A stretch of 64,000 bases of DNA from positions 1,426,001 to 1,490,000 of the forward strand of contig NZ_AP028947.1 in the NCBI RefSeq assembly GCF_036323495.1, written 5' to 3'. This stretch comes from Limnobacter thiooxidans. Lineage in GTDB: Bacteria > Pseudomonadota > Gammaproteobacteria > Burkholderiales > Burkholderiaceae_B. The position numbers were made by a program, and so were the translations under genes. Positions 1-64,000 of this stretch are shown piece after piece; the stretch's first letter is position 1, and each line of letters opens with the position of its first letter. Under the pieces are notes generated by a model. That model saw nothing but the letters and a program-made list of their open reading frames with translations, was not told where the DNA came from and made no database searches.

Positions 1-320
1 ATGTGTCCGAGGTAAAAGTTCGGAAATTCGGCAAGTAACCGGTCGGTCAGGGTTAACGCCCTGTCAAGGTCGTGCTTGCTTAACGCGGTGTAAATGTCTT
101 CCACTGCGGTGTCAATCACAGGTCTGTAAGTTTCGCTTTCAAACAATCGACCGGCCAGTGAGCCCGACCGGCCCTGAGCACCAGAATAGCCAGCCAATTG
201 AATTGAATCGTTTGAGCTGGAGTCAACAAAAGAGGGCGCTGCCGTGAAAGTCCAGAACACGAGAGGCAGGGTAAGCCTGGCGCCCCGGAAAATTCGGTGT
301 AGCGTTCTTTTTGAAAACAT
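1..320 (-). CDS. L,D-transpeptidase-type envelope protein, N-terminal part (runs off window)
   Basis: An open frame starts at ATG 320, directly after the TAA of the TPR gene with no gap, and stays open to the window edge. It begins MFSKRTLHRIF, followed by a hydrophobic signal-like stretch (about residues 15-30). Residues 65-106 look like a helical repeat of the type that precedes YkuD/ErfK L,D-transpeptidase domains in Burkholderiales. The catalytic domain would lie outside the window and is not seen. The assignment rests on this N-terminus and on the partner gene, whose C-terminal Cds6-like domain usually occurs next to such transpeptidases. It could be another exported TPR protein. Confidence 0.55.
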   Translation of the reverse strand, partial: MFSKRTLHRIFRGARLTLPLVFWTFTAAPSFVDSSSNDSIQLAGYSGAQGRSGSLAGRLFESETYRPVIDTAVEDIYTALSKHDLDRALTLTDRLLAEFPNFYLGH

Positions 321-1466
321 TTAGCTGCCCACCCGCTCGCTGACAATTTTCCAGGTGCCACCTTCCTGCTTCATGGTCAATGTTTTGCTGGAAATGTTGT
401 TCAGTCGGTTGGAGAAATAGCTCTGCTTGAATTTCACCACGGCTTCATCGCCAGTGATGGTAATCAATGGGTTTTCAACTACAACCCGAATTGTTTCCTT
501 GCCAACAATGCGCTGTTCACGCATTTTTTCCCAGTTGGCTCGGCTCATCTTTCCTGGGGTGTCGAAATCCTGACTGTAAGCGTTCAAATAGCCTGCGATG
601 TCCTGGTCAGTCCATGCTTTTGCCCATGCTTCAACAGAAGCCAATACTTGTCTGTCCATGCCAATCGTGTTGGCTTTCGTTTCAGCCGGATTGCTGGCCG
701 TAATGGCTGGCGCGGGTACAGGGGCAGGTCTGGAAGGCGCTACAGCAACAGCCGGTGGTGCGACAACAACGGGTGCCGGGGCGGATACTACAGGCGCAGG
801 ATCAGCCTTGGGTTCTTCCTTGACCACGGGTGGTTTTGCCACTGGCGCTGGTGCTGGTGCTGGCGCTGATTTGCCGGAGGGCGCTGCGGCTGCGACAACA
901 GCCACTGCTTCCGGTTTGCCTGCGATCAGGTTACGAACCAACGACAATTTGGTTTGCGCGGTGGAATTTCTGCCATCCAGCTGCAAAGCCTTGTCGTAAG
1001 ACTGACTGGCCAGCTTGGCATACACATCGCCCAGGTTTTCATGAGCAGTGGCGTAGCTTGGATGGGTGCGAATGGCCATTTCCAGTGCTTCGCGTGCCTT
1101 TTCATATTCACCGCGGCCTGCATACAGCACGGCGAGGTTGTTATAAGGCTCGGGCAACTCAGGGAAATCTTCGGTCAGCTTCGTGAAAATGGTGATCGCT
1201 TCAGCGGTTTTGTTGCGCTCGGTGAGGATCAACCCTTTCAGAAAGCGCATTTGTGCGTCATTGGGGCGATTGGCCAGATACGCGTCTGCACGGGCTTGTG
1301 CCTGTTCAAACTGGCTTCGTTGAATGAGCCTGGACACTTCATCCGCTTCATCGGCATGGCTGGGCGCACCGGCGAATGCCAAACCCATGAGCGCAAACAG
1401 CAAGGCATACTTGCTTTTTACGAATTTGCCACTGATTGACGACGTGATTGTTTTTTTTGCCTGCAT
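321..1466 (-). CDS. exported TPR protein with C-terminal Cds6/SnoaL-like domain
   Basis: From the ATG at 1466 the product starts with a signal peptide (MQAKKTITSS..., hydrophobic core ALLFALMGLAFAG, cleavage near SHA|DE). Three or so TPR units follow, including PEPYNNLAVLYAGRGEYEKA. Then comes a linker of about 70 residues made mostly of Ala, Pro and Val, and a C-terminal domain of about 110 residues with the WAKAWTDQDIAGYLNAYS pattern of the Cds6/SnoaL-like fold found with L,D-transpeptidases. In-frame ATGs also exist at 1499 and 1526. 1466 is preferred because AAAGG lies 9 nt upstream and the signal peptide then has a normal length. The likely role is periplasmic support of peptidoglycan cross-linking with the downstream gene; this is inferred. 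Confidence 0.75.
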   Translation of the reverse strand: MQAKKTITSSISGKFVKSKYALLFALMGLAFAGAPSHADEADEVSRLIQRSQFEQAQARADAYLANRPNDAQMRFLKGLILTERNKTAEAITIFTKLTEDFPELPEPYNNLAVLYAGRGEYEKAREALEMAIRTHPSYATAHENLGDVYAKLASQSYDKALQLDGRNSTAQTKLSLVRNLIAGKPEAVAVVAAAAPSGKSAPAPAPAPVAKPPVVKEEPKADPAPVVSAPAPVVVAPPAVAVAPSRPAPVPAPAITASNPAETKANTIGMDRQVLASVEAWAKAWTDQDIAGYLNAYSQDFDTPGKMSRANWEKMREQRIVGKETIRVVVENPLITITGDEAVVKFKQSYFSNRLNNISSKTLTMKQEGGTWKIVSERVGS

Positions 1467-1657
1467 TCGGTTGCGCCTTTGCGGGGTTACCCGTTTCATC
1501 TGATTGGTTGGGAAAAACTCGATCATGCGTAATGATATACTCGACAGCTATTGTAGCAAGCCCCAGAGCGGGTTGGCTTCTGAACGGGGTTTCCTGTCAA
1601 ATCCTGTCTTAGATTGTAACGCTTTGAACGGCCATGTCCGTCCTTTTTCCGAGTCCA

Positions 1658-3064
1658 ATGAAATCGTCTCTCCAAATTTACAATTCAATTCTAAGGAAAA
1701 AGCAGGCATTTTCGCCCCTTGATCCGCAGAACGTCCGGATGTACGTGTGTGGCATGACAGTCTATGACTTCTGCCACCTGGGCCATGCCCGGGTCATGGT
1801 TGTGTTCGATTTGCTCAAACGCTGGTTGCGCGCCTCGGGCTATCCTGTGACCTATGTGCGCAACATCACCGACATTGATGACAAGATCATTCGCCGAGCA
1901 GTTGAGAACGGGGAAAGCATTCGTGCGTTGACTGACCGGTTTATTGCGGCGATGCACGAAGATGCCGATGCATTGGGCATTGAGCGGCCCGACCACGAGC
2001 CCCGTGCTACTGAGTATGTGGCGGAAATGCAGGAAATGATTCAAACGCTGATGGACAAGCGTCTGGCATATCGGGACGATTCCGGCGATGTGAATTTTGC
2101 CGTTCGCGCTTTTCCTGAGTATGGCCGATTGTCGGGCAAAAGCCTGGATGAACTGCGTGCCGGTGAGAGGGTAGGCGTTTCAGGCAACAAAAATGATCCG
2201 CTAGACTTTGTGCTGTGGAAAAGTGCGAAGGCCGAAGAGCCTGAAGATGCCAAATGGGAATCCGGTTTTGGTGTGGGTCGCCCCGGTTGGCATATTGAAT
2301 GCTCCGCCATGAGTTGCAAATTACTGGGCAATTCATTCGACATTCATGGCGGTGGTGCCGATTTGCAATTTCCCCATCATGAGAATGAAATTGCCCAAAG
2401 CGTGGGTGCCTCGGGCGAAGATTTTGCCAAATACTGGATGCACAACGGTTTTGTGAGGGTTGAAACTAACGGCCAGTCTGAAAAAATGTCGAAATCGTTG
2501 AATAATTTCTTCACGATTCGCGATATTTTGAAAGTTTATGATGCAGAGGTGGTGCGGTTTTTCATCTTGCGCGCCCAATATCGAAGCCAGCTCACTTACT
2601 CGGAAGGCCATGTGCAGGACGCCAAATCTGCTTTGGCTCGCCTGTACACCGCCGTGGGTGATGCGCCTGCTGCTGAATCGATCGACTGGGATCAGGAGTT
2701 CGAGGCCCGGTTTGCTGAAGCCATGAACGACGACATGAACACGCCAATTGCCGTGTCGGTGTTGTTTGACATGGCCGCTGAAGTGAATCGCACCACCGAC
2801 CTTGCACTGGCTTCGCGTTTGAAGGCGCTGGCCAATCTTCTGGGTTTGCTGGGTCGTACCGCACAAGCGTTCCAGCAGGCGGAAGTGGGTGAACTGCCTG
2901 GCGGGCTTGATGAACAGGCCATTCAGGCCCTGATTGATGCGCGCACCCAGGCCAAAGCTGACCGTGACTTCGCCAAATCCGATGCCATCCGCCAGCAATT
3001 GCTAGATGCTGGAGTCATTCTGGAAGACAAACGGGGCGGTGCCACCGAATGGCGCCGGGCCTGA
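1658..3064 (+). CDS. cysS: cysteinyl-tRNA synthetase
   Basis: Charges tRNA-Cys in the cytoplasm. The product is about 468 residues, normal for CysS. It has the zinc-ligand cysteine in [10 protein letters not shown], the HIGH signature as CHLGHAR, the GWHIECSAM zinc/active-site stretch and the KMSKS loop as [10 protein letters not shown]. An upstream ATG at 1634 would add MSVLFPSP, but homologues begin close to MxxLQIYN, so the ATG at 1658 is chosen. It is the first gene of a compact forward block, and the next gene starts inside its last 16 bases. Confidence 0.95.
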
Positions 3065-3702
3065 ACCTGAATCTGGACCCTCAGGCACCTGCCTATTGGC
3101 AGGAGGCTTGCACTGCGTTGGCTTTGCAAAGCCCTGTGTGGGCTGAACTGGTCAATCGCCACACCGACCGCGCCCTTCGATCCCGAGGGGCACCTTATGA
3201 AACCATGCTGCGCTCGCTGGTGGGTCAGCAAATTTCAGTCAAGGCTGCTGAAGCTGTTTGGTTAAGGGTTGTGCAAGCCCTGAATGGCGAATTGAGCAGT
3301 CAGGTCTTGCTCGCTCTAAATGATGACATCTTGAAGGCGACAGGTCTTTCCCGCCAGAAAATTGCGTACTCACGGGCCTTGAGCGAATTTGAGCAAAAAG
3401 GCCTTCTCGAATTGAATTTGCTTGACAGCATGGATGACGAAGCCTGCACCCGACATCTTTGTGAAATCAAGGGCGTAGGCCGCTGGACAGCCCAGATGTT
3501 CTTGATGTTCTGTTTGCGCCGGCCCGATGTTTGGCCCGTGGATGACATTGGCGTGCAGCGCGGTATCTCCCGCCAATTTTTCGAAGGCGAACCCATCGGA
3601 CCGAAAGAAGCACTACAATTCGGGGAAAAATTAAAACCTTGGCGTACTGTGGCAGCGTGGTATTTGTGGCGCAGCCTTGACCCTGTCGTGGTTGACTATT
3701 AA
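3049..3702 (+). CDS. DNA-3-methyladenine glycosylase, AlkA-like HhH-GPD family
   Basis: Base-excision repair glycosylase of the HhH-GPD superfamily, 217 residues. The helix-hairpin-helix is at residues 139-150 ([12 protein letters not shown]). The catalytic aspartate is D165 or D166 in [26 protein letters not shown] (about 53-67) is the typical first core helix. It lacks the N-terminal domain of E. coli AlkA, so it matches the short DNA-3-methyladenine glycosylase II type. The start overlaps the 3' end of cysS by 16 bp, implying translational coupling. Substrate range cannot be read from sequence. Confidence 0.88.
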
Positions 3703-3711
3703 GAGAGCCTC

Positions 3712-4674
3712 ATGAAGCAAACATTTCTTGATTTTGAAGCACCGATTGCCGAACTCAAGGGCAAAATTGACGAGCTGCGCCTGGTACAAGACGGCTCGGC
3801 TGTGGATTTGTCGGAGGAAATTCGTCGTCTTGAAGGCAAGAGCGATGTATTGACCAAAGAGCTGTACGGCAAATTGACACCCTGGCAGGTTTCGCAGGTG
3901 GCCCGCCACCCGCAGCGCCCTTACACCCTGGATTACATCGCGCACGCATTCACTGACTTTCACGAATTGCATGGCGATCGGCATTTTGCGGACGACCCTT
4001 CCATTGTGGGCGGTTTGGCCCGTCTGGATGGCGAAAGTGTGATGGTGATTGGTCACCAGAAGGGCCGTGATGTCAAGGAGCGCACCTTGCGCAACTTCGG
4101 CATGCCGCGCCCCGAAGGGTACCGGAAGGCGTTGCGCTTGATGAAAACCGCTGAAAAGTTCGGCATTCCGATTGTCACCCTGGTGGACACCCCCGGCGCT
4201 TATCCTGGTATTGATGCTGAGGAGCGCGGACAGTCAGAGGCAATTGGGCGAAACCTGATTGAAATGGCGCAAATTCAAGTGCCCATCGTCAGTGCCGTTA
4301 TTGGTGAAGGAGGCTCTGGTGGTGCCTTGGCGCTGGCTGTAGCCGACCATGTCATCATGATGGAGTTTGCGACTTATTCCGTGATTTCTCCTGAAGGATG
4401 TGCATCCATATTGTGGCGCAGTGCCGAGCGTGCATCCGATGCGGCAGAAGCTTTGGGCATTACCGCCAAACGCTTGCGCGACTTGGGGCTGATTCAGGAA
4501 ATCGTCAAAGAAAGTTTTGGTGGTGCCCACCGGGACCACGCGCAAACAGCCAGCAACCTGAAATCGTCAATCAAGTCTGCATTGACCTTGCTGGTGACCT
4601 ACAAACCCAAAACACTGCTGGACGCGCGCCACGACCGTTTGATGAGTTACGGACATTTCAAGGTGAGCAAGTAA
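3712..4674 (+). CDS. accA: acetyl-CoA carboxylase carboxyltransferase subunit alpha
   Basis: With AccD, this subunit transfers the carboxyl group from biotin to acetyl-CoA, the first committed step of fatty acid synthesis. The 320-residue product matches the usual length. It shows the N-terminal coiled region starting [51 protein letters not shown] and the oxyanion-loop stretch [18 protein letters not shown] follows TAAGAGAGCCTC, which acts as ribosome binding site 9 bp after the glycosylase stop. Placement between a repair gene and tilS is common in betaproteobacteria. Confidence 0.96.
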
Positions 4675-5667
4675 TTGAGGGCTTTGCTTGAAGGGTTTTT
4701 AAGCAACTTCAAGCACGATGAATCACCGCCTGCCTGTTTCGTTGTTGCGTATTCTGGCGGTGTGGATTCCACGGTGCTGCTTCATGCGCTTCGGGCCTTG
4801 CATATGCCCTTGCATGCGGTGCATGTGAATCATCGTCTTCAGCCCCAAGCCAATGATTGGGAATTGCATTGCGAAACCCAATGCCAAAAGCTTGGTGTGC
4901 CGTTCACCGCTTTGCGGGTGGATGTGCACCAAGGAAGTGACGGCCTTGAGGGCGCGGCCCGTCTTGCGCGTTACCGTGCCATTTTTGAATGGATGAAGCT
5001 GCAAGGCCACACGGTATTGCTGTGTGCGCACCACCTTGATGATCAACTGGAAACAGTTCTGTTGCAATTGTTCCGCGGGTCGGGCCTGCGCGGTGTGGGC
5101 GGCATGCGGGCGTTGGGCCCGGTCGGTGTTGATCGCCACTTGCACCCAGAATTGCGGCTGGGGCGACCTTTGCTGGCTTGCAGCAAGGCTGACATTCTGA
5201 ACTATGCCCGGGAACACCAACTGGGCCATGTTGTAGACCTCAGCAATGAAGACATCACCTTGCGTCGCAACTGGGTTCGACACGAGTTGTTGCCCAGCCT
5301 GGCTGAACACTTTCCACAAGGCCCAAAGGCCTTGTTGCAACTGGCTGCGCATTTTCAGGCACACTATTCAAACGAAGATGCCCGGGCCGATGAGGCTGCG
5401 CAACAGGCAGTCGGCTCAACTGGCGAATTGCTGCTTGAACCTTGGCTCGCCTTGGATGAAAGCGTGCAATTGACGACCCTGCGCCACTGGCTGCTGGGGC
5501 AGGGTGTGCGATGTGGCAAATTGAAACTGCTTGAATTGGCCCGGCAACTGCGGATCAGGAAAGGTGGTGTAAGGCAAGTCAACAAAGGCTGGGCGGTCAA
5601 AGTGAGCAAAGGCTTGGCCCGGCTGCAATATACCCTACAAAAGGACACTGGCTTTGAACAGCAATGA
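4675..5667 (+). CDS. tilS: tRNA(Ile)-lysidine synthase
   Basis: Modifies C34 of the CAU-anticodon tRNA-Ile to lysidine, using ATP and lysine. The PP-loop SGGVDS is at residues 27-32, followed by HAVHVNHRLQ and AHHLDDQLETVLLQLFRGSGLRG, which are characteristic of TilS. At 330 residues it is somewhat short: the C-terminal substrate-binding part is brief, as in many betaproteobacteria. The start is a TTG immediately after the accA TAA. AAGGTGAG lies about 8 nt upstream within the end of accA, and there is no in-frame ATG that would keep the PP-loop. Confidence 0.93.
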   Translation: MRALLEGFLSNFKHDESPPACFVVAYSGGVDSTVLLHALRALHMPLHAVHVNHRLQPQANDWELHCETQCQKLGVPFTALRVDVHQGSDGLEGAARLARYRAIFEWMKLQGHTVLLCAHHLDDQLETVLLQLFRGSGLRGVGGMRALGPVGVDRHLHPELRLGRPLLACSKADILNYAREHQLGHVVDLSNEDITLRRNWVRHELLPSLAEHFPQGPKALLQLAAHFQAHYSNEDARADEAAQQAVGSTGELLLEPWLALDESVQLTTLRHWLLGQGVRCGKLKLLELARQLRIRKGGVRQVNKGWAVKVSKGLARLQYTLQKDTGFEQQ

Positions 5668-6592
5668 CGCAACAGAAAGCATCGGCAACATCGACCCTGA
5701 AACAGTGGCCCAATGGCTTGAAAAAAGCGGTGACTACAAGGTGTTGCGTCGCATTCAGATGCGCGAACGTTTTGGCGGGCCCGTCAGCAGCCCGGTGAAA
5801 GTGCTGGTTGTGGACACGGAAACCACTGGCCTTGACTTTGAAACCTGTGAAGTCATCGAGGTGGGCGCACTGCTGGTGGAAGTGGATCCGGATACCGGAG
5901 AAGTGGGCGTCGTGCTGGGCAGCTTTGGCGGGCTTGAAGAGCCAAAGGAGCCTATTTCTCCCGAGAATTCTGCCATTCATGGCATTACCAACGACATGGT
6001 CAAAGGGCACACCTTTGACGAGCAGGCTTTGAAGGCCTTGTGCGATGAGGCTGTACTTTTTGTCGCTCACAATGCGGCGTTTGACAAGCCTTTCATGCTG
6101 CGCCGCTTTCCCTGGCTTGAAAAAACCACTTGGGCCTGCACCTTCCGGGAACTGCCCTGGGCCCAGGAAGGTTACACGGGTCGAAAACTGGAGTATCTGT
6201 TGTCCGACTGCGGTTTTTTTCATGGCGCACACCGTGCAGTGGAAGATTGCAACGCGCTGCTGCATGTTCTCGCTCAACCATTGAAGACCTCTCAACGCAT
6301 GCCGTTTCAGGTTTTGTTCGACAGTGCGAATGAATCGATTTATCAAATTGCCGCATTGAAAGCGCCATTTGAAAAGAAGGATTTCCTGAAGTCCCGGGGC
6401 TTTCGCTGGAACGCGGGTGACCGTGTTTGGGAATATGAAGCGGTCGGGTTTTCAGAGGGCAAGGAAGTGATCGAATGGTTGCGTGAGCAGGTGTACTGTA
6501 CAAAGGACAAAATCATGTTGGGCTTTCGAATTCAGGCAGGTGTTGACCGTTATTCGGGCGCCGAGTTGAAACAACAGTTCAAAGAGGTTTAA
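5654..6592 (+). CDS. DEDDh 3'-5' exonuclease, DNA polymerase III epsilon-like, with extra C-terminal domain
   Basis: Residues 48-210 form a DnaQ-type exonuclease with the full acidic set: D54 and E56 in VVDTETTGL, D144 in AHNAAFDKPF, and H193/D198 in HRAVEDCNALL. It is therefore predicted active with two metal ions. A further ~100 residues contain FLKSRGFRWNAGDRVWEYEAV, an aromatic-rich module seen after some proteobacterial stand-alone exonucleases and of unknown role. The start is TTG at 5654, 14 bp inside tilS, with AAAGGA upstream. It is unlikely to be the replicative proofreader because of the extra domain and position; a repair or RNA-processing role is inferred. Confidence 0.82.
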   Translation: MNSNDATESIGNIDPETVAQWLEKSGDYKVLRRIQMRERFGGPVSSPVKVLVVDTETTGLDFETCEVIEVGALLVEVDPDTGEVGVVLGSFGGLEEPKEPISPENSAIHGITNDMVKGHTFDEQALKALCDEAVLFVAHNAAFDKPFMLRRFPWLEKTTWACTFRELPWAQEGYTGRKLEYLLSDCGFFHGAHRAVEDCNALLHVLAQPLKTSQRMPFQVLFDSANESIYQIAALKAPFEKKDFLKSRGFRWNAGDRVWEYEAVGFSEGKEVIEWLREQVYCTKDKIMLGFRIQAGVDRYSGAELKQQFKEV

Positions 6593-6596
6593 GCAC

Positions 6597-8276
6597 TTGC
6601 CCGCAACAGTATATCCCTCAGACACAAGCGCTTTGGCGCTGGATGGCGCACAGGCCCGTGAACGGGATGTACTGCTGCAGCTGCAGGCTCAACTACCTGG
6701 AGATTTCACGATTTACCACGGCATACACTGGTCGCGCATAGAGCACGGCCTGACTGTGACTGGGCGAATCCAGTTTTTGGTGTTAAGCCCCAGCGGTCTT
6801 GTATTTATTGTGTTGATGAAGACTGGCTTGATGAAGGTGGAAGAAGGTCGGGTATTCAAACAACTGGGTGAACAGCGTCAGGATGTATTTCATGCCTTGG
6901 CTGAGCAGGGCGCTTTGCTGGCTCAAAAGTTTCGGCAGCAGCATTCAATGAGTTTGCAACTTGAGCCAATTTTCTATTGCCCCGATTTCACGGTGCCCGA
7001 GCTAACGGGTTTAACCGTGAATGCAGAGCGCGTAGTGGACGCTCGCAGAAAAGACCAATTGGCTTGGCTTCTACAAACGATTGATTCCAGCGTGCAGTTG
7101 CCGTTTGATAAAACACGCAACAGGCAAATTCATTCTTTTTTGTGCAATGTACTGAACCTGGTGCCAGAGGTGGGGGCGCTTGCTCAGGCTGCGGAAACTC
7201 TGGTTACACGTTTGTCGCATGGCCTGGAGCAATGGGTGGCCCGGCTCAGTTTCGAGCCCTTTCGCTTGCGTGTCAGTGGCACCGCGGGCAGTGGCAAGTC
7301 CCAGCTGGCTTTTGCAGAGCTTCAGCGCAATCACACGCTAAAAGCCCGGTCACTTTACGTGTGTTACAACCGGCCTTTGTCTTCTCATATGGCGCAGCAG
7401 GTTCGTGAAGCCGCTTTGATGGGTGCGGCTGTTTTCAATTTTCACGCCTTGTGCGACCGCATGCTGCGCGATGCCGGGCAGGAAGTGGATTATTCCGCAC
7501 CTGGTGTATTTGGCCGGTTGGCCGAGCAGGTTTTGGCCACACAGCTGGACAAGCGCTGGGTATTTGATTCAATTGTGGTGGATGAGGGGCAGGACTTTGA
7601 TCAAAGCTGGTTGCCAGTACTTCAACGTTGCGCCCATTCGGGAACGCGCTGGCTTTGGCTGGAAGATCCGATTCAAAATCTGTACGGCAAGCCTGCAATC
7701 AGCCTTCCCGGTTGGGTGAATTTGCACACGCCCATGAATTTCCGAAATCCGAAAAGGGTGGTGCAGGCTTTGTTGTTGATGCAACAGGCGTTCCAGTTCG
7801 ATTCGCAACTGGATCTGGATGTGGAAGCGGCTTGTCCGCTGGAAGGTTTGCCGTTGGAGTTTTTTGAGTATGACAGCGAAGAAGGTTTGCTTGCGCAAAC
7901 CGCTAAAGCGATTACGGCGTGCTTGAGGCACGGTTTTACACGCAACCAGATTGCTGTGCTCAGCATGCGCGGACATGAAAAATCCAGAATTCTGGCACAG
8001 GCCAGCCTGGGGCCCCACAGCTTGAGACATTTCACCGGCCGTTATGACACGCACGGGAGCCAGATTTTCACTGAAGGCAATGTACATGCGGAATCGGTTT
8101 ATCGATTCAAAGGGCAATCAGCGCAAGCTGTGGTGGTGACGGAATTGGCTTTTGATGATTTTACGGAATCTGATTTCAGGAAACTATTTGTGGCCATGAC
8201 CCGCGCCAAACTGTTGTTGATACTGGTGGGGCAGACTGACACGTTGGCCAGGCTGCGCGGTGCCATTCACTACTGA
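6597..8276 (+). CDS. UvrD-like superfamily I helicase with degenerate NERD-like N-terminus
   Basis: 559 residues. The N-terminal ~190 residues resemble a NERD (nuclease-related) domain, but the catalytic positions look lost. Where active NERD proteins have E-x-D and later E-x-K, this protein has GRIQFLVLSPSGLVF followed by IVLMKTG. The C-terminal ATPase keeps Walker A at 228-236 (GTAGSGKSQ), a Walker B as IVVDEGQDFDQSW, and motifs V/VI as YRFKGQSAQAVVV and LFVAMTRAKLLLILVG. The start is TTG four bases after the exonuclease stop, with AGAGG upstream. A DNA repair role with the exonuclease is inferred from coupling. Confidence 0.78.
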   Translation: MPATVYPSDTSALALDGAQARERDVLLQLQAQLPGDFTIYHGIHWSRIEHGLTVTGRIQFLVLSPSGLVFIVLMKTGLMKVEEGRVFKQLGEQRQDVFHALAEQGALLAQKFRQQHSMSLQLEPIFYCPDFTVPELTGLTVNAERVVDARRKDQLAWLLQTIDSSVQLPFDKTRNRQIHSFLCNVLNLVPEVGALAQAAETLVTRLSHGLEQWVARLSFEPFRLRVSGTAGSGKSQLAFAELQRNHTLKARSLYVCYNRPLSSHMAQQVREAALMGAAVFNFHALCDRMLRDAGQEVDYSAPGVFGRLAEQVLATQLDKRWVFDSIVVDEGQDFDQSWLPVLQRCAHSGTRWLWLEDPIQNLYGKPAISLPGWVNLHTPMNFRNPKRVVQALLLMQQAFQFDSQLDLDVEAACPLEGLPLEFFEYDSEEGLLAQTAKAITACLRHGFTRNQIAVLSMRGHEKSRILAQASLGPHSLRHFTGRYDTHGSQIFTEGNVHAESVYRFKGQSAQAVVVTELAFDDFTESDFRKLFVAMTRAKLLLILVGQTDTLARLRGAIHY

Positions 8277-8761
8277 ATTTGCCACGCACCCTTGCTGGGC
8301 GAGCACACTTCGCCGCGAAATTTTTTCTTTTCGCCGTTCACAATGGTTACGCCCAAGAATGTTCGGCAGGTGTCAGACTTCGCACCCGGCGACAGGTAAA
8401 CCCCGACACCATTCACCGGGTTAAGCCAGCGCACGGCCTGACCTGAAGGAACAAGTTCCATGGTGTGACCAAAGCAATGGGAATCCACGGCAAGTGCATC
8501 AACCAAGGTTGATTGGGGAAAAATCGATTGGAAAGCGGGACCGGACTGAACATGAGCCATTTGCTGAACCAAGGTGCCTTTCAATGCTTCACCCTGAACC
8601 CCTTTTGCATCACATTGACCTCTCAAAACTCCAAAGTCGCTGACCCATCCCTTGCCTGTGTAACCGATGAAATTTTTGGCGTGGACCCATTGCGCTGGCA
8701 ATGCCGTTAAAAGTGCGAGCAGACAAAGAACAGTGTTATGGCGTACTTTGACAATGGACAT
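8270..8761 (-). CDS. exported protein with 17-kDa surface-antigen-like C-terminal domain
   Basis: The chosen ATG (8761) gives about 163 residues with a signal peptide, MSIVKVRHNTVLCLLALLTA, cleaved near VHA|KN. The C-terminal ~60 residues carry the pattern SGQAVRWLNPVNGVG...CRTFLGVTIVNG...GEVCSPSKGAW, which matches the 17-kDa surface antigen type 2 fold, with two conserved cysteines. There is no lipobox. Upstream in-frame ATGs (8794, 9106) would put non-hydrophobic sequence before the signal peptide and overlap the divergent acyl-CoA synthetase, so they are rejected. It converges with the helicase gene, with stop codons overlapping by 7 bp. Function unknown. Confidence 0.65.
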   Translation of the reverse strand: MSIVKVRHNTVLCLLALLTALPAQWVHAKNFIGYTGKGWVSDFGVLRGQCDAKGVQGEALKGTLVQQMAHVQSGPAFQSIFPQSTLVDALAVDSHCFGHTMELVPSGQAVRWLNPVNGVGVYLSPGAKSDTCRTFLGVTIVNGEKKKFRGEVCSPSKGAWQIQ

Positions 8762-8889
8762 GGAAGAATACTGGACTGGGCAGCCTGAAGACATTGATAA
8801 AAACGGTGTGTATGCAAGTTTAGTTGACCCAATGAGTGTATCTTTTTCTGTATAAAAAAACACAATAAGCACCCTGGAGACCGCACAAA

Positions 8890-10659
8890 ATGACAGCGCG
8901 TGACAAAACTGTATCTGCTTTCGAGATTGCAAAGGGCGCCTTGGCGTTTTTGCCTGACATGCCCAAGGTTCTGCCTTCCCTGGCCAACCTTGCATTGCTT
9001 CGCCCACAGTCGCGCAGATCACTGGGTTTGCTGTTTCAGGAAACTGCGCAAAAACATGCCAAGCGGGTGTTTCTGCGAAGCGGTGACCAAAGCTGGACAT
9101 ATGCACAGGCCAATGCGATCTGCAATCAAATGGCCCGTGGCTTGATGTCCATGGGTATCAGCCAAGGCGACACGGTGGGTTTGTTGTCGGCCAACCGGCC
9201 TGAAACACTTCTGGCTGTGATTGCCTGCGCGAAGCTGGGTGCAGTGGCCGCTTTGTTGAACATCAATCAACAGGGGGCAGTGCAGATTCATAGTTTGAAC
9301 CTGGTCAAGCCAAGGCTCCTCCTGGCTTGTGACAAGGGACTTGAAATCATTCAATCGCTTGATTCCGGTCAACATGATGCGCTTAAAGATGTCGATGTGC
9401 TGTCGCTTCAAGCAGACAGTTCCAGCCTTCGTATCAGCGACTTTCGCAGTGCCTGGTGCACGCAACCATCGCACAATCTAGCCCACACGGCGCAGATCGT
9501 AGCCAGTTCACCCTGTTTTTATATTTTCACCTCGGGTACAACTGGTTTGCCAAAAGCTTCGGTCATGAGCCATTACCGTTGGCTGCAGGCGGCCTCGGGG
9601 ATGAACAGCGCGGTTCGACTGAATTCGAAGGATGTGTTCTATTGTTGCTTGCCGCTGTATCACAACAATACATTGACCGTGTCGCTGGGAATAGTATTGG
9701 CTGCAGGGGCTTGTTTTGCATTGGATGAAAAATTCAGCGCCAGCAAATTCTGGCAACGCATTTCGCACTATCAGGCGACTGCATTTTGCTACATCGGTGA
9801 GTTGCTGCGATATCTGTTGAATCAGCCCGGGCACATGGAAGACCAGAACCACGAGGTTCGCTTGATTTTGGGCAACGGATTGCGCCCCGAGATCTGGAGT
9901 GATTTTGAAAACCGGTTTGGCATTCATCACATTTTCGAGTTTTATGGCGCCAGTGAATCCAATCTGGGTTTCATGAATGCATTTGGTTTGAGGGAAACCG
10001 TAGGCTTTTGCCCCATGCCATTTGAAGTGGTGGCCTGTGATCCAGACACAGAGCAGGTGATACGTAACCCGCGCGGCTTTTGTACTTCAGTTGAACGGGG
10101 GCAAGTGGGCTTGTTGATCAGTGAAGTAACCGACTTGCGTCCATTTGATGGTTACACCGACCCGAAGGCCAATGAGGGAAAGCTGTTGCGTAATGTGTTT
10201 GAGAAGGGTGATTGCTGGTTTAACTCCGGTGACCTGGTTCGCAGGCAAGGCTGGCAGCATATTCAGTTCGTGGACCGGTTGGGCGACACATTTCGCTGGA
10301 AAGGTGAAAACGTCGCCACGTCTGAGGTGGAAGGGGTATTGGCCAAGCTGCCGTTTCTGGAGCATGCCGTGGTGTATGGCGTGAAACTGGAGGGTTTCGA
10401 TGGGCGTGCCGGTATGGCTGCGGTGTCTGTTAAGCCAGGTTTTACACTGGACCTGGCCGAAATGGCGCGGCACCTCGTGTCAAATCTGCCGACTTATGCG
10501 GTGCCACAGTTTGTGCGTCAGTTAAAAGGAGTTGAAACCACGGGGACGTTCAAGTACCAGAAGGTTCAGTTAAAAAAGGAGGGGATTGATCAAGCCCTGT
10601 TCGATGAGACGGTTTATCGATTTAACGCGGTCACTCAAACATACGATCAATTGGCCTGA
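8890..10659 (+). CDS. long-chain acyl-CoA synthetase, FATP/FadD6-like
   Basis: Activates long-chain fatty acids to acyl-CoA through an acyl-adenylate. The 589-residue protein has the AMP-binding P-loop FTSGTTGLPKASVMSH (about 215-230), the FYGASES motif, and the GDLVRRQGWQHIQFVDRLGD adenylate-binding stretch ending in FRWKGENVAT. The last is typical of the FATP/very-long-chain type rather than E. coli FadD. ATG follows TGGAGA 12 nt upstream. It is divergent from the surface-antigen-like gene and convergent with a lipoprotein lipase, a fitting pair for releasing and activating fatty acids. Confidence 0.88.
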   Translation: MTARDKTVSAFEIAKGALAFLPDMPKVLPSLANLALLRPQSRRSLGLLFQETAQKHAKRVFLRSGDQSWTYAQANAICNQMARGLMSMGISQGDTVGLLSANRPETLLAVIACAKLGAVAALLNINQQGAVQIHSLNLVKPRLLLACDKGLEIIQSLDSGQHDALKDVDVLSLQADSSSLRISDFRSAWCTQPSHNLAHTAQIVASSPCFYIFTSGTTGLPKASVMSHYRWLQAASGMNSAVRLNSKDVFYCCLPLYHNNTLTVSLGIVLAAGACFALDEKFSASKFWQRISHYQATAFCYIGELLRYLLNQPGHMEDQNHEVRLILGNGLRPEIWSDFENRFGIHHIFEFYGASESNLGFMNAFGLRETVGFCPMPFEVVACDPDTEQVIRNPRGFCTSVERGQVGLLISEVTDLRPFDGYTDPKANEGKLLRNVFEKGDCWFNSGDLVRRQGWQHIQFVDRLGDTFRWKGENVATSEVEGVLAKLPFLEHAVVYGVKLEGFDGRAGMAAVSVKPGFTLDLAEMARHLVSNLPTYAVPQFVRQLKGVETTGTFKYQKVQLKKEGIDQALFDETVYRFNAVTQTYDQLA

Positions 10660-11522
10660 ACCTGTTGGGCACCTGGCTGCACGGGTTCGCCTTTAACCAG
10701 CCGGGTGATCAATCCCAGTGACTCCCGGTCGTAAAGCATTCCGCTGTGAGACACCTTTTTGTCCGGAAACAGATCCTGAATGTAAATGTTCTGAACCCCA
10801 GGTTCCCGAACAAACTGGTTTTCGATCGGTAACACCACCAGGTCGTTCTTGGTGACCACGATGCTGTATTGCACGCCAGGCACGGTGATTGGGCCTTCCT
10901 GCAAACGCTGCATCAAAGCGGATTTCGGATGTTGGTCGGCGCAGGCCAGGCAGTATTCAACCAGTTTGCGATCGGGTGTTTTTGCGATGGAGGTGCCATT
11001 CACGCTGGGTGCCAAGGCCACAAACCGGTCAACATGCTTCGCGCCTGCAAGCATTTTCAGGTAATAAAAACCAATTAACCCGCCTTGCGAATGGCCAACC
11101 AAGGTTACTTTGTCGCGCCCGGTTGCTGTTTTCACTGAAATCACGAAATCGGCGATGCGTTGGGCAGATTCATCCACCGGACCAACGCCCTTGAACCAGT
11201 CTCCAGCCTTGGCTTCGCCGAAGTCCATGGCGTACACGCACAGCGATTCATTGGCCAGTGATGGCCCCAGTGCGCCATAGGAATACATGGTCGTTGAAAA
11301 CGTACCATGTATCAGCACCACCGGGTTTTGATCGGGTGCAGGCTTGCATGCCCAATTGTTGACACCATCGGGCATGGCCTGGCCTCCCACTACCTGGCTG
11401 ATGAAAGAACTTGTCCAGTTGCTCTTGGCGGTGTACTGGCCTGGTGGCTGGCTGGTGCTGCATGCGCCCAGGCCAAAGGGGGCAAGTACACAGGCAAGAA
11501 GCACGGCTTTGAATGTCGTCAT
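10647..11522 (-). CDS. alpha/beta-hydrolase lipoprotein, class 2 lipase-like
   Basis: The signal peptide MTTFKAVLLACVLAPFG ends in a lipobox LGAC, so this is predicted to be an outer-membrane or periplasmic lipoprotein. The fold is a lipase: VVLIHGTFST (oxyanion region), the nucleophile elbow VGHSQGG, and a late SHSGMLY that may supply the catalytic histidine. The start at 11522 is chosen over one 12 bp upstream because it gives the better signal peptide. The 3' end overlaps the acyl-CoA synthetase by 13 bp, tail to tail. It likely hydrolyses external or envelope esters. Confidence 0.82.
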   Translation of the reverse strand: MTTFKAVLLACVLAPFGLGACSTSQPPGQYTAKSNWTSSFISQVVGGQAMPDGVNNWACKPAPDQNPVVLIHGTFSTTMYSYGALGPSLANESLCVYAMDFGEAKAGDWFKGVGPVDESAQRIADFVISVKTATGRDKVTLVGHSQGGLIGFYYLKMLAGAKHVDRFVALAPSVNGTSIAKTPDRKLVEYCLACADQHPKSALMQRLQEGPITVPGVQYSIVVTKNDLVVLPIENQFVREPGVQNIYIQDLFPDKKVSHSGMLYDRESLGLITRLVKGEPVQPGAQQVQAN

Positions 11523-11558
11523 GGGGTGATCCAAGCTGGAATGTTCAATCGTCTCGGT

Positions 11559-12023
11559 CTATGACCAGAATTGAAGCAAAGGATTCCGCATTGCGCCAGC
11601 AAACAAATAGAGGGTTCCTCCAATTTCACAGAGAATCAAGGCCACCATGAAGACCATCAAGCCGGCACGTGGCATGGGGTGGCGCCCCATGCGGTGAGGT
11701 TGGCGCAACTGGTTGTCAGGCCCGTTCAATGCAGCCTGTAGAAGGTAACCCAGTACAGCCAAGGCAAAAAAGGTGATGACCAGCACCACAGCCACGAAGT
11801 TGGACGAAGCGCTGTACATGCTGAAATGGGCCAGGGCCGCCAGCACGAGACAAGCAAAGCCGTACATCAAGCTTGCGCGGTGCGCGATGTCCACATAAGG
11901 GTGAGCCACGCCTTGCGGACTTTTCCACATTTGAATAAATTTCCAGAGCCCGCTGAACAGACCTGTCAAAAGAAATGCACCTGCTGCAACAACTGCAAAG
12001 GCGAATGCCGGGTTTTGGGGCAT
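11559..12023 (-). CDS. four-helix integral membrane protein of unknown function
   Basis: From ATG 12023 the product has about 154 residues with four hydrophobic segments: AFAFAVVAAGAFLLTGLFSG, SLMYGFACLVLAALAHFSM, FVAVVLVITFFALAVLGYLL and MVFMVALILCEIGGTLYLFAG. AGCAGGT lies about 8 nt before the start. A longer frame to 12089 adds a polar, poorly translatable N-terminus and is not used. I do not recognise a family. It lies 36 bp upstream of the lipase gene on the same strand and may share its transcript. Confidence 0.6.
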   Translation of the reverse strand: MPQNPAFAFAVVAAGAFLLTGLFSGLWKFIQMWKSPQGVAHPYVDIAHRASLMYGFACLVLAALAHFSMYSASSNFVAVVLVITFFALAVLGYLLQAALNGPDNQLRQPHRMGRHPMPRAGLMVFMVALILCEIGGTLYLFAGAMRNPLLQFWS

Positions 12024-12154
12024 GGCGATACCTGCTAAAGGATTGACGAGTCTAGTCGAAAAAGGTGGCCCCTGTTGTGGGAAAGACAAGCGATGTTTTC
12101 TGGCTTTAAATGTTCAAACCAACATCGCATTCTTGACGCACAGGAGTACTCGAC

Positions 12155-12280
12155 ATGGACGATTTTACAAACAAAGTGACCGACATGCACACGCTGGGTG
12201 AACTGGAGTCACGCCGCGAATGGATGGTAGGTGTTTTGGGTGGAAGTTTTTGTTATGGATTGATTTTGTGGCTGTGTTGA
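12155..12280 (+). CDS. 41-residue single-pass membrane peptide
   Basis: A short gene bounded by clear signals. CAGGAGTACTCGAC places a strong ribosome binding site 9 nt before ATG 12155, and a Rho-independent terminator starts 17 bp after the TGA. The peptide has an acidic/polar N-terminal half (MDDFTNKVTDMHTLGELESR) and a hydrophobic C-terminal half (MVGVLGGSFCYGLILWLC), consistent with one membrane helix and an outside or inside tail of two residues. No family recognised. It is divergent from the four-helix protein and faces the phasin gene. Confidence 0.6.
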   Translation: MDDFTNKVTDMHTLGELESRREWMVGVLGGSFCYGLILWLC

Positions 12281-12296
12281 ATGACGACCGTCAATG

Positions 12297-12332
12297 AAAA
12301 AACCCCCTGAAACAATCATCGAGGGGGTTTTT
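12297..12332. terminator. bidirectional Rho-independent terminator
   Basis: A run of A, CCCCC, a 15-nt loop, GGGGG and a run of T. It has a U-tract on either strand, so it can end both the 41-residue peptide gene (+) and the phasin gene (-), which converge here. Confidence 0.85.
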
Positions 12333-12368
12333 CTAGTCAAAGCCCAGCGCAAGCTAGGCCATGCCGTT

Positions 12369-12944
12369 TCAAACAGATGCCTTGGGGGCAGCAGCTGCAC
12401 GCTTTGCGCGTGGAGCAGCAGCTTTCTTGGCGGCAGGCTTCTTGGCTGCTTTCTTGGCAGCGGCTTCGCCTTTAACACCAATCTTCTCGAACAGTTGGGC
12501 AGCGATTTGCTCAGCTTGTTCAATAGCAGGCTTAAGGGTTTCGTTTTTCTTGGCTTGTTCCAGCGCGCTAACACCCATGGTGATCGCGTTTTCTGTCAAA
12601 GACTCGGCTTGTGACAGGGCCAAGGCTGCATAAGAAAAACCTTTGTCGATTACAACAGGCAATTGCTGTTCAAACAGCTCAACACCCTTTTGTGTATAAA
12701 CCTGGCTGACACCCACTACTTTTTCCAAGCCTTGCTTGATCTCGGTGCGCGCGTTAACTACAACTGGCTTGTCGGCCAATGGCAGCTTTTCAGCGGCTGT
12801 GAATGCATTGCCCAAACCTTGTGACAACAAACCAAACTGGGCTTGTACCAGGCTATTCAAGGCCTTGGCAGCAACCTGGTGCTGGTTCTTCAGTTCAGTG
12901 TTGGTCTTTGTCAGCAGCTCAGCAGTTTTCTCGAATGCGTACAT
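12369..12944 (-). CDS. phasin family protein with lysine/alanine-rich tail
   Basis: Coats polyhydroxyalkanoate or related storage granules. 191 residues from ATG 12944, which has AAGGAG 8 nt upstream. The body is almost entirely amphipathic helix, starting MYAFEKTAELLTKTNTELKNQ as in Burkholderiales phasins. The last ~30 residues are a histone-H1-like tail rich in KKAAKKPAAKK. Such tails are seen in granule proteins that also bind DNA; this is a family statement and has not been shown here. Transcription ends at the shared terminator. Confidence 0.85.
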   Translation of the reverse strand: MYAFEKTAELLTKTNTELKNQHQVAAKALNSLVQAQFGLLSQGLGNAFTAAEKLPLADKPVVVNARTEIKQGLEKVVGVSQVYTQKGVELFEQQLPVVIDKGFSYAALALSQAESLTENAITMGVSALEQAKKNETLKPAIEQAEQIAAQLFEKIGVKGEAAAKKAAKKPAAKKAAAPRAKRAAAAPKASV

Positions 12945-13083
12945 GTGGAATCTCCTTGGGGTAGCGGGTGGTTCAAATTTCGTGACACTTCGCACTATAG
13001 GGAAATCGATTCCGCAATGAAAGGGTTTGAACCTGAGGCTCTACACTAAAAGCAGTCGTGTAAGCCCCAGGTTGTGTGGCTTT

Positions 13084-15273
13084 TTAATCCATTCCCCGCG
13101 TAGAAACCATGGGGTTAGGTGCAGCTTTTCCTTTAAAAAACTTATTAAGAATGATTGCAACAATTGCCAGTAGGGCACCCCCAATGTCGGTGTACAAACC
13201 GCCCTCAATCATGCACAGTGCGGCGATCAGCAAGATACCCCGCACTATCCAGTTGGCATGTGCACCCCAGAACCAGCCCTGAATGGCAGCCGCCAAAAAG
13301 AACACGCCAATACATGCGGTCACGAATGCGCGCAGGATGACAAACCATTCACCTTCCATAAGCAACGCAGCGTTGTAAAAAAACATGAATGGCACAATAA
13401 ATGCCGTCAGGCCGATTTTGAAAGACGTAAAAGAGGTCGCCATCGGGTTGGCTCCGGAAATGCCGGCGGCGGCGTACGAGGCCAGTGCAACTGGAGGAGT
13501 AATTGCTGAAATGACTGCAAAGTAAAAAACAAAGAAGTGTGCCACCAGCGGTTGAATGCCAAGCTCGATCAGCCCCGGTGCAACCACCGACGCAGCAACG
13601 GCATACGCTGCAGTGGTCGGCATACCCATGCCAAGCAGGATTGCAATGCACATGGCAAAGAACAGAGCGATCAACTGCGAGTTTTCTGCGATATCCAGCA
13701 AGATGGAGGAGAAGCGGGCACCCACGCCTGTCAGCGCAATAACCCCAACGATGATACCTGCACAGGCACACACGGTGATAATCTGGATGGACATGACGCC
13801 CGCCATGTCAAAAGCCTTGAATATGCTTTTTGGACCCATCTTGACGGGTGTGAGCCAGCTAACTACTGCTGCGGCAGTAGTCGCCAGTGTACCGGCACGA
13901 ATGACGGAATACCCCATGAACAAGGCGACAATCAGAATGATGATCGGGATGAAAAGGTAAATCTGTTTCACCATTTTCGAGAACTGTGGCAATTCATCGG
14001 AACGCATGCCTCGCATGCCGAGCTTGGCGGCTTCGAAATCCACCATCAGGTAAGTGGACAGGAAATACAGCACGGCAGGAATAATTGCGGCAATCGCAAT
14101 GTCCGAATACGGAATGCCGGTAATTTCGGCCATGATGAAGGCACCCGCGCCCATGATGGGCGGCATGATCTGTCCACCCGTGGAGGCTGCGGCTTCAATA
14201 GCACCTGCTGTTTTGCCGTTGTAACCGACTTTTTTCATTAGTGGTATGGTCAGGGAACCTGTGGCGACCACATTGCCAGCACTGGTCCCGTTGATCATGC
14301 CCATCAAGCCGGAAGCAAACACGGCTACTTTGGCGGGACCACCGCGTGCGCGGCCCGCCGCTGCAAACGCAAAGTTCACAAAATAATCGCCGACCTTCGA
14401 GGCCTGCAGGAAGGCTGCGAACACGATGAACAGAATAATGTAGGTGGATGACACCGCCGTGGTGGCACCCAGAACGCCCGCATCAGTGTAGATGTACGAG
14501 AAGAAACGGCTGAAGTCGAAACCATCGTGGGTCAGGAAGCCAGGTAAGTACGGGCCAACGAACGAGTACAGAACAAAGATGGCTGAAATTACGACCAAGG
14601 CGCCGCCCGCTACACGCCGTGTCAGTTCCAGAATCAAAATCAGGCCAGTCATGGCAGCCCAAGCGTTGCCAGGGGACGCGAACGGCGTGCCGGCGCGCAT
14701 ACGCAAGGCTGAGCCATCCAAGTGAACCATCAAATAGGCAGTGCTGGTGATGACAGCAAGCACCAGTGTGGCGTCAAGCCAGTTGAATTTGTTGCCTTCA
14801 GGCCGCAAGAGCCAGGTACAAAGCACCGCGCCCACGGTAGTCACCGCCAACGGAATGCCAAATTGCCAGGTTTCCATGTCGGGTTCAATCATTTCTCCAG
14901 CGGCAATCAATTGGCTCATTTGGAACACAATGACAAGAGAATATAGGGCTGGCAAAGCCAACAACGCCGCCAGAACCTTGATCAGCTTGGGGTTGCCGCG
15001 CGAAGGCGCATCCACAGTGGCTGCTGAATAGGCCAAAAAGCCGATGCACAAGGCGCCTGCCACGTGAAGAATTCGAAAAGCCCAGGTTTCAACGGGTGAA
15101 ACATTCAATGTGAACACATGCCAGAAGGCATAGGCGGCCGATAGCACCGAGACAAACAAGGCTGCCCGCTGTGCGAATGTGCGCTGGTTATTGGCTGGGG
15201 GTTCGTCGTCTACGCCTTGAGCAATAAGACGATCTTCTTCGACGGCATTGGGGGCACGGGTTGAAGTGGACAT
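13084..15273 (-). CDS. TRAP transporter fused permease, TAXI-associated
   Basis: A 729-residue membrane protein that fuses the small (DctQ-like) and large (DctM-like) TRAP permease parts, as found with TAXI-type binding proteins. Many hydrophobic segments are visible. The DctM core shows GLMGMINGTSAGNVVATGSL and GGQIMPPIMGAGAFIMAE. The start at 15273 gives MSTSTRAPNAVEED; the longer frame adds a 16-residue leader that is not needed. It lies 103 bp downstream of its binding-protein gene. It drives sodium- or proton-coupled solute import; the substrate is unknown, with small carboxylates typical of the family. Confidence 0.9.
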   Translation of the reverse strand: MSTSTRAPNAVEEDRLIAQGVDDEPPANNQRTFAQRAALFVSVLSAAYAFWHVFTLNVSPVETWAFRILHVAGALCIGFLAYSAATVDAPSRGNPKLIKVLAALLALPALYSLVIVFQMSQLIAAGEMIEPDMETWQFGIPLAVTTVGAVLCTWLLRPEGNKFNWLDATLVLAVITSTAYLMVHLDGSALRMRAGTPFASPGNAWAAMTGLILILELTRRVAGGALVVISAIFVLYSFVGPYLPGFLTHDGFDFSRFFSYIYTDAGVLGATTAVSSTYIILFIVFAAFLQASKVGDYFVNFAFAAAGRARGGPAKVAVFASGLMGMINGTSAGNVVATGSLTIPLMKKVGYNGKTAGAIEAAASTGGQIMPPIMGAGAFIMAEITGIPYSDIAIAAIIPAVLYFLSTYLMVDFEAAKLGMRGMRSDELPQFSKMVKQIYLFIPIIILIVALFMGYSVIRAGTLATTAAAVVSWLTPVKMGPKSIFKAFDMAGVMSIQIITVCACAGIIVGVIALTGVGARFSSILLDIAENSQLIALFFAMCIAILLGMGMPTTAAYAVAASVVAPGLIELGIQPLVAHFFVFYFAVISAITPPVALASYAAAGISGANPMATSFTSFKIGLTAFIVPFMFFYNAALLMEGEWFVILRAFVTACIGVFFLAAAIQGWFWGAHANWIVRGILLIAALCMIEGGLYTDIGGALLAIVAIILNKFFKGKAAPNPMVSTRGMD

Positions 15274-15376
15274 GGTGGGAACCGATTCAAAAAGTAATGG
15301 GATAAGGACGACGCCAGCCACAGCGAACCATGTTGTTGGCTCGCCGTGATGCGTCGATCAGATAAAAAGCTTGCGC

Positions 15377-16360
15377 TTATTTCTTCAGCTGGAGATTGGC
15401 GGGAATCTTGAAGCCTTTTTCTTCGTAGTACTTCACAGCACCCGGATGAAATGGAATGAAGGTGTTTTTGTCCCAGTTTTCTGCCAGTGTGGTGCGCGCG
15501 CCTTTGTGGATGGTTTGCATTTTCGGATTGTTGTCCAGAACTGCCTTCGTGGCTTCGTAAACAAAACTTTCTGGCAGGTCGCAATTGGCAATGGCGTAAT
15601 TCCACATGGACACGGCCCTTGCATCCTTGTTCAGGGTTTTGTAGGTATTGGCCTTGATGGGGAATGCAGAAACAGGGTAGGCGTCCATGATCTTTTTCTG
15701 TTCTTCTTCGGTGAATTCCAGAATATTGATCTTGGTTTGCACTTCAAGCTGGGTCACGGCTGGAATGGGTACGCCCGCGGCAAAGGCCACCACGTCAATC
15801 AAGCCATCTTGAAGTTGGCCGCCCAGGTCGCCCCAGCCGCCATTGCGGCGTTGAAATTTCACACCGAGTGTTTCAAGCATTTTTGGGAAATAAGTATCAG
15901 AAGTAGATCCCGCGGGGCCAAAGCCGATCTTCGCACCGGCCGGGATGTCCTTGATGGACTTGATGCCGCTTGAGGACAGCACCGTGACTGAAAACGGAGT
16001 TTCGTACATAGGGAACATGGCGCAAACCTTGTTCATTTTCAATCCGGGTGCCAAGGGGCTTTTGCCGTCCAATGCTTCCCGGGCTGGGCCCATGGTGGTC
16101 ATTCCAAAGGCCAGTTTGCCGGTGTGCACCAAGGCCAGGTTCTGGGTGGGACCACCGGTGACTTCAGCGCCGCCCGTGATGCCAACCGTTTCTGCAACCA
16201 GGTTGGCCCAACCTGCACCATAGGCGTAATAGGTGCCACCTTGAGAGGCAGTGCCAACAGTGAAGCTTTTCGGCCATTTGGATTTGTCGGCATAGGCCGT
16301 TCCCATGGCCAGTGCGGCCATGCTGATTGCAAGGGCAGATTTCGCCAGGATTGATTTCAT
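15377..16360 (-). CDS. TAXI family TRAP transporter solute-binding protein
   Basis: A periplasmic receptor for the downstream fused permease. 327 residues with a signal peptide MKSILAKSALAISMAALAMG cleaved near TAYA|DK. The TAXI signature is visible as FTVGTASQGGTYYAYGAGWANLV and later GFGPAGSTSDTYFPKMLE and GLIDVVAFAAGVP. AGGGGA precedes the ATG by 6 nt. It is the first gene of a two-gene operon. Its ~260-bp upstream region, shared with prfC, holds no other gene. Confidence 0.92.
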   Translation of the reverse strand: MKSILAKSALAISMAALAMGTAYADKSKWPKSFTVGTASQGGTYYAYGAGWANLVAETVGITGGAEVTGGPTQNLALVHTGKLAFGMTTMGPAREALDGKSPLAPGLKMNKVCAMFPMYETPFSVTVLSSSGIKSIKDIPAGAKIGFGPAGSTSDTYFPKMLETLGVKFQRRNGGWGDLGGQLQDGLIDVVAFAAGVPIPAVTQLEVQTKINILEFTEEEQKKIMDAYPVSAFPIKANTYKTLNKDARAVSMWNYAIANCDLPESFVYEATKAVLDNNPKMQTIHKGARTTLAENWDKNTFIPFHPGAVKYYEEKGFKIPANLQLKK

Positions 16361-16624
16361 GTTTATCCCCTATGTTGTAGAGAAGCCAAACCCGACTGGA
16401 GTTGGGTTTGAATTCATGGATCGACTTATTATTCGTTTTATGAATTAATTTGATATTTGAAAACACCGGTGTAATTTGTTCGTTAATGATTTATATGGCA
16501 ATACGGGATGTCCGCATGCGGGTTTGTCACATGGTAATGATTCATTAATCGATATGAAAATCAAAGAACGTGAATTTAAGGCGCTGGCCGTGTAAAATCA
16601 CCGCTTTTGCGCCAAAGGGCTGCT

Positions 16625-18226
16625 GTGTCCATTGAATCCGAAGTAAAGCGTCGCCGGACGTTTGCAATTATTTCCCACCCGGATGCGGGTAAAACCACGC
16701 TGACCGAGAAGTTGCTGCTGTTCGCGGGTGCGATCCAGATTGCGGGCAGCGTCAAGGCCCGCAAAGCCAGCCGCCATGCCACCTCCGACTGGATGGAGAT
16801 TGAGAAGCAACGGGGCATTTCCGTGGCCAGTTCCGTGATGCAGATGGAATACCGCGACCAGGTCATCAACCTGCTTGACACACCGGGGCACCAGGACTTT
16901 TCGGAAGACACGTATCGGGTTCTCACCGCGGTGGACGCCGCCTTGATGGTGATTGATGCTGCCAACGGTGTTGAACCTCAAACACTGCGTTTGATTGCAG
17001 TTTGCCGTGCACGAAATACCCCCATCATTACCTTTGTCAACAAGATGGACCGCGAGGTACGCGATCCACTTGAGTTGATGGATGAAATTGAAAGTACTTT
17101 GGGTATCCCTTGTGTGCCATTTGCTTGGCCTGTGGGGCAGGGCAAGCTTTTTCACGGAATTTTTGACATTCGCAAGAACCACATGCGGGTGTTCACGCCG
17201 GGTGCCGACCGCCGCCGCGAAGACGACGAAGTCATTTCCGGCGACAACCGCGATTTGCTGAGAAGCCGCTTTGGCGCAGAATTCCAGCAGGCCGAGCAGG
17301 AAATTGACCTGGTGACCACTGCAGCTCCCAGTTTTGACGCGGACGAGTTCTTGGCGGGCAAACAAACCCCCATGTTTTTTGGCTCGGCGGTGAACAACTT
17401 TGGTGTGCAGGAAGTGCTGGACGCCCTGGTGGATGTTGCACCACACCCAGGCCCGCGCAAAGCCATTGAACGTGAAGTGAAACCAACCGAAGGCAAGTTC
17501 AGCGGTGTGGTCTTCAAGATTCAGGCCAATATGGACCCTTCGCACCGTGACCGCATTGCCTTTGTACGGGTACTTTCAGGTCGGTTCGAGCATGGCATGA
17601 AGTTCAAGGTGCTGCGTACAGGTAAGGATTTTCGCCCCACCAGTGTCGTGACATTCCTGTCGCAGCGCCGGGACCGGGTAGATGAAGCCTATGCAGGTGA
17701 CATCATTGGCTTGACCACCCATGGTGGTTTGCAGCTTGGTGATTCTTTGAGTGAAGGTGAAAGCCTGCAATTCACAGGACTGCCTTTCTTTGCCCCGGAG
17801 TTGTTTGCAGCGGTTGAACTAAAAGACCCGATGCGCAGCAAGCAGCTACAAAAAGGCTTGATGGAGTTGGGTCAGGAAGGCGCCATTCAGGTATTCAAAC
17901 CCTTGCTGGGTTCAGAAATGTTGCTGGGCGCGATTGGCCAATTGCAGTTTGAAGTGGTGCAGGCACGCTTGAAAGGGGAGTATGGCGTTGAGGTTCGCTT
18001 GATGCCCAGCCGCTACAGTTGCGCGCGCTGGGTGACCAGCAAGAATGCAAATGACCTGCGTCGCTTTATGGATGCCAATGTGGGTCGCATGGTGACCGAT
18101 GCAGCTGAAACACATGCTTTTTTGGCCACGTCCCGGTTCGATCTGGATGTGATGCAAAAACGCTGGGAAACCATTGAATTCCACCCCATGCGGGAGCATG
18201 CAGGCTTGCTGCTGGCCAATCAATGA
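16625..18226 (+). CDS. prfC: peptide chain release factor 3
   Basis: A GTPase that removes RF1/RF2 from the ribosome after termination. The G1 loop SHPDAGKTTLTEKLL, G3 as DTPGHQDF and G4 as FVNKMDRE are intact. The product is 533 residues, normal for RF3. The GTG at 16625 is chosen because AAAGGG sits 5 nt upstream and homologues begin just before xxEVRRRRTFAIISHPD. A TTG at 16607 in frame has no ribosome binding site. It is a single gene with an ArsR regulator 61 bp downstream. Confidence 0.95.
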   Translation: MSIESEVKRRRTFAIISHPDAGKTTLTEKLLLFAGAIQIAGSVKARKASRHATSDWMEIEKQRGISVASSVMQMEYRDQVINLLDTPGHQDFSEDTYRVLTAVDAALMVIDAANGVEPQTLRLIAVCRARNTPIITFVNKMDREVRDPLELMDEIESTLGIPCVPFAWPVGQGKLFHGIFDIRKNHMRVFTPGADRRREDDEVISGDNRDLLRSRFGAEFQQAEQEIDLVTTAAPSFDADEFLAGKQTPMFFGSAVNNFGVQEVLDALVDVAPHPGPRKAIEREVKPTEGKFSGVVFKIQANMDPSHRDRIAFVRVLSGRFEHGMKFKVLRTGKDFRPTSVVTFLSQRRDRVDEAYAGDIIGLTTHGGLQLGDSLSEGESLQFTGLPFFAPELFAAVELKDPMRSKQLQKGLMELGQEGAIQVFKPLLGSEMLLGAIGQLQFEVVQARLKGEYGVEVRLMPSRYSCARWVTSKNANDLRRFMDANVGRMVTDAAETHAFLATSRFDLDVMQKRWETIEFHPMREHAGLLLANQ

Positions 18227-18287
18227 CACTTCCCCCGATTGAAAACGGGGGTACAATGTCTGCAACACCAAAAACGATGGTCATGCT

Positions 18288-18632
18288 ATGAGTGAACTGG
18301 ATTCCCTGCTTGAACAAGTGTCTGGCTATTTTGCTGTGCTCTCTGAGCCCACACGCCTGAAAATCATTCATGCCCTTTGCAATGGTGAAAAGTCGGTCAA
18401 TGACATTGTGGATGAAGTGGACTCCACGCAATCCAACATTTCCCGCCATTTGAATCTGATGTACCGGGCGGGTGTGCTACAACGCCGTAAAGAGGGAACG
18501 CTGGTGCTTTACCAGGTCAAAGAGCCCACCGTGGTGGAACTGTGCCGCACAGTGTGCGTGCATGTGGCGGCAAAACTGGATGTGGTGTCTGCAAGCCCGC
18601 GTGATTTCCCCGAGTTTTTCAAGCAGCCTTAA
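18288..18632 (+). CDS. ArsR/SmtB family transcriptional regulator
   Basis: A 114-residue winged-helix repressor. ARS-type core: FAVLSEPTRLKIIHALCNGEKSVNDIV, with recognition helix STQSNISRHLNLMYRAGVL and wing RRKEGTLVLYQV. Cysteines at 31, 86 and 90 are the only ones, the last two in LCRTVC, and could form a metal or redox/sulfur sensor site. Their spacing is not that of the classical ELCVCDL arsenic/cadmium site. There is no obvious target gene next to it; the following ACBP gene faces it across a terminator. Confidence 0.85.
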   Translation: MSELDSLLEQVSGYFAVLSEPTRLKIIHALCNGEKSVNDIVDEVDSTQSNISRHLNLMYRAGVLQRRKEGTLVLYQVKEPTVVELCRTVCVHVAAKLDVVSASPRDFPEFFKQP

Positions 18633-18654
18633 CGACTGGCTGAAACGAACAGTC

Positions 18655-18688
18655 AAAAAAAGACCAGCTTCAAGCTGGTCTTTTTTTT
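18655..18688. terminator. Rho-independent terminator between converging genes
   Basis: Poly-A, ACCAGCT, short loop, AGCTGGT, then eight T. It serves the ArsR gene on the plus strand and, with a U-tract on the other side, the ACBP gene on the minus strand. Confidence 0.9.
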
Positions 18689-18701
18689 GTAATCAACTTG
18701 A

Positions 18702-18956
18702 TTATTTCAATGACTCAATCAGGTCGATGTAATTTTGCATCGCTTGTTCGTTGCTGGTGCCTTCCATGCCTTTCCAGGCATCAAACTTCGCGCGGCCTAC
18801 CAAGTCGGTAAAACCGGGGCGCTTGCCTGTGTTGTCGCCATCTGTTGATTGCTTGTACAAAGCATAAATTTTCAACAGGGTTGAATTGTCGGGGCGGGCA
18901 GGCAGTGATTTGGATTCTGCCACTGCTTTCTCGAAACGGGCTTTCAAGTCGCTCAT
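18702..18956 (-). CDS. acyl-CoA-binding protein
   Basis: A cytosolic carrier of long-chain acyl-CoA. The 84 residues match the whole ACBP fold: LKARFEKAVAESKSLPARPDN, LLKIYALYKQSTDGD, then RPGFTDLVGRAKFDAWKGMEG. The conserved Tyr, Lys and Trp of the ligand pocket are present. AGGAGA lies 7 nt before ATG. It lies 18 bp downstream of a TetR-type regulator on the same strand, so both are probably one operon. ACBP is uncommon in bacteria outside a few groups, and its presence fits the lipid genes around it. Confidence 0.93.
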   Translation of the reverse strand: MSDLKARFEKAVAESKSLPARPDNSTLLKIYALYKQSTDGDNTGKRPGFTDLVGRAKFDAWKGMEGTSNEQAMQNYIDLIESLK

Positions 18957-18974
18957 AAAATCTCCTAGGTCTTG

Positions 18975-19643
18975 TTATGTGTTTTCGTCAGTAATAAAGG
19001 ATTGCGCCAGGCTTTCAAACAGTTCCTTGGCATTGCCCTGCAAATAGGGCGCCAAAAGGCACATCACCTGGTAAACGCCATTGGCCAGTGCGGCACTCAT
19101 CGTGGCCTCGTCATTGAAGTGGCGTGGATCACGCACATATTCAAACGACAACCAGTAAGTTGCCACCACCACCATGTTTGTGGCCAGTGCGTTGATCTGG
19201 GTTTGGGAAGCCATCATGTCACCCGATTCAACCAGCCCCTCACACAGACGGCGTGCAACATCCACCTTGTGCTTGAGAATGCGCTTGAAGTGGATTTCCA
19301 GTGTGCGGTTGCGTGACAGCAGGTCGTTCAGGTCTCGGTACAAAAAGCGGTAGCGCCAAATCAGCTCAAAAGATACCTGCAGGTACAACCAGGCGTCCTC
19401 GATATTGGCTTGGCGGTTGCCGGGCACATCCAGCAAACCATCGATTTCTTTTTCGAAGCTTGCAAAGATGCTGTTGACAATGTCGTCTTTGTTGCGGAAG
19501 TGATAGTAAAGGTTGCCCGGGCTGATGTTCATTTCATCAGCGATCACGGTGGTTGTAATGTTTGGCTCGCCGAATTCGTTGAAAAGTCGAAGTGACAAAT
19601 CAAGAATTCGTTCTCTTGTTCTTCTTGGAGGCTTGCGTTCCAT
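18975..19643 (-). CDS. TetR family transcriptional regulator
   Basis: 222 residues. The N-terminal TetR DNA-binding domain reads ILDLSLRLFNEFGEPNITTTVIADEMNISPGNLYYHFRNKDDIV. The C-terminal ~150 residues are helical, with FELIWRYRFLYRDLNDLLSRN, a TetR_C subtype common in fatty-acid-related regulators of Burkholderiales and Pseudomonas. It is upstream of and close to the ACBP gene, so acyl-CoA or a lipid signal as ligand is plausible but inferred. The 152-bp region to the patatin gene holds no clear operator that I can see. Confidence 0.9.
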   Translation of the reverse strand: MERKPPRRTRERILDLSLRLFNEFGEPNITTTVIADEMNISPGNLYYHFRNKDDIVNSIFASFEKEIDGLLDVPGNRQANIEDAWLYLQVSFELIWRYRFLYRDLNDLLSRNRTLEIHFKRILKHKVDVARRLCEGLVESGDMMASQTQINALATNMVVVATYWLSFEYVRDPRHFNDEATMSAALANGVYQVMCLLAPYLQGNAKELFESLAQSFITDENT

Positions 19644-19795
19644 ATTCGGGTCGTCTCCTGTCTGGCCAAAGTTTCGGATGAATCAAAAACTTTTTTCAGC
19701 AAGTCATTATTGGTTTTATTAATCGTGTAAGTCTACGTTGTTTTATAGCATTTTGTGGTGCTGATCCCTTGATAAATCAGCACCGATACAGCTGT

Positions 19796-21049
19796 TTATG
19801 CCGCATTCCGTGTTTTTGCGACACGAAGATAACGATCCAGCTCGTTCAGCGAGTCTTCGAGCTGGTCGAACTTGGAAACCATGGAACCTGCACGTGCCGG
19901 TTTTTTGCTGGTTTTGTGGGTCAGGTGAAGTGCCGGGTCTTTCAAGACATCCAGATTCAACTCCAGGCCGTGGCGCGAAAACTTCTCGGCCAAGTCGTAA
20001 CGCCGGTTCCAGAGTTCCTCTCGGGTACGCTGGTACGCGTGTTCACACAGGCGGCGTCGGCTTGCATAACTGAATGGGTTGGTGAAAAAGAACTCGCCGT
20101 CGCCATGCTGGGGTTCGAACAGCACAATGTCTGCGTTGGGGTACTGGTGTCCGTAGCGTTCCATCCCGATGTCCATGCGCGAATGAATGATGGAGCGGAA
20201 TGTTTGTGACAGCACCAGTGGCAACCCGCCTTCATACAGGCGCGAGCCCGGTTGAAACGCCTTTCCCTTTGTGCGGCGGCGGTGGTTCTTGGGGTTCAGC
20301 CGATCGTCGTAAGGCACCAGCGGGTTCAGGCAGATCAGTAGTTCCACGCCTTCTTTCAAGGCGGTAGAGGCATGCAATGTTTTTTTCAGTGCACCATCCA
20401 CGTAATGCCGGTTTGCAATTCGCGTGGGTGGAAACAGGCCTGGCAGGGAAGCCGATGCTTGAACTGCCTTGGAAATTGGCATGTCATCAAAACCGGGCAT
20501 GCCGAAAGGGATGGAATCGCCCGAATCCAGGTCGGTTGCAACCAGGATCAAGCGGTTGCGTAGGCTGCGAAAATCGTTGGTGCCGCCACCTTTGGCAATC
20601 AGGTCGGCCATCCATTCGTGCAGTTCATCGCCGTTGAACAAACCAGTGGGTATGGCTGCCCCCAAGCGTTCAATGCAGCTGACCCAAGTGACATCATCAC
20701 GCAAAAAATAGTCGGAAACAGCCGTGCCCAGCAGACCCGGCACTTTGCGCATGCGCAACCAGTATTCTTTCCAGGCCGGGCGCAGCAGAATGGACGGGTC
20801 GAATGCCAGCTCTTCAGGCTCGCCTTCTATGAATAATTTGTAAATTTGCAGAGGTGTCAGGTCATGGGCCAAGCCAGTTGCCACAATGCCACCGGCTGAT
20901 ACGCCCACGTAGACTTGCATGTCGTTGAGGTCGAGGCCTTCAATGGCCTCGGATAGGGCAACCAAGGCCCCAATCTCGTAAATTGCACCCAGCGGGCCGC
21001 CGCCCGCCAGTGCCAGCCCGATTTTTGGGCTTGAGTTTTTATTGTTCAT
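19796..21049 (-). CDS. patatin-like phospholipase
   Basis: A predicted cytoplasmic or membrane-associated lipid acyl hydrolase, 417 residues. It has the oxyanion loop LALAGGGPLGAIYEIG, the serine elbow GVSAGG (about 49-54) and the catalytic aspartate in YVDGAL, so the Ser-Asp dyad is complete. There is no signal peptide. The region after about residue 250 (NPKNHRRRTKGKAFQPGSRLYEGG) matches the long bacterial patatin subtype. It is followed in the other direction by a granule-associated protein gene 73 bp upstream, so action on stored lipid is possible. Confidence 0.88.
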   Translation of the reverse strand: MNNKNSSPKIGLALAGGGPLGAIYEIGALVALSEAIEGLDLNDMQVYVGVSAGGIVATGLAHDLTPLQIYKLFIEGEPEELAFDPSILLRPAWKEYWLRMRKVPGLLGTAVSDYFLRDDVTWVSCIERLGAAIPTGLFNGDELHEWMADLIAKGGGTNDFRSLRNRLILVATDLDSGDSIPFGMPGFDDMPISKAVQASASLPGLFPPTRIANRHYVDGALKKTLHASTALKEGVELLICLNPLVPYDDRLNPKNHRRRTKGKAFQPGSRLYEGGLPLVLSQTFRSIIHSRMDIGMERYGHQYPNADIVLFEPQHGDGEFFFTNPFSYASRRRLCEHAYQRTREELWNRRYDLAEKFSRHGLELNLDVLKDPALHLTHKTSKKPARAGSMVSKFDQLEDSLNELDRYLRVAKTRNAA

Positions 21050-21122
21050 GCAGGTGTTGACTCCGAACCCTGGCTTTGAATTGCAAGACCGCCATTGGTC
21101 TTGCAGTCGTCAGCGTGCTGTG

Positions 21123-21569
21123 TTATTCAGCAGACTTCTTGGTGCGTGCGGCAGGGCGCTTGGCTGGGGCTGACTTGGGATCTGCTTTTTGGCCAGTCAA
21201 TTCCTGGATGGTTGCTGACAACTGGTCGATGCGTTCCGTCAACTGTTGCACGTCTTTGTTGGTAGGTACACCCAAGCGGCTCAGCGCACGGGCCACACGT
21301 TCTTCAAACACCTGCTCAAGCTTGTCCCAATGTTGTGTGGCTTTGCTGGACATGGAGCCCGCAAGCTTGCTGACTTTGCCTGTCACTTCAACTACTTTCT
21401 GATCTGCAAATTTCACTGTTCGCTCCTGGATTTCCTGGCCTTCCTTGACCAAATTCTCAAGCACTCGGTTGCTTTCTTCCTGTGCCTTGTTGATGGCGTC
21501 TACGCCCGCGCTCCACAATTGCTGTGCGCTGTCGACTGCGTCCTTGATGGGTTTTTTCTTACCGGCCAT
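21123..21569 (-). CDS. phasin-like polyhydroxyalkanoate granule-associated protein
   Basis: A 148-residue, wholly helical protein: AVDSAQQLWSAGVDAINKAQEESNRVLENLVKEG, then a leucine-zipper-like LTERIDQLSATIQELTG, and a short basic, Ala/Pro-rich tail. This matches the PhaF/PhaI-type poly-granule-associated family, distinct from the phasin at 12.4-12.9 kb. AGGAGA is 6 nt upstream of ATG. It is divergent from the fatty acyl-CoA reductase gene and same-strand with the patatin gene. Confidence 0.82.
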   Translation of the reverse strand: MAGKKKPIKDAVDSAQQLWSAGVDAINKAQEESNRVLENLVKEGQEIQERTVKFADQKVVEVTGKVSKLAGSMSSKATQHWDKLEQVFEERVARALSRLGVPTNKDVQQLTERIDQLSATIQELTGQKADPKSAPAKRPAARTKKSAE

Positions 21570-21687
21570 GTTGTCTCTCCTTGTGATGGCAAAGCGGCCA
21601 GGTCAGACCACTGCCTTTTTCCTTATTGTAGTAGTTTATCGATCACGCACTAGAGAAGGCACACTAAACCCTACCACGTGTTTTCCC

Positions 21688-21704
21688 GTAAGCAGCCTGC
21701 TTAC
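21688..21704. other. short perfect hairpin in the divergent region
   Basis: GTAAGCA, loop GCC, TGCTTAC. There is no U-tract. It lies between the start of the granule protein gene and the promoter of the reductase gene, so it could be an operator-like dyad. This is not proven. Confidence 0.35.
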
Positions 21705-21731
21705 ACATGTGCGACCTTAAGTGGTGGCTGT

Positions 21732-21759
21732 TTGCGAAATCAGGGCAGGCAGTTATAGT
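21732..21759 (+). promoter_or_regulatory. sigma-70-type promoter upstream of the fatty acyl-CoA reductase gene
   Basis: TTGCGA, 16-bp spacer, TATAGT, ending 56 bp before the ATG at 21816. The -10 box has five of six consensus bases. Confidence 0.45.
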
Positions 21760-21815
21760 AACCATTCGCATTGCCCAAAACTTCTAAAAATAAACCCTGC
21801 GCGGAGAAGACATCT

Positions 21816-23801
21816 ATGAATTATTTTGTAACCGGAGCCACGGGCTTCATTGGTAAACGATTGGTCAAGCGCCTGGTTGAACAAAAGCGCAAAGGGACCA
21901 TTTACTTTCTGATACGAGAAAGCAGCTTGGACAAGGTTGCTGGTTTGCAAAAGTACTGGGGAGCCAAAAAAGGGCAGTGTGTGCCTGTGGTGGGGGACCT
22001 GACGAAACCAAAGCTGGGTTTGAAGGCCACCGAAATCAAGGAACTCAGCAAGAACATCGCTCACTTTTTTCACCTGGCGGCCATTTACGATTTGGCAGCC
22101 GATGCAGACAGCCAACACGAGACCAATATCAAAGGGACCGAGAATGCGGTGGACCTGGCCAATGCAGTTGGAGCGGGCTGTTTTCAGTTGACCTCGTCAA
22201 TTGCAGCGGCGGGCTTGTATGAAGGCATTTTCCGTGAAGACATGTTCGAGGAAGCCGAGAACCTGGATCACCCATACTTTCGCACCAAGCACGATTCAGA
22301 GGCAATTGTTCGCAAGAAAGTCAAAGGTGCCTGGCGCGTATATCGCCCGGGCTTCGTGGTGGGCGATTCAAAAACCGGTGAAATGGACAAGATTGACGGG
22401 CCGTACTACCTGTTCAAGCTGATCCAGAAAATGCGCAAACTGCTGCCTTCATGGGTGCCTACGATTGGCATCGAAGGTGGTCGCATCAACATCGTACCCG
22501 TTGATTTCGTGGTGAACGCCATGGATTACATTGCCCACTTGCCCGATCAGGATGGCAAGGCTTTTCACCTGGTGGACCCAAACCCCGGTCGAATTGGTGA
22601 TGTGCTGAATATTTTTGCGCGCGCGGCCCATGCGCCGAAAATGGAAATGCGCATCAACGCGGCCATGTTTGGTTTCGTGCCGGGTGCCGTGAAGAAAGGC
22701 TTGATGAGCTTGACCCCGGTGCGCCGTATTCGCAATGCTCTTTTGAAAGATCTGGCCTTGCCCGAAGAAGTGTTTGGCTACATCAATTGGCCAACACGCT
22801 ACGACTGCCGGCAAACCTTGGCGGCACTGGATGGCAGCGGCATTGAATGCCCACGCCTTGAAGATTACGCCTGGGCCATTTGGGATTACTGGGAACGCCA
22901 CCTGGACCCCGATTTGTTCATTGACCGCAGCCTGAATGGCCAGGTCAAGGACAAGGTGGTGCTGATCACCGGGGGTTCATCGGGCATTGGCTTGGCCGCA
23001 GCGCAGAAATTTGCGGCAGCAGGTGCCATCACCATTATTTGTGGTCGAGATGAGGAAAAGCTGGCTGAAGCCAAGGCCTTGATCAAGTCGGAAGGCAATA
23101 CCCTGCATACCTATTCAGTGGACATTGCAGACATGCAGGACTGCGACCGCTTTGTTGCGCAACTTCTGAATGATTTTGGCCATGTGGATGTGCTGGTGAA
23201 CAACGCGGGCCGCTCAATTCGCCGTGGCATTGAAAACAGCTTTGACCGTTTCCACGACCTGGAGCGCACCATGCAGTTGAATTACTTTGGGGCTTTGCGG
23301 GTTACGTACGGTTTGCTGCCCAAGATGATGGAACGGCGCAAAGGCCACGTGGTCAACATTTCCTCCATTGGTGTGCTGACCAACGCACCACGCTTTTCAG
23401 CTTATGTGGCGTCCAAGGGTGCGCTTGATTCCTGGACGCGTTGTGCCGCGTCTGAATTTGCGGATTTGAATATTACCTTTACCACCATCAATATGCCCTT
23501 GGTGCGCACCCCGATGATTGCGCCCACCAAGCTGTACAACAATGTGCCCACGCTTAGCCCTGAACAGGCTGCCGACCTGATTGCCCAAGCGGTGATTCAC
23601 AAGCCAGTGCGTATTGCTACACGGTTGGGCGTGCTGGGGCAGGTGATGCATGCGCTGATACCCAAACCCGCGCAAATTCTGATGAACACCTCGTTCAGGA
23701 TGTTCCCCGATTCCGAATCGGCAGCCAAGGGCAAAAAGGGAGGCGGGCCGTCGGCAGAACAGGTGGCTTTCTCAACCCTGATGCAAGGTATTCACTTCTA
23801 A
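21816..23801 (+). CDS. two-domain fatty acyl-CoA reductase (alcohol-forming), Maqu_2507-like
   Basis: 661 residues with two Rossmann units. The N-terminal extended SDR has GATGFIG (7-13) and the Tyr/Lys pair in HPYFRTKHDSE. The C-terminal classical SDR has GGSSGIG (about 385-391), NNAGRSIRRG and YVASKGALD. The order, the total length and long stretches such as DKIDGPYYLFKLIQK and SSIGVLTNAPRFSAYVASK agree with what I recall of the Marinobacter reductase Maqu_2507, which makes fatty alcohols from acyl-CoA or acyl-ACP with NADPH. AGGAGAAG-like GGAGAAG precedes ATG 21816. An upstream TTG start is rejected. The physiological product (alcohol or wax ester) is inferred. Confidence 0.87.
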   Translation: MNYFVTGATGFIGKRLVKRLVEQKRKGTIYFLIRESSLDKVAGLQKYWGAKKGQCVPVVGDLTKPKLGLKATEIKELSKNIAHFFHLAAIYDLAADADSQHETNIKGTENAVDLANAVGAGCFQLTSSIAAAGLYEGIFREDMFEEAENLDHPYFRTKHDSEAIVRKKVKGAWRVYRPGFVVGDSKTGEMDKIDGPYYLFKLIQKMRKLLPSWVPTIGIEGGRINIVPVDFVVNAMDYIAHLPDQDGKAFHLVDPNPGRIGDVLNIFARAAHAPKMEMRINAAMFGFVPGAVKKGLMSLTPVRRIRNALLKDLALPEEVFGYINWPTRYDCRQTLAALDGSGIECPRLEDYAWAIWDYWERHLDPDLFIDRSLNGQVKDKVVLITGGSSGIGLAAAQKFAAAGAITIICGRDEEKLAEAKALIKSEGNTLHTYSVDIADMQDCDRFVAQLLNDFGHVDVLVNNAGRSIRRGIENSFDRFHDLERTMQLNYFGALRVTYGLLPKMMERRKGHVVNISSIGVLTNAPRFSAYVASKGALDSWTRCAASEFADLNITFTTINMPLVRTPMIAPTKLYNNVPTLSPEQAADLIAQAVIHKPVRIATRLGVLGQVMHALIPKPAQILMNTSFRMFPDSESAAKGKKGGGPSAEQVAFSTLMQGIHF

Positions 23802-23824
23802 GGGTTGGTGCGGCAGGAAATCGC

Positions 23825-24835
23825 TCAGGCGCGGTTTTCTGCCAAAGGGTAGGCCTGTGCATCTTCTGCAAGCCAGTTGAGAATCAGGTCTTCCGTGGTG
23901 GAGTCGTTCAACAAGGCCACGTGCCCGCAACCGGGCACGGCGGTGTTTTTTCCAAATTCCAGTTTGCTGGACACGGGTGGGCACACGATGTTGTCTTGCG
24001 GGCTCCACAGCGACCATATTTTGGTTTGAAATTCCCGGTCAGTGGGGTGTTCACGCAGTGTTTTCAGAAAGTAGCTTCCCCATGCCATCTGCTTCACGTT
24101 CTTCCCAATCCCCAAGGTAGACAATGCAGTGCCGTAATGCGGGCTGCCCACGGTAATCATTCCTGCAATGCGGTGGTGGCCATACTCGGTTGCGTGGTAA
24201 CGCACCGCCACGCCACCCATGCTGTGTGCGATGATTTTGACCTGGGGTGCACCTGTGGCCACCAGCAATTCGTCGATTGCCTCGTGAATGGCCTCGGAAT
24301 AACTGCGAATCGAGCCGATGGCCGGTTCCAGTGTAATGGCGTGGGTACTCACGTCCGCCCGTTCCAGCAGCGCACGGGTGCCCGCCCAAACAGCCGAATT
24401 GCACAGGTAGCCGTGCACCAGCAGCACGGGCAGGGGTTTTTTCTTGCGCCAGGTTTTGCCCGCCAGTGCGATGCCATCCGGGTTGGGTGCCCACGGTTGC
24501 AGCAGTGTCACCAGTTTCAATGATGCCAGGCTTTCAACGGTGACAGCCTTGATCCACCGCGGGACGTTCAGGCGATGAAAGCCCTCCCCTTCGGTGCTGT
24601 GAAATGGCATGCCCTTGTCGCGAATCTGAGGGATTTGACGAACACTGTACGACAAGGCAAAACCGGAAATATTGAAACCCACGTGAGCCAGAAAAAGCGA
24701 GCCTATGACAAGGGCGAGGGCGCCAATCGCAGCGTCATCCATGGCCATGCCAAACCAGTTTTTCAACACCCAGTACAGACCAAGCAGGGCGGTCAGGTAG
24801 CCGATCCAGTAAAGCCTGTTCAGGTGCCGGATCAT
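23825..24835 (-). CDS. membrane-anchored alpha/beta-hydrolase (triacylglycerol lipase-like)
   Basis: 336 residues with two N-terminal membrane segments (YWIGYLTALLGLYWVL and AAIGALALVIGSLFLAHVG) and a lipase domain. The oxyanion region is LLVHGYLCNSAVWAG, the nucleophile elbow AHSMGG and the late histidine region PGCGHVALLND. The cap carries SPHYGTALSTLGIG, as in lactonizing lipases. It is convergent with the reductase gene and 2 bp downstream of the GMC oxidoreductase stop-to-start interval, so it is co-transcribed with it. Cleavage of acyl or wax esters is a reasonable guess. Confidence 0.83.
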   Translation of the reverse strand: MIRHLNRLYWIGYLTALLGLYWVLKNWFGMAMDDAAIGALALVIGSLFLAHVGFNISGFALSYSVRQIPQIRDKGMPFHSTEGEGFHRLNVPRWIKAVTVESLASLKLVTLLQPWAPNPDGIALAGKTWRKKKPLPVLLVHGYLCNSAVWAGTRALLERADVSTHAITLEPAIGSIRSYSEAIHEAIDELLVATGAPQVKIIAHSMGGVAVRYHATEYGHHRIAGMITVGSPHYGTALSTLGIGKNVKQMAWGSYFLKTLREHPTDREFQTKIWSLWSPQDNIVCPPVSSKLEFGKNTAVPGCGHVALLNDSTTEDLILNWLAEDAQAYPLAENRA

Positions 24836-24837
24836 GT

Positions 24838-26481
24838 TCAGGCCAAGGCCGGTGCAGCTTGACCCGTCAACTCGGCCACCAGTTGCTGGCTGAGCTTGTT
24901 GGTCAATCCGTAAATGGACAGCTGTGGATTGGCCCCAATGCTGGTCGGGAAAAGGGAACCGTCGTGAATTGACAGGTTTTCAATCTGCCAGTGTCGGCCA
25001 TCCGGGCGGGCCACGCCCAGCTTTTCCTCACCGGCCATAGCACATCCACCCATGACATGTGCGGAAACCACTTTCATCATCAAGGGCTTCATTTCCAGTG
25101 CGTTGATCTGCTTCAATGCTTCGTCAATGTTGTTGGCTGGTTTGGCATGTTCATGTACCGGCAAGGTGAACTCCGCGCCTGCAGCATGTTGCAGTTCGGC
25201 CATGGCCACCAGTGCGCGCCTTGCTGCGTTCCAGATTGCGGGTGTCAGTTTGTAGTCCAGCACGGGTGTGTCATCGCTGTTCAGCCGCACGCGCCCGCCC
25301 TGGCTGTCTGAATTGAAGCCGTCGCGAAGCAGGGCCAGTTGCATGTGGGTTTTGGAAAAGTTGCGCATGATGTCCGCATGCTTTTTGGCAAAACCAGGCA
25401 GGGTCGATGCAAAAATCACGGGGTGCAAGGGTGGGGCTTCCAGCTTGAAACCCAGCGGGCCATCAATCGGATCGGTGTGCAAATAATGGTCGCTGTAAAT
25501 GGTCTGCGGTGCACCGGCATCGGCGCGAACCTCTTCGGCCATTTTTGCAGCAGAAACCAGCACCGGGTGCAAAAAGGTTCTTTCGCCCAGATGGTCATGG
25601 GGGTCGGGTGCGTTGGATCGCAGCAAGACGGCAGGGCTGTTGATGGAACCACCTGCCAGCACAAAATGTTTGGCTGTAATTTCCACTTCCTTGCCCGAGG
25701 GCAGCACACCGTCCGGATTCATCACTTGGCAGCGAAGCGAACGGATGCTGCCTTGAGAAATCTTGAATGAATGCGCACGCAGGGATGCAATCAATTGTGC
25801 GCCTTGCTCCAGCGCCGCCGGGATGCTGGACACCAGCATCGATTGCTTGGCATTGGTTGGACAACCCATGCCGCAGTAGCCCAGGTTCCAGCAGTCTTTC
25901 ACATTGCGGCGAATGGCGCCCCAGGAAATGCCCTTGGCTTCGGCACCGCGACGCAATATGTCATTGTTCTCGTTGGGTGGTACCTGCCAGTCGGCAATGT
26001 TCAGGCGACGTTCAGCCTGTTCAAACCAGGGTGCCATGTTTTCAACTGTCATGTCTTTCAGGGCGAACCGGCTTTGCCAAAATGCAAGCGTGTCCGCCGG
26101 TGTCCTGAAGCTGGAAGTCCAGTTCACCGTAGTGGACCCACCCACCGTGCGACCCTGCAAGATATTGATGGCCTTGTCTGCGGTTTTGCGGCCTGCGCTT
26201 TCCTGGTACAGGGTGGGGTAGGCCACCGATTCCAGCATCTTGAAATCTTTCGAGGTTTTAAGTGGACCTTCCTCGATCATTAACACCTTGAGTCCGGCCT
26301 TCGCACAAATTTCGGCCGTGATACCTCCCCCCGCACCGGTGCCGACAATGACCACATCGGCTGTCATCTGTTTGGGTAGCTCGCGTGAATGCGCTTCAAA
26401 CGCATTCCAGCCGCTTGCAATACCCGCGGCAAAAGTGTCAGGCACCAAAGTACCCATAGGCTTGATTTCTTGTTCGTTCAT
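24838..26481 (-). CDS. GMC family FAD-dependent alcohol oxidoreductase
   Basis: 547 residues. The FAD-binding dinucleotide fold is VVIVGTGAGGG (43-53), followed by IEEGP and the GMC signature GRTVGGSTTVNW (110-121). The active-site His is in SAHVMGGCAMAG and the Asn partner in GANPQLSIYGL. A cysteine cluster (C197, C203, C207 in CWNLGYCGMGC) is like that of fatty alcohol oxidases and gluconate-type dehydrogenases. It has no signal peptide of its own. The adjoining Tat-exported small subunit suggests an assembled periplasmic dehydrogenase. Substrate unknown; long-chain alcohol is inferred from neighbours. Confidence 0.87.
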   Translation of the reverse strand: MNEQEIKPMGTLVPDTFAAGIASGWNAFEAHSRELPKQMTADVVIVGTGAGGGITAEICAKAGLKVLMIEEGPLKTSKDFKMLESVAYPTLYQESAGRKTADKAINILQGRTVGGSTTVNWTSSFRTPADTLAFWQSRFALKDMTVENMAPWFEQAERRLNIADWQVPPNENNDILRRGAEAKGISWGAIRRNVKDCWNLGYCGMGCPTNAKQSMLVSSIPAALEQGAQLIASLRAHSFKISQGSIRSLRCQVMNPDGVLPSGKEVEITAKHFVLAGGSINSPAVLLRSNAPDPHDHLGERTFLHPVLVSAAKMAEEVRADAGAPQTIYSDHYLHTDPIDGPLGFKLEAPPLHPVIFASTLPGFAKKHADIMRNFSKTHMQLALLRDGFNSDSQGGRVRLNSDDTPVLDYKLTPAIWNAARRALVAMAELQHAAGAEFTLPVHEHAKPANNIDEALKQINALEMKPLMMKVVSAHVMGGCAMAGEEKLGVARPDGRHWQIENLSIHDGSLFPTSIGANPQLSIYGLTNKLSQQLVAELTGQAAPALA

Positions 26482-26505
26482 TGGTTGGCTAGGTGGTCAA
26501 ACAGG

Positions 26506-27021
26506 TCAGGCAATTTGAAAGGGTGGGCCGGGGTAACCCATGTCAACCCATTGGCCAGGCTGGCCATACCAGCCAGCCATCATCAGGTCGTGAAGCGCGT
26601 GGTAGCCGGGTTGCAGTGCGGGAATAGGGTGGTCTCTGAATGAAATCAGAAACGCCTGGACTTGAGCCGGTGTGGCCTTCTCCCAGTTTGTGCCAAGGTC
26701 AGCAATCAACCTGCGGCCTACTGGGTTCTCCAGAATGTTCAGCAGTTGCCCCAACTCGGCCTGTGCGCTTGCTGCCAGTGTTTTTGTGGCTTCGATGAAT
26801 GCATTCACCGCCACTTCAATGGCTTCCTGCCTGCCAGTGGCAGGCAATGCCGGATCCAGCAAGCCTTCGGCCAACGCATGCAGCATGGGACGGTGCTGTG
26901 GCAAAACCACGGAACGCCCTGCCACCACATCCACTTTCGCAAAATGCCTGCCTAGCCACCCAAGGCCGCCAGCCATCAACAAGCCAGTGGCACCCAATTT
27001 AATGAATCGACGTCTGTTCAT
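26506..27021 (-). CDS. Tat-exported small subunit, gluconate 2-dehydrogenase subunit 3-like
   Basis: 171 residues beginning MNRRRFIKLGATGLLMAGGL, a clear twin-arginine signal (RRxFIK followed by a hydrophobic core). The mature part has PMLHALAEGLLDPALP and ends with a region rich in Gly, Pro and Trp (WYGQPGQWVDMGYPGPP). These fit the small subunit that accompanies GMC dehydrogenases. It sits 24 bp upstream of the GMC gene on the same strand. It likely escorts the FAD subunit through the Tat system, as known for the gluconate and sorbitol dehydrogenase families. Confidence 0.8.
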   Translation of the reverse strand: MNRRRFIKLGATGLLMAGGLGWLGRHFAKVDVVAGRSVVLPQHRPMLHALAEGLLDPALPATGRQEAIEVAVNAFIEATKTLAASAQAELGQLLNILENPVGRRLIADLGTNWEKATPAQVQAFLISFRDHPIPALQPGYHALHDLMMAGWYGQPGQWVDMGYPGPPFQIA

Positions 27022-27032
27022 GAATATCGAGC

Positions 27033-28487
27033 TTATACCTTGCGGGTCAGCAGTTTGGTCATGAATGCAAACATCTTGTTGTCATAGGGGGGTGACAACA
27101 TTTCCATCACGTGGAAACGGTTCTGTTTGAATATGGGCTTGAGTTTCGTCATGGTGTCGAAACCAAACTTGCCGTGGTAATGGCCCATGCCAGAATCGCC
27201 CACCCCGCCAAATGGCAAGTGTTCCTGCGCGATGTGGAACAGGGTCTCGTTCAAGCAAACTCCACCTGCGATCGTTTGTTTCATGACCAGGTCTTGTGTC
27301 TTCGATTCGTCATCGAACAAATACAGGGACAAGGGACGCGGCCTTTCATTGATGTAATCCAGTGCATCGTCCAGTCGCTTGTAGGTCACAACTGGCAGTA
27401 CCGGGCCGAAAATTTCTTCCTTCATCAGCATGGAGTCGGGTTTTGCGTTGAACACCAGCGTCATGGGCACCTTGCGGCCAGCGCCTTCAGCTGTTTTCAT
27501 CAGTGTCACAATGCGAGCGCCTTGTTCCGCTGCTTCATCCAGCAAGCGCTGCAAGCGTGCAGCATGGCGATCCGACACAATTCCAGTGAAGTCTTTGGAC
27601 AAAATGCCATCCGGGAAGCGTCTGGCAATAATTGCCTTGGCGTGTGAAATCAGTTCTTCTTCACAGCCTTCCGGAACCATCAGGTAGTCGGGTGCGATAC
27701 AGGTCTGGCCGGCGTTGATCGACTTGCCTGACAGCGTACGGGCAATCGCGTTTTCGAATCGGCCCCGGTTCGCCACCGTGGGTGCCGTGATGATTACGGG
27801 GCTTTTTCCGCCCAGTTCAAGCGTAACGGGCACCAGGTTTTCACTGGCCGCTTTCATGACCATCTTGCCAACCGGCGTGGAACCCGTGAATAGCAGGTGA
27901 TCAAAGGGAAGGCGTGAGAATTCAGCAGCCACTTCAGGACCGCCATTAATGACCTGTACCAGGTCACGGCCCAGGGTTTTGCTGAGCAGTTCATCCATCA
28001 AGGCGCTGAAGCGGGGGGTGTATTCACTCATCTTGATGAACACACGGTTGCCCGCTGTTAGCGCTGCAATCATGGGGCCGATGGTCAAAAACAGGGGGTA
28101 GTTCCAGGGAACGATCACGCCAACCACACCCAAAGGCTGCGGCATCAGACGGGTGCTGGCTGGTTTGAACCAGATACTCGCGCCATGATTGCGCGGCTTC
28201 ATCCAGCTTTTGCCATACTTCACCGCGTGGCGAATTCCTTCCAGAGAGGGAAACACCTCGGCCAGCAACGTATCATTTTGTGACCGGTAACCAAAGTCGG
28301 CAGAAATAGCTTCCGCAAAACGCAGTTTGTTGTCGTAGATCATGTCGCTCAGCGCCAAAAGCCATGCTTTTCGCTGTTCCCACTCCGGAAATGGATTGAT
28401 TCGACAGGCCTGTTTCAGTGATTCCAAAGTTGCTTTGAGTTCTGCTGCTGTTAATTCTTGTCCGTGTGCTTTGGATGGGGCATTCAT
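27033..28487 (-). CDS. aldehyde dehydrogenase, coniferyl-aldehyde dehydrogenase type
   Basis: Oxidises an aldehyde to the acid with NAD(P). 484 residues from ATG 28487. It has GVVGVIVPWNYPLFL, the coenzyme site FTGSTPVGK, the catalytic Glu in TLELGGKSPV and the catalytic Cys in INAGQTCIAPDYLMV. It ends with a hydrophobic/basic tail (MFAFMTKLLTRKV) that could associate with the membrane. It is first in a run with the Tat subunit (12 bp gap), GMC enzyme and lipase. Together they describe ester to alcohol to aldehyde to acid; this order is inferred. Confidence 0.88.
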   Translation of the reverse strand: MNAPSKAHGQELTAAELKATLESLKQACRINPFPEWEQRKAWLLALSDMIYDNKLRFAEAISADFGYRSQNDTLLAEVFPSLEGIRHAVKYGKSWMKPRNHGASIWFKPASTRLMPQPLGVVGVIVPWNYPLFLTIGPMIAALTAGNRVFIKMSEYTPRFSALMDELLSKTLGRDLVQVINGGPEVAAEFSRLPFDHLLFTGSTPVGKMVMKAASENLVPVTLELGGKSPVIITAPTVANRGRFENAIARTLSGKSINAGQTCIAPDYLMVPEGCEEELISHAKAIIARRFPDGILSKDFTGIVSDRHAARLQRLLDEAAEQGARIVTLMKTAEGAGRKVPMTLVFNAKPDSMLMKEEIFGPVLPVVTYKRLDDALDYINERPRPLSLYLFDDESKTQDLVMKQTIAGGVCLNETLFHIAQEHLPFGGVGDSGMGHYHGKFGFDTMTKLKPIFKQNRFHVMEMLSPPYDNKMFAFMTKLLTRKV

Positions 28488-28616
28488 GGTTGTCTCACTC
28501 TTCGGATTAACATTAACGAATGTAAACATAAATTTTGACTATTTTCCATGTCTGATTTGTGCTGCCTTGCAGCAATTGACCTGGAGCTCCGCCAATCTAC
28601 TTTTTATCTTGCCGCC

Positions 28617-29324
28617 ATGATCGACATTCATTCCTCTCCTTTGGAGCTTCAAAAAGCCATCACTGCCTTGCGCCGTGGTGAAGGCAGATCAGCAGAGTTT
28701 TTACTCTTGAAAAAAGATGTAAAAATATTTCAAAACAATCGGTTGGAAAATACTTATCAGGATTTACTTGAAAGCAAGGGTATGCACAAGGCTTGTCGCT
28801 TTTTTCTGGACCAACTGTATTGCACCCACGATGTCAGCCTGCGCGATCACCAAGTGGAACGGGTGCTGCCCAAGCTCGAAAAACTGTTGCCCGGTGGTGC
28901 TGTAGATACCGTGCGCAAAGTGATTTACATGGATTACCTTGCAGAATTGATGGATGATGAAATAAGCAGCTTAATCAATGCTGAAGAATGGTTTTCTGAT
29001 AAATCACTTCAGGAAAAGATGTACATTGACGCATTCAAACGCCAGGCGCAGTTTGCCGTTCGGGAAAAGCAGGTATTTCTGGTTCAAGAGGTGGGTGAAT
29101 CTTTGCGAAAGCTTGTCAAATTGCCGTTTCTGGGCGCATTGATGCGGATGACCCGTGGTGCAGCGCAAAAGGCAGGTTTAGAAGATTTCCACAATTTTCT
29201 GAGTATTGGCCTTGAAGCCTTTTCGGCGCTGGACAAGCCCACGCTTTTTTTCCAGATTATTCAGGAACGTGAAATGTCAATTTTGTCCGGTATTCGACAA
29301 GGTACCTTGTCGAAATTTCCTTGA
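28617..29324 (+). CDS. conserved protein of unknown function with FFLDQLY motif
   Basis: 235 residues from ATG 28617. An in-frame ATG at 28548 would add a cysteine-rich, unlikely leader; neither start has a good ribosome binding site. The sequence is helical and soluble, with CRFFLDQLYCTHDVSLRDHQVERVLPKLEKLLP near residues 60-95. That segment resembles a conserved proteobacterial pattern FFL-x-x-LY-x-x-x-D-x-x-x-RD of unknown role. It is divergent from the aldehyde dehydrogenase and upstream of fadD on the same strand. No enzyme motif is visible. Confidence 0.6.
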   Translation: MIDIHSSPLELQKAITALRRGEGRSAEFLLLKKDVKIFQNNRLENTYQDLLESKGMHKACRFFLDQLYCTHDVSLRDHQVERVLPKLEKLLPGGAVDTVRKVIYMDYLAELMDDEISSLINAEEWFSDKSLQEKMYIDAFKRQAQFAVREKQVFLVQEVGESLRKLVKLPFLGALMRMTRGAAQKAGLEDFHNFLSIGLEAFSALDKPTLFFQIIQEREMSILSGIRQGTLSKFP

Positions 29325-29455
29325 TCTGAGCTTGCTGGCAGGTACACATTGCATTTTGAGTGCTTTAGAATCCATGTTCTTTGATAATCCGGTATTGTTG
29401 CCACCCAATACCAACCAGTCGCGAAGCACGGCAGTGCGCAATGAAGGAGACGTTT

Positions 29456-31147
29456 GTGACAGATAAAGCCTGGATTCAAAGCTACCCACCCGGAGTACCC
29501 ACGGCGGTTGATTTGAATCAGTACCCCTCCATTCGGGATATTTTCGAGGATGCCAGTCGCAAATTCGCGGATAACACCGCATTCAGCAACATGGGCACGG
29601 GCATGACCTATGCCCGGCTTGATGCGCTCACACGCGATTTCGGTGCCTACCTGCAAAGTTTGCCTGGCATGAAAAAGGGCGATCGTGTTGCTTTCATGAT
29701 GCCGAATCTGTTGCAGTACCCTGTCGCCATATTGGGCGCGATCCGGGCGGGCTTCGTGGTAGTGAACGTCAACCCGCTGTACACCCCCACCGAGCTTGAA
29801 TATCAGCTTCGTGATTCCGGCGCCAAGGTGGTCGTGGTCTTCGAGAATGTGGCCCACACACTGGATAAAGTACTGAAAAACACGCCAGTTGAGCACATTG
29901 TGCTGGCCTCCATGGGCGAAATGCACGGTTTTTTCAAGCGCGTGTTGCTCAATTTCGTGGTTCGATATGTCAAGAAATTGGTGCCTGCGTTCAAAATTGC
30001 CGGCGCCATTACTTTCAAGAAAGCGTTGGCGCTGGGTTCCAACAATGAACTGAAAAAGGTCAATATCACCCAGGACGATTTGGCCTTTTTGCAATACACA
30101 GGTGGCACCACAGGTGTGGCCAAAGGCGCCATGCTGACCCATGGCAATATTGTGGCCAATCTACAACAGGCCTCGGCCTGGCTTAACCAGGACATTGAAG
30201 AAGGCAAGGAAATCGCCATCACGGCGCTGCCGATGTACCACATCTTCTGTTTGACAGCCAATATTCTGGTGTTCCTGAAAGTGGGCGGGCATAGCTTGCT
30301 GATCACAGACCCCCGCAACATGAAAGCGTTTGTCAAAACCTTGACTGCTGTGCCTTTCACGGCCCTCACAGGGGTTAACACCCTGTTTAACGGTTTGTTG
30401 AATACGCCCGGATTTGAGCAGGTTGATTTTTCACATGTGAAGCTTGTACTTGGCGGCGGTGCTGCCATTGAACCCGCTGTGGCTGACCGCTGGAAAAAGG
30501 TCACCGGCACACGGTTGTCGGAAGCATACGGCCTGACAGAAGCCTCCCCTGCAGTGTGTATTAATCCGCTCCACGAAGAATACAACGGCTCTATTGGCTT
30601 GCCTGTACCGTCCACAGACGTCACCATTCGCGACGACGACTTCAATCAGTTACCAGTTGGTCAGGAAGGGGAGTTGTGTGTCAAAGGCCCGCAAGTGATG
30701 CGCGGATACTGGAACAAGCCGCGTGAAACAGCCGAAATTCTGACCCAGGACGGCTGGTTGAAGACTGGCGATATCGCTTACATGGATGAAAACGGCTATT
30801 TCTACATCACCGATCGCAAGAAAGACATGATTCTGGTGTCGGGCTTTAATGTCTATCCCAAGGAGATTGAGGCCGTCGCCACGATGCTGGAAGGCGTTTT
30901 CGAGGCGGCAGCGGTTGGCGTTCCAGATGGCAAAACTGGCGAAGCCGTGAAGTTGTTCGTCGTCAAGAAAGACAACAACCTGACAGCCGAGCAGGTGATC
31001 GAGCATTGCCGCAAGCACATGACAGCCTACAAAATTCCACGCCACGTGGAATTCATGAAAGACCTGCCCAAGAGCCCCGTGGGCAAGGTGTTGCGCCGCG
31101 AGCTGCGTGACATGGAAAAGAAGCGTTTGCAGGATCAAAACGCCTGA
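29456..31147 (+). CDS. fadD: long-chain fatty acid-CoA ligase
   Basis: The central acyl-CoA synthetase for fatty acid use. 563 residues. AMP-binding motif YTGGTTGVAKGAMLTH, then YGLTEASP and the signature GWLKTGDIAYMDENGYFYITDRKKDMILVSGFNV split over 30 residues. The catalytic Lys is in SPVGKVLRRELRD. The GTG at 29456 is chosen: AAGGAG is 8 nt upstream, and homologues start about ten residues before SYPPGVP. An ATG at 29441 overlaps that binding site. It closely matches E. coli-type FadD, unlike the FATP-type enzyme at 8.9 kb. Confidence 0.93.
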   Translation: MTDKAWIQSYPPGVPTAVDLNQYPSIRDIFEDASRKFADNTAFSNMGTGMTYARLDALTRDFGAYLQSLPGMKKGDRVAFMMPNLLQYPVAILGAIRAGFVVVNVNPLYTPTELEYQLRDSGAKVVVVFENVAHTLDKVLKNTPVEHIVLASMGEMHGFFKRVLLNFVVRYVKKLVPAFKIAGAITFKKALALGSNNELKKVNITQDDLAFLQYTGGTTGVAKGAMLTHGNIVANLQQASAWLNQDIEEGKEIAITALPMYHIFCLTANILVFLKVGGHSLLITDPRNMKAFVKTLTAVPFTALTGVNTLFNGLLNTPGFEQVDFSHVKLVLGGGAAIEPAVADRWKKVTGTRLSEAYGLTEASPAVCINPLHEEYNGSIGLPVPSTDVTIRDDDFNQLPVGQEGELCVKGPQVMRGYWNKPRETAEILTQDGWLKTGDIAYMDENGYFYITDRKKDMILVSGFNVYPKEIEAVATMLEGVFEAAAVGVPDGKTGEAVKLFVVKKDNNLTAEQVIEHCRKHMTAYKIPRHVEFMKDLPKSPVGKVLRRELRDMEKKRLQDQNA

Positions 31148-31183
31148 TTTCATTGAAATTTCGCCTGCCAATTGGCTTTAACA

Positions 31184-31212
31184 TTGTCAGGTGAGCAAAA
31201 ACCCACTATACT
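31184..31212 (+). promoter_or_regulatory. sigma-70 promoter of the rpsF operon
   Basis: TTGTCA, 17-bp spacer, TATACT: near consensus at both boxes and with optimal spacing, 75 bp before rpsF. Confidence 0.7.
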
Positions 31213-31224
31213 TTCGGGTTACCT

Positions 31225-31255
31225 GCCACTACACCACGGGGGTGTGGTGGCTTTT
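31225..31255 (+). promoter_or_regulatory. strong hairpin in the rpsF 5' leader
   Basis: An 11-bp stem (GCCACTACACC with GGTGTGGTGGC) around a 5-nt ACGGG loop, followed by TTTT. It begins about 13 nt after the predicted -10 box, so it would form at the very 5' end of the transcript. It could be an attenuator, an S6:S18 binding leader, or a terminator for fadD. The conserved internal-loop details of the known S6:S18 motif are not clear here. Confidence 0.45.
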
Positions 31256-31286
31256 CCAATTGTGGAAAATCCATAGGAGTTAATCA

Positions 31287-31691
31287 ATGCGTCACTATGA
31301 AATTGCTTTCATCGTGCATCCCGACCAGAGCGAGCAAGTGCCAGCCATGGTTGAGAAGTATCGTGGAATCATCGAAGCCAACGGCGGCAAAGTTCACCGT
31401 CACGAAGACTGGGGCCGTCGCCAATTGGCATACCCCATTCAGAAACTGGCCAAAGCACACTATGTGTTGTTGAACATCGAATGCAGCCAGGAAGTTCTGG
31501 ACGAACTGGAAACTGCGTTCAAATTCAACGATGCCGTACTGCGTCACCTGACCGTGAAGATGAAAAAAGCTGAAACAGCACCTTCTCCAATGATGAAGGA
31601 AGTTCAGCGTGAGCAAGAGCGCAAAGCCGCTTCTGCCACTGCGTCTTCAAATGACGACAGCGCCGATTCAGACGAAGGTGACGACGAGTAA
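31287..31691 (+). CDS. rpsF: 30S ribosomal protein S6
   Basis: 134 residues beginning [25 protein letters not shown], the classic S6 start. The RNA- and S18-binding core [20 protein letters not shown] follows. The C-terminal tail from about residue 105 is low complexity and acidic ([15 protein letters not shown]), as in many S6 proteins that are glutamylated or simply extended. TAGGAG lies 7 nt before the ATG. First gene of rpsF-priB-rpsR-rplI. Confidence 0.97.
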
Positions 31692-31716
31692 ATCGTCAAA
31701 CCCATTGACTGAATCG

Positions 31717-32067
31717 ATGAATCAGGAGGAAGAGAAACCAAATTCAAGCAAGTTCGGGGAAGAAGGAAAGGCAGGTATCAACCAGCTTACCTTGACCGGC
31801 ACACTGATTGCGAAATCTGTGTTGCGTTACACCCCGGCAGGTTTGCCCATTTGCGAGTTTGAGCTCGAACACGAAAGTGAACAGCTTGAAGCCTCCAAGC
31901 CAAGATTGGTGAAATGTACCGTTCAAGCGCTCGCGCTTGGGGTTGCAGCTAGCCAAGTGAATGGACTGGAATTGGGAAGCCTGAAGAACTGGTCTGGATT
32001 TGTTGCTCTTCGTTCGCACAAATCAAAAAGTCTTCGATTCCATGTTTGCGCAGTGCGCGAATGTTGA
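31717..32067 (+). CDS. priB: primosomal replication protein N
   Basis: A single-stranded-DNA-binding OB-fold protein that helps restart replication with PriA/DnaT. The OB core starts at INQLTLTGTLIAKSVLRYTPAGLPICEF and ends LRFHVCAVREC. From ATG 31717 there are 22 residues (MNQEEEKPNSSKF...) ahead of the usual family start, and they are charged and disordered. There is no ATG/GTG/TTG nearer the core. An ATC at the family start position is preceded by a strong AAGGAAAGG. The position between rpsF and rpsR is the standard betaproteobacterial one. Confidence 0.85.
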   Translation: MNQEEEKPNSSKFGEEGKAGINQLTLTGTLIAKSVLRYTPAGLPICEFELEHESEQLEASKPRLVKCTVQALALGVAASQVNGLELGSLKNWSGFVALRSHKSKSLRFHVCAVREC

Positions 32068-32092
32068 AGACTTGAATTAGTTGGAGAATATT

Positions 32093-32362
32093 ATGGCTTT
32101 TGGTCGTAAAAATGATCGCAAGGGACGTCGTCCACAACAGAACCCCCTGTTCAAGCGCAAGAAGTTTTGCCGCTTCACAGTGGGCAAAGTAGAGCAGATT
32201 GATTACAAAGACATCGACACGCTCAAAGATTTCATCGGCGAAAACGGCAAGATCATGCCTGCTCGCATCACTGGTACCAAGGCGAACTATCAGCGCCAGT
32301 TGGACACAGCGATCAAGCGCGCACGTTTCCTGGCCTTGGTGCCTTACACCGATAACCACTAA
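32093..32362 (+). CDS. rpsR: 30S ribosomal protein S18
   Basis: 89 residues starting [28 protein letters not shown] and containing [27 protein letters not shown], diagnostic of S18. TTGGAGA precedes the ATG by 6 nt. Partner of S6 in the 30S platform and in the same operon. Confidence 0.97.
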
Positions 32363-32380
32363 GCAGCTCGGGAGCTCACA

Positions 32381-32833
32381 ATGCAAGTAATTCTTCTTGA
32401 GAAAATGCCCAATCTGGGTCAACTGGGTGACGTGGTTCGTGTAAAAGACGGCTATGCGCGTAACTTCCTGATTCCTTACGGCAAAGCCAAGCGCGCCACT
32501 GAAACAGCAATCGCTGAATTTCAGTCACGCCGTGCCGAGCTGGAAAAAGCTGCTGCTGACAAGTTGTCTGCTGCACAAGCCTTGGGCGCAAAGTTGGCTG
32601 AAGCCACTGTTCGCCTTAGCGAAAAAGCTGCGGTGGACGGTCGTCTGTTTGGTTCTGTAACCAACCACGACATCGCTGCTGCTTTGAATGCTGCTGGCCT
32701 GAAAGTTGAAAAAGCACAGGTTCGCATGCCCAACGGCGCACTCAAAATTGCTGGCGAGCACACTGTAACCGTATCACTGCACCCCGACGTGGTTGTGGAT
32801 GTGAAGGTTGTAGTGGCTGGCGAAGCTGCCTGA
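32381..32833 (+). CDS. rplI: 50S ribosomal protein L9
   Basis: 150 residues. N-terminal domain [32 protein letters not shown], a long connecting helix, and a C-terminal domain with [16 protein letters not shown], as expected for L9. CGGGAG lies 8 nt upstream. Last gene of the ribosomal operon. The terminator follows about 100 bp later. Confidence 0.97.
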
Positions 32834-32936
32834 TCAAGGCCAGCTGACAGCATCGGTTTCAGGCTGGGTGAAACATCCTATTTAAGTCCAAGGGTCAAGC
32901 CACATTCGGTTATACTTTTGGTCTGCCTGAACCAAC

Positions 32937-32965
32937 AAAAAAGGTCACCCCAAGGTGGCCTTTTT
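32937..32965 (+). terminator. Rho-independent terminator between rplI and dnaB
   Basis: Poly-A, AAGGTCACC, loop CCAA, GGTGGCCTT, then TTTTT. Nine-pair stem with one G-U. It ends 13 bp before the dnaB start codon. Confidence 0.8.
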
Positions 32966-32978
32966 CTATTGTGAACCT

Positions 32979-34364
32979 ATGTCCGAGAATCGACTTACAG
33001 AACAAGAAATGACGGGTCTTCGCGTACCGCCGCACTCGCTTGAATCCGAGCAGTCGGTTGTGGGGGGCTTGCTGCTTGATAACCAGGCCTGGGACCGAAT
33101 CGGTGATGTGATTCGAGCTGATGATTTCTACCGCTATGACCACAGGGTTATTTTTGAGCACATTGCCAAGCTGATCGACGGGTCCAAGCCGGCCGACGTG
33201 ATCACCGTGTATGAATCGCTTCAGTCCTCGGGCAAAGCCGAGGACGTCGGCGGGTTGGCTTACCTGAATACCTTGGCCACCAACACCCCATCAGCAGCCA
33301 ACATTCGCCGCTATGCGGAAATTGTGCGCGACCGCGCAGTGTTGCGCCGCCTCATCACGATTAGCGATGACATCGCCACCACCGCGCTGAATCCCCAGGG
33401 CAAAGACACCAAAACCATTCTCGATGAAGCCGAAAGCAAGATTTTCAAGATTGCTGAAGACGGTGCACGCGGCGCGGGTGGTTTTCAGGATTTGCAGCCT
33501 GTTCTCAGCAAAGTGGTTGAACGAATCGACGAGTTGTACCATCGTGACAGCACCAGCGACATCACGGGTATTTCCACAGGTTTTGTGGACCTGGACAGCA
33601 AAACATCGGGTTTGCAGCCTGGCGATTTGATCATCGTGGCTGGAAGACCCTCAATGGGAAAAACCGCCTTCAGCTTGAATATTGGCGAACACGTGGCTGT
33701 GGAGGAGGGCCACGCAGTGGCCGTGTTCTCCATGGAAATGGGTGCCACGCAGTTGGCCATGCGTTTGTTGGGCTCTGTCGGAAGGTTGGACCAGCATAGG
33801 TTGCGCACAGGCCGCTTGACTGACGAAGACTGGCCGCGCCTGACCTATGCGGTCGAGAAAATGCAGAACGCGCAGCTGTTCATTGATGAAACGCCTGCCT
33901 TGTCGTCCATGGAAGTGCGGGCGCGCTGCCGCCGATTGGCGCGCCAATGTGGCCAGCTCGGTTTGGTGATCATCGACTACCTTCAATTGATGGGTTCTTC
34001 GTCGCCGGGTGAAAACCGCGCCACTGAAATTTCCGAAATTTCCCGTTCATTGAAAGGTTTGGCCAAGGAATTGAATTGCCCGGTGATTGCGCTTTCGCAG
34101 TTGAACCGTTCTTTGGAACAGCGACCCAACAAGCGCCCGGTAATGAGTGACCTTCGTGAATCCGGTGCGATCGAGCAGGATGCGGATGTGATCTTGTTCA
34201 TTTACCGCGATGAAGTGTACAACCCCGATTCGCCGGACAAAGGCACGGCGGAAATCATTATCGGCAAACAACGTAATGGACCGATTGGCGCCATTCGCGT
34301 GACTTTCCTGGGTATGTACACCAAGTTTGAAAACTACGCTGGCCCGCAACCCGAAAGCGAATAA
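32979..34364 (+). CDS. dnaB: replicative DNA helicase
   Basis: The hexameric 5'-3' helicase of the replication fork. 461 residues. N-terminal domain VPPHSLESEQSVVGGLLLDN; RecA-like motor with Walker A GRPSMGKTAF, Walker B VIIDYLQLMGSS, and the late DLRESGAIEQDADVILFIYRDE. The ATG at 32979 is used; a frame start at 32955 lies within the terminator hairpin and adds a non-family leader. A TATACT at 32911-32916 could be part of its promoter, but then the terminator is transcribed first. Confidence 0.96.
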   Translation: MSENRLTEQEMTGLRVPPHSLESEQSVVGGLLLDNQAWDRIGDVIRADDFYRYDHRVIFEHIAKLIDGSKPADVITVYESLQSSGKAEDVGGLAYLNTLATNTPSAANIRRYAEIVRDRAVLRRLITISDDIATTALNPQGKDTKTILDEAESKIFKIAEDGARGAGGFQDLQPVLSKVVERIDELYHRDSTSDITGISTGFVDLDSKTSGLQPGDLIIVAGRPSMGKTAFSLNIGEHVAVEEGHAVAVFSMEMGATQLAMRLLGSVGRLDQHRLRTGRLTDEDWPRLTYAVEKMQNAQLFIDETPALSSMEVRARCRRLARQCGQLGLVIIDYLQLMGSSSPGENRATEISEISRSLKGLAKELNCPVIALSQLNRSLEQRPNKRPVMSDLRESGAIEQDADVILFIYRDEVYNPDSPDKGTAEIIIGKQRNGPIGAIRVTFLGMYTKFENYAGPQPESE

Positions 34365-34712
34365 CGTTCCTGTTCGGCGTTCGTTATTGCGTGTCCCACC
34401 TTTGACAAGGCAATGTATCGCAAGCCTATTTCGGTCTCGTTGCTGCTCATCTCGCCTTGGACAAGGCTGATTTCCCGTCTTGTTGATTCTGGCTTGGGGT
34501 ATGCGAAACGCAAAGCGTCTTCGCATCGATTGCTAGCGCAATCGCCCCGCGCTGCGAATCAGCAGGGAAGCCTTGTCCTGAATCGGCAAGTTGATGCAGC
34601 AAACGAACACCTCACAGGCTGTGAACTTGCGTCGGTGAAAGGGCGGGGATTCACTCAACGTCGCAAGTCACAAGTCGCTAGTTTGCATCCTCGGTAAGCT
34701 CTGTGACCCTGT
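34365..34712. other. 348-bp non-coding region rich in hairpins
   Basis: No convincing gene on either strand. The open frames here are basic or low-complexity and lack ribosome binding sites. The region contains the large element at 34459-34578, and a further dyad at 34626-34667 (CTTGCG, then GTGAA, loop, TTCAC, CGCAAG). It separates dnaB from an AT-richer two-gene island. Confidence 0.6.
34459..34578. repeat. structured element 1: long stem capped by two hairpins
   Basis: The outer arms GGACAAGGCT (34459-34468) and AGCCTTGTCC (34569-34578) are perfect complements. Inside, CTTGTTGATTC pairs with GAATCAGCAGG (two G-U), then GGGG with CCCC. The cap is two adjacent hairpins: 34501-34526 (11 bp with one bulged C) and 34527-34544 (7 bp, loop TAGC). 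The architecture matches element 2 at 35795-35917. Confidence 0.6.
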
Positions 34713-35198
34713 TTAGTCCTCGATCAAGCTATTGTGCAAACTTGTAGTCTGTTCACCAGTGACATCATCAATTTTCCATCTTCCGGTTTCTCGAACCAGA
34801 TCAAGCCTTAGCTTTTCAGTCATTCCGGAAACCAAGAGGGTAACCCGAACTGTTACCTGACCATCTTTTGAAACTCCAGGTGTTATTTCAACAATTTGAA
34901 CTGATGCAGGGTCCTGACAATTACACAATGGATCGGCAGAAATTTTGCCGATTTCTCCGGATGCAATTTGTTGTTGCTGCTCTTTTCTAATCAGCCCCAG
35001 AAGTGTTGATGAGTAAATTTCATCAGCTTTGTCCAACGAGGAAGAATTTGAGTTTTCGTGGTACAGCTCAGCATATGTATGCTGAACAAAATCTACGCCT
35101 TTAGGCTCAGATTTTTCATTTAAAAACCACAAAACAACTGCAAGGCCAAGAGCGGAAAGCAGCCCGATTACAACTGAAAAATTCCGTGAAAATTTCAT
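34713..35198 (-). CDS. DUF3828-like exported or membrane-anchored small protein, possible immunity protein
   Basis: 161 residues. The N-terminal hydrophobic segment VVIGLLSALGLAVVLWFL after a basic start predicts a signal anchor. The rest would be periplasmic: a YAELYHENSNSSS helix, the DPLCNCQDP motif, and a C-terminal LRLDLVRETGRWKIDDV...SLHNSLIED typical of DUF3828 proteins. The start overlaps the end of the amidase-like gene by 4 bp (ATGA), the classic layout of an effector/immunity couple. The gene is visibly richer in A and T than its neighbours, suggesting transfer. The immunity role is inferred. Confidence 0.65.
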   Translation of the reverse strand: MKFSRNFSVVIGLLSALGLAVVLWFLNEKSEPKGVDFVQHTYAELYHENSNSSSLDKADEIYSSTLLGLIRKEQQQQIASGEIGKISADPLCNCQDPASVQIVEITPGVSKDGQVTVRVTLLVSGMTEKLRLDLVRETGRWKIDDVTGEQTTSLHNSLIED

Positions 35199-35614
35199 TT
35201 ACTGTCCTTGGGGAATCGATAGATGGCTACATCGGGATCTGCCTTTCTGTATATCGGACCACCCCACATGTCACGTTGTTTGAAATCTGAAATCCATTCC
35301 TTTCCTGTGAACATTGCGATATGTCCCTCCGGTCTGCCACCCTCAACGTTGGGGATGACTGCAATATCGCCAGCTTCAGGTGAATAATTCTTGCAACTTG
35401 ATGAATCAATCAATACCCCTTTGCTGTATCGATTTAGTTTCAATCCGTACCTTGATAGTACTGGATCATAAAGCTTGGCCTGCCCAAGAGTTGGTCTGAT
35501 TTAAATGCCGCCAGCGTCCAGAGCCAAGCGCACATGAAGTGCGCATTTGCCTTGGGACGAGGTATTTGCAATGCTGACGAGCTTCTTTATTGCTTTGTTG
35601 ATGTTGAAGGTCAT
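35195..35614 (-). pseudogene. peptidoglycan amidase-like gene (NlpC/P60 or CHAP type) with in-frame TAA
   Basis: Read from ATG 35614 (MTFNINKAIKKLV) there are 139 sense positions with one TAA at codon 38 (35501-35503). The same frame continues on both sides with family-like sequence. Before the stop is GKCALHVRLALDAGGI, carrying the putative nucleophile C24. After it come IRPTLGQAKLYDPVLSRYG and AGDIAVIPNV, PEGHIAMFTGKEWISDFKQ with putative catalytic H98, and RDMWGGPIYRK. The pattern fits secreted cysteine amidases, including type VI secretion effectors. A single C-to-A change (TCA to TAA) would explain the stop. Only the part after TTG 35443 appears as a normal open frame, and it lacks the cysteine. 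Confidence 0.72.
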
Positions 35615-35794
35615 GAATAATTACCGATTTTGAATTGACCGCACATACCAACATATTCAGTTCATGGGGTACCAATTTTTTGTCTGGCAATTCCCCCCGG
35701 GGGATAAAAACGGCGTGCATCCTTTAAATCGCAAGTCGCAGGCGCAGCCACTTCAAGTTTGCAAAGGCTGCATTGCCCTCGCACCGCCATTCAA

Positions 35795-35917
35795 GAAAGC
35801 CTGCCCTTGTGTTGAATTCCACGACCGTTCGGCTGAAAGCCGAAAGCGCAGCCCGCCCTCTTTTTAGCGGGTGCGCTTAGGTCGTGGGATCAACAACAAG
35901 GGAGAGTTCAGGCTTTC
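35795..35917. repeat. structured element 2: long stem closing a three-way junction
   Basis: Outer arms GAAAGCCTG (35795-35803) and CAGGCTTTC (35909-35917) are perfect complements. CCCTTGTGTTGA pairs with TCAACAACAAGGG (one bulge), and CCACGACC (35819-35826) with GGTCGTGG (35880-35887). This stem closes two hairpins: TTCGGCT/AGCCGAA with a GAA loop (35828-35844), and an 11-bp stem with one bulged G and a CCTCTTTTTA loop (35845-35877). Confidence 0.65.
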
Positions 35918-36013
35918 AGGCGGAAGACGGCATGCGCCTGAGCAAACGAATAAAAAGCTGTGCTTTTGGACATACGCCTTAGGATTTGCGTCTGAGTAAG
36001 CGAAGAAATTTGC

Positions 36014-36036
36014 GCCTTGCAATCAACTTGCAAGGC
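36014..36036. other. perfect hairpin beyond the 3' end of phoH
   Basis: GCCTTGCAA, loop TCAAC, TTGCAAGGC. It starts 16 bp downstream of the phoH stop on the minus strand. There is no real U-tract after it, so it may stabilise the mRNA 3' end or act with Rho. Confidence 0.45.
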
Positions 36037-36051
36037 ACAGTTCAATGCGAC

Positions 36052-37707
36052 TTAAAGGTTATCCGACGCAAAATCAGCCAAACGCGAACGTTCTCCACGC
36101 TGCAAGGTGATGTGCCCGGCATGTGGCCAGCCCTTGAATCGATCCACCACATACGTCAGGCCCGATGAGCCTTCAGTCAGGTAGGGTGTGTCGATCTGCG
36201 CCAGGTTACCCAGGCAAATCACCTTGGTACCGGGGCCAGCCCGGGTAATCAGGGTTTTCATTTGCTTGGGTGACAAGTTTTGTGCTTCATCAATAATCAG
36301 GAACTTGTTGATGAAGGTACGACCGCGCATGAAGTTCATGGACTTGATCCGGATCTTGGTGCGAATCAGGTCGGTCGTGGCTGAGCGGCCCCAATCGCCA
36401 CTGCTGGGGTCGGGCTTGTTCAGCACTTCCAGGTTGTCTTCAAACGCGCCCATCCAGGGGGCCATTTTTTCTTCTTCCGTACCCGGCAGGAAGCCGATAT
36501 CCTCACCCACCGGCACGGTGGCGCGGGTCACAATAATTTCTGAATATTGCTTGCTTTCCAGCACCTGCGACAAGCCAGCAGCCAAGGCCAGCAAGGTTTT
36601 GCCCGTACCTGCCTGGCCCAGCAAGGTGACAAAGTCACATTCCGGGTTCATCAGCAGATTCAGTGCAAAATTCTGTTCGCGGTTTCTTGCAGTAATTCCC
36701 CACACGCTGTTTTTGTTGTGGCTGAAATCGCGCAGGGTTTTAAGCACTGCGGTGCGGCCATTGACTTCAAGTACTTGTGCGATCAAGGGGATTCCAGTTT
36801 CGCAATACACGAACTGGTTGACCATCATGTCTTTTACAGCGGGACCGCTGACGCGGTAGTAGGTGCTCCCGCCTTGTTGCCAGCTTTCAATGCCTTTGCT
36901 GTTCTTCTCCCAGAAATCGGACTGCAATTCCATGATGCCTGAATACAGCAAATCCCGATCTTCAAGTACCTGGTCATTGAAATAGTCTTCAGCCAACAAA
37001 CCCAGCGCGCGGGCCTTGATGCGCATGTTGATGTCTTTGGACACCAGGGCAACTTCACGTTCAGGGTGAAGTTTGCTCAGGGCAAACACCACACCCAGAA
37101 TCTGGTTGTCTGCTTTCCCAACGGGCAGGGTTTTTGGAAGTTCAGCAGCCAGTTCAGTGGTTTGCACCAAAAGGCGGCCCAGTGCGTCCACATTGCCCAG
37201 TCGGTCCAATGCCACGCCTTTCTCGATGTCATCGATGTTTTCCATCAATGCGTCCAGCGAGCGGCTCACCTGCCGTGCATGGCGTGCTACTTCCGACATG
37301 CCTTTCTTGTGATTGTCCAGTTCTTCCAGCGTAATCAGCGGCAGGAAAACATCGTGTTCTTCAAACCGGAACAAGGACATCGGGTCGTGCATCAACACAT
37401 TGGTGTCGAGCACAAATATCTTTTTGCCAGTGAGTGTGACCTGGCGGCGTGGTTTCCCAGCGGGAGTCTGTGCAGGTATTTTGGCTTTTGACGAAGCGGC
37501 CTTGGGTATGTTGCGTGTTCGGTTGGACTCTGGCGCCTTCGCTGTCGGAGCGTTATTGCTCGCCAGAACCAATGGGGTTTTCGCTGCGTTGTTGGGTACT
37601 TCGAGTGATTCTGTGCTTCGGGCCGGCTTTTTGGTTCTGGGCACCGAAATTGGAGGAATTTCGTTCAGTGTGGTTGCGGGTTTGCTGGGTTCTTTGGGCA
37701 GAGGCAT
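36052..37707 (-). CDS. PhoH family ATPase with N-terminal PIN domain
   Basis: 551 residues. Residues 1 to about 92 are disordered, rich in Pro, Ala, Lys and Ser. Then comes a PIN RNase domain (KIFVLDTNVLMHDP, with LITLEELDNHKKG and the late acidic KDINMRIKA). Last is a PhoH ATPase (Walker A LLGQAGTGKTLLALA, Walker B FLIIDEAQNLS). This is the PhoH2-type architecture, in which an RNA helicase-like motor is joined to a ribonuclease. ATG 37707 is used; a TTG two codons upstream is possible. 68 bp downstream of bcp on the same strand. Confidence 0.9.
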   Translation of the reverse strand: MPLPKEPSKPATTLNEIPPISVPRTKKPARSTESLEVPNNAAKTPLVLASNNAPTAKAPESNRTRNIPKAASSKAKIPAQTPAGKPRRQVTLTGKKIFVLDTNVLMHDPMSLFRFEEHDVFLPLITLEELDNHKKGMSEVARHARQVSRSLDALMENIDDIEKGVALDRLGNVDALGRLLVQTTELAAELPKTLPVGKADNQILGVVFALSKLHPEREVALVSKDINMRIKARALGLLAEDYFNDQVLEDRDLLYSGIMELQSDFWEKNSKGIESWQQGGSTYYRVSGPAVKDMMVNQFVYCETGIPLIAQVLEVNGRTAVLKTLRDFSHNKNSVWGITARNREQNFALNLLMNPECDFVTLLGQAGTGKTLLALAAGLSQVLESKQYSEIIVTRATVPVGEDIGFLPGTEEEKMAPWMGAFEDNLEVLNKPDPSSGDWGRSATTDLIRTKIRIKSMNFMRGRTFINKFLIIDEAQNLSPKQMKTLITRAGPGTKVICLGNLAQIDTPYLTEGSSGLTYVVDRFKGWPHAGHITLQRGERSRLADFASDNL

Positions 37708-37774
37708 TGTCAACGATCTGAAGTAGGAAGCTCATGAATCGCGCGGGGTCGTCACTCCCGCGCCCGTAAGGATA

Positions 37775-38245
37775 TTAGTCCTTGATTGTGCGTACAAAGT
37801 CAAGCACCGCCTGTGCGTGACCCGGCACCTTCACACCGCGCCAGGCCTGCACAAGAAGACCTTTCTTGTTGATAACAAAGGTACTTCTTTCGACGCCTCT
37901 CACCTGTTTGCCGTACATGTTTTTCATCTTCATGACGTCAAAAATTGCACACACTTTTTCTTCGGGGTCGGAAATAAGCTCGAAAGGCATTTCCAGTTTC
38001 GCCTTGAAATTCTCGTGTGACTTCAGTGAGTCCCGAGACACCCCGAAAATCAGGCAATCCGATTGCGCAAATTCGGCATGCAAATCGCGGAAGTTCTCGC
38101 CTTCTGTGGTGCAGCCAGGTGTGCTGTCTTTTGGGTAAAAATAAATGACAAGATTTTTACCTGCATGCGCGGCCAGACTGAATTCTGCACCGCCGGTGCA
38201 TGTAGCTGAAAAATCGGGGACTTTGCTATTGATTTCAAGCGACAC
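37775..38245 (-). CDS. bcp: thiol peroxidase, Bcp/PrxQ type
   Basis: Reduces hydrogen peroxide and organic peroxides with thioredoxin. 156 residues. The peroxidatic cysteine sits in FYPKDSTPGCTTEGENFRD, the PrxQ signature. The typical resolving cysteine five residues later is absent (PGCTTEGEN), as in the atypical subgroup; C64 in AQSDCLIFG is another candidate. Single domain, cytoplasmic. Confidence 0.93.
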   Translation of the reverse strand: MSLEINSKVPDFSATCTGGAEFSLAAHAGKNLVIYFYPKDSTPGCTTEGENFRDLHAEFAQSDCLIFGVSRDSLKSHENFKAKLEMPFELISDPEEKVCAIFDVMKMKNMYGKQVRGVERSTFVINKKGLLVQAWRGVKVPGHAQAVLDFVRTIKD

Positions 38246-38325
38246 GATACTGCTCCTGAGCGTCTGCGGTTGTACTTTGATGGCTCAGTATAACCACAGC
38301 GCCGGGCTTGAAAATGCAGGTGGTG

Positions 38326-38697
38326 TCAGGAACGCGCCAAAAGGGCCACCCCAAGCACGATCACGCCGATGGCGATCCAGCGCTGCATGCTGACCGGTTC
38401 GTTCAGAAAATGCTGGGCGGCAAATGCATTGATAACGTATCCAATTGCCAGCATGGGGTACGCCAGCGTCACATCGACCCTGGACAAGGCCATCAGCCAG
38501 ATCAGCAGCGAAAAGCCATAGCAAAACAGGCCAAGAATCATGGGCCATTGCAGGAACAGGGCGGACATGGCCCCCAGGCTCAAGGCACTCGATGCCTCAA
38601 TAACCCCGACCTTGTTGGTTGCCATTTTTAAAAGCAATTGTGCCACTGCATTCAACAGCACCCCTGCCAACACCAGAATGGCTGCGTATGTGGTCAT
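38326..38697 (-). CDS. small multidrug/drug-metabolite transporter family protein, four helices
   Basis: From ATG 38697 the product has 123 residues with four membrane helices and no soluble domain: MTTYAAILVLAGVLLNAVAQLLLKM, SALFLQWPMILGLFCYGFSLLIWL, VTLAYPMLAIGYVINAFAA and WIAIGVIVLGVALLA. This resembles ArnE/EmrE-like half-transporters, including the ALSRVDVTLAYPML motif. The ATG overlaps the stop of the Mth938-like gene by 4 bp. A longer frame lies wholly inside that gene and is rejected. Substrate unknown. Confidence 0.78.
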   Translation of the reverse strand: MTTYAAILVLAGVLLNAVAQLLLKMATNKVGVIEASSALSLGAMSALFLQWPMILGLFCYGFSLLIWLMALSRVDVTLAYPMLAIGYVINAFAAQHFLNEPVSMQRWIAIGVIVLGVALLARS

Positions 38698-39071
38698 AGC
38701 AGAATCGCCGCCACAACATGCCGGCCTTCGCCAATCAGAATATTGTAGGTGCGACAGGCCGCCTGGCTGTCCATGTATTCCACGGGGCAGCGCTTGTTGA
38801 CGAAAAACTTGCGAATATCCATTGCAGGAAACACCTGTTTGGGCCCTGTGCCGATCAACAGCACTTCCATGCTCGATGGGCATTGGTCATATAACCACTC
38901 GCAATGAGCCAGGGTCAGGGGACCGGAGCCCGCGTTTTCCCACATCCGTGGGGTGAAATCGGTGCCAAACACCACGCTTTCTGTTTGAAGCCTGCCGCTG
39001 ATCACGACACCTTCTTCGTCATACCGCTGAACAACGAATTGATCGCCAAGCGATTCAGGTTGAAATTTCAT
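38694..39071 (-). CDS. Mth938-like domain protein (DUF498)
   Basis: 125 residues starting MKFQPESLGDQFVVQRYDEEGVVISG, with VLLIGTGPKQVFP and YMDSQAACRTYNILIGEGRHVVAAIL. These mark the Mth938/NDUFAF3 fold. Bacterial members are conserved but of uncertain function. It is the first gene of a coupled pair with the small transporter and divergent from alaA. Confidence 0.85.
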   Translation of the reverse strand: MKFQPESLGDQFVVQRYDEEGVVISGRLQTESVVFGTDFTPRMWENAGSGPLTLAHCEWLYDQCPSSMEVLLIGTGPKQVFPAMDIRKFFVNKRCPVEYMDSQAACRTYNILIGEGRHVVAAILL

Positions 39072-39200
39072 TCGAAAGATGCTCCAGGATGCTGCCAGAC
39101 CTTTGCAGGTACTGGCCTAAACGGTTAAATTATAAGACTTTGCGCAAGCAAAAGAATAAGCACCTTAATAACCACCCAAACAATCCACACACAGGTCGAC

Positions 39201-40427
39201 ATGAAACCCATTCTCAAATCTGCCAAGCTGGCCAATGTTTGCTATGACATCCGTGGTCCGGTGATGCAGCGAGCGCGGCAGCTGGAAGAGGAAGGGCACC
39301 GAATCCTGAAGCTGAACATCGGCAATTTGGCACCCTTTGGCTTTGAAGCCCCCGATGAAGTTCGGCAAGACGTCATCATGAACCTGGGCGATGCTTCAGG
39401 CTACAGCGACAGCAAAGGCCTGTTCGCGGCCCGCAAAGCCATCATGCATTACACGCAGCAAAAGAAAATCAAGGGCGTCACCCTTGACGACATTATCGTG
39501 GGCAACGGTGTGTCTGAGCTCATCGTGATGAGCATGCAGGGCTTGCTGAACAATGGCGACGAGGTGTTACTGCCTGCCCCTGACTACCCTTTGTGGACTG
39601 CGGCGGTGAGCATTTCCGGCGGCACCCCCAGGCACTACCTGTGCGACGAGCAAAGCGACTGGTACCCCGATACCAAGCACCTGCGCAGCCTGATCAATGA
39701 AAAAACCAAGGCAATGGTCATCATCAACCCCAACAACCCAACAGGTGCCTTGTACCCCGAGGAAGTGTTGCTGGAAATGGTGCAGATTGCCCGTGAACAC
39801 CAGCTGATCATTTTTGCTGACGAAATTTACGACAAGATGTTGTACGACCAGGCAGAGCACACCTCGATTGCCTCGCTGGCTGACGACGTGCTGTTCATCA
39901 CCATGAACGGCTTGTCCAAAAACTACCGCGCCTGCGGATACCGGGCAGGCTGGATGGTGATTTCCGGCGACAAGCGCCACGCCACCGATTACATCGACGG
40001 CTTGGGCATCATGGCGTCCATGCGCCTGTGTGCCAACGTGCCTGGCCAATATGCAATTCAAACTTCGCTGGGTGGCTACCAAAGCATTAACGACCTGGTG
40101 GGCAACGGCGGGCGCCTGGCCCGTCAACGCGACCTGGCCTATGACCTGATGACTTCCATCCCTGGCGTTACCTGCGTAAAGCCCAAGGCGGCGCTTTACC
40201 TGTTCCCGCGCCTGGATCCGAAGATTTACCCCATCAAGAATGATCAGCGCTTTGTTCTTGAACTGCTGGAGGCTGAAAAAGTGCTCGTGGTTCAGGGAAC
40301 AGGCTTTAATTGGATCAATCCTGATCATTTCCGGGTGGTTTTCCTACCCAACACAGATGATTTGACAGACGCAGTTGGTAGAATTGCTCGCTTCCTGGAA
40401 AGTTATCGAAAACAACACCTTGGCTGA
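39201..40427 (+). CDS. alaA: alanine/glutamate-pyruvate aminotransferase, AlaA type
   Basis: A PLP enzyme of fold type I, 408 residues. The cofactor lysine lies in NGLSKNYRACGYRAGW, and PNNPTGALYPEE and ADEIYDKMLYD are the usual binding motifs. The start MKPILKSAKLANVCYDIRGPV and the length agree with AlaA, which makes alanine from pyruvate and glutamate. It precedes hom by 7 bp and thrC, an arrangement common in betaproteobacteria. Confidence 0.9.
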   Translation: MKPILKSAKLANVCYDIRGPVMQRARQLEEEGHRILKLNIGNLAPFGFEAPDEVRQDVIMNLGDASGYSDSKGLFAARKAIMHYTQQKKIKGVTLDDIIVGNGVSELIVMSMQGLLNNGDEVLLPAPDYPLWTAAVSISGGTPRHYLCDEQSDWYPDTKHLRSLINEKTKAMVIINPNNPTGALYPEEVLLEMVQIAREHQLIIFADEIYDKMLYDQAEHTSIASLADDVLFITMNGLSKNYRACGYRAGWMVISGDKRHATDYIDGLGIMASMRLCANVPGQYAIQTSLGGYQSINDLVGNGGRLARQRDLAYDLMTSIPGVTCVKPKAALYLFPRLDPKIYPIKNDQRFVLELLEAEKVLVVQGTGFNWINPDHFRVVFLPNTDDLTDAVGRIARFLESYRKQHLG

Positions 40428-40434
40428 TTTAAAA

Positions 40435-41748
40435 ATGAACAAACCTCTTCGAGTGGCCCTGCTGGGTTTGGGTACTGTCGGTTCCGGCACTTTCAATGTG
40501 CTGAAAGACAATGCGAGTGAAATTGAACGCCGTGTGGGTTTTCCCATTCAGATCAAAGTCATCGCCGACCTGAACACTGAAAAAGCCCGCGAACTGGCCG
40601 GTCCCGGCGTGGACGTGTTGGGCGATGCCTTCGAGGCTGTAAAGCGCGACGACATCGACGTGGTGGTTGAACTGATTGGCGGCTACACCATTGCCAAGCA
40701 ACTTGTGCTGGCTGCGATCAATGCCGGCAAGCACGTGGTCACGGCCAACAAGGCCTTGCTGGCGGTGCATGGCGATGAAATATTTGCAGCCGCAGAAGCC
40801 AACAACGTGATGGTGGCGTTTGAAGCGGCTGTGGCTGGTGGCATTCCGGTGATCAAGTCGATCAAGGAAGGCTTGGCTGCTAACAAGATTGAGTATGTAG
40901 CCGGCATCATCAACGGTACCTGCAACTTCATTTTGTCGGAAATGCGTGACAAGGGCCTGCCTTTCCTCGATGTGCTCGCCCAAGCCCAAGCCTTTGGCTA
41001 TGCTGAAGCAGACCCCACCTTCGACATTGAAGGCGTGGATGCTGCCCACAAAATTACCCTGTTGAGTTCATTGGCCTTTGGTGTGCCGGTTCAATTCGAC
41101 AAAGCGTACATTGAAGGCATCACCAAGCTGACCAAGGAAGATATTCAATTTGCCGAGCAATTGGGCTATCGCGTCAAATTGTTGGGCATTGCCAAGCGCA
41201 CCGAGCAGGGCGTTGAATTGCGTGTTCACCCCACCTTGATCCCAAGCAAACGCCTGATCGCCAACGTGGAAGGTGTCATGAATGCGGTGTTGGTTAAGGC
41301 GAATGCGGTAGGCCCAACTTTGTACTACGGCGCGGGTGCCGGCAGTTTGCCAACCGCGTCGGCAGTTGTGGCTGACCTGATTGAAATTGCTCGAACAAGC
41401 CAGGCTCCATTGTCCAGCCGGGTACCTGTACTGGCTTTCCAGAAAGAAGGCGTTCAGAATCTGGAAGTGCTGGCCATGGACAAAGTGGTGACTGCGTTTT
41501 ACCTGCGCTTGGCTGTGGACGACCGCCCAGGTGTGTTGGCTGAAGTCACACGCCTGCTGGCCGACAACCAGATTTCCATTGAAGCCATGATTCAGCGCCA
41601 GGCCACCAGCGAAAAGGAAACAGCAGAAATTGTGTTGTTGACTCACCGTTGTGTTGAAGGCGATGTGAACAAGGCCATTTCCAGAATCGAGGCCTTGGAC
41701 AGTGTGCATGGCCCATTGACCCGTATTCGTGTAGAGGACTTGAGCTGA
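40435..41748 (+). CDS. hom: homoserine dehydrogenase
   Basis: Reduces aspartate semialdehyde to homoserine with NAD(P)H. 437 residues from ATG 40435. NAD-binding LLGLGTVGSGTFNVL, catalytic region GYAEADPTFDIEGVDAAHK, and a C-terminal ACT domain (VDDRPGVLAEVTRLLADNQISIE) for threonine feedback. The start at 40375 in the same frame is inside alaA and is rejected. One base separates its stop from the thrC ATG. Confidence 0.96.
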   Translation: MNKPLRVALLGLGTVGSGTFNVLKDNASEIERRVGFPIQIKVIADLNTEKARELAGPGVDVLGDAFEAVKRDDIDVVVELIGGYTIAKQLVLAAINAGKHVVTANKALLAVHGDEIFAAAEANNVMVAFEAAVAGGIPVIKSIKEGLAANKIEYVAGIINGTCNFILSEMRDKGLPFLDVLAQAQAFGYAEADPTFDIEGVDAAHKITLLSSLAFGVPVQFDKAYIEGITKLTKEDIQFAEQLGYRVKLLGIAKRTEQGVELRVHPTLIPSKRLIANVEGVMNAVLVKANAVGPTLYYGAGAGSLPTASAVVADLIEIARTSQAPLSSRVPVLAFQKEGVQNLEVLAMDKVVTAFYLRLAVDDRPGVLAEVTRLLADNQISIEAMIQRQATSEKETAEIVLLTHRCVEGDVNKAISRIEALDSVHGPLTRIRVEDLS

Positions 41749-41749
41749 A

Positions 41750-43165
41750 ATGAAATACTTCAGCAGCCGCGGGGGCATGGAGCCCCAGGATTTTTCCGAA
41801 ATTCTGCTGGAAGGCCTCGCGCCTGACGGTGGCCTGGCCGTGCCCGAGTTTTACCCGCAAGTGCCTTTGTCTGTTCTGGAAAGCTGGAAAAGCCTGAATT
41901 ACGGTGAGTTGGCATTTGAAGTGTTGAAGGCCTATGCCACCGACATTCCCGAAGCAGACCTGAAAGCACTGACCACGAAAACTTACACCAAAGCGGTGTA
42001 CGGAACGGCCGAGATTACACCCTTGCGCGAGTTGTTTGATGGCATCAAGGTTCTGGAGCTGTCTAATGGCCCCACGCTGGCCTTCAAAGACATGGCCATG
42101 CAGTTGCTAGGCAATCTGTTTGAATACCAGTTGGCCCGCACCAACCGCGAGTTGAATATTCTGGGTGCCACCAGTGGCGATACCGGTTCTGCGGCTGAAT
42201 ATGCCATGCGCGGCAAAAAGGGTGTGCGTGTTTTCATGTTGAGCCCTTTGGGCAAGATGAGCGCATTTCAGCGAGCCCAGATGTACAGCCTTCAAGACCC
42301 GAACATTTTCAATATTGCCGTTGAGGGTTTGTTTGATGACTGTCAGGATGTTGTCAAGGCAGTCAGCGAAGACCTAGAGTACAAGGCACGCCAGAAAATC
42401 GGCACGGTCAACTCCATCAACTGGGGCCGCATTTCTGCACAGGTGGTGTACTACTTCAACGCCTACCTTCGCACGGCTGAAAAAATCGGCGATCCGGTCA
42501 GTTTTGCCGTGCCCTCCGGCAACTTCGGCAACGTGCTGGCTGGGCACATTGCGCGTCAAATGGGCCTGCCGATTCGCAAGCTGATTGTGGCCACCAATGA
42601 AAACAATGTGCTGGACGAGTTTTTCAAAACAGGTGTGTATCGCCCGCGCAAGTCTGCCGAAACTTACATCACTTCCAGCCCGTCCATGGACATTTCCAAG
42701 GCGTCCAACTTTGAGCGTTTTGTGTATGATTTGCTGGGTCGTGACCCCAAGGCTTTGAAAGCCCTGTGGCAAGACCTGGCCAAAGAAGGCCAGTTCGATT
42801 TGTCCCAGGACGCCCGGTTCAAGCGCGTTGAAGAAACCTTTGGTTTTCAGTCTGGTTGCTCGAATCATCAGAACCGCTTGGACACCATTCGCGAAGTGTA
42901 TTCACGCACTGGTACATTGATCGACACCCACACGGCCGACGCAGTGAAAGTGGCACGTGAGCTCGTGGAACCCGGCGTCCCCATGGTGGTGCTTGAAACG
43001 GCACTGGCCGTGAAGTTTGCTGAAACCATCGAAGAAGCAACTGGTCAAACACCGCCGGTTCCGGCTGCATTCGAAGGTATTGAAAAACTGCCGCAACGTG
43101 TGGTGGAAATGCCCGTGTCTGTTGATCAGGTGAAGGCCTTTATTGCGGTCAACACTGGCCTGTAA
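41750..43165 (+). CDS. thrC: threonine synthase
   Basis: A PLP enzyme converting phosphohomoserine to threonine. 471 residues, the long proteobacterial type. It begins MKYFSSRGGMEPQDFSEILLEGLAPDGGLAVP. The PLP lysine is in NGPTLAFKDMAMQLLG, and the phosphate loop GATSGDTGSAAEYA and SINWGRISAQVVYYFNAY are intact. The hom-thrC pair lacks thrB in the window; in this group thrB lies elsewhere. Confidence 0.96.
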   Translation: MKYFSSRGGMEPQDFSEILLEGLAPDGGLAVPEFYPQVPLSVLESWKSLNYGELAFEVLKAYATDIPEADLKALTTKTYTKAVYGTAEITPLRELFDGIKVLELSNGPTLAFKDMAMQLLGNLFEYQLARTNRELNILGATSGDTGSAAEYAMRGKKGVRVFMLSPLGKMSAFQRAQMYSLQDPNIFNIAVEGLFDDCQDVVKAVSEDLEYKARQKIGTVNSINWGRISAQVVYYFNAYLRTAEKIGDPVSFAVPSGNFGNVLAGHIARQMGLPIRKLIVATNENNVLDEFFKTGVYRPRKSAETYITSSPSMDISKASNFERFVYDLLGRDPKALKALWQDLAKEGQFDLSQDARFKRVEETFGFQSGCSNHQNRLDTIREVYSRTGTLIDTHTADAVKVARELVEPGVPMVVLETALAVKFAETIEEATGQTPPVPAAFEGIEKLPQRVVEMPVSVDQVKAFIAVNTGL

Positions 43166-43210
43166 ATAGGGTTTACCTAACTTGCGGGTCAAAACGGAAT
43201 CATGAACAAT

Positions 43211-43233
43211 GACGGGGTTGAGAAACACCCCGT
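43211..43233 (+). terminator. weak terminator-like dyad after thrC
   Basis: ACGGGGT and ACCCCGT around an 8-nt loop, followed by a T-containing stretch without a solid U-run. It may reduce read-through into the two-component genes. Confidence 0.35.
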
Positions 43234-43245
43234 GAACCCATTGTT

Positions 43246-44658
43246 TTGACCTCGTCCTCCAAACTTCTCGATCCACCCGAAACCATTCAGGGCCAAGGCT
43301 TTGACGCCCAGCCCAAGAAAGGTTTGGCCGCTTTGGCCGTGGACGACGAGCCGGGCATGCGCCATTTTCTTGAAAAGGCGCTTGAAACCCGGTTTTCCCG
43401 AGTAGATACCGCGGGATCAGTGGAAATGGCCCAGGCACTTTTTGAGGGGCATGATTACAGCACCATTGTGCTCGATGTCAGCTTGCCGGGCAAAAGTGGG
43501 CTGGCCTGGTTGAACGAGCTTCGCCAGGTGGGGTATGAGGGTGATGTCATCCTGATTACCGGTTATGCCGACATGGACACCGCCATTGGTGCCCTGCGGG
43601 CAGGTGCACAGGATTTTCTGCAAAAACCCTTTCGAATCGACCAGCTTTGGTATGCCCTTGACCGGGCCGCGGATCAAAACCGCCTGAAACGCGAAAACTT
43701 CGTGCTGAAAAGGGCTGTTTCCACTTTTCAGCAAAACGAACAGGTCATGGTGGGTGAAAGTCCGATCGTCCGTCACCTTCGAAAACTGATCGCCAAGGTG
43801 GCGCCGACCGATTCAACCGTCTTGCTGACCGGTGAGTCTGGTTCCGGAAAGGAAGTGTTGGCCCGTACCCTTCATGGCATGAGTCTTCGAAGTGAGCGGC
43901 CCTTTGTGCCCATCAACTGCGGTGCCATTTCCCCGGAACTGATCGAAAGCGAATTGTTTGGCCATGCCAAAGGCGCATTCACAGGTGCCAATGAATCGCA
44001 CCAAGGTCTTTTTTATTACGCCCAGGGCGGTACCCTGTTTCTCGATGAAATTGGTGAGTTGCCCCTGAGCATGCAAACCAAACTGCTTCGAGTACTCGAA
44101 GACCGGCGCATTCGCCCGGTGGGCAGTACGCGTGAAGTGGATGTGGACGTGCGCATTGTTGCCGCCACCAACGTGAACCTGGATACAGAGGTCAAGCGCG
44201 GCCGTTTTCGGCAAGACCTTTACTACCGCTTGCAAGTGATGCCGATTGAAATGCCGCCGCTGCGTTCCCGGCAGGAAGACGTTGAGCTGTTGGCCAACTA
44301 TTTCATCAAGATTTTCGCCCGGAAGTTGCGCATCGAGCCTTTGAAAATCAGTGCCGACATGCTGGCCCGGCTTCAGGCTTATGAGTGGCCAGGCAATGTA
44401 CGCGAATTGCGAAATTTCATTGAACGTTCCCTGATTCTGGGTTATTTCCCCAAGGAAGACCTGCCTTTGAACCTGAATCTTGACGAGCGCGCCGAGTCCA
44501 CAGAAGAGCCGCAGGACGAGTCACTGGAGCTTGTAGAGCGGGCGCACATACTGCGTGTGCTCAATGCATGCAGTGGCAACAAGTCAGAGGCCGCCCGGCG
44601 TTTGGGTGTGTCCCGAAAAACTCTTGAACGAAAGTGCATGGCGTGGAGCCAGGAATAG
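43246..44658 (+). CDS. sigma-54-dependent response regulator
   Basis: 470 residues. Receiver domain with phospho-acceptor D77 ([13 protein letters not shown]). AAA+ domain with Walker A GESGSGKE, the sigma-54 contact loop GAFTGA and Walker [14 protein letters not shown]-terminal Fis-type helix-turn-helix ([17 protein letters not shown]). The TTG at 43246 is the only start before the receiver, because a stop lies 27 bp upstream in frame. The partner kinase overlaps its 3' end. Target genes and signal are unknown. Confidence 0.9.
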
Positions 44659-46805
44659 GTCAGCGGCCGTTTCCGCCACGGGGGCACTTCTGGCCCAGCC
44701 ACTGGACTGTCAAAACCAAACTGGTGGTGACAGCCTGCATCCCTTTGATTGTACTCATCCCGATTGTGGCCCTGCTGGTGTGGTCCGCCGGGCAGGCCGC
44801 GTATACGAAAATCCTGATTTCCAAAGTACGCAGCGATCTGGTGCTGGCACAGCAAAAATTCAATGATGTTCAGGAAAGCAAATCCCTGGCATTGAAAGCC
44901 TGGTCTGAAAGTGCTTACCTGCGAAACGTACTGCAGCGGCATGGCGGCAACCTGGGCAATGCCGAGCTGGCCGTGCAGGCCGAGAAAATGGGATTTGCTT
45001 ACCTGCGGCTGATCAACCCAGGCGGCATGGTGTTGAGTTCGTTCCCAGCCCGATTGCCGTACATGCTTGAACCGGAAGCACAGCGGTCGGTGGAGCTTCG
45101 CGAATCTGGAAGCTACACGGTACTGTTGTCGAACGCCGAGCTGAGCGATATTTCACCCGCACTGGCCACACGCGCAGTACAGGCAATTGTCCCCACCTCC
45201 AACGCAAGTCCTTCAAGCAAAATAACTGAGGATCGCGCGCTGGTGGTTCAGGTATTGCAGCCCTTGTTTCATGAAGGTGCCTTGCTCGGTTATCTGGAGG
45301 GCGGTTTGCTGCTCAATGGTAATTTGGGCTTGGTTGATGAAATCAACAACCTGATTTACTCGCCCAATACTTTGCTTGAAGGGTCAATTGGTACCACTAC
45401 CGTGTTTCTCGAAGACGTGCGCGTGGCCACCACGGTAAGGCGTGAGGGTGAACTGCGCGCGTTGGGCACCCGGGTTTCCGATGTGGTGCGGCAAAGTGTG
45501 TTGGGGCGCGGTGAAGTGTGGCTCGAGCGGGCATTCGTAGTGAATGACTGGTATGTGGCCGCCTATGCGCCCTTGTTGAGTCCGGATGGAGACCGCATCG
45601 GCATGTTTTACGTGGGTTTTCTGGAAGCGCCTTACGCCAGCATCAAAACTCGCTTGCTGGTGCTTTTCCTGCTTGCGGTGGCTGCGGCCATAGTGTTGGG
45701 GGCGTTCATGGTGGTGCGCTTGACCTCGGGCATTTTTTACCCACTTCGGCGAATGAATTACATCATGAGCTTGCAGGAACAGGGTAACACCTGCGCGCGC
45801 GTGGGCGACTTGCGGCGTGCCGATGAATTTGCCGACCTTGCCAGCCACTTTGATGCCTTGCTGGCGCAACTGGATGCTCGCCGCGCAGAGCTGGTTGGCT
45901 TGAATGAAGCGCTAGATGTGCGGGTGCGAGAACGCACAGCCGACCTGCAGGCTGCCAACCAGCAGTTGCACCAGGCTGTTGCGCAATTGCTGGCTTCAGA
46001 AAAACTGGCTGCCCTGGGGCAGTTAACCGCAGGCATTGCGCATGAGTTCAATAACCCGCTGGCCATCATGATGGGCCACCTGGATTTGCTTCGCATGACG
46101 CTGCTTGACCCAGAAAGCGCAAAAACCCTGCGCTTGCTGGACGAGCAGGTTCACCGAATGCGCAACATTGTTCAAAAGCTGTTGCAGTTTTGCCGGCCCG
46201 ATGAATACGCCTCCTATACCGAGGCAGTCAATGTCAATGAAGTGATTCAGGACAGCATCCTGTTTGTGCGCAGCGAAATTGAAATGGCGCGTGCGCGGCT
46301 CAAGCTCGACTTCAATGCCACTGAAACCGTCCAGATCAGCAGGACTGAACTGCAGCAGGTCATGGTCAATTTATTGATCAATGCGGCACATGCACTGGAA
46401 GGGCCGTTTGATGGGGAAGACAAATCGCCTGATGAACCTGCCACCATTTTCATCGAAACTTTCAATGCCACATCTGAAGATGGCCACGCCGAAGTTCGGA
46501 TACGCGTACAAAACAATGGCGAGCCCATCCCCGCCGAACGATTGCAGCTGATTTTCAAGATGTTCTACACCAGCAAGCAGGCAGGGCGGGGTACCGGTTT
46601 GGGTTTGCCTGTGTCGCGCATGCTGGTGCAGCGCTACGGTGGTGATCTGATCGCGCAAAGCCCGGTTGTGCCCGTAAGCAAGCCGCAATGGGGCGCATGT
46701 TTTGAAATTGTTTTGCGTTGCAAGGCCAAACCTTCAGCCGATATCTTGAAGGAAACAGGTCAACAGATCCTGTTGATTGAAAAGCAACTGTCACAAGGAA
46801 ACTGA
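44634..46805 (+). CDS. membrane histidine kinase with large periplasmic Cache-type sensor
   Basis: About 720 residues. TM1 VVTACIPLIVLIPIVALLVW (about 31-50), then a sensor region of about 300 residues, TM2 LLVLFLLAVAAAIVLGAFMV, a HAMP-like part, a coiled coil and the kinase core. The H box is TAGIAHEFNNPLA, the N box LLINAAHAL, and the G box GRGTGLGLPVSRMLV. The GTG at 44634 overlaps the regulator by 25 bp; another GTG three codons later is equally possible. The regulator-before-kinase order and overlap make them a pair. It senses something periplasmic. Confidence 0.85.
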   Translation: MHGVEPGIGQRPFPPRGHFWPSHWTVKTKLVVTACIPLIVLIPIVALLVWSAGQAAYTKILISKVRSDLVLAQQKFNDVQESKSLALKAWSESAYLRNVLQRHGGNLGNAELAVQAEKMGFAYLRLINPGGMVLSSFPARLPYMLEPEAQRSVELRESGSYTVLLSNAELSDISPALATRAVQAIVPTSNASPSSKITEDRALVVQVLQPLFHEGALLGYLEGGLLLNGNLGLVDEINNLIYSPNTLLEGSIGTTTVFLEDVRVATTVRREGELRALGTRVSDVVRQSVLGRGEVWLERAFVVNDWYVAAYAPLLSPDGDRIGMFYVGFLEAPYASIKTRLLVLFLLAVAAAIVLGAFMVVRLTSGIFYPLRRMNYIMSLQEQGNTCARVGDLRRADEFADLASHFDALLAQLDARRAELVGLNEALDVRVRERTADLQAANQQLHQAVAQLLASEKLAALGQLTAGIAHEFNNPLAIMMGHLDLLRMTLLDPESAKTLRLLDEQVHRMRNIVQKLLQFCRPDEYASYTEAVNVNEVIQDSILFVRSEIEMARARLKLDFNATETVQISRTELQQVMVNLLINAAHALEGPFDGEDKSPDEPATIFIETFNATSEDGHAEVRIRVQNNGEPIPAERLQLIFKMFYTSKQAGRGTGLGLPVSRMLVQRYGGDLIAQSPVVPVSKPQWGACFEIVLRCKAKPSADILKETGQQILLIEKQLSQGN

Positions 46806-46806
46806 A

Positions 46807-47307
46807 GTGCCCAAGGTGTTTGGATTTGCCGGTTTTTCCGGCGTAGGCAAGACCACATTGATCGAGCAGTTGTTGCCGATCCTGATTGGCAAAGGTGTGC
46901 GCGTGTCAGTCATCAAGCACGCCCACCACGACTTTGACATTGACCGGCCCGGCAAGGATTCCTATCGACACCGTGAGGCCGGCGCCTATGAAGTATTGAT
47001 TACGGCCAACAAGCGTTGGGTATTGATGCATGAGCTGCGGGATGAAGCAGAGCCTACCCTGGAAGAACAATTAACTCGCCTTTCACCTTGCGATCTGGTG
47101 ATTGTTGAAGGTTTCAAAAGGGCCGATATCCCAAAAATCGAAATCTGGCGTGAGGCAAACGGCAAGCCAATGTTGTATCCTCAAGACCCCAATATCGTGG
47201 CGGTGGCCTGTGATGCGGAAATCGAGTGCCGCGGTTTGCCCGTTCTGCCGCTGAATGATCCACCCACGATTGCGCAATTTATTTTGGAACACTTTTTGAA
47301 TGATTGA
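46807..47307 (+). CDS. mobB: molybdopterin-guanine dinucleotide biosynthesis protein B
   Basis: A GTP-binding adaptor for MobA in making the guanine dinucleotide cofactor. 166 residues. P-loop GFAGFSGVGKTTLIEQLLP at the N-terminus, and SVIKHAHHDFDIDRPGKDSYRHREAGA is the family hallmark. The GTG at 46807 is chosen: AAGGAAACTGAA lies just upstream and homologues start MxKVFGxxGxSG. First of four coupled Mo-cofactor genes. Confidence 0.92.
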   Translation: MPKVFGFAGFSGVGKTTLIEQLLPILIGKGVRVSVIKHAHHDFDIDRPGKDSYRHREAGAYEVLITANKRWVLMHELRDEAEPTLEEQLTRLSPCDLVIVEGFKRADIPKIEIWREANGKPMLYPQDPNIVAVACDAEIECRGLPVLPLNDPPTIAQFILEHFLND

Positions 47308-48520
47308 ACTGAATGACCTGCTTGCCCAGATTTGGCCTTTGGCTGTTCAGCAAACTGTGGGCATTGAGCAAGTTGAATTGAAACAGGCTCTTGGGCGTGT
47401 TCTGGCTCAAGATGTGATCTCTACGCTGGATGTGCCGCAGCATGACAACAGCGGCATGGATGGCTATGCAGTGCGCAGTGCAGATTTTGTTGCCCAAAGG
47501 CAATTTGAGGTGTCGCAACGTATTCCGGCTGGTGCCTCGCCTGACGCTTTGTTGCCGGGTACGGTGGCCAGGATTTTTACGGGTGCCCCCATTCCGCCAG
47601 GTTCGGATTCCGTGGTCATGCAAGAGGACGTTCAAGTACTGGGTGATGGTCAGGTTGTTTTCAATGCCTTGCCCAAAGCAGGGCAGTGGATTCGGTGCGC
47701 GGGCGAAGACATTGCCACAGGCCAGGTTGTGTTGTCCAAAGGCACGCGTCTGGATGCCATTCACGTGGGTTTGCTGGCCTCAATTGGAGTGGCAGAAGTG
47801 GCTGTGGCCCGGCGACTGAAAGTGGGCGTGATGGCCACAGGCAGCGAACTGCAACGCCCGGGAAGCCCTTTGAAAGCCGGTCAAATCTACAATTCCAACG
47901 AGTATGTGTGGTGTGGTTTGCTGAGTGCCTTGAACGTGGACGTGGTGTCGGTGGGTATTGTGCCCGACAACTTCAAGGCCACCTGCGCAGCGCTTGAATC
48001 ACTGGCCGATTGTGACGCCGTGATCAGTTCCGGCGGGGTGTCCGTGGGCGAAGAAGACCATGTGAAGCCTGCCATTGAAAAAGTGGGTGAATTGCGTTCA
48101 TGGAAAGTGGCCATGAAGCCGGGAAAACCGATCGCTTTTGGTCACATCAACCGCCTGCAAGGTGGCTACAGCTGGTTTTTTGGCTTGCCGGGTAACCCGG
48201 TTTCCAGTGCGGTTGCATTCAAGCTGATCGTGAAGCCTTTTTTGGATCTATTGCAGGGGCAGGCCGTGACCCAGGTGGATTGGCGTTTGCGCATGCAGCA
48301 GGTGCAGGCGGATTTCGCCTGGTTGAAGCCCGATGAGCGCCGGGAGGAGTTTTTGCGTGTCCATGTACAATCCGGAAAAGCGCGGCTGTTTGCCAACCAG
48401 AGTTCGGGCGTGCTCACCTCACTGGCCCAGTCCAATGGCTTGGTTCGTCTGGCCAAGGGGCAGGTGGTAAGTCCCGGTGAGTGGGTTGATTGTGTGATGT
48501 ATCGGGATTTGATGTCATGA
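47300..48520 (+). CDS. moeA: molybdopterin molybdenumtransferase
   Basis: Inserts molybdate into adenylated molybdopterin. 406 residues. DVPQHDNSGMDGYAVR near the N-terminus, then TGAPIPPGSDSVVMQED, SSGGVSVGEEDHVK and KPGKPIAFG with GLPGNPVSS in the molybdopterin-binding domain. It overlaps mobB by 8 bp and moaD by 4 bp. Confidence 0.95.
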   Translation: MIELNDLLAQIWPLAVQQTVGIEQVELKQALGRVLAQDVISTLDVPQHDNSGMDGYAVRSADFVAQRQFEVSQRIPAGASPDALLPGTVARIFTGAPIPPGSDSVVMQEDVQVLGDGQVVFNALPKAGQWIRCAGEDIATGQVVLSKGTRLDAIHVGLLASIGVAEVAVARRLKVGVMATGSELQRPGSPLKAGQIYNSNEYVWCGLLSALNVDVVSVGIVPDNFKATCAALESLADCDAVISSGGVSVGEEDHVKPAIEKVGELRSWKVAMKPGKPIAFGHINRLQGGYSWFFGLPGNPVSSAVAFKLIVKPFLDLLQGQAVTQVDWRLRMQQVQADFAWLKPDERREEFLRVHVQSGKARLFANQSSGVLTSLAQSNGLVRLAKGQVVSPGEWVDCVMYRDLMS

Positions 48521-48771
48521 AAGTGAAAGTACGGTTTTTTGCCAGTTTGAAAGAACAACTGGGGCAAGACAGCATGGATGTTGAGGCTGATTTTTCGCCC
48601 GCCACCGTGGCAGGCCTGCGTGCCCACCTGTGTAGCGACCCAGCTTTTGCCAAAGTGTTTGAGCAGGCTGGGCGCTTGCGTGCAGCGGTCAATCAGGACA
48701 TGGCTGATGACAACACCCCCGTGCCTGAAGTGGCCGAAGTGGCCTTTTTTCCACCTGTAACGGGGGGTTGA
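48517..48771 (+). CDS. moaD: molybdopterin synthase sulfur carrier subunit
   Basis: 84 residues of ubiquitin-like fold, beginning MKVKVRFFASLKEQLG and ending in the functional Gly-Gly (FFPPVTGG), which is thiocarboxylated to deliver sulfur. The ATG overlaps the moeA stop as ATGA. moaE begins on the next base after its stop. Confidence 0.94.
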   Translation: MKVKVRFFASLKEQLGQDSMDVEADFSPATVAGLRAHLCSDPAFAKVFEQAGRLRAAVNQDMADDNTPVPEVAEVAFFPPVTGG

Positions 48772-49239
48772 ATGCTGCGATCCAAAGTGTTGGTTCAAGA
48801 GGCTGATTTCGATGTGTCAACGGAGGTTCGCTGGCTTCGGGAAGGGTTGCCCGAAATTGGTGCGGTGGCCACCTTCATTGGTACGGTTCGTGACATGAAT
48901 GAAAACAGCATGGTTCAGGCCATGACACTTGAGCATTACCCGGGCATGACCGAAAAAGCGCTGGAAAATATCCTGAAAGTTGCCGATTCGCGTTTTGAAA
49001 TCAGCTCGGCGATGATTATTCACCGGGTGGGCCCCTTGTATCCGGAAGACCAGATCGTGTTTGCAGCCGCGACCAGTGCGCATCGCCAGCAGGCTTTTCT
49101 GGCCTGTGAATTCATCATGGACTACCTCAAAACTGAAGCGCCTTTCTGGAAAAAGGAAGACACGCCGCAGGGCGCGCGCTGGGTGTCCGCACGCGATAGC
49201 GACGACACCGCCATGAAGCGCTGGGAGCAAGACCAGTGA
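48772..49239 (+). CDS. moaE: molybdopterin synthase catalytic subunit
   Basis: 155 residues. VATFIGTVRDMN, LEHYPGMTEKAL, IIHRVGPLYPEDQIVFAA and the catalytic Lys region LKTEAPFWKKEDTPQGARWV are all conserved. It forms the synthase with MoaD, encoded just upstream. Its last bases overlap the crcB start. Confidence 0.95.
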   Translation: MLRSKVLVQEADFDVSTEVRWLREGLPEIGAVATFIGTVRDMNENSMVQAMTLEHYPGMTEKALENILKVADSRFEISSAMIIHRVGPLYPEDQIVFAAATSAHRQQAFLACEFIMDYLKTEAPFWKKEDTPQGARWVSARDSDDTAMKRWEQDQ

Positions 49240-49619
49240 ATGCCCTGAATGCTTTGGCCGTTTTTGTAGGGGCAGGCTTGGGAGGAGTAGGCCGTTACGC
49301 CCTTGGGTGGATATTGGGTCAGCCCGCCTGGTTGCCATTCGCAGTGGGTACCTTGGCGGTCAACCTGATTGGTGGCTTTTTGGCGGGCGCCTTGTTTGCC
49401 ACTTTGGGCCCGGCCTGGTTGAAAGCCAACCCGATGGGGTTGTTTCTCATGACCGGTGTATTGGGTGGCCTGACCACGTTTTCAGCCTTCACGGCGGAAG
49501 GCGCCAATTTGCTGCTCGACAAACCCGCACTCGCGCTTGGTCACGCCGCAGTGCACGTGCTGGGCTGTCTGCTTGCATTTTTCATCGCCAGCAAATTGTT
49601 CTCAGTACTTGGGCATTAA
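49236..49619 (+). CDS. crcB: fluoride channel CrcB/Fluc
   Basis: 127 residues with four membrane helices. GAGLGGVGRYALGW, GTLAVNLIGGFLAGAL and TGVLGGLTTFSAFTAEG hold the Asn and Phe-box residues of the fluoride pathway. It acts as a dual-topology dimer in the inner membrane. Start GTG 49236 overlaps moaE by 4 bp. No fluoride riboswitch is visible, as the gene has no leader of its own. Confidence 0.93.
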   Translation: MNALNALAVFVGAGLGGVGRYALGWILGQPAWLPFAVGTLAVNLIGGFLAGALFATLGPAWLKANPMGLFLMTGVLGGLTTFSAFTAEGANLLLDKPALALGHAAVHVLGCLLAFFIASKLFSVLGH

Positions 49620-49631
49620 ACCCGGCACTGT

Positions 49632-50099
49632 TCAGTGCTGCTCCCAAGGCAGGCCACTGAAACGCCATCCGTTCAGGCTGGAGCGCTGGTGTTCATCGTT
49701 CTTATCCCCTTCAAAACCTTCCAGCACATTGATTGCAAACTCGAAACCGTGTTTGGCTGCCAGGGTGGCTGCGTGGTGTGAGCGTGCACCGCTGCGGCAA
49801 AGAAACAGGACTGGTTGGTGGGTTTGTACCCGGTCCGCCACCTGCGTGATGAAGTCGGGGTTGCGTACGCCATCCGGGTAATTGTTCCATTCCACATGAA
49901 ATGAACGGTCTTCTGAAAAACTGACTTGCCCAACCCAATCCAGTTCCGCATCGGTGCGCACATCGATCAGCACCGCGTTTTCATCGGCTTTGAGAAGTTC
50001 CCAGGCTTCTCGCGGGGTGAGCGCGCCCAAGTAGGTCAGCTCTTTCTCTGTAGCCCGATTCTTCGCCAAATCGAGTAATTGCTGGGCAGTTTTAGACAT
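49632..50099 (-). CDS. rhodanese-like domain protein
   Basis: 155 residues from ATG 50099. A single rhodanese domain with ENAVLIDVRTDAELDWVG and active-site loop LFLCRSGARSHHAA, where the Cys is the sulfur acceptor. It ends with GWRFSGLPWEQH, a tail common to this betaproteobacterial subtype. A longer frame lies in the glnA regulatory region and is rejected. Sulfur transfer or cyanide detoxification; the true acceptor is unknown. Confidence 0.88.
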   Translation of the reverse strand: MSKTAQQLLDLAKNRATEKELTYLGALTPREAWELLKADENAVLIDVRTDAELDWVGQVSFSEDRSFHVEWNNYPDGVRNPDFITQVADRVQTHQPVLFLCRSGARSHHAATLAAKHGFEFAINVLEGFEGDKNDEHQRSSLNGWRFSGLPWEQH

Positions 50100-50178
50100 G
50101 TTCTGCTCTCTTGAGGTGTGTGTTTTGAATGAGTGTATTGTAATACAAGCATGCGCTAGACTAAACCAAAAGCAAAAA

Positions 50179-50195
50179 TGCACCATATTAGTGCG
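50179..50195. promoter_or_regulatory. NtrC-type binding site upstream of glnA
   Basis: TGCACCATATTAGTGCG, a near-palindrome close to the enteric NtrC consensus TGCACCA-N3-TGGTGCA. It is centred about 90 bp before the sigma-54 promoter, a normal enhancer distance. NtrC itself is encoded 3.5 kb downstream. The rest of the 336-bp interval 50100-50435 holds the two promoters listed here and no gene. Confidence 0.75.
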
Positions 50196-50277
50196 CGATG
50201 CTCCAAGATGGGGCAAATAACCCGGACGGGTGAGAGTCACCTGACTCAAGATGCGCGCTTTGCCGTTGATGTTTTGT

Positions 50278-50293
50278 TGGTATGGTCTTTGCT
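50278..50293 (+). promoter_or_regulatory. sigma-54 promoter of glnA
   Basis: TGGTATGGTCTTTGCT matches the TGGCACG-N4-TTGCW pattern, with GG (-24) and GC (-12) correctly spaced. It lies about 140 bp before the glnA ATG. Confidence 0.75.
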
Positions 50294-50346
50294 TTAACCC
50301 TCCACGTCGTTGAGTGAATTCGCGCTAAGAGTCATATATAGCAATG

Positions 50347-50374
50347 TTGAACGTGTTATTGTTTCGCTTAATTT
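50347..50374 (+). promoter_or_regulatory. possible sigma-70 promoter of glnA
   Basis: TTGAAC, 16-bp spacer, TAATTT, about 60 bp before the glnA ATG. It could give basal expression under nitrogen excess. Confidence 0.4.
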
Positions 50375-50435
50375 GATGCGTTTCACTCGGAACTTTTTTA
50401 GATCACTATCCACCTCACATACCAGGAGATTTTCA

Positions 50436-51848
50436 ATGGCGACCGCCCAAGATGTAATGAAGATGGTTGCGGAAAACGAAGTCAAGTTCATTGACTTCCG
50501 ATTCACCGACACAAAAGGCAAAGAACAACACGTTTCCGTGCCTGTTAAAATGTTTGACGATGACAAGTTCGAGTCTGGTCACGCATTTGACGGCTCTTCC
50601 ATCGCGGGTTGGAAAGGCATTGAAGCCTCCGACATGTTGTTGATGCCCGATCCAGATACAGCTCGCATGGACCCATTCCGTGAAGAGCCTACCCTGATCC
50701 TGACTTGCGACGTAATCGAGCCAACTGACGGCAAGGGCTACGACCGTGACCCACGTTCCATCGCACGCCGCGCTGAAGCGTACCTGAAGTCATCTGGCCT
50801 GGGCGACACAGCCTACTTCGGTCCAGAACCCGAATTCTTCATTTTCGACAGCGTGACATGGACAGACGAAATGTCCGGTTGCCACTTCAAGATCAAGTCC
50901 GAAGAAGCTGCATGGTCAACTGGTATTGACTACGAGCACGGTAACCTGGGTCATCGCCCAACAGTAAAAGGCGGTTACTTCCCGGTTTCCCCTACCGACT
51001 CTTTCCAGGACATCCGTTCCGAAATGTGTCTGTTGCTGGAACAGCAAGGCGTGCCCGTTGAAGTGCACCACCACGAAGTGGCCGGCGCTGGCCAGAACGA
51101 AATCGGTACCATGTTCTCCACGCTGACCAAGCGCGCTGACTGGACCCAGATTCTGAAGTACACCGTGTGGAACGTTGCTGCAAGCTATGGCAAAACAGCG
51201 ACATTCATGCCCAAGCCAATGTGGGGTGACAACGGTTCAGGTATGCACGTTCACCAGTCAGTCTGGAAAGACGGCGTTAACCTGTTCGCAGGCAATGGTT
51301 ATGCAGGTTTGTCTGATTTCGCCCTGTACTACATCGGCGGTATCATCAAGCACGCACGTGCACTGAACGCGATTACCAACCCATCCACCAACTCCTACAA
51401 GCGTTTGGTGCCTGGTTACGAAGCACCGGTAAAATTGGCTTACTCTGCCAAGAACCGTTCCGCTTCAATTCGCATTCCACACGTGGCCAATCCAAAAGGC
51501 CGTCGTATCGAAGCGCGCTTCCCGGACCCTATGGCCAACCCCTACCTGGCATTCTCTGCCTTGTTGATGGCTGGTCTGGACGGTGTTCAGAACAAGATTC
51601 ACCCAGGTGAAGCTGCGACGAAGAACCTGTACGACTTGCCTCCAGAGGAAGACGCATTGGTACCAACCGTGTGCCACAGCCTGGAACAGGCTCTGGAAGC
51701 ACTGGAAGCAGATCACGAGTTCCTGACCCGTGGTGGTGTATTCAGCAAGGAAATGATCGAAGCGTACATCGCTTTGAAGATGGAAGAAGTTCAGCGCATG
51801 CGCATGACACCACACCCCATCGAATACGACATGTACTACGGCCTGTAA
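50436..51848 (+). CDS. glnA: glutamine synthetase type I
   Basis: 470 residues. [17 protein letters not shown], the metal-binding [12 protein letters not shown] and [17 protein letters not shown], and the adenylylation tyrosine in NLYDLPPEE, so it is of the GSI-beta type controlled by GlnE. AGGAGA lies 8 nt before ATG 50436. An in-frame ATG at 50310 lies in the leader and is rejected. NtrC site, sigma-54 promoter and a basal promoter precede it. A terminator follows. Confidence 0.97.
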
Positions 51849-51874
51849 TTGCCTGAGTGCTTTCGTGCGATCTG

Positions 51875-51905
51875 AAAATGGCCCTGAAAAGGGCCATTTT
51901 TATTT
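51875..51905 (+). terminator. Rho-independent terminator of glnA
   Basis: AAAATGGCCC, loop TGAAAA, GGGCCATTTT and further T-rich bases. Confidence 0.9.
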
Positions 51906-52025
51906 GTGCTTTGTAGACCGAAAGTGTCACCCACCTGGTATCAACACTCGCCTTCAATGGGGAGGGTGTTCACCGGGTGATCGAGTATGATTGACACTGT
52001 TTAAAGAATCTCCTGAGATGCAAGC

Positions 52026-52547
52026 ATGGCGAATCATTCGGTCTTTCGGCGCTCCAGCCTTGTGCTGGCGTTCGGTTTGTTACAGTGGTCGGCAGTTCAG
52101 GCCAAAGGCACTGAAATGTACGTGTGTACCGGTGCTGACGGGGTTCGAACCTATCAGAATTCCGATGGTGGAAGCGGGTGTGTTTCGCTGAACCTGAACC
52201 CAATCACGGTTGTGCCGGCGCCCAAATCAGTAGCGCCAAGGGCTGGCGGCGATTCAACGGGCACTCGTCCAGCAAGGCGTGCACCGGCAGAATATGATGG
52301 ACGTACTGCTGCAGATTTCAATGCAAAAGACGATCGAATGAAAATTTTGCAGGAAGAACTGCGCATCGAAGAAAGTAAATTGAAGTCCTTGCAGGACGAA
52401 TACAAGAACGGTCAACCGGATCGACAAGGCAATGAGCGCAACTACCAGAAATACCTGGATCGTGTAGCCCGCCTTGAGCAGGAGATCATGGTGACCAATG
52501 ACAACATTGAAATACTGAAAACTGAACTGATCCGACTGTCTCGATGA
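52026..52547 (+). CDS. exported DUF4124-domain protein
   Basis: 173 residues. Signal peptide with core SSLVLAFGLLQWSAVQA cleaved before KG, a DUF4124 segment (MYVCTGADGVRTYQNSDGGSGC with two cysteines), a Pro/Ala/Arg-rich linker, and a long C-terminal coiled coil (about 100-173, MKILQEELRIEESKLKSLQDEY). The gene is regularly found between glnA and glnL in betaproteobacteria, but its part in nitrogen control is not known to me. Confidence 0.83.
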   Translation: MANHSVFRRSSLVLAFGLLQWSAVQAKGTEMYVCTGADGVRTYQNSDGGSGCVSLNLNPITVVPAPKSVAPRAGGDSTGTRPARRAPAEYDGRTAADFNAKDDRMKILQEELRIEESKLKSLQDEYKNGQPDRQGNERNYQKYLDRVARLEQEIMVTNDNIEILKTELIRLSR

Positions 52548-52583
52548 ACGGTGTGATTCGGGCAGGGTCAGCACGAGGGTGAA

Positions 52584-53660
52584 TTGAAAAAAGAACGGTT
52601 TCAAGGTCTTGAATTGTTGGCCACGGCAGTGGTGGTGAGTAATCAGGATGGTTTGGTGTTGTACGCCAACCTTTCCGCAGAAACCCTTCTTGAGGTTTCC
52701 ATGCGCAGCCTGGATGGACAGGCCTTTCCGGCCCTGTTTGTTGAGGCACAGGCCTTTCGGGACCTGTTGCGCAAGTCTCTGGCTGATCCCTTCGGCGTCA
52801 AGCGCCAAGTCTTTGAGTTGATCAGGCCCAGTGGTGCGTCCGAACATGTGCATGTCACCCTGTCCTGTCCGGATGGGGCCAATGGTTTCACACTGATTGA
52901 GCTTCGGGAAATCGAGCAACAACTCAAGGTGGACCGTGAAGCGCGCATGCTGGACCAATCGCTTGCCAATAAAGAACTGATCCGAAACCTCGCTCACGAA
53001 ATCAAGAATCCGCTCGGCGGAATTCGGGGTGCAGCCCAGCTGCTGGAAGTAGAGCTGCCTTCGCCAGATTTGAAGGAATACACCCAAGTCATCATCAAAG
53101 AGTCGGATCGGCTGCAAACCCTGGTAGACCGCCTGCTGGCTCCACACAGAAAGCCGCACATTGTGTCGATGATGAATATTCACGAAGTGTGCGAGCGTGT
53201 GCGTTCAGTCATCCTGGCCGAGCACCCCAAAGGTTTGAAATTTGTTCGGGATTACGACATATCCATCCCCGAGTTTCTGGGTGATCTTGAACAATTGATT
53301 CAGGCCATCCTGAATATAGTGCGCAATGCTGCACAAGCCTTGGCACCTCAAATTGAAGAAGGCACCGCGAAGATTACTTTGTGCACCAGGGTGGTGCGTC
53401 GAGTCACGGTAAATCGCAAACAACACAGGCTGGCATTAGACTTGCAAGTAATCGACAACGGTCCTGGTGTGCCTGTAGAAATCATGGAAAGAATTTTTTT
53501 CCCCCTGGTTTCTGGGCGGGAAGGGGGCAGTGGGTTGGGCCTGACCCTCGCGCAAACCTTTGTGCAACAGCACGAGGGCATTATTGAATGCAGCTCCACG
53601 CCGGGAAAAACAATTTTCAAAGTCACATTGCCGTTGCAGTTTGATCACGCTACCAACTGA
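52584..53660 (+). CDS. glnL: nitrogen regulation histidine kinase NtrB
   Basis: 358 residues, soluble. N-terminal PAS domain (about 8-110), H box with H138 in RNLAHEIKNPLGG, N box NIVRNAAQAL and G boxes IDNGPGVP and GGSGLGLTLAQ. It phosphorylates or dephosphorylates NtrC under PII control. TTG 52584 is the start; GAGGGTGA lies 3-10 nt upstream and no ATG is in frame before the PAS domain. 22 bp before glnG. Confidence 0.93.
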   Translation: MKKERFQGLELLATAVVVSNQDGLVLYANLSAETLLEVSMRSLDGQAFPALFVEAQAFRDLLRKSLADPFGVKRQVFELIRPSGASEHVHVTLSCPDGANGFTLIELREIEQQLKVDREARMLDQSLANKELIRNLAHEIKNPLGGIRGAAQLLEVELPSPDLKEYTQVIIKESDRLQTLVDRLLAPHRKPHIVSMMNIHEVCERVRSVILAEHPKGLKFVRDYDISIPEFLGDLEQLIQAILNIVRNAAQALAPQIEEGTAKITLCTRVVRRVTVNRKQHRLALDLQVIDNGPGVPVEIMERIFFPLVSGREGGSGLGLTLAQTFVQQHEGIIECSSTPGKTIFKVTLPLQFDHATN

Positions 53661-53682
53661 GCGGCTTAAGGAACAACATTTA

Positions 53683-55257
53683 ATGCGTCCAATTTGGGTT
53701 GTTGATGATGACCACTCCATTCGCTGGGTATTGCAAAAGGCAATTTCCCGCGAAGGAATACCCTGCGAAATATTTTCGTCAGCTGCCGAAGTGTTAGAAC
53801 GACTGGAAACCGAAGTGCCGCAGGTGCTGGTTTCCGACATTCGAATGCCCGGTCAAAGTGGCTTGAGCCTGCTATCCAAGGTACGCGATCTTCATCCGGA
53901 TTTGCCAGTCATCATCATGACCGCATATTCAGATTTGGATAGTGCCGTGTCTGCCTTTCAGGGCGGTGCGTTCGAGTATTTGCCCAAGCCGTTTGACATT
54001 GAAAAAGCGGTTGAGCTGATCATGCGCGCGGTTCGGGAATCGCAAACCGAGGAGTTTGTTGAAGAGGCCGAGTCCGCAGCCCCCGAAATTCTGGGGCAGG
54101 CACCCGCCATGCAGGAAGTGTTTCGCGCCATTGGTCGCCTGTCCCAGTCCAATGTCACCGTATTGATTACCGGTGAAAGTGGTGCAGGCAAGGAACTGGT
54201 TGCACGCGCCTTGCACCGTCACAGCCCTCGCGCTTCGCAGCCTTTCATCGCCCTGAATACCGCAGCCATTCCAAAGGACTTGCTGGAATCTGAACTGTTC
54301 GGTCACGAGCGTGGTTCATTCACCGGTGCCCAAGCCCTGCGGCGTGGGCGTTTTGAACAGGCTGAAAACGGCACGCTGTTTCTGGATGAAATTGGTGACA
54401 TGCCAGCCGAGTTGCAAACCCGCCTGCTTCGCGTACTTTCCGATGGACACTTTTACCGCGTGGGTGGTCAACAGCCCATCAAGGCCAATGTCCGGGTAAT
54501 CGCGGCTACGCACCAGAACCTGGACGAAAGGGTCAAGCTGGGTTTGTTTCGCGAAGACTTGTATCACCGCCTGAACGTGATCCGTTTGCGATTGCCACCC
54601 CTGCGTGAGCGCCAGGAGGACATTCCCATTCTGGCCAAGCATTTCCTGAATGTGTCTGCCCGGGAACTGGGTACCGAGACCAAGCGTTTGTCCGAGTCGG
54701 CTGTGCGCATCATTAGCGAGTTTCCTTTTCCAGGCAACGTTCGTCAGCTGGAAAACGTCTGCCGCTGGATCACCGTAATGGCTCCAGCCCAATTGGTTGA
54801 GGCCCGTGATTTGCCTCCTGAACTGAAAGCGTTTCAGTCGGGTGGAAATATGGCGCTTGAGCAAATGGCTGGCAATTCGCCAAGCCCCAACCTGTGGTTG
54901 GCTGAACCTGTGCTGCCTGCGTCTACGCCCTCAGCCCCTGTCAGTGTGTCAGCCATGTCTGCTGGCAAGTATCCTTTTGATGCCGTGCCGTCCGATCTGG
55001 CTTCAGTGCTGGCAGAACCGATCAACGCAGCGAGCTGGCTGGATTTGTTGTTCATCGAGGCCGAAAAAGCACTGGAAGGCGGCCAACCGAATGTCATGGA
55101 TGCGCTGACGGCCCAGTTTGAAACCACGATGATCCAGGCTGCCCTGAAAGCCACTCATGGCAAGCGTATCGAAGCGGCTCAGCGCTTGGGAATAGGGCGC
55201 AACACCATCACACGGAAAATCCAGGATCTGAATATTGATGTGAAAGACATTGATTGA
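53683..55257 (+). CDS. glnG: nitrogen regulation response regulator NtrC
   Basis: 524 residues. Receiver with D52 ([13 protein letters not shown]), AAA+ domain with Walker A GESGAGKE, sigma-54 loop GSFTGA, Walker [12 protein letters not shown], and a C-terminal Fis-type HTH ([19 protein letters not shown]). Between motor and HTH is a Pro/Ser/Ala-rich linker of about 60 residues (about 385-445), longer than in enterics. ATG 53683 with AAGGAAC upstream is used. It should activate glnA through the site at 50179-50195. Confidence 0.95.
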
Positions 55258-55277
55258 GTTTTTGATCTGACGCCCAC

Positions 55278-55308
55278 AAAAAAACCTCTGCATGCAGAGG
55301 TTTTTTTT
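55278..55308. terminator. bidirectional Rho-independent terminator after glnG
   Basis: Poly-A, CCTCTGCATGCAGAGG perfect palindrome, eight T. It serves glnG and the converging chemoreceptor gene. Confidence 0.92.
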
Positions 55309-55342
55309 GTTTGAACAAACGTCACAGCTCAAATTGCAAGCA

Positions 55343-57412
55343 TCACATATTCTTGACCTGAAACTTCTTCAGGATACTCGACAGGTCAGTCGCAACTGTT
55401 TTCAAGCCCGATACTGCATTGGCTGCACGGCGGGCCATGTCCAGGTTGCCTTCCGACAATTGGGCCACCACTTCTACCTGTTGGCCGATACTTTCAGAGG
55501 CCTGATTCTGTTCAAGCAGGGCAGCGTGAATGTTTTCAACCGAGTGGGCCACTGCGGATGAATCGGCTGTGATCTGGTTCATGGCCCGGCCGGCCTGATC
55601 GACCAGCTCGACGCCTTTTTTAACGCTCAGCACAGCCATATCCATGTTGTTCACGGCAACACCTGAACTCGATTGAATCGCTTCAATCATGCCGTGAATG
55701 TCGTCAGTGGACTTGCGTGTGCGCTCCGCCAGTTTGCGTACTTCATCGGCCACCACCGAGAAACCGCGGCCCTGTTCGCCAGCACGGGCTGCTTCAATGG
55801 CTGCATTCAAGGCCAGCAGGTTGGTTTGTTCGGCAATGCCTTTGATGATCAGCGCAATTTCCGATATTTCACGCGACTGCTCACCCAGTTGTTGAATGGC
55901 CTGTGCGGTGCCCTGTACGTTTTCTGAAATCTTGTGCATTTGCTGGGTGGCGGAATTGATCGCACCCAAGCCATCGTCGGCCAATTGGCGGGCCTTGTTG
56001 CTCACTTCCTTGGCCTGGGTTGCAGACTCTCCCACACTGGAAATCGAAGAAGACATTTCCTCCACTGCTGCGGCCATTCCTGATGCTGCGTCGCTTTCCG
56101 CTGCGGCACCTTTGCTCAGTTCGTCGCTTGTTTCTACCAGGTCTTCGGAAGCCACCTGAACCTGGTCGGTGCTGCGCTTCACTGCGCCCAGGGCTTGTTC
56201 CATGCTTTCTGCCATGCGGTTCATGCTACGAGCCAGCAAGCTGATTTCGTTGCGAGTGGGCACATTACCCAGCGTCACCTCATCCGCCGCGCGGGCAGTC
56301 ATGTCGCCGTTGCCCAGTTTCAATGCCAATGCGGTCAAGCCTTTTGTAGAACTGGTCAAGCGACCAGTGACCCAAAACAGGATCAAGGCAATGGCCGCAG
56401 TTGCAATCAGACCCATCACGACCATCAGCGTGGTCATGGAATAGATGCTGCTGAACACCTCAGAGGTGCGGGCGGGTGCAATGATGGTTGCACCGCCCCA
56501 TTGCGGCACCTTGCTGAATGCGACAAATTCGGTGTGTTGTTCGCCCGTTGCGGGTTCGGTCCAGCTGACTTGTGTCATGCCCGAGTCTTCCTTGCTGATT
56601 GTGTCCAGCAGGGTTTGCAGGTCGGGCTGGCTTGCAGCCAGTTCCTTGAACTCATCGCCCTTGAGCGTGGGGTGGATCATCACTTTGTTGCTGGCCGCGC
56701 CCTTGGTGTACAGCACATAAGGCACGCCAGTTTCACCGATGCGTGTATTCAACACGGCATTTTGAACATCACCAAACAGTTGGGTCATGTCAAAGCCGAT
56801 GAACAGGATCAAATCGTGCTTGCCATCGCTGCTTTTGATGGGCAGGTATTTCGACATGTAGCGTTTGCCAAACAACAGGGCCTCGCCCACATAGGTTTCA
56901 CCCTGAATGACCTTGGCATATCCAGGGTGGTTTCGGTCAAGCTTGGTTCCTACCGCACGGTCACCGTTCTCTTTTTTCAAGCTGGTTGAAATTCGCAGGT
57001 AATCGTCGCCGGTGCGCACGAACACGGTGGCTACACCGCCGGTCACGCGTGTGAAGTTGTCAGCAATTGCAAAATTGCCAGTGACAGGACTCGAGTTCAG
57101 CGTGACCAATGGCCCTTGTACTTCCGCATTGATTGAAATCATTTGCGAGGGATCAACAACCAGTTCACCTTTGAACTGTTTTTCAAACAAATCTGCAAGC
57201 TGGGTGGCTGAGTTTTCTGAAAGTTTGTAGGCAATTTCCATGGTTTGCCGCAAACCTTCAGCTTGTGTGGATACCGCGCGTTCAGTACGCTGTGTGGCTG
57301 CCTTGAAGGTAGACCAAGCCGTAATACCGACCAGGCTTAAAACAATCAAAGCCACAAGGGCAGCGCTGGTAAAACTGATCTGTTTGGCCAGGGGCAGGGT
57401 TTTGAGGTTCAT
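55343..57412 (-). CDS. methyl-accepting chemotaxis protein with Cache sensor
   Basis: 689 residues. TM1 [21 protein letters not shown], a periplasmic Cache_3-type domain of about 290 residues, TM2 [26 protein letters not shown], then a long cytoplasmic coil. The hairpin tip is [20 protein letters not shown], the CheA/CheW contact of all MCPs. There is no C-terminal NWETF-type CheR tether. The ATG at 57412 is used, not one ten codons earlier. Orphan gene: no other chemotaxis genes in the window. Confidence 0.93.
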
Positions 57413-57551
57413 GGTTAGCAGCTGAAGTGTGATGAAGGACAATTTCGATCATCGCATCGTCTCCCCCAACTTAATTGGCCAATTAGAGGGGTAATTCACC
57501 CTATTTCAAGGGCGTGTGACCATTCCTGCTGTGGAAGAAGTGGTCACCGCT

Positions 57552-58382
57552 TTAAAGGGACAGTGTTGCAACAGCAGGCGCGTGGTCAGAAGGCTTTTCC
57601 CATTTGCGGGGAACGCGGTCAATCACGCTGGCGGTGCATTGTGCAGCCAGTGGTGAAGACAGCAACACATGATCAATACGCAAGCCCTTGTTTTTCTGAA
57701 AGCCCAGCATGCGGTAATCCCACCAGGAATAGGTTTTCTCGGGTTGTTCGAACAGCCTGAAGCTGTCAGTCAAACCCAAACCCAACAAAGTGTTGAAACG
57801 GCTGCGCTCGTCTTCTGAACACAGCACCTGGCCTGCCCAGGCTTTGGGGTCGTGCACATCGCGGTCATCTGGGGCGATGTTGTAGTCACCGACCAGTGCC
57901 AGCTTTGGGTATTGGGCAAGCCAGCCTTGGCAGTCTTTCAGCAAGGCATCCAACCAGGCTTTCTTGTATTCAAACTTGTCTGAACCCACCTCTGAACCAT
58001 TGACCACGTAGGCGCTGATGAAGCGCAATTCGCCAAACGTGGCGGCAATGACCCGTTTTTGCTCGTCGGGAAAGCTGGGCAGGTTGACCTGCACGTCCAC
58101 CGGCACGGGCATGGTGGCTTTTTTGTAAAGAATTGCTACACCGTTGTAGGTTTTTTGACCAGCAAACACGGCGCCATACCCTGCAGCTTCAAGTTCGGCC
58201 AGCGGAAAATTTTCATCGGTCAGCTTCAATTCCTGCAACCCGAGCAAATCGACCGGGTTGGTTTCAAGCCATTGCAGCAGGTGGGGCAAGCGCACCTTGA
58301 GTGAATTCACATTCCAGGTGGCCAGCTGAATCGAATGACCAGCCGATGTGTCCATGGTGGAGGTGTCGAGAACTGCGTTCAT
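57552..58382 (-). CDS. xth: exodeoxyribonuclease III / AP endonuclease
   Basis: Cuts DNA at abasic sites and removes 3' blocks. 276 residues. ATWNVNSLKVRLPHL, the metal Glu in LLGLQELKLTDENFP, GDYNIAPDDRDVHDP and the catalytic RIDHVLLS and SDHAPAVATL are intact. The ATG shares one base with the prlC stop (TGATG), so translation is coupled. The pairing with a peptidase gene is positional only. Confidence 0.93.
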   Translation of the reverse strand: MNAVLDTSTMDTSAGHSIQLATWNVNSLKVRLPHLLQWLETNPVDLLGLQELKLTDENFPLAELEAAGYGAVFAGQKTYNGVAILYKKATMPVPVDVQVNLPSFPDEQKRVIAATFGELRFISAYVVNGSEVGSDKFEYKKAWLDALLKDCQGWLAQYPKLALVGDYNIAPDDRDVHDPKAWAGQVLCSEDERSRFNTLLGLGLTDSFRLFEQPEKTYSWWDYRMLGFQKNKGLRIDHVLLSSPLAAQCTASVIDRVPRKWEKPSDHAPAVATLSL

Positions 58383-60451
58383 CAAGCCGCCTGCCGGTTG
58401 TCGACCATGCCGGTATGGCGAAGCAGGGCGTCCATACTGGGTTCGCGTCCGCGGAAGGCTTTGAATGATTCTGCAGCGGGGCGGCTGCCGCCCACAGACA
58501 GAATTTCTTCCAGAAACTTGCGACCGGTTTCAGGGCTGACCACACCGTTTTCTTCAAACATGGCAAACGCGTCGGCTGACAACACTTCTGCCCATTTGTA
58601 GCTGTAGTACCCAGCAGCATATCCACCCGCAAAAATGTGGCTGAACGAGTTGGGAAAGCGGTTGTAGGCGGGTGGCACCATCACTGCCACTTCCTTGCGA
58701 ACCTGGGCCAGCAGGTCGAGCATGTCGCGTTCGCCGTGTGGATCAAATTCCGTGTGTACCAACATATCGAACAGCGAGAATTCAACCTGGCGCAGGGTTT
58801 GCAAACCGCTCTGGAAATTCTTGGCGGCCACCATTTTGTCAAAGAGAGCTTTTGGCATGGGCTCGCCCGTGGTTTCGTGCGCGGTCAGTGATTCCACCAC
58901 ACTCCATTCCCAGGCAAAGTTTTCCATGAACTGGGAGGGCAATTCCACGGCATCCCATTCGACACCGTTGATGCCTGCAACATCCAGTTCGTCAATGCGG
59001 GTCAGCATGTGGTGAATGCCATGTCCAAATTCGTGGAACAGCGTTTGCACATCGTCGTGCGACAATTGCGCGGCCTTGCCTGCAGCGGGTTTTGTGTAGT
59101 TGCAGGTCAGGTAGGCCACGGGGGTCTGCACACCTTGCTCGGTGCGCTTGCGCCCACGGGCGTCGTCCATCCAGGCACCGGAGCGTTTGCTGGCACGGGC
59201 ATAGGGGTCGAGGTAGAAGTGTGCAATGGCTTTGCCGTCCTTCTGCACCTCGAAGAAGCGCACATCGGCGTGCCATTTGTCGGCCTCAGCCTTCACGATA
59301 TTCACGCTGAACAGTTTTTCTGTCAGCTTGAACAGGCCATCCAGCACGCGGTCTTCCTGGAAATACTGGCGCACTTCCAGGTCGCTGAAGGCGTATTTCT
59401 TTTCCTTGAGCTTTTCTGAAACGTAACTGATGTCCCAGCTTTGGAGGTCTTCCTGGCCCAGTTCGGATTTTGCGAATTCACGAATTTCTTCCAGGTCGCG
59501 AAGGGCGAATGGCTTTGCTTTTACGGCCAGTTCTCGCAGGAAGCTGATCACTTCATCGGGAGTATCAGCCATTTTCGGTACCAGGCTCAGCTCGCCAAAA
59601 CTGGCATATCCCAGCATCTGGGCTTCTTCCTTGCGCAATTGCAGCAGTTCGCGAATCAATGCGGTGTTGTCGAGTTCGGCCGGGCCAAACTCGGATGCGC
59701 GTTTGGCATAAGCTTCATAGAGCGTTTCACGCAGTTCGCGTTTGTCTGCGTACTGAAGCACAGGAAAATAGGATGGAAACTGCAGGGTGAATTTGTAGCC
59801 TTCCTTGTTTTCGGATTTGGCCAATTCCTCTGCAGCCTGCACTGCGTATTCAGGAATACCCGCCAGGTCGGCTTTGTCGGTTACGATCAGTTCAAAGGCA
59901 CTTGTGGCATCGAGCACGTTTTCAGAAAACTTGGCCGTGATGGCAGCCTGTCGATCCTGTATTTCAGCGTAACGCGGTTTTTGTTCCGCAGGCAGTTCTG
60001 CGCCACCCAGCTTGAAGCCACGGATGGAGTTGGCCAATACTTTCAAGCGCGCAGGGGTGAAACCTTTCGCTGCTTCGCTTTGTTCAACAGCTTTGTAAAT
60101 GGCGTACAGGCGCTCGTCCTGCCCAACCATGGTCCAGAATTCCGTGGTTTTGGGCAGGCAGGCGTTGTAAGCCGCACGCAATTCCTCAGTGTCAGCCACT
60201 GAATGCAGGTGCCCGACCACGCCCCATGCGCGGCTTAGTTGCTCGCAGACTGAATCCAGCGGCAGCAGTGTGTTGTCCCAAGTAGCTTGTTCAGGTGCGG
60301 TGCTGGCCGTGATTTCAAGCTGTTGTTTGGCCGCTGCCAGCAATGCATCAATTGCGGGTTCCACGTGCTCGGTCTTGATGTCTGAAAACCGGGGCAGTCC
60401 GGAAAAGTCGAGGAGGGGGTTGTTCGCACTCGTGCTGATGTCTTGGCTCAT
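58382..60451 (-). CDS. prlC: oligopeptidase A, M3 metallopeptidase
   Basis: 689 residues, the size of E. coli PrlC. Zinc motif HEFGH in LFHEFGHGIHHML, the third ligand in the ENFAWEW region, and QAEFSLFDML-type QVEFSLFDMLVH. A cytoplasmic oligopeptidase for signal peptide and peptide turnover. Upstream neighbour folD is 38 bp away on the same strand. Confidence 0.95.
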   Translation of the reverse strand: MSQDISTSANNPLLDFSGLPRFSDIKTEHVEPAIDALLAAAKQQLEITASTAPEQATWDNTLLPLDSVCEQLSRAWGVVGHLHSVADTEELRAAYNACLPKTTEFWTMVGQDERLYAIYKAVEQSEAAKGFTPARLKVLANSIRGFKLGGAELPAEQKPRYAEIQDRQAAITAKFSENVLDATSAFELIVTDKADLAGIPEYAVQAAEELAKSENKEGYKFTLQFPSYFPVLQYADKRELRETLYEAYAKRASEFGPAELDNTALIRELLQLRKEEAQMLGYASFGELSLVPKMADTPDEVISFLRELAVKAKPFALRDLEEIREFAKSELGQEDLQSWDISYVSEKLKEKKYAFSDLEVRQYFQEDRVLDGLFKLTEKLFSVNIVKAEADKWHADVRFFEVQKDGKAIAHFYLDPYARASKRSGAWMDDARGRKRTEQGVQTPVAYLTCNYTKPAAGKAAQLSHDDVQTLFHEFGHGIHHMLTRIDELDVAGINGVEWDAVELPSQFMENFAWEWSVVESLTAHETTGEPMPKALFDKMVAAKNFQSGLQTLRQVEFSLFDMLVHTEFDPHGERDMLDLLAQVRKEVAVMVPPAYNRFPNSFSHIFAGGYAAGYYSYKWAEVLSADAFAMFEENGVVSPETGRKFLEEILSVGGSRPAAESFKAFRGREPSMDALLRHTGMVDNRQAA

Positions 60452-60489
60452 GGTCTTGGGTCCTGCTAAAAAATTCTTAATGGCTGCGC

Positions 60490-61338
60490 TTAAATACTAC
60501 GTTCTACGGCTTCAATGGTGTTCTGCAGCAGCATGGTGATGGTCATGGGACCAACGCCACCGGGCACGGGGGTAATCCAGCCAGCTACTTCACTGGCAGA
60601 TTCAAAGTCGACATCGCCGCACAACTTGCCGTCTGGCAGGCGGTTGATGCCCACGTCGATCACCACCGCGCCGGGTTTGATCATGTCACCAGTAATCATA
60701 TTGGGACGACCTACCGCAACTACAAGTACGTCCGCGCGCAAACAATGCGATTTCAGGTCTTTGGTTTTGCTGTTGCACAGGGTAACCGTGGCACCCTGTT
60801 GCAACAACAGCATGGCTTGGGGCTTGCCCACAATATTGCTGGCGCCTATGACAACCGCTTCCGCACCACGCAAGTCAATGCCCGTCAATTCCAGCATTTT
60901 CATGACCCCGTAAGGGGTGCACGGGCGAAACAGGGGTTTGCCGGTCATCAACAAACCGGCATTGCTGATGTGAAAACCGTCCACATCCTTTTCTGCGCTG
61001 ATAGACTCAATCACCAGGTGAGAATCCAGGTGCCGGGGCAATGGAAGCTGAACCAGAATGCCGTGGATCGTTGGGTCGGCATTCAATTGCTCCACCAGGC
61101 CAACCAGTGCATCCTGGCTGGTGTTTTCGGGCATGCGGTGCATTACCGATTTGAACCCGGCCTTTTCGCAGGCCGACACTTTGTTGCGAACATACACTTG
61201 TGAGGCTGGGTCTTCGCCCACCAGTACAACAGCCAAGCCCGGCTGGTGTCCCTGTGCGGTCAATTCGGCAGCGCGGGTTGCAATGGTTTCTCGAATGGAA
61301 GCGGCCAGTTCAGTGCCGCTGATGATTTGTGCAGACAT
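60490..61338 (-). CDS. folD: methylenetetrahydrofolate dehydrogenase/cyclohydrolase
   Basis: A bifunctional one-carbon enzyme, 282 residues. The catalytic Lys region [42 protein letters not shown], and the NADP site [21 protein letters not shown], ending [17 protein letters not shown]. Normal length and all motifs present. It lies between prlC and a FixJ-type regulator, all on the minus strand. Confidence 0.96.
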
Positions 61339-61422
61339 GTCGGAATGTTTTCTTTAATAGAGGGTGTTCGGTGGTGTTGGGGTCGACAAGGCCTGCAGTG
61401 CAGACCCTGTCAGGCAAGGTGG

Positions 61423-62070
61423 TTAAGACTGGGCCATTTCCGGTGACTTTCTCAATGCGATTTTAAGCAGATCGGCCACGGTGGTGACTTGCAGTTTGTC
61501 CATGATGTTGGCGCGGTGGGCTTCCACGGTCTTGATGCTGATGTTCAGGTCGTCGGCGATCTGCTTGTTCAGCCTGCCTGATACGATTCGCTCAAGCACC
61601 TGCAATTCACGCGTGGTCAATCTGGAGTAGAGCTTGTTGATCTGTTCATCCAGCTTGGAGGCGTGTGCCAGACCATGTGCAAGTTGCATGTGCTGTTGGA
61701 TTAGTTCCTTGATCTTGGTTTCATCAAACGGCTTTTCCAGAAAGTCCACGGCCCCGTTTTTCATGGTTTCCACCGCCAGGGTGACGTCGCCATGCCCGGT
61801 AATGAACACGATAGGGATTGGAATTCCGCGTTCGTTAAGAATCTTCTGTACTTCTATGCCTGACATTTTCGGCATGCGAATGTCCAGCAACAACACGCCA
61901 GGCTGGGGCCATTGCAGTTGGCTCAGGAACAGTTCGGGGTCCTCAAAAGTCTTGACCTGGTAGCCTTCTGTCTCGATCAGCCATTGCAGGGAGTCCCGCA
62001 CCGCCTCGTCGTCATCCACAATGAACACGGTTTCGGGCATTTCTGTGGGTCGGGGTTGCGTGTGCAGCAT
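61423..62070 (-). CDS. FixJ/NarL family response regulator
   Basis: 215 residues. Receiver with D63 (VLLLDIRMPKMSG), FITGHGDVTLAVETMKNGAVDFLEKPF as in FixJ/TodT, and a LuxR-type HTH (LTTRELQVLERIVSGRLNKQIADDLNISIKTVE split across about 33 residues). ATG 62070 has GGATGAAAG upstream; an ATG 10 codons later lacks one. 25 bp downstream of the PAS kinase, its certain partner. Confidence 0.92.
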   Translation of the reverse strand: MLHTQPRPTEMPETVFIVDDDEAVRDSLQWLIETEGYQVKTFEDPELFLSQLQWPQPGVLLLDIRMPKMSGIEVQKILNERGIPIPIVFITGHGDVTLAVETMKNGAVDFLEKPFDETKIKELIQQHMQLAHGLAHASKLDEQINKLYSRLTTRELQVLERIVSGRLNKQIADDLNISIKTVEAHRANIMDKLQVTTVADLLKIALRKSPEMAQS

Positions 62071-62095
62071 TGGCTTTCATCCATAACAAAACAGT

Positions 62096-64000
62096 TCACG
62101 CGGGCAAAGCCGCTTCTTCGGCCAGCGGCAAAGTGAACTTGAACACGCTGCCACTGCCTTGCGCGGGTTCTACCCACAATTGGCCTTGATGATACTCAAT
62201 AATAGTACGACAGATATTCAAGCCCATGCCCATTCCGTCAGATTTGGTGGTGAAAAACGACTCGAACAGCCGTTGACGGATTTCTTCCGGCACCCCCACA
62301 CCGTGGTCTCGAACCTCCACCAGCGCAAACTGGGCTGACTGGCTGACCCGAATCTCCACATGCTTTTGGTCGCCAATCAGATGTCCCATGGCTTCGAAGC
62401 CGTTTTTGATCAGGTTCATCAAGACTTGCTCAATCAGCACGGGGTCGGCCAACACCGACAACAGCGCATCGGGAATGTCCATTTCAATGCGTGCCATGTG
62501 GTGTTTGGCGTCCAGCTGAGAAAAACTGACCGCATCTTCAATGATTTTGCCAATTGGGCAGGGGCTACGCTTGGGCTCCTGTTGTTTGACGAATTCACGA
62601 ATGCGGCGAATCACATCGCCTGCGCGTTGGGCCTGCACATTGACTTTTTCCAGCACAGGCAATAATTCTTCCGGGCTGACTTTGCCCGATTTAAGCCGGG
62701 CGACACTCCCCATGTTGTAATTCGAGATGGCAGCCAGTGGCTGGTTGATCTCATGGGCCAGCGAGGAGGCCAGTTCTCCAAGGGTGATCAGACGGGAGGT
62801 GAACTGCAATTTCTCCTGCTGCTGCCGCGACATATTCTCCGCTTCCTTGCGTGAAGAAATATCGGTGGCCACCTGCATGATCACGGTGACCCCGTCCACC
62901 CAGGAAATCGAGCGGCGGCGAACTTCGTACCAGCGTTGCGAGTTGGTGTTGAGCCACTCAAACGGTTCAAACTGGTTGGCGCGGTTACGCCGACTCTTGG
63001 ACATGCGGGGCGGGGTGGCGCTTGCAAACCATTCGCGGTGCAGGCGGTTCACGAAAATATATTCATCGGCACCGGCATCGGGACCCTGGACACACACAGC
63101 CGCATCCAGTTCTTCCAGAATGCGTACAAAGCGACGGTGAGCAGCGGCCAGTTCATCGCGCACCCGGCGGGGTTCGGTGATGTCGGTCATGGAGGTCATC
63201 CAGCCGCTTTGCTGCCCTTCGCTGTCCACCAGCGGTGACACATACATGCGGGCATCGAACACGCTGCCATCCCGACGGCGAACCTGAACTTCAATGCCTT
63301 TCTGGGGTGCATTGCCTGAAAGAATCAGGTCCAGGCTGGCTTGCTGTTCTTCATAGGACCGATCGGGCCAATAGGGGAAGGGCGGGGCCATACCCACCAG
63401 TTCTGTTTCCAGATACCCCGTCATCCGGCAAAAGGCCGGGTTCACGTAGGTAATGCGACCTTGCATGTCAATCGCACGCATACCGGTAATCACCGAGTCT
63501 TCCATGGCGCGCCGGAACTTGGTTTCCGCAAGAAGCCGCTTCTCGGCCTGGCTGCGCAGCTTTGCATGCCGGAACAAGAGAACAAAACTCCACACGATCA
63601 CCAGCGACAGTCCGAAAACTGCCCAGGCCAACATGTTGGAGAACAGTTCCGTATTGGTTTTATAGAGCACCGCCCGCAACTTCAGGCCGTGCCCGGGTGG
63701 GTCGAGTGGCACCTCGTGACTTAGTTTGGCGTTGTCGATTGATCTACTGACGTTGGAGGCCACCGGGTTGCCACCCCCGTCCACAATGCTGACCAGGTAA
63801 AGCTGCACAAATGAATCAGGCACTGCATCATTCAACAGGGAAGCCATCGGCACAGTGGCTGCAACCGTGCCCTGAAATTCACCCTTCGACATGATCGGAC
63901 TGTGAATTTCTATGTACACCTTGCCAGAGGGGCCCAGGAAAGGGCGTGAGAAAACCGGAAGGCGTGTTTCCGAGGCCGTGTTGAAGGCCCAGTAACTTTC
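62096..64000 (-). CDS. PAS-domain histidine kinase (5' end outside window)
   Basis: 635 residues visible; the frame stays open to the window edge, so the true start is beyond 64000. It includes the end of a periplasmic sensor region, a TM helix MLAWAVFGLSLVIVWSFVLL, two PAS domains (one starting near FRRAMEDSVITGMRAIDM, with NPAFCRMTGY), then the kinase. The H box is SSLAHEINQPLAAISNY, the N box LIKNGFEAM, and the G box DGMGMGLNICRTIIEYH. The kinase subtype with NQPLAA is that of FixL/DctB-like partners of FixJ-type regulators. Signal unknown. Confidence 0.9.
   Translation of the reverse strand, partial: ESYWAFNTASETRLPVFSRPFLGPSGKVYIEIHSPIMSKGEFQGTVAATVPMASLLNDAVPDSFVQLYLVSIVDGGGNPVASNVSRSIDNAKLSHEVPLDPPGHGLKLRAVLYKTNTELFSNMLAWAVFGLSLVIVWSFVLLFRHAKLRSQAEKRLLAETKFRRAMEDSVITGMRAIDMQGRITYVNPAFCRMTGYLETELVGMAPPFPYWPDRSYEEQQASLDLILSGNAPQKGIEVQVRRRDGSVFDARMYVSPLVDSEGQQSGWMTSMTDITEPRRVRDELAAAHRRFVRILEELDAAVCVQGPDAGADEYIFVNRLHREWFASATPPRMSKSRRNRANQFEPFEWLNTNSQRWYEVRRRSISWVDGVTVIMQVATDISSRKEAENMSRQQQEKLQFTSRLITLGELASSLAHEINQPLAAISNYNMGSVARLKSGKVSPEELLPVLEKVNVQAQRAGDVIRRIREFVKQQEPKRSPCPIGKIIEDAVSFSQLDAKHHMARIEMDIPDALLSVLADPVLIEQVLMNLIKNGFEAMGHLIGDQKHVEIRVSQSAQFALVEVRDHGVGVPEEIRQRLFESFFTTKSDGMGMGLNICRTIIEYHQGQLWVEPAQGSGSVFKFTLPLAEEAALPA

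What the first reader, a model, noticed from the sequence alone, without database searches (positions are those of the whole stretch)
35195..35614. Amidase-like gene interrupted by one in-frame TAA
From ATG 35614 the frame reads family-like sequence on both sides of a TAA at 35501-35503, with C24 (GKCALHVR) before it and H98 (EGHIAMF) after it. Frame and spacing are kept, so this is a point nonsense, not a frameshift; TCA to TAA would suffice. Either the gene died recently, the base call is wrong, or the stop is read through. A lethal peptidoglycan enzyme might be tolerated only when truncated, yet its putative immunity gene is intact.
Basis: partly seen in the sequence, partly recalled or inferred. 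Interest (0 to 1): 0.72.

Follow-up and report, generated by a model that had tools for sequence, protein, structure and literature searches.

The report
Broken antibacterial toxin, intact antidote gene
A bacterium, probably Limnobacter, carries a cell-wall-cutting weapon gene that a single early stop signal appears to have disabled, while the neighbouring antidote gene is still whole; this is a new example of a decay pattern already seen in other bacteria.

Summary
The frame 35614-35195 (-) has 139 codons and one in-frame TAA at codon 38. Both sides belong to one family: the post-stop piece finds 14 homologues, which align across codon 38 without a gap there, and the pre-stop piece is 86% identical to the closest. 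The family is Tae3, a type VI secretion (T6SS) peptidoglycan amidase: an intact relative matches PDB 4HZ9 at E 6.6e-15, with C23/H81 aligned to C24/H98. The overlapping downstream gene is an intact DUF3828/Tai3-type immunity gene. The single-contig genome has T6SS genes. The post-stop part is still conserved (NG86 dN/dS 0.05-0.08), so the stop is recent or a base-call error. Uninterrupted copies exist at three other loci of the genus, one at the same chromosomal site. A further copy has its own TAA and a frameshift, again beside an intact immunity gene. Best reading: a recently killed tae3 with retained immunity. Read-through is unlikely. It is a new instance of a known kind, of low to moderate interest.

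The parts
35504..35614 (-). Tae3-like effector gene, codons 1-37 before the stop; holds the catalytic-type Cys (C24)
   Evidence: C24 aligns with C23 of PDB 4HZ9 (dyad named in PMC11796386)
35501..35503 (-). in-frame TAA, codon 38, at a variable column where 14 of 14 relatives have a sense codon
35195..35500 (-). Tae3-like effector gene, codons 39-139 plus TGA; holds the catalytic-type His (H98)
35195..35443 (-). downstream restart frame (TTG, 82 aa), the longest listed in this frame; lacks the Cys, so not expected to be an active enzyme
34713..35198 (-). intact DUF3828/Tai3-type immunity gene, 161 aa, hydrophobic N-terminus (by eye), QD motif; its ATG overlaps the effector's TGA (ATGA) and an AAGGA stands just upstream
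   Evidence: PF12883 E 7.1e-13; alignment A2; junction sequence

Best explanation
This is the remnant (pseudogene) of a tae3 effector gene of a Limnobacter-type T6SS, killed recently by a point nonsense mutation, beside its intact tai3-type immunity gene. An intact Tae3 is injected into the periplasm of rival Gram-negative cells, where its Cys-His dyad cuts peptidoglycan; Tai3 in the producer's periplasm plugs that active site (established for the family, not shown here). Here the stop separates the Cys from the His, so neither the 37-residue peptide nor a restarted 82-residue product can be an active enzyme of this kind. The cell would keep protection against Tae3 from its kin without delivering Tae3 itself. 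Shown: the stop, the homology on both sides, the dyad positions, the intact immunity frame, T6SS genes in the genome, and uninterrupted relatives. Inferred: loss of activity, continued expression and protective value of the immunity gene, and that the base is real. I do not file it as a working Tae3.
For: Homologues align through the stop. Tae3 identity rests on PDB 4HZ9 and on the dyad C23/H81 described in PMC11796386 (passages). The immunity gene is DUF3828; PMC13082787 (passages) names Tai3 as the best-characterised DUF3828 protein and mentions a QDX motif, and QD is invariant in 5 of 5 aligned immunity proteins. T6SS genes are present: TssK, TssL/DotU, a VgrG-type protein, TagF, an FHA protein, TssC and two Hcp. 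The same site is uninterrupted in Limnobacter sp. P1. Post-stop NG86 dN/dS is 0.08 and 0.05 against two uninterrupted orthologues, so there has been little time to decay. Apart from the stop and the last residue, codon 58 is the only position where the window departs from all 14 relatives, and there all 14 agree.
Against: No reads were available, so a base-call error is open. The conserved post-stop part is equally what an intact, miscalled gene would show. Expression and function of the immunity gene were not tested. Its dN/dS (NG86 0.29 and 0.26; YN00 0.40 and 0.26) is averaged over a divergence mostly older than the nonsense, so it does not show selection after effector loss. In P. aeruginosa, PMC12594252 (passages) reports that in the patients it compares, isolates lacking an effector gene also lack its immunity gene, so retention is not the general rule.
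Confidence: 0.83

Rival explanations
1. The TAA is a sequencing or assembly error and the effector gene is intact.
For: The post-stop part is about as conserved as the pre-stop part (NG86 dN/dS 0.08 and 0.05 against 0.06 and 0.07) and the frame is kept. There is precedent: PMC7702109 (passages) reports T6SS effector genes of Vibrio cholerae W10G wrongly broken in a PacBio genome and corrected by Sanger sequencing.
Against: The genome is a single 3.54 Mb contig, 99.4% complete, though the sequencing method is not known to me. The frame shows no indel, whereas the cited artefact was an inserted base. Codon 58 also departs from a residue shared by 14 of 14 relatives, a slight hint of relaxed constraint.
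Confidence: 0.12
2. The TAA is read through or recoded, giving a low level of full-length effector.
For: The frame is open on both sides, and conserved residues lie on both sides.
Against: The stop is not conserved: 14 of 14 relatives have a sense codon there. The other TAA-bearing copy in the genus has it at a different codon and is frameshifted as well. TAA ends 5 of 8 genes checked in the window. ARAGORN found no tRNA in the window; the rest of the genome was not scanned for suppressor tRNAs.
Confidence: 0.03
3. The short N-terminal or restarted C-terminal product has a new function of its own, for example as a decoy or as extra immunity.
For: A TTG-started 82-aa frame exists and is conserved at residue level.
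Against: The close relatives that are intact keep one uninterrupted gene. A recent nonsense mutation explains the conservation without a new role, and no Pfam or NCBIfam family above its cut-off matches either piece.
Confidence: 0.02

Closest known systems
Tae3/Tai3 of Ralstonia pickettii (PDB 4HZ9)
   Same: Homologous over residues 15-134 of the intact relative P0004 (E 6.6e-15), with C23/H81 aligned to C24/H98. The neighbouring gene is DUF3828, the Tai3 domain.
   Different: The Limnobacter-type family has an extra stretch of 14 residues ahead of the GD motif, and the window copy carries a nonsense codon. Sequence search of the immunity protein did not reach Tai3 in the PDB; the link is by Pfam domain, QD motif and gene order.
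Decayed T6SS toxin clusters with orphan immunity in the Ralstonia solanacearum species complex (PMC11481896; passages)
   Same: Loss through deletions, frameshifts, premature stops or insertions, with orphan immunity genes noted. That paper finds about 23.5% of 1,066 clusters with a loss-of-function change in a vgrG, toxin or immunity gene.
   Different: Those are VgrG-linked aux clusters; here the pair stands alone between a dnaB-type and a PhoH-type gene.
Orphan immunity arrays of Vibrio cholerae (PMC5361080; passages)
   Same: Immunity gene retained after effector loss.
   Different: There the effector is displaced by insertion of a new module; here it is killed in place by a point mutation.

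Membership tests
Tae3 (T6SS amidase effector) | Sequence homology to the solved Tae3 | tested here: met
   P0004, an intact relative, hits 4hz9_A at E 6.6e-15; the X-marked window frame is 86% identical to P0004
Tae3 (T6SS amidase effector) | Catalytic Cys-His dyad in one protein | tested here: not met
   Both residues are encoded (C24, H98), but the TAA at codon 38 lies between them. So it is filed as a tae3 pseudogene, not as a Tae3. Of 14 relatives, 13 have both residues; P0009 starts after the Cys
Tae3 (T6SS amidase effector) | T6SS apparatus in the same genome | tested here: met
   TssK, TssL/DotU, VgrG-type, TagF, FHA, TssC, Hcp; not every core gene was sought
Tae3 (T6SS amidase effector) | Peptidoglycan amidase activity and T6SS delivery | not testable with these tools
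   needs biochemistry
Tai3 (DUF3828 immunity) | DUF3828 domain over Pfam cut-off | tested here: met
   49.3 bits against a cut-off of 26
Tai3 (DUF3828 immunity) | QDX motif, which PMC13082787 links to Tae3 inhibition | tested here: met
   QD invariant in 5 of 5; the motif is described in passages seen; that it is the same QD was not checked against the paper's alignment
Tai3 (DUF3828 immunity) | Tai3 fold | tested here: inconclusive
   The model has mean pLDDT 54.7, too poor to compare; no fold search was run
Tai3 (DUF3828 immunity) | Periplasmic export | not tested
   The N-terminus looks like a membrane or signal segment by eye; no signal-peptide predictor was run
Programmed stop-codon read-through | Stop conserved among orthologues | tested here: not met
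   0 of 14 relatives have a stop at this column
Orphan immunity locus | Immunity gene intact without a functional cognate effector in the genome | tested here: met
   Intact immunity frame, interrupted effector, and one match only for the Tae3-like protein and for DUF3828 in the genome at E 0.001; rests on the base call being right

The most novel reading that the evidence does not exclude
tae3-tai3 pairs decay one-sidedly: selection by kin carrying intact Tae3 repeatedly turns these pairs into defence-only loci by killing the effector in place and keeping the antidote, even in a species where the T6SS marker TssK was not found. In this genus it is seen at three apparently independent stages: a fresh nonsense (window), a nonsense plus frameshift (L010), and a deleted remnant (L005).
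Probability: 0.25. Interest if true: 0.45.

Novelty: new member of a known kind. Interest (0 to 1): 0.25.

Why it matters
It seems to catch an interbacterial weapon just after disarmament, beside an intact antidote and with an uninterrupted sister copy at the same chromosomal site. That makes it possible to ask whether immunity is kept by selection once the weapon is lost. The general phenomenon (orphan immunity, decayed T6SS toxin clusters) is already in print (PMC11481896, PMC5361080; passages).

Tried and rejected
Pfam and NCBIfam on the two pieces apart gave nothing above cut-off: CHAP at 12.5 bits against a cut-off of 26 for the post-stop piece, nothing meaningful for the 37-aa piece. The immunity protein found no solved relative by sequence, alone or as a 5-row profile (the profile's only match up to E 10 is a designed protein at E 0.87). 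Its structure model was poor (mean pLDDT 54.7), so it was not searched against the PDB and no fold claim is made. The promoter scan of 34360-36060 gave 1 promoter-like site, against 2.4 in shuffles, on the strand opposite to both genes; 5 terminator-like sites, against 2.1 in shuffles, were not followed up. My first codon comparison used a start one codon late for L008 and L009; its effector numbers are discarded and one search replaces them.

Considered and rejected: a frameshift (no gap near the stop); a different upstream start (the upstream ATG of the window is out of frame with the effector, counted by eye on the sequence); a general recoding of TAA (TAA ends 5 of 8 genes checked, the immunity gene among them).

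Full report
WHAT IS THERE. The frame from ATG 35614 to TGA 35195 on the minus strand has 139 codons and one in-frame TAA at codon 38, 35501-35503. The window lies at 1,426,001-1,490,000 of a single-contig 3,536,915-base genome, 99.4% complete. A named relative with the same gene order (L008, Limnobacter sp. P1) suggests Limnobacter (Burkholderiales). The names dnaB and PhoH for the flanking genes are read by eye from their translations; no family search was run on them.

BOTH SIDES ARE ONE FAMILY. The pieces were searched apart. The 101-residue post-stop piece found 14 proteins of 14 candidates at E 1e-3 or better; 8 of the 14 are 138 or 139 aa long, the others 114 to 158. The pre-stop piece alone is 86% identical to the best of them. 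With X at the stop, the frame aligns to the 14 with no gap at or beside codon 38. 14 of 14 have a sense codon at that column, and the column is variable.

WHAT FAMILY. Pfam is nearly silent: CHAP below cut-off, or nothing. An intact relative, P0004, matches PDB chain 4hz9_A at E 6.6e-15 over residues 15-134; the other three matches listed are at E 0.17 or worse. PMC11796386 (passages) names 4HZ9 as Ralstonia pickettii Tae3 with catalytic C23 and H81. Counting along the alignment puts these on C24 and H98 of the window frame. PMC6099711 (passages) lists Tae3 as an amidase whose cleft is entered by a loop of Tai3. Three of the 14 homologues carry a JGI label of secreted protein VgrG, and the printed label of a fourth is cut off at the same words; their length and alignment do not fit a VgrG, and I disregard the label.

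THE PARTNER. The next gene, 35198-34713 (-), is an intact 161-aa DUF3828 protein (49.3 bits, cut-off 26). PMC13082787 (passages) calls Tai3 the best-characterised DUF3828 protein and links a QDX motif to Tae3 inhibition; PMC12135965 (passages) also lists DUF3828/Tai3 among T6SS immunity domains and Tae3-like domains in other effectors. QD is invariant in the five immunity proteins aligned. The two genes overlap by ATGA, and an AAGGA stands just before the immunity ATG, so the immunity gene may be translated on its own even if ribosomes leave at codon 38; this is inference. At E 0.001 it is the only DUF3828 match in the genome, and the effector locus is the only Tae3-like match.

IS THERE A T6SS? 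Yes, in two places. TssK, TssL/DotU, a VgrG-type protein, TagF and an FHA-type T6SS protein lie near 3.26 Mb; TssC and two Hcp lie near 0.14 Mb. Not every core gene was sought.

RELATIVES IN THE GENUS. Of 16 genomes of the genus (the window's own included), 4 have a Tae3-like match; 13 of 16 have a TssK match. Of 268 genomes of the family, 3 have a match at E 1e-10 or better, all in this genus. Copies: window (1 TAA). G012 contig 12 = L009, uninterrupted, beside dnaB but with another neighbour on the far side and a different C-terminal tail that overlaps its immunity gene. G012 contig 18 = L010, one TAA at codon 20 and a frameshift between about codons 103 and 109, with an intact DUF3828 gene behind it (40.7 bits). 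G002 = L004, uninterrupted, its neighbour matching DUF3828 below cut-off (21.9 bits). Limnobacter sp. P1 = L008, uninterrupted at the same dnaB-PhoH site. G003 = L005 is a remnant without an intact frame, followed by an intact DUF3828 gene (E 5.6e-17); no TssK was found in G003, and the window's own immunity protein did not find that gene.

WIDER COUNT. Of the 15 loci that genome contigs returned, I read 11 as having an uninterrupted frame with both motifs, three of them (L011, L013, L020) in much longer frames (the script's own motif pattern was too narrow, so this is by eye), and 4 as broken or cut short: L010, L015, L021, L022. Adding the window and L005 gives 6 broken loci. The adjacent gene is an intact DUF3828 frame over cut-off in 4 of 6 (window, L005, L010, L021), below cut-off in L022 (17.4 bits), and an open frame without a Pfam match in L015. 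Of the 11 uninterrupted loci, 6 have a DUF3828 neighbour over cut-off (L008, L011, L012, L014, L017, L018), 1 below (L020), 1 an open frame without a match (L013), 1 no downstream frame of 90 aa or more (L019), and 2 were not scanned by Pfam (L009, which aligns at 70% identity to the window's immunity protein, and L016). L019 and L013 do not fit a simple story. The sample was found through the effector, several records are drafts or MAGs, and the loci are not independent of phylogeny, so I make no statistical claim.

AGE OF THE STOP. Against L008 and L009 the effector has NG86 dN/dS 0.07 and 0.06; the post-stop part alone has 0.08 and 0.05 (YN00 about 0.13 and 0.09), with NG86 dS 0.87 and 1.10; the pre-stop part has 0.06 and 0.07. 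The immunity gene has NG86 0.29 and 0.26; dnaB against L009 has 0.02. So the stop is young compared with the split, or it is not real. Apart from the stop and the last residue, codon 58 is the only place where the window departs from all 14 relatives.

HOW IT WORKS. Most likely the Tae3 is dead because the stop parts the Cys from the His, and only the antidote is left. Cell-level consequences (no Tae3 attack, continued protection from kin) are inferred.

WHAT IS KNOWN. PMC11481896 (passages) found about 23.5% of 1,066 Ralstonia T6SS clusters with a loss-of-function change in a vgrG, toxin or immunity gene, premature stops included, and noted orphan immunity genes. PMC5361080 (passages) describes retained immunity genes in Vibrio cholerae. 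PMC12247911 (abstract and outline) shows that orphan immunity can protect gut bacteria. Against a general rule, PMC12594252 (passages) found orphan immunity rare in P. aeruginosa isolates (11 isolates with tsi4 but no tse4). PMC7702109 (passages) is a warning: broken effector genes there were a sequencing artefact. One search for Limnobacter with type VI secretion listed 7 papers; I read none of them, so I do not claim that Limnobacter Tae3 is unreported.

Noticed in passing
L008:7028-9490 (-) against window 32955-34364 (+): The dnaB-type frame of Limnobacter sp. P1 is 820 aa against 469 aa in the window; the extra stretch begins just after GRPSMGK and looks like an intein (by eye, no family search).
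   Followed up: no
G000:C1 near 0.14 Mb and near 3.26 Mb: The T6SS genes of this genome are split over two distant loci.
   Followed up: partly
L019:6169-7068: An uninterrupted Tae3-like gene in Superficieibacter electus has no downstream open frame of 90 aa or more where an immunity gene is expected.
   Followed up: partly
L005:1427-2182: Species G003 keeps an intact DUF3828 gene behind a tae3 remnant although no TssK was found in its genome.
   Followed up: partly
L034:1007-1522 (-): An NlpC/P60 protein (PF00877, E 3.3e-33) is encoded near the T6SS genes of this genome; it may be an ordinary housekeeping hydrolase.
   Followed up: no
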